A DNA stretch of 7,308 nt from a bacterium (GTDB lineage: Bacteria; Thermosulfidibacterota; Thermosulfidibacteria; Thermosulfidibacterales; Thermosulfidibacteraceae), in the NCBI GenBank assembly GCA_027022065.1, contig JALVZS010000166.1, positions 1 to 7,308 of the forward strand, given 5' to 3'. The number at the start of each line of letters is the position of its first letter. Positions within the stretch are counted from its first letter, which is position 1. This document shows positions 1 through 7,308 of the stretch, piece by piece. Below the pieces are notes generated by a model. That model did not search any database, was not told where the DNA came from, and was given only the letters and a program-made list of their open reading frames with translations. A program made the position numbers and the translations under genes.

Positions 1-1
1 C

Positions 2-844
2 CCTTCAATAGTTTACTGCTCCATAACAGGTTATGGCCAGACGGGTCCATACAGGGAGAGGCCCGGTTATGACTTTATCATTCAGGGCATGTCTGGTCTC
101 ATGAGCATAACGGGAGAGCCTGATGGAATGCCAATGAAGGTTGGGGTGGCTATAACCGATGTTATAGCAGGGCTGTATTCGGCCATATCCATAATAGCTG
201 CCCTTTACAGGAGGCAGAAGAGCGGAAAGGGAGAGTATATAGACATATCCCTTTTGGACACCTCCATATCTGCCCTTGTGAATGTGGCAAGTAACTATCT
301 GGTTTCAGGCCAAAAGCCAAAGAGGTACGGCAACGCCCATCCAAATATTGTGCCCTATGAGACCTTTAGGGCTTCTAACGGCTACTTTAACCTGGGTGTG
401 GGAAACGATGCCCAGTTTGCCAAACTTTGTAAGATTCTGGGTAGGGAGGATCTTGCGGAGGATGAGAGGTTCAAGACAAATGCCAAGAGGGTTGAAAACA
501 GGCATATACTTGTTCCGCTGCTGAATGAGCTCTTTTCAAAGAAGCCTGTTAGCTACTGGATAGAGGTGCTGACCAAGGAGAAGATCCCGTGCGGTCCCAT
601 ATACTCCATTCCAGAGGTCTTTTCCGATCCCCATGTCAAGGAAAGGGGGATGGTTTGGGAGATGGAGCACCTGGGGGATGTGCTGAAGCTGGTAGCCTCT
701 CCTCTCAAGTTTAAGAACTTCAAGGTTTCTCCAAAAAGCCCTCCTCCCACTCTGGGACAGCATACGGACCAGGTGCTTAAGGAGATCCTGGGGTACAGTG
801 AGGACAAGATAGGAGAACTAAGGAGACTGGGAGTTATAAAGTGA
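2..844 (+). CDS. CaiB/BaiF family CoA-transferase (class III), 5'-truncated by the window
   Basis: The reading frame is open from the first complete codon at position 2, so the gene begins upstream and the ATG at 89 is internal. About 280 residues are visible, against roughly 390-400 for the family, so about the first 110-120 are missing. Family hallmarks are the SITGYGQTGPY segment (codons from 32), GLMSITGEPDG with KVGVAITDV, and GKGEYIDISLLD, whose last Asp (codon 257-259) aligns with the catalytic Asp of formyl-CoA transferase that carries the acyl anhydride. The C-terminal LGQHTDQVL...LGYSEDKI...LRRLGVI is also typical. Class III enzymes move CoA between carboxylic acids in the cytoplasm. 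The next gene, 16 bp downstream, is a glutaryl-CoA dehydrogenase, so the likely acceptor is glutarate or a related dicarboxylate, as for human SUGCT. The family is certain; the substrate is inferred from context only. Confidence 0.92.
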   Translation, partial: PSIVYCSITGYGQTGPYRERPGYDFIIQGMSGLMSITGEPDGMPMKVGVAITDVIAGLYSAISIIAALYRRQKSGKGEYIDISLLDTSISALVNVASNYLVSGQKPKRYGNAHPNIVPYETFRASNGYFNLGVGNDAQFAKLCKILGREDLAEDERFKTNAKRVENRHILVPLLNELFSKKPVSYWIEVLTKEKIPCGPIYSIPEVFSDPHVKERGMVWEMEHLGDVLKLVASPLKFKNFKVSPKSPPPTLGQHTDQVLKEILGYSEDKIGELRRLGVIK

Positions 845-848
845 AAGA

Positions 849-853
849 GGAGG
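849..853 (+). promoter_or_regulatory. Ribosome binding site of the acyl-CoA dehydrogenase gene
   Basis: GGAGG lies 7 nt before the ATG at 861, directly after the stop codon of the CoA-transferase (842-844). It supports the 861 start over the internal ATGs at 882 and 885, and suggests the two genes are on one transcript. Confidence 0.75.
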
Positions 854-860
854 TTAGGGG

Positions 861-2027
861 ATGATAAAGAATGTGGACTTTATGATGCTGGAGGAGTTTC
901 TTACCGAAGAGGAGAAGATCGTTAGGGATACCACCAGGAGGTTTGTGGAAAGCGAGATAATGCCCATCATTCCTGAGTGTTACGAGAAGGGCGAGTTTCC
1001 CAAAGAGCTTATCCCCAAGATCGCGGAGCTGGGCCTTTTGGGCATAACCATACCGGAGGAGTATGGGGGAGCTGGTGCCAGCTATTTCTGCTATGGACTT
1101 GCCTGTCAGGAGCTGGAGTGGTGCGACAGTGGTTTGAGAAGCTTTGTTTCTGTCCAAAGCTCCCTGTGCATGTTTCCCATATACCAGTATGGTTCTGAGG
1201 AGCAGAAGAGGACGTACCTTCCTCCCATGTGTAGAGGAGAAATTATAGGCTGTTTTGGTCTCACGGAGCCTGATGCCGGCTCTGATCCTGCGAGCATGAG
1301 GACCACGGCTAAGAAGGTGAAAGGGGGATGGGTGCTTAACGGTAACAAGACCTGGATAACCAATTCGCCCATAGCCCATATAGCTATTGTTTGGGCGAAG
1401 ACCGAGGAAGGGGTTAGAGGTTTTATAGTGGAAAGGGGAACTCCGGGATTTTCTACACCTGAGATAAAGATGAAGATGTCCCTGCGTTTCTCTCCTACAG
1501 GTGAGATAGTGTTGGAGGATTGCTTTGTGCCTGATGAAAACATGCTTCCCGGAAGCGTTGTGGGCATGAAGGCTCCCCTTTCCTGCCTCACTAGGGCAAG
1601 ATACGGTATAGCGTGGGGAGCGGTGGGCATGGCAGCTTTCTGCTTTGAAACGGCCCTTAACTACACCAAAGAAAGGGTGATGTTCGGCAAGCCCTTGGCA
1701 TCATTCCAGCTTATCCAGAGTGATCTTGCTGATATGTTTACAGAGATAACCAAGTGCCAGCTTCTGGTTTACAGGCTGGGCAGGCTCTTTGACGAGGGAA
1801 GGGCCAATCATGTCCATGTATCCATGGCTAAAAGGGCCTGCACCATGATGGCCTACAACGTGGCAAAGAAAGCCAGGGAGCTTCTGGGTGGAAACGGTAT
1901 AAGTCTAGAGTATCATGTTATAAGACATGTTATGAACGCAGAAACCACCACAACCTATGAGGGAACAAGCAAGATACACTCGCTCATACTTGGAAGGTAC
2001 CTCACAGGTATAGATGCCTTCCGCTAG
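861..2027 (+). CDS. gcdH: Glutaryl-CoA dehydrogenase (acyl-CoA dehydrogenase family), predicted decarboxylating
   Basis: A complete 388-residue flavoenzyme of normal family length. It would oxidise glutaryl-CoA and decarboxylate it to crotonyl-CoA, passing electrons to an electron-transfer flavoprotein (not in this window). The acyl-CoA dehydrogenase signature is at residues 132-143 ([12 protein letters not shown]), GNKTWITNS is at 161-169, the ARYGIAWG block characteristic of GCDH is at 246-253, and LLGGNGI is at 341-347. The catalytic base is E367 in TTTYEGT. R93 in DSGLRS matches the human Arg94 that binds the substrate's free carboxylate. E86, S94 and Y366 also match human residues (Glu87, Ser95, Tyr369) that have been linked to decarboxylation, so the decarboxylating type is favoured over the non-decarboxylating type of some sulfate reducers. 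It follows the CoA-transferase by 16 bp and probably shares its transcript. Similarity to human GCDH along the whole length is strong from memory of that sequence. Another short-chain dicarboxylyl-CoA as substrate remains possible. Confidence 0.93.
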
Positions 2028-3335
2028 TTTCTTAGGAGGGGGTTCCCCCTCCACCTTCATTATAGCGTAGTAAAAGCCTGTGGAGGCGTTTTCTGGAAAT
2101 ATGCGTTTCTCCTCTATGAGCCTCAGGCCGAATTCTTCCTGCATCCAGCGGGTGTTCTCTTCGTTCTCCTCCCTCCAGATGGAGCAGGTGGAGTAGAGGA
2201 GGTATCCTCCGGGTTTGACCAGGGGGATGAGGGAGGAGAGAAGCCTTCTCTGTATTTCCACACACTCTTTGTATCTGATTGGGGTGGTGAACCACCTCCT
2301 TTCAGGGTGCTTTCCCCAGGTGCCTGAGCCGCTACAGGGTAGATCCGCGTGAACTGCATCAAACTGCACTTTAAAAGGGGGATGTGCAGCATCCGCCACC
2401 AAGATAGGCGGTAGGGGAAGCTTGAGCCTCTCAAAGCCATTTACGAGCTTCGTGAGCCTTAGCTTGGATATGTCCGCACAGACAAACCTTATATCGGACC
2501 TCAACTGAGTTACCAGAGAGCTCTTCCTTCCTGGGGCTGCACAGGCGTCAAACAGCGTGGCTCCTTCTGGAAGTAGGTCTAGGAGTCTGCTGATTCCGTA
2601 TGCCGTGTTCACATCCTGAACGATGAACATGCCTTCTTTGTACTCTTCCGTCCTCATAACAGGGTAGGTTCTGGGCATGGTCAGAAACGGGTATACCTTG
2701 GCCTTTTCCACCTGGAATCCGTATTTTTCTGTTAGAGCTTTTCGCAGTGCATCTACATCGGCAAGCCTTGTGTTTACCCTGATGCTCATGGAGGGGTGCT
2801 GGTTCATGTGTTCCATAAGCTTTAATGCCTCTTCTTGGCCAAACTGCTCCGCTAGCCTTTCTGCTATCCACTTGGGGAAGAAGTGGTGCCAGAACGCCCA
2901 CTCCAGAAAGTCGGCGGGAGGGTTTATCCTGAACTTCTTTACCTCAAATAGCACATACCTGAGCCTGTTGATGAACCCTTTTTTGACTTTCTTTTTTCTA
3001 AAGAAAGGACCTAAGGACTTTAGCACATGATTAGGGTTTTTGTTGTCAAAGTAGACTTCAAAGGCTCCCACCCTCAGGCAGGCCCTGAGCAGAGAGGACG
3101 ACTCCTCAAGAGGTTCTTTTTGAACCTCCTCTATCATCCTGTTTACTACGCCCCATCTCCTTCCAAGCTCGTTGGTGATGTATGTGGCGAGCTCTTTGGC
3201 CTTCTGATGGTAGTTGTACTTTTCAAATATCTGCTCCCTTGCAAGGACAAGGTCCTTGTTGAACTCTAGTATCTCCGTTACCCTTACCGCCAGCTCTAAT
3301 CCCAGCGAAAAGAGTGGACCACCTCCACCACCCAT
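1905..3335 (-). CDS. RsmB/NOL1-NOP2/Sun-family RNA cytosine-C5 methyltransferase, with an unusual C-terminal extension
   Basis: An AdoMet-dependent enzyme that would make m5C in rRNA (RsmB makes m5C967 of 16S rRNA) or tRNA. Residues about 10-135 resemble the NusB-like N-terminal domain of RsmB, including [15 protein letters not shown] and FINRLRYVL. The catalytic domain follows. Motif I is DACAAPGRK (263-271), motif IV is [10 protein letters not shown] (331-340) with C334, the cysteine that assists product release, and motif VI is YSTCS (381-385) with C384, the presumed nucleophile. Motif I has Arg at 270 where the family nearly always has Gly. The ATG at 3335 overlaps the end of hemE by 40 bp and has only a weak AAGGTGAG abutting it, so translation may be coupled. 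Relatives end shortly after the [10 protein letters not shown] segment (421-430). The last 46 residues are mostly antisense to the dehydrogenase gene, a 123-bp overlap. A one-base indel near 2038-2049 would end the protein at about 2024 or 2032. The exact RNA target cannot be told. Confidence 0.85.
2035..2052. terminator. GC-rich perfect inverted repeat at a convergent gene junction, possible two-way transcription end
   Basis: GGAGGGGG at 2035-2042 and CCCCCTCC at 2045-2052 are perfect reverse complements separated by TT. The likely fold is a 7-bp stem with a GTTC (or GAAC) tetraloop on either strand's RNA. It starts 8 bp after the dehydrogenase stop codon and sits where the oppositely oriented methyltransferase gene would be expected to end. 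No run of T follows it on either strand, so it is not a textbook intrinsic terminator. It may act with Rho or as a 3'-end stabiliser. Confidence 0.5.
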
Positions 3336-4324
3336 CTCACCTTGTCTGGGTCTGTGTCTGGGAAGACACCGTGTCCAAGGTTGAATATGTGAGCATCTGC
3401 CTTCCTTCCATGAATAAGTATAGCCTCAACCCTCTTTTTTAGCTCCTCTTTGGGCAAAAACAGAGCGGACGGGTCAAGGTTTCCCTGAATAACCCTGTGT
3501 TTTCCCAGTATATTTATAGCATCCTCTAAAGAGATGCGCCAGTCAACGGAGAAGGCGTTACAGGGAAGCTTTTTGATAACCTTTAAAGAGCCGCAAGTCC
3601 CCGTGGAGAAGTAAATCACAGGTATTTTCGTTTTGCTTATCTCCTCTACGAGCTTTTTTGTGTGCTCAAATACATACCTTTCGTAGTCTTCTGGAGATAG
3701 TGCCCCGACCCACGAGTCAAATACCTGAAAGGCATCAACACCTGCCGAAATCTGCATTTTCGCATATTTTACGAGCAGTTCCGTTGCAAGCTCCATGAGC
3801 CTTCTGAAGGCCTCGGGATGCTCAAACATGAACCTCTTTGTGCTGTGGTAGTGCTTTGAGGAGCCTCTTTCCAAGATGTAGCTTAACAGTGTGAACGGTG
3901 CGCCACAGAAGCCTATAAGCGGGGTGTAGGGGTGTGCGTTTTTGAAGCCTGAGACTATTTCGGCAACAAAGCCCAGCTCCTCTATGTTGTATGGATGAAG
4001 GAGCTTTTCGCTTTCCGTTAGAGGAACGAGACTTTCCACAATGGGCCCTATTCCCTCTTTTATCTCCACCTTCAGGCTTTTTAAGGGAAGAAGAGGCACC
4101 AAAAGATCAGAAAAGAGTATAGCCGCATCCACCTTCAGTAGCTTTACAGGAAGGGCGGTGATCTCTACCGCAAGCTCCACATTTCTACATAGATCAAAGA
4201 AGCTCTTTTCTTTCGCTCTCAGCCTTCTGTACTCCGGCAGGAATCTTCCCGCCTGCCGCATGAACCACACGGGAGCGGTGGAGGACCTTCTGCCTTTGAT
4301 GGCTTCAAGGAAGGGGCTGTCCAT
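3296..4324 (-). CDS. hemE: Uroporphyrinogen III decarboxylase
   Basis: A complete 342-residue protein of normal length that removes the four acetate carboxyls of uroporphyrinogen III to give coproporphyrinogen III in the cytoplasm, without a cofactor. The N-terminal signature [16 protein letters not shown] (18-33) carries the substrate-binding arginines R23 and R27. D73 in ILFSDLLV is the essential Asp that contacts the pyrrole nitrogens. [13 protein letters not shown] (138-150), FDSW (202-205), QGNLDP (280-285) and FNLGHGV (314-320, with the conserved His 318) complete the family pattern. The ATG shares one base with the stop codon of the upstream radical SAM gene (TGATG), and the start of the downstream methyltransferase gene lies inside its last codons. 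It is therefore almost certainly cotranscribed and translationally coupled with both. No key residue is missing. Confidence 0.97.
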
Positions 4325-5388
4325 CAGGAGTTCTCCTTAAGCCTTTTTGGGATGTAGGAGCAGTAGGGCTCTTCCGCCAGATAATCGCCATAAACCGCAT
4401 ACGCCCTCGCCCTGCATCCTCCACAGATGCTGAGGTACTCGCAGACTCCGCACTTTCCCTTGTAGCTTTTAAAGTCCCTGATCCTGTTGAAGAGCTCGGA
4501 CTCCTCCCAGATCTTTACGAATCCTTGCTCAAATACGTTGCCTCCAGATAGGGGGAAGTAACTGCAGGGCTTCACGTTTCCGTGGCAGTCTATAAAGGCT
4601 ATGTGCTGCGCCGCAACGCAACCTTTGGCTCCTCCCGTTGAAAACTTGAGGGAGCGCCTCTGGTAGTTTATCCCGTGCTTCTTCGCCAGCTGATGGCATA
4701 TCCTGTAGTACATGGGAGCGCATGTGGGCCTTACAAGCATATCCTTTTCCTCAAGCTCCATGAAGAAGTGCCACTCCAGTATTTTCTCATAGTCCTCCTT
4801 TGATATGAGCTCTTCCATTATCTCCTCTCCCCTTCCCACGGGCACAATCATAAACATATACCAGGCCACAGGCTTCAGTTTCTTTACAAATCTGTAAACA
4901 TTTTCAATGTCGTGCTGGTTCCTCTTGGTAAATGATGAATTTATCAGAAACGGGATGCCGTGCTTTTTAAACAGCTCAACGGCCTTCATGGTGGCTTCAA
5001 AGGCGCCTGGCTGCCTTCTGAAGTTATTGTGTATCTCGGAAGTGGAGCCATCTACGCTAAGGGACACTATCTGTATGCCTGAGTCCTTTATCTTTAAGCA
5101 CACCTCATCGTTTACCAGCGTCCCGTTTGTTGCCATACACATGCGGAGTCCCTTTTTGCTGCCGTACTCTGCTATGATGTGCCAGTCATCCCTTAATAAG
5201 GGTTCTCCACCTGTAAGAACCACCGTTGGCTTTGCGTAAGAGGAGATCTCATCTATCAAAGCAAAGGATTCCTTTAGTCCGAATCTTCCAGGATCGCTTG
5301 AGACGGAGGATGCGCTTCTACAGTGTATGCAGTTGAGGTTGCAAACTCCCGTTATCTCCCACGCTATCCATCTGGGTTCCCACTTCAT
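4324..5388 (-). CDS. Radical SAM/SPASM protein of the AhbD/NirJ haem-biosynthesis type
   Basis: A complete 354-residue protein. The radical SAM cluster motif is C16xxxC20xxC23, preceded by [14 protein letters not shown], which is very like the start of AhbD and NirJ proteins. GGEP (60-63) and the SAM-binding beta strands follow. The C-terminal SPASM region supplies ligands for an auxiliary 4Fe-4S cluster: candidates are C257, C268, C275, C313, C316, C322, C325 and C343, including the [19 protein letters not shown] segment typical of this family. AhbD turns Fe-coproporphyrin III into haem by oxidative decarboxylation of two propionates, NirJ acts in haem d1 synthesis and AhbC acts on didecarboxysirohaem. 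Direct coupling to hemE favours a tetrapyrrole substrate and, by inference, the AhbD-type reaction. An in-frame TAA lies 9 bp upstream of the ATG, so the start cannot be earlier. The nearest Shine-Dalgarno-like GGAGA is 12 nt away, longer than usual. The subfamily within AhbD/NirJ/AhbC is not settled. Confidence 0.85.
4333..4338 (-). promoter_or_regulatory. Ribosome binding site of hemE
   Basis: On the - strand AAGGAG lies 8 nt before the hemE ATG (4324), inside the last codons of the radical SAM gene. It confirms the hemE start and the tight coupling of the two genes. Confidence 0.75.
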
Positions 5389-5396
5389 GGTGCATT

Positions 5397-5426
5397 AGTA
5401 TCTCCACAAATTGTATTTCTTGTCAA
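5397..5426 (-). promoter_or_regulatory. Candidate sigma-70-type promoter for the radical SAM-hemE-methyltransferase unit
   Basis: On the - strand there is a perfect TTGACA (+ strand 5421-5426), an 18-nt spacer and GATACT (5397-5402, four of six matches to TATAAT). Transcription would start about 2-3 nt before the ATG at 5388, giving an almost leaderless message. The Shine-Dalgarno-like GGAGA lies inside this promoter and would be lost. Either the message is leaderless or the real start of transcription is further upstream. Confidence 0.4.
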
Positions 5427-5444
5427 ATTGGGCTATCCTAAGCA

Positions 5445-5452
5445 AAAGGAGG
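5445..5452 (+). promoter_or_regulatory. Ribosome binding site that fixes the start of the double-ACT gene
   Basis: AAAGGAGG lies 6 nt before an in-frame GTG at 5459. This near-perfect site selects GTG 5459 over the longer upstream in-frame TTG at 5411. Confidence 0.85.
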
Positions 5453-5458
5453 TTTGCT

Positions 5459-5992
5459 GTGAGGAGGTTTGTGCTCTTTACCATAGGGGAGGACAGACCA
5501 GGGATCGTTTCTGCCATAAGTGGGGTTCTTTACAGGATGCACTGCAATATTGAAGACTCCTCCATGACCATACTGCGGGGCAACTTCGCCATTATACTCA
5601 TAGTCGCCGTTCCCGATGAGGTGGATGTTTCTGTTCTGGAGAGCATGCTGAGGGAGGAGGCGGAAAGGCTCGGCCTCTTTCTCACGCTCAGGCCCATAGA
5701 GGGGGATGGAAGAAGCACGAAGTATGTCAGCTACTGCCTGATAAAGATCTTCGGCGAGGACAAAACGGGGATAGTCTATAAAGTGTCAAACCTTCTTGCC
5801 TCCATGGGGGTTAACATATCGGACATGAGAACGAAGCTTGCTGGAAGGGACAAGAAGCTTTACGCGATGCTGATAGAGGCGGAAATACCAGAGGAGGTTG
5901 TTTTTGAGGAACTGAAGGAGAGGCTGGAAAAGGTGGCGGAGGAGCTTGACGTGGATATCACAGTGGAAGAGGTTCCCACCGTTCACATGTGA
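5459..5992 (+). CDS. Double-ACT-domain regulatory protein, GcvR-like
   Basis: A 177-residue protein made of two ACT domains, at about residues 3-78 and 89-172. Each opens with the ligand-loop motif of the family: GEDRPG at 10-15 and GEDKTG at 99-104. The loops are followed by helices (IVSAISGVLYRMHCNIED and IVYKVSNLLASMGVNISD). ACT domains bind small ligands, often amino acids, and GcvR of E. coli (190 residues, same layout) modulates the glycine cleavage regulator GcvA by protein contact. No DNA-binding or catalytic domain is present, so a sensor or partner role is likely. Nothing in the neighbourhood names its ligand or target. The GTG start is chosen for its strong ribosome site; the reading frame could be extended upstream to 5411, but those 16 residues are outside the family pattern. 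The gene ends 8 bp before the preferred start of the deformylase gene. Confidence 0.85.
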   Translation: MRRFVLFTIGEDRPGIVSAISGVLYRMHCNIEDSSMTILRGNFAIILIVAVPDEVDVSVLESMLREEAERLGLFLTLRPIEGDGRSTKYVSYCLIKIFGEDKTGIVYKVSNLLASMGVNISDMRTKLAGRDKKLYAMLIEAEIPEEVVFEELKERLEKVAEELDVDITVEEVPTVHM

Positions 5993-5996
5993 GGTG
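5991..5996 (+). promoter_or_regulatory. def: Ribosome binding site that decides the deformylase start
   Basis: GAGGTG, overlapping the stop codon of the ACT gene, lies 4 nt before an in-frame TTG at 6001 (6 nt if counted from GAGG). The alternative GTG at 5989 has no comparable site at a workable distance. Confidence 0.6.
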
Positions 5997-6000
5997 TCTT

Positions 6001-6516
6001 TTGGCGGTAAGGAAGATCATAACCTATCCCAATCCCATCCTCAGGGCCACATGCAGGGAGGTTCTGGAGCTTGATGGAAGGATCCAGGGCATCGTAAGGG
6101 ACCTAATGGACACCATGAACCACTACAGCCACTCCGTTGGCATAGCCGCTCCTCAGATAGGGGAGCCTTACAGGATTATATGCGTGGATGTGTCAAGAAG
6201 TCCTCATTATAAAAAGAAAAACCACGGTCTCATCGTTCTGATAAACCCTGTGATTCTGGAGGGGGACGGGGAAAAGACCACAAGAGAAGGGTGCATGAGC
6301 GTGCCTGATTTTGTGGGGTATGTTACGAGAAAAAGGGTGGTTTTGGTTAGGGGGCTTGATCCCTCAGGCAGAGAGGTGGAGATAGAGGCCAAGCACCTTG
6401 AAGCGGTGGTTCTACAGCACGAGATAGATCATCTGGACGGTATACTGTTCATAGACAGGATAACGTCTCCCTCCTCCCTCATGAGAAGGGAGGAGCTTGT
6501 GTCTAAGAAAATTTGA
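6001..6516 (+). CDS. def: Peptide deformylase
   Basis: A metalloenzyme that removes the N-formyl group from new proteins as they leave the ribosome. All three family motifs are present (numbering from TTG 6001): VGIAAPQIG (46-54) for the GxGLAAxQ motif, EGCMS (96-100) with metal ligand C98, and QHEIDH (139-144) with metal ligands H140 and H144 and catalytic E141. At 171 residues the length is normal. The N-terminus AVRKIITYPNPILR fits the usual start of deformylases and supports TTG 6001, although GTG 5989 would add four residues and overlap the ACT gene by 4 bp. The gene is probably cotranscribed with the ACT gene. No fmt gene, its frequent partner, is visible downstream; a compositionally different gene follows instead. 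The C-terminus ends soon after the SLMRRE helix, as is usual for short bacterial forms. Confidence 0.96.
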   Translation: MAVRKIITYPNPILRATCREVLELDGRIQGIVRDLMDTMNHYSHSVGIAAPQIGEPYRIICVDVSRSPHYKKKNHGLIVLINPVILEGDGEKTTREGCMSVPDFVGYVTRKRVVLVRGLDPSGREVEIEAKHLEAVVLQHEIDHLDGILFIDRITSPSSLMRREELVSKKI

Positions 6517-6541
6517 CTGGATATTTGTTTTGGGTTAAAAT
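6513..6541 (+). promoter_or_regulatory. Near-consensus sigma-70-type promoter of the exported Asn-rich protein gene
   Basis: TTGACT (6513-6518, five of six matches) and TAAAAT (6536-6541, five of six matches) are separated by exactly 17 nt. The -35 box overlaps the TGA of def (6514-6516). Transcription would begin near 6548, leaving a leader of about 30 nt before the ATG at 6579. This is the best promoter match in the window and suggests the last gene is transcribed independently of def. Confidence 0.65.
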
Positions 6542-6578
6542 AAGTTAACAATGTTGCCATTTGTAACTTGAGATAGCA

Positions 6579-7308
6579 ATGAAGGGGATGGGTAAAGTAC
6601 TTTTAGTCCTTGTTGTCTTTATTTTGATTTTCAAAGGGTCTTATGCTTTACCACCTTCGCAAAATGGAACTGCGGATGAAATGGGGTATGTGTTGGAACA
6701 TGCAGAGGAGAGATTTCCATATCTGAGATTGTTTTTAGATTATGTTGTTAATTATTATCAACAACTTGATCCTGAGGAGAAGCAAGAGTTTGCTATAATA
6801 AATATGATGTATTTATTCTATATTGATAGAATTTTAAATGATACTTATGCAAATGTGGAAGGAGCAGAGCCTCCATATTTAGAGTTATATAATCGTTTTA
6901 TTGATGATCTAATTAATGGAAATGGCGTCTTAAGTCCAAGAGATCTTTATATCTCACTTTTAAAAGGATTTGGTAGTGTTGATAAGCAATTGACCCACAC
7001 TTATGGAGAGCCAAATCTTAGTGGTAAAAAGAAGGAAGAGAATGGGAAAAATGAGGATGAAAGTGGAAGGAATGATAAATATAATGAATCTCAAAGAAAT
7101 GATAATAATGGAGAGAATAAAAACAACAACTCTCATTCCAATAATCCTTCAGGGGTAAATAATGGAAATTACGGTTATGGTGACTATGGAAACGGTAATC
7201 CTTATGGCAATTCAAATTATCCTTCTTCTGGTTCCTCGAGTGGTAGTTCTTCTTCCAACCATCAAGGTTCATCTAATACTTCTAATGTAAGCAATAATGG
7301 TAATGCTA
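6579..7308 (+). CDS. Exported protein of unknown function with an Asn/Gly/Ser/Tyr-rich tail, 3'-truncated by the window
   Basis: The frame is open from ATG 6579 to the window edge, giving 243 complete codons with no stop. An in-frame TAA at 6564-6566 bars an earlier start; ATG 6588 is a possible alternative. A classic signal peptide is seen: MKGMGK, a hydrophobic stretch at residues 7-18, and a likely signal peptidase I site after SYA (A23). Residues 24-147 contain hydrophobic and acidic stretches that look helical (for example the region around FLDYVVNYYQQL), with no motif I recognise. From about 149 the protein becomes low-complexity: a charged K/E/N part, an N/G/Y part around 195-214 and a Ser-rich part after 215. 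Of the last 96 residues, 26 are Asn. No cysteine occurs. Base composition is strikingly AT-rich: 12 of 60 bases are G or C at 6781-6840, against 37 of 60 at 1021-1080. It has its own promoter. Possible roles such as a surface, matrix or filament protein are guesses. Confidence 0.85.
   Translation, partial: MKGMGKVLLVLVVFILIFKGSYALPPSQNGTADEMGYVLEHAEERFPYLRLFLDYVVNYYQQLDPEEKQEFAIINMMYLFYIDRILNDTYANVEGAEPPYLELYNRFIDDLINGNGVLSPRDLYISLLKGFGSVDKQLTHTYGEPNLSGKKKEENGKNEDESGRNDKYNESQRNDNNGENKNNNSHSNNPSGVNNGNYGYGDYGNGNPYGNSNYPSSGSSSGSSSSNHQGSSNTSNVSNNGNA

Follow-up and report, generated by a model that had tools for sequence, protein, structure and literature searches.

Among the terms assigned to predicted Q/N-rich prion-like proteins of bacteria, those for the cell wall and the surface are over-represented (PMC4606120). 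Surface proteins of Sulfolobus carry many N-glycans, which have been suggested to stabilise them (PMC4287180), and in archaea membrane and secreted proteins are over-represented among the products of rare, fast-evolving genes, an excess that is slightly larger in thermophiles (PMC4158269). Here, a putatively exported, Asn-rich protein without recognised relatives is encoded at the end of a contig of a draft MAG (1.57 Mb, 251 contigs, 88% complete, 2.66% contamination). The window analyzed was this contig, C166, from end to end (7308 bases). The reading that we put forward, and to which we give about an even chance, is a truncated gene for a Sec-exported orphan of AT-rich origin that follows the ACT-def pair of a thermophile, and whose Asn/Ser/Gly stretch would be a stalk, linker or tail. 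The features concerned are listed in Table 1.

Table 1. Features at the downstream end of the window.
Feature	Position	Strand	Remarks
Protein with two ACT domains	5411..5992	+	Host composition
Peptide deformylase (def)	5989..6516	+	Host composition; 72% identical to G001
Promoter-like site TTGACT-17-TAAAAT	6513..6541	+	10/12 consensus matches; consensus match only
AT-rich gap, deformylase stop to ORF start	6517..6578	.	30.6% GC; composition changes here
Orphan ORF	6579..7308	+	243+ codons, open at contig end, 33.6% GC, foreign codon use
Signal peptide, residues 1-23, probable cleavage between SYA and LPP	6579..6647	+	Read by eye; core Kyte-Doolittle mean 3.9
Residues 24-147, predicted mostly helical, no family match	6648..7019	+	Low-confidence model, pLDDT 52.7
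Asn/Ser/Gly/Tyr-rich low-complexity segment, residues 148-243+	7020..7308	+	Predicted disordered; cut by contig end

The orphan ORF (6579-7307, forward strand) extends over 243 codons from its ATG with no stop up to the contig end at 7308. Over 6517-7308 its frame contains 2 stops, both upstream of the ATG, compared with 18 and 38 in the other two forward frames, indicating that it is the real coding frame. A Sec-type signal peptide could be read by eye in residues 1-23 from K2 and K6, the hydrophobic core VLLVLVVFILIF and the SYA/LPP junction, which supports the export proposed in the first-pass annotation, and the product is probably a surface protein. The promoter-like site could drive the ORF alone; the excess of such sites in the region is weak (6 vs. 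3.5 +/- 2.0 in shuffles). The same annotation had described the N-terminal domain as unrecognised and folded-looking. The former agrees with the profile search using residues 24-147, which gave no family match, while the latter is unproven by the structural models: 5 helices were predicted in residues 24-147 modelled alone, with a poor mean pLDDT of 52.7, and the model of all 243 residues was also poor (mean pLDDT 43.8).

With residues 1-147, residues 24-147 or the whole ORF product as queries, the Pfam, NCBIfam and PADLOC profiles gave no family match for residues 1-147 or 1-243. No credible homologue of the product was found among PHROGs, PDB sequences, viral contigs, phages and plasmids, in whole-genome searches (60, 386, 44 and 136 genomes; run without a positive control), or in pattern scans of GTDB contigs, which reach close relatives only. 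Two weak genome matches, G002 (E 0.0068) and G095 (E 0.006), were at chance level for 386 genomes, and the place matched in G002 reads as nuoF. A Foldseek search with the poor model returned E values of 5 or more and nothing credible. The PHROG profile phrog_3225 matched residues 145-241 (E 0.0016), which would suggest a phage-derived structural protein, adaptor Ad4-like, and shuffling the segment, 3 times in full and 7 times locally, did not reproduce the match. However, it reached 19 bits in the middle of the profile only and lay wholly in low-complexity sequence, for which reason the identity was rejected; one local shuffle gave E 0.29 with another family, the window contains no phage gene, and the phage searches gave no match. 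Phage adaptors are not known to carry a signal peptide. A phage origin of this kind is extremely unlikely.

The 96 residues 148-243 contain 26 Asn, 20 Ser, 15 Gly, 6 Tyr and 5 Asn-Gly pairs, and there is no Cys in the 243 residues of the ORF; the first-pass counts of Asn, Asn-Gly and Cys were exact. A charged part is followed by an Asn/Gly/Tyr part and then by a Ser/Gly/Asn part in residues 148-243+, and the label "tail" for the segment is unproven because no stop is reached before the contig ends. The Asn-Gly pairs themselves are no signal, since their number is close to that in shuffles of the same composition (4.1 +/- 1.6). The Asn density is high by comparison with the host: the maximum per 96-residue stretch was 10 and the median 5 in 141 sampled host ORFs, among which no further Asn-rich genes were found. 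A DNA-pattern scan for other Asn-rich genes gave one match; the pattern misses the ORF itself and is therefore insensitive.

The open frame at 7307 and the disorder predicted for residues 148-243 are consistent with a linker in a larger secreted protein, either an enzyme or an adhesin, whose domain for catalysis or binding would lie past the contig end. The last part of the ORF product, SSGSSSGSSSSNHQGSSNTSNVSNNGNA, resembles a domain linker. Residues 1-147, however, are without a known domain and nothing is visible past the contig end, and we regard a linker of this sort as rather unlikely.

The first-pass annotation also called the protein prion-like. On a reading of this type, the ORF product would be a prion-like or amyloid component of a matrix or filament and would self-assemble by way of its Asn/Gly/Tyr segment. 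The long, Q/N-rich low-complexity segment and the surface enrichment reported for predicted bacterial prion-like proteins (PMC4606120) would agree with this. Against it, an approximate PAPA-type score lay between -0.36 and 0.03 at the positions sampled in residues 151-211; it stayed below zero for residues 136-196 and was 0.03 to 0.06 thereafter. Its maximum of 0.059 exceeded the threshold of 0.05 only in the Ser-rich last 20 residues, which are cut by the contig end. In addition, charges and Pro are interspersed in the segment, there is almost no Gln, the DNA repeats of the region are short and two-copy only, without a curli-like repeat unit, and the neighbouring secretion genes for which the annotation suggested looking are absent from the window. 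These results do not support the claim, and self-assembly of this kind seems very unlikely.

The orphan ORF differs markedly from the host in composition. Its GC content is 33.6%, compared with 48.6 +/- 2.8% in host ORFs (z about -5), and its GC3 is 0.239 vs. 0.544 +/- 0.058 (z about -5). The codon score (-0.204; host mean about 0) was below that of all 194 host ORFs (194/194). As the N-terminal part is as alien in codon choice as the Asn-rich part, the bias is not caused by Asn codons. Judged by composition, the ORF was probably acquired recently from an AT-rich source. The shift sits right after the def stop. A second AT-rich gene (34% GC), coding for an Eco57I-type methylase in contig C240, adjoins core genes and a contig end, and another AT-rich stretch is located inside contig C12 (L126). 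The methylase gene (L137:1-633, reverse strand) is cut by the contig end, and its neighbours read as homoserine dehydrogenase and a murA-type gene.

The genes upstream of the ORF belong to a pair of host composition. The ACT-protein gene overlaps the def start, and the two stay together in relatives (L004-L008, L023-L025). Among named records, L023 (JAADEW010000025.1, titled Deferribacteres bacterium, MAG) is the closest in deformylase sequence; the host genome codes for a second deformylase in contig C32. A relative from the family of the host has tsaD at the place of the ORF. In the nearest relative, G001/L023, tsaD lies on the opposite strand and converges on def a few bases past the def stop, and in L005 tsaD likewise comes after def, while in L007 and L008 a different, unrelated exported gene occupies this place. 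A search of the assembly found no tsaD; a 30% match, limited to a short stretch, probably represents the related TsaB. This absence fits a gap after the contig end, in which tsaD, the real neighbour, probably lies. Elsewhere in the window (3296-5388, reverse strand), hemE, above its NCBIfam cut-off, adjoins a gene for a radical SAM/SPASM protein closest to the heme b synthase AhbD, under the cut-off (408 of 500 bits); the pair possibly belongs to a siroheme-dependent heme route. An RsmB/F-type rRNA methyltransferase with a NusB-like N-terminus is encoded at 1905-3335 (reverse strand), and its listed 3' end overlaps an opposite-strand acyl-CoA dehydrogenase ORF (1905-2027).

The sharp change in composition exactly after def might also mark a chimeric contig, in which the assembler attached to def a piece, 6517-7308, of another, AT-rich organism of the sample; this thermophile would then have no Asn-rich protein. 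The contig ends 792 bases past the change point, the expected tsaD is missing, the Asn-rich segment has a mesophile-like composition, and the genome is a MAG of 251 contigs with 2.66% contamination, all of which are in keeping with a chimera. However, the AT-rich genes or stretches beside core genes in C240 and within C12 make an insertion plausible, and, as an insertion predicts, the start of the ORF is whole and the break falls in an intergenic gap and not inside a gene. A chimera appears rather unlikely, although a chimeric contig would look identical to the acquired orphan that we put forward, for which no homologue or donor was found.

The host is a thermophile, as suspected in the first-pass annotation. 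Contig C147 (L133 and L108) contains a 1145-residue open frame for a full-length reverse gyrase, which scored 1183 bits against a cut-off of 471.7. The protein is 56% identical to the copies of both other genomes of the family, which share 72% with each other, and this likeness makes a stray contaminant unlikely. Reverse gyrase was above the family cut-off in 3/3 genomes of the family and in none of the genomes searched from the rest of the order. The composition samples covered 145 to 234 kb of the genome, and the sampled proteins showed 44.1% IVYWREL, a charged-minus-polar value of 12.3 and an EK/QH ratio of 4.2. By the formula of Zeldovich, this IVYWREL fraction predicts about 78 C. One tRNA-Leu of the genome has 69% GC; no 16S gene was found in this genome. 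The annotation had called the Asn-rich segment surprising in a thermophile, and its density is indeed out of place in such a proteome.

Several prerequisites of an N-glycoprotein are present, namely an export signal (by eye), 7 N-X-S/T sites in the ORF and a transferase in the genome. The latter is an STT3/PglB-type oligosaccharyltransferase in contig C105 (L159:5503-7617, reverse strand) with both Pfam domains above cut-off and the motif WWDIGY; STT3/PglB matches were also observed in G001 (partial, at a contig end) and G003. The encoded transferase makes N-glycosylation of the Asn residues possible, and the exported sites could carry glycans. The Asn-rich part contains 4 sites, compared with 5.4 +/- 1.8 in shuffles, and is thus not enriched in them, and none of the 4 has an acidic residue at -2. 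PglB of Campylobacter prefers an acidic residue at this position.

In the acquired-orphan reading, cleavage of the signal peptide would leave a small helical domain at the membrane or on its outer side. The Asn/Ser/Gly/Tyr stretch would form a flexible, hydrophilic, surface-exposed stalk, linker or tail, which may be connected to an anchor or a further domain encoded past the contig end. In the cell its Asn residues might be partly N-glycosylated, or deamidated, which a disordered spacer may tolerate. At 78 C, an exposed Asn-Gly pair would have a half-life of roughly 25 minutes, as scaled from an assumed 24 h at 37 C and 90 kJ/mol. Such an exposed, Asn-Gly-bearing segment could also be retained for a function in a thermophile living at about 75-80 C, where N-glycans would shield it or its rapid deamidation would serve as a built-in switch from neutral to acidic; we consider this highly improbable. 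Should the junction prove real, the residue that withstands heat least would be abundant in an exported segment of a thermophile, and it would become testable how far Asn-rich sequence is limited at high temperature. At present the locus chiefly exemplifies a surface orphan, probably acquired, at a point where the assembly breaks off, and with its alien composition and its position at the tsaD site, the ORF tells of gene acquisition (or a chimeric end) more than of the thermophile's own protein design.

Compared with known systems, the ORF product resembles the bacterial Q/N-rich prion-like proteins (PMC4606120) in combining Asn with Gly, Ser and Tyr and in its probable association with the cell surface, but differs from them in having hardly any Gln, many charges and a low prion-propensity score. 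Predicted export, Asn-X-Ser/Thr sites and an STT3/AglB/PglB-type transferase in the genome are shared with the S-layer proteins of Sulfolobus (PMC4287180), whereas the ORF has no S-layer domain match, its sites are not enriched in the Asn-rich part and its glycosylation would be hypothetical. The exported orphans of genomic "dark matter" (PMC4158269) are archaeal, while the present case is bacterial and consists of a single truncated gene with no island; like them, it combines a narrow distribution, predicted export and a lack of recognised domains with a thermophilic setting.
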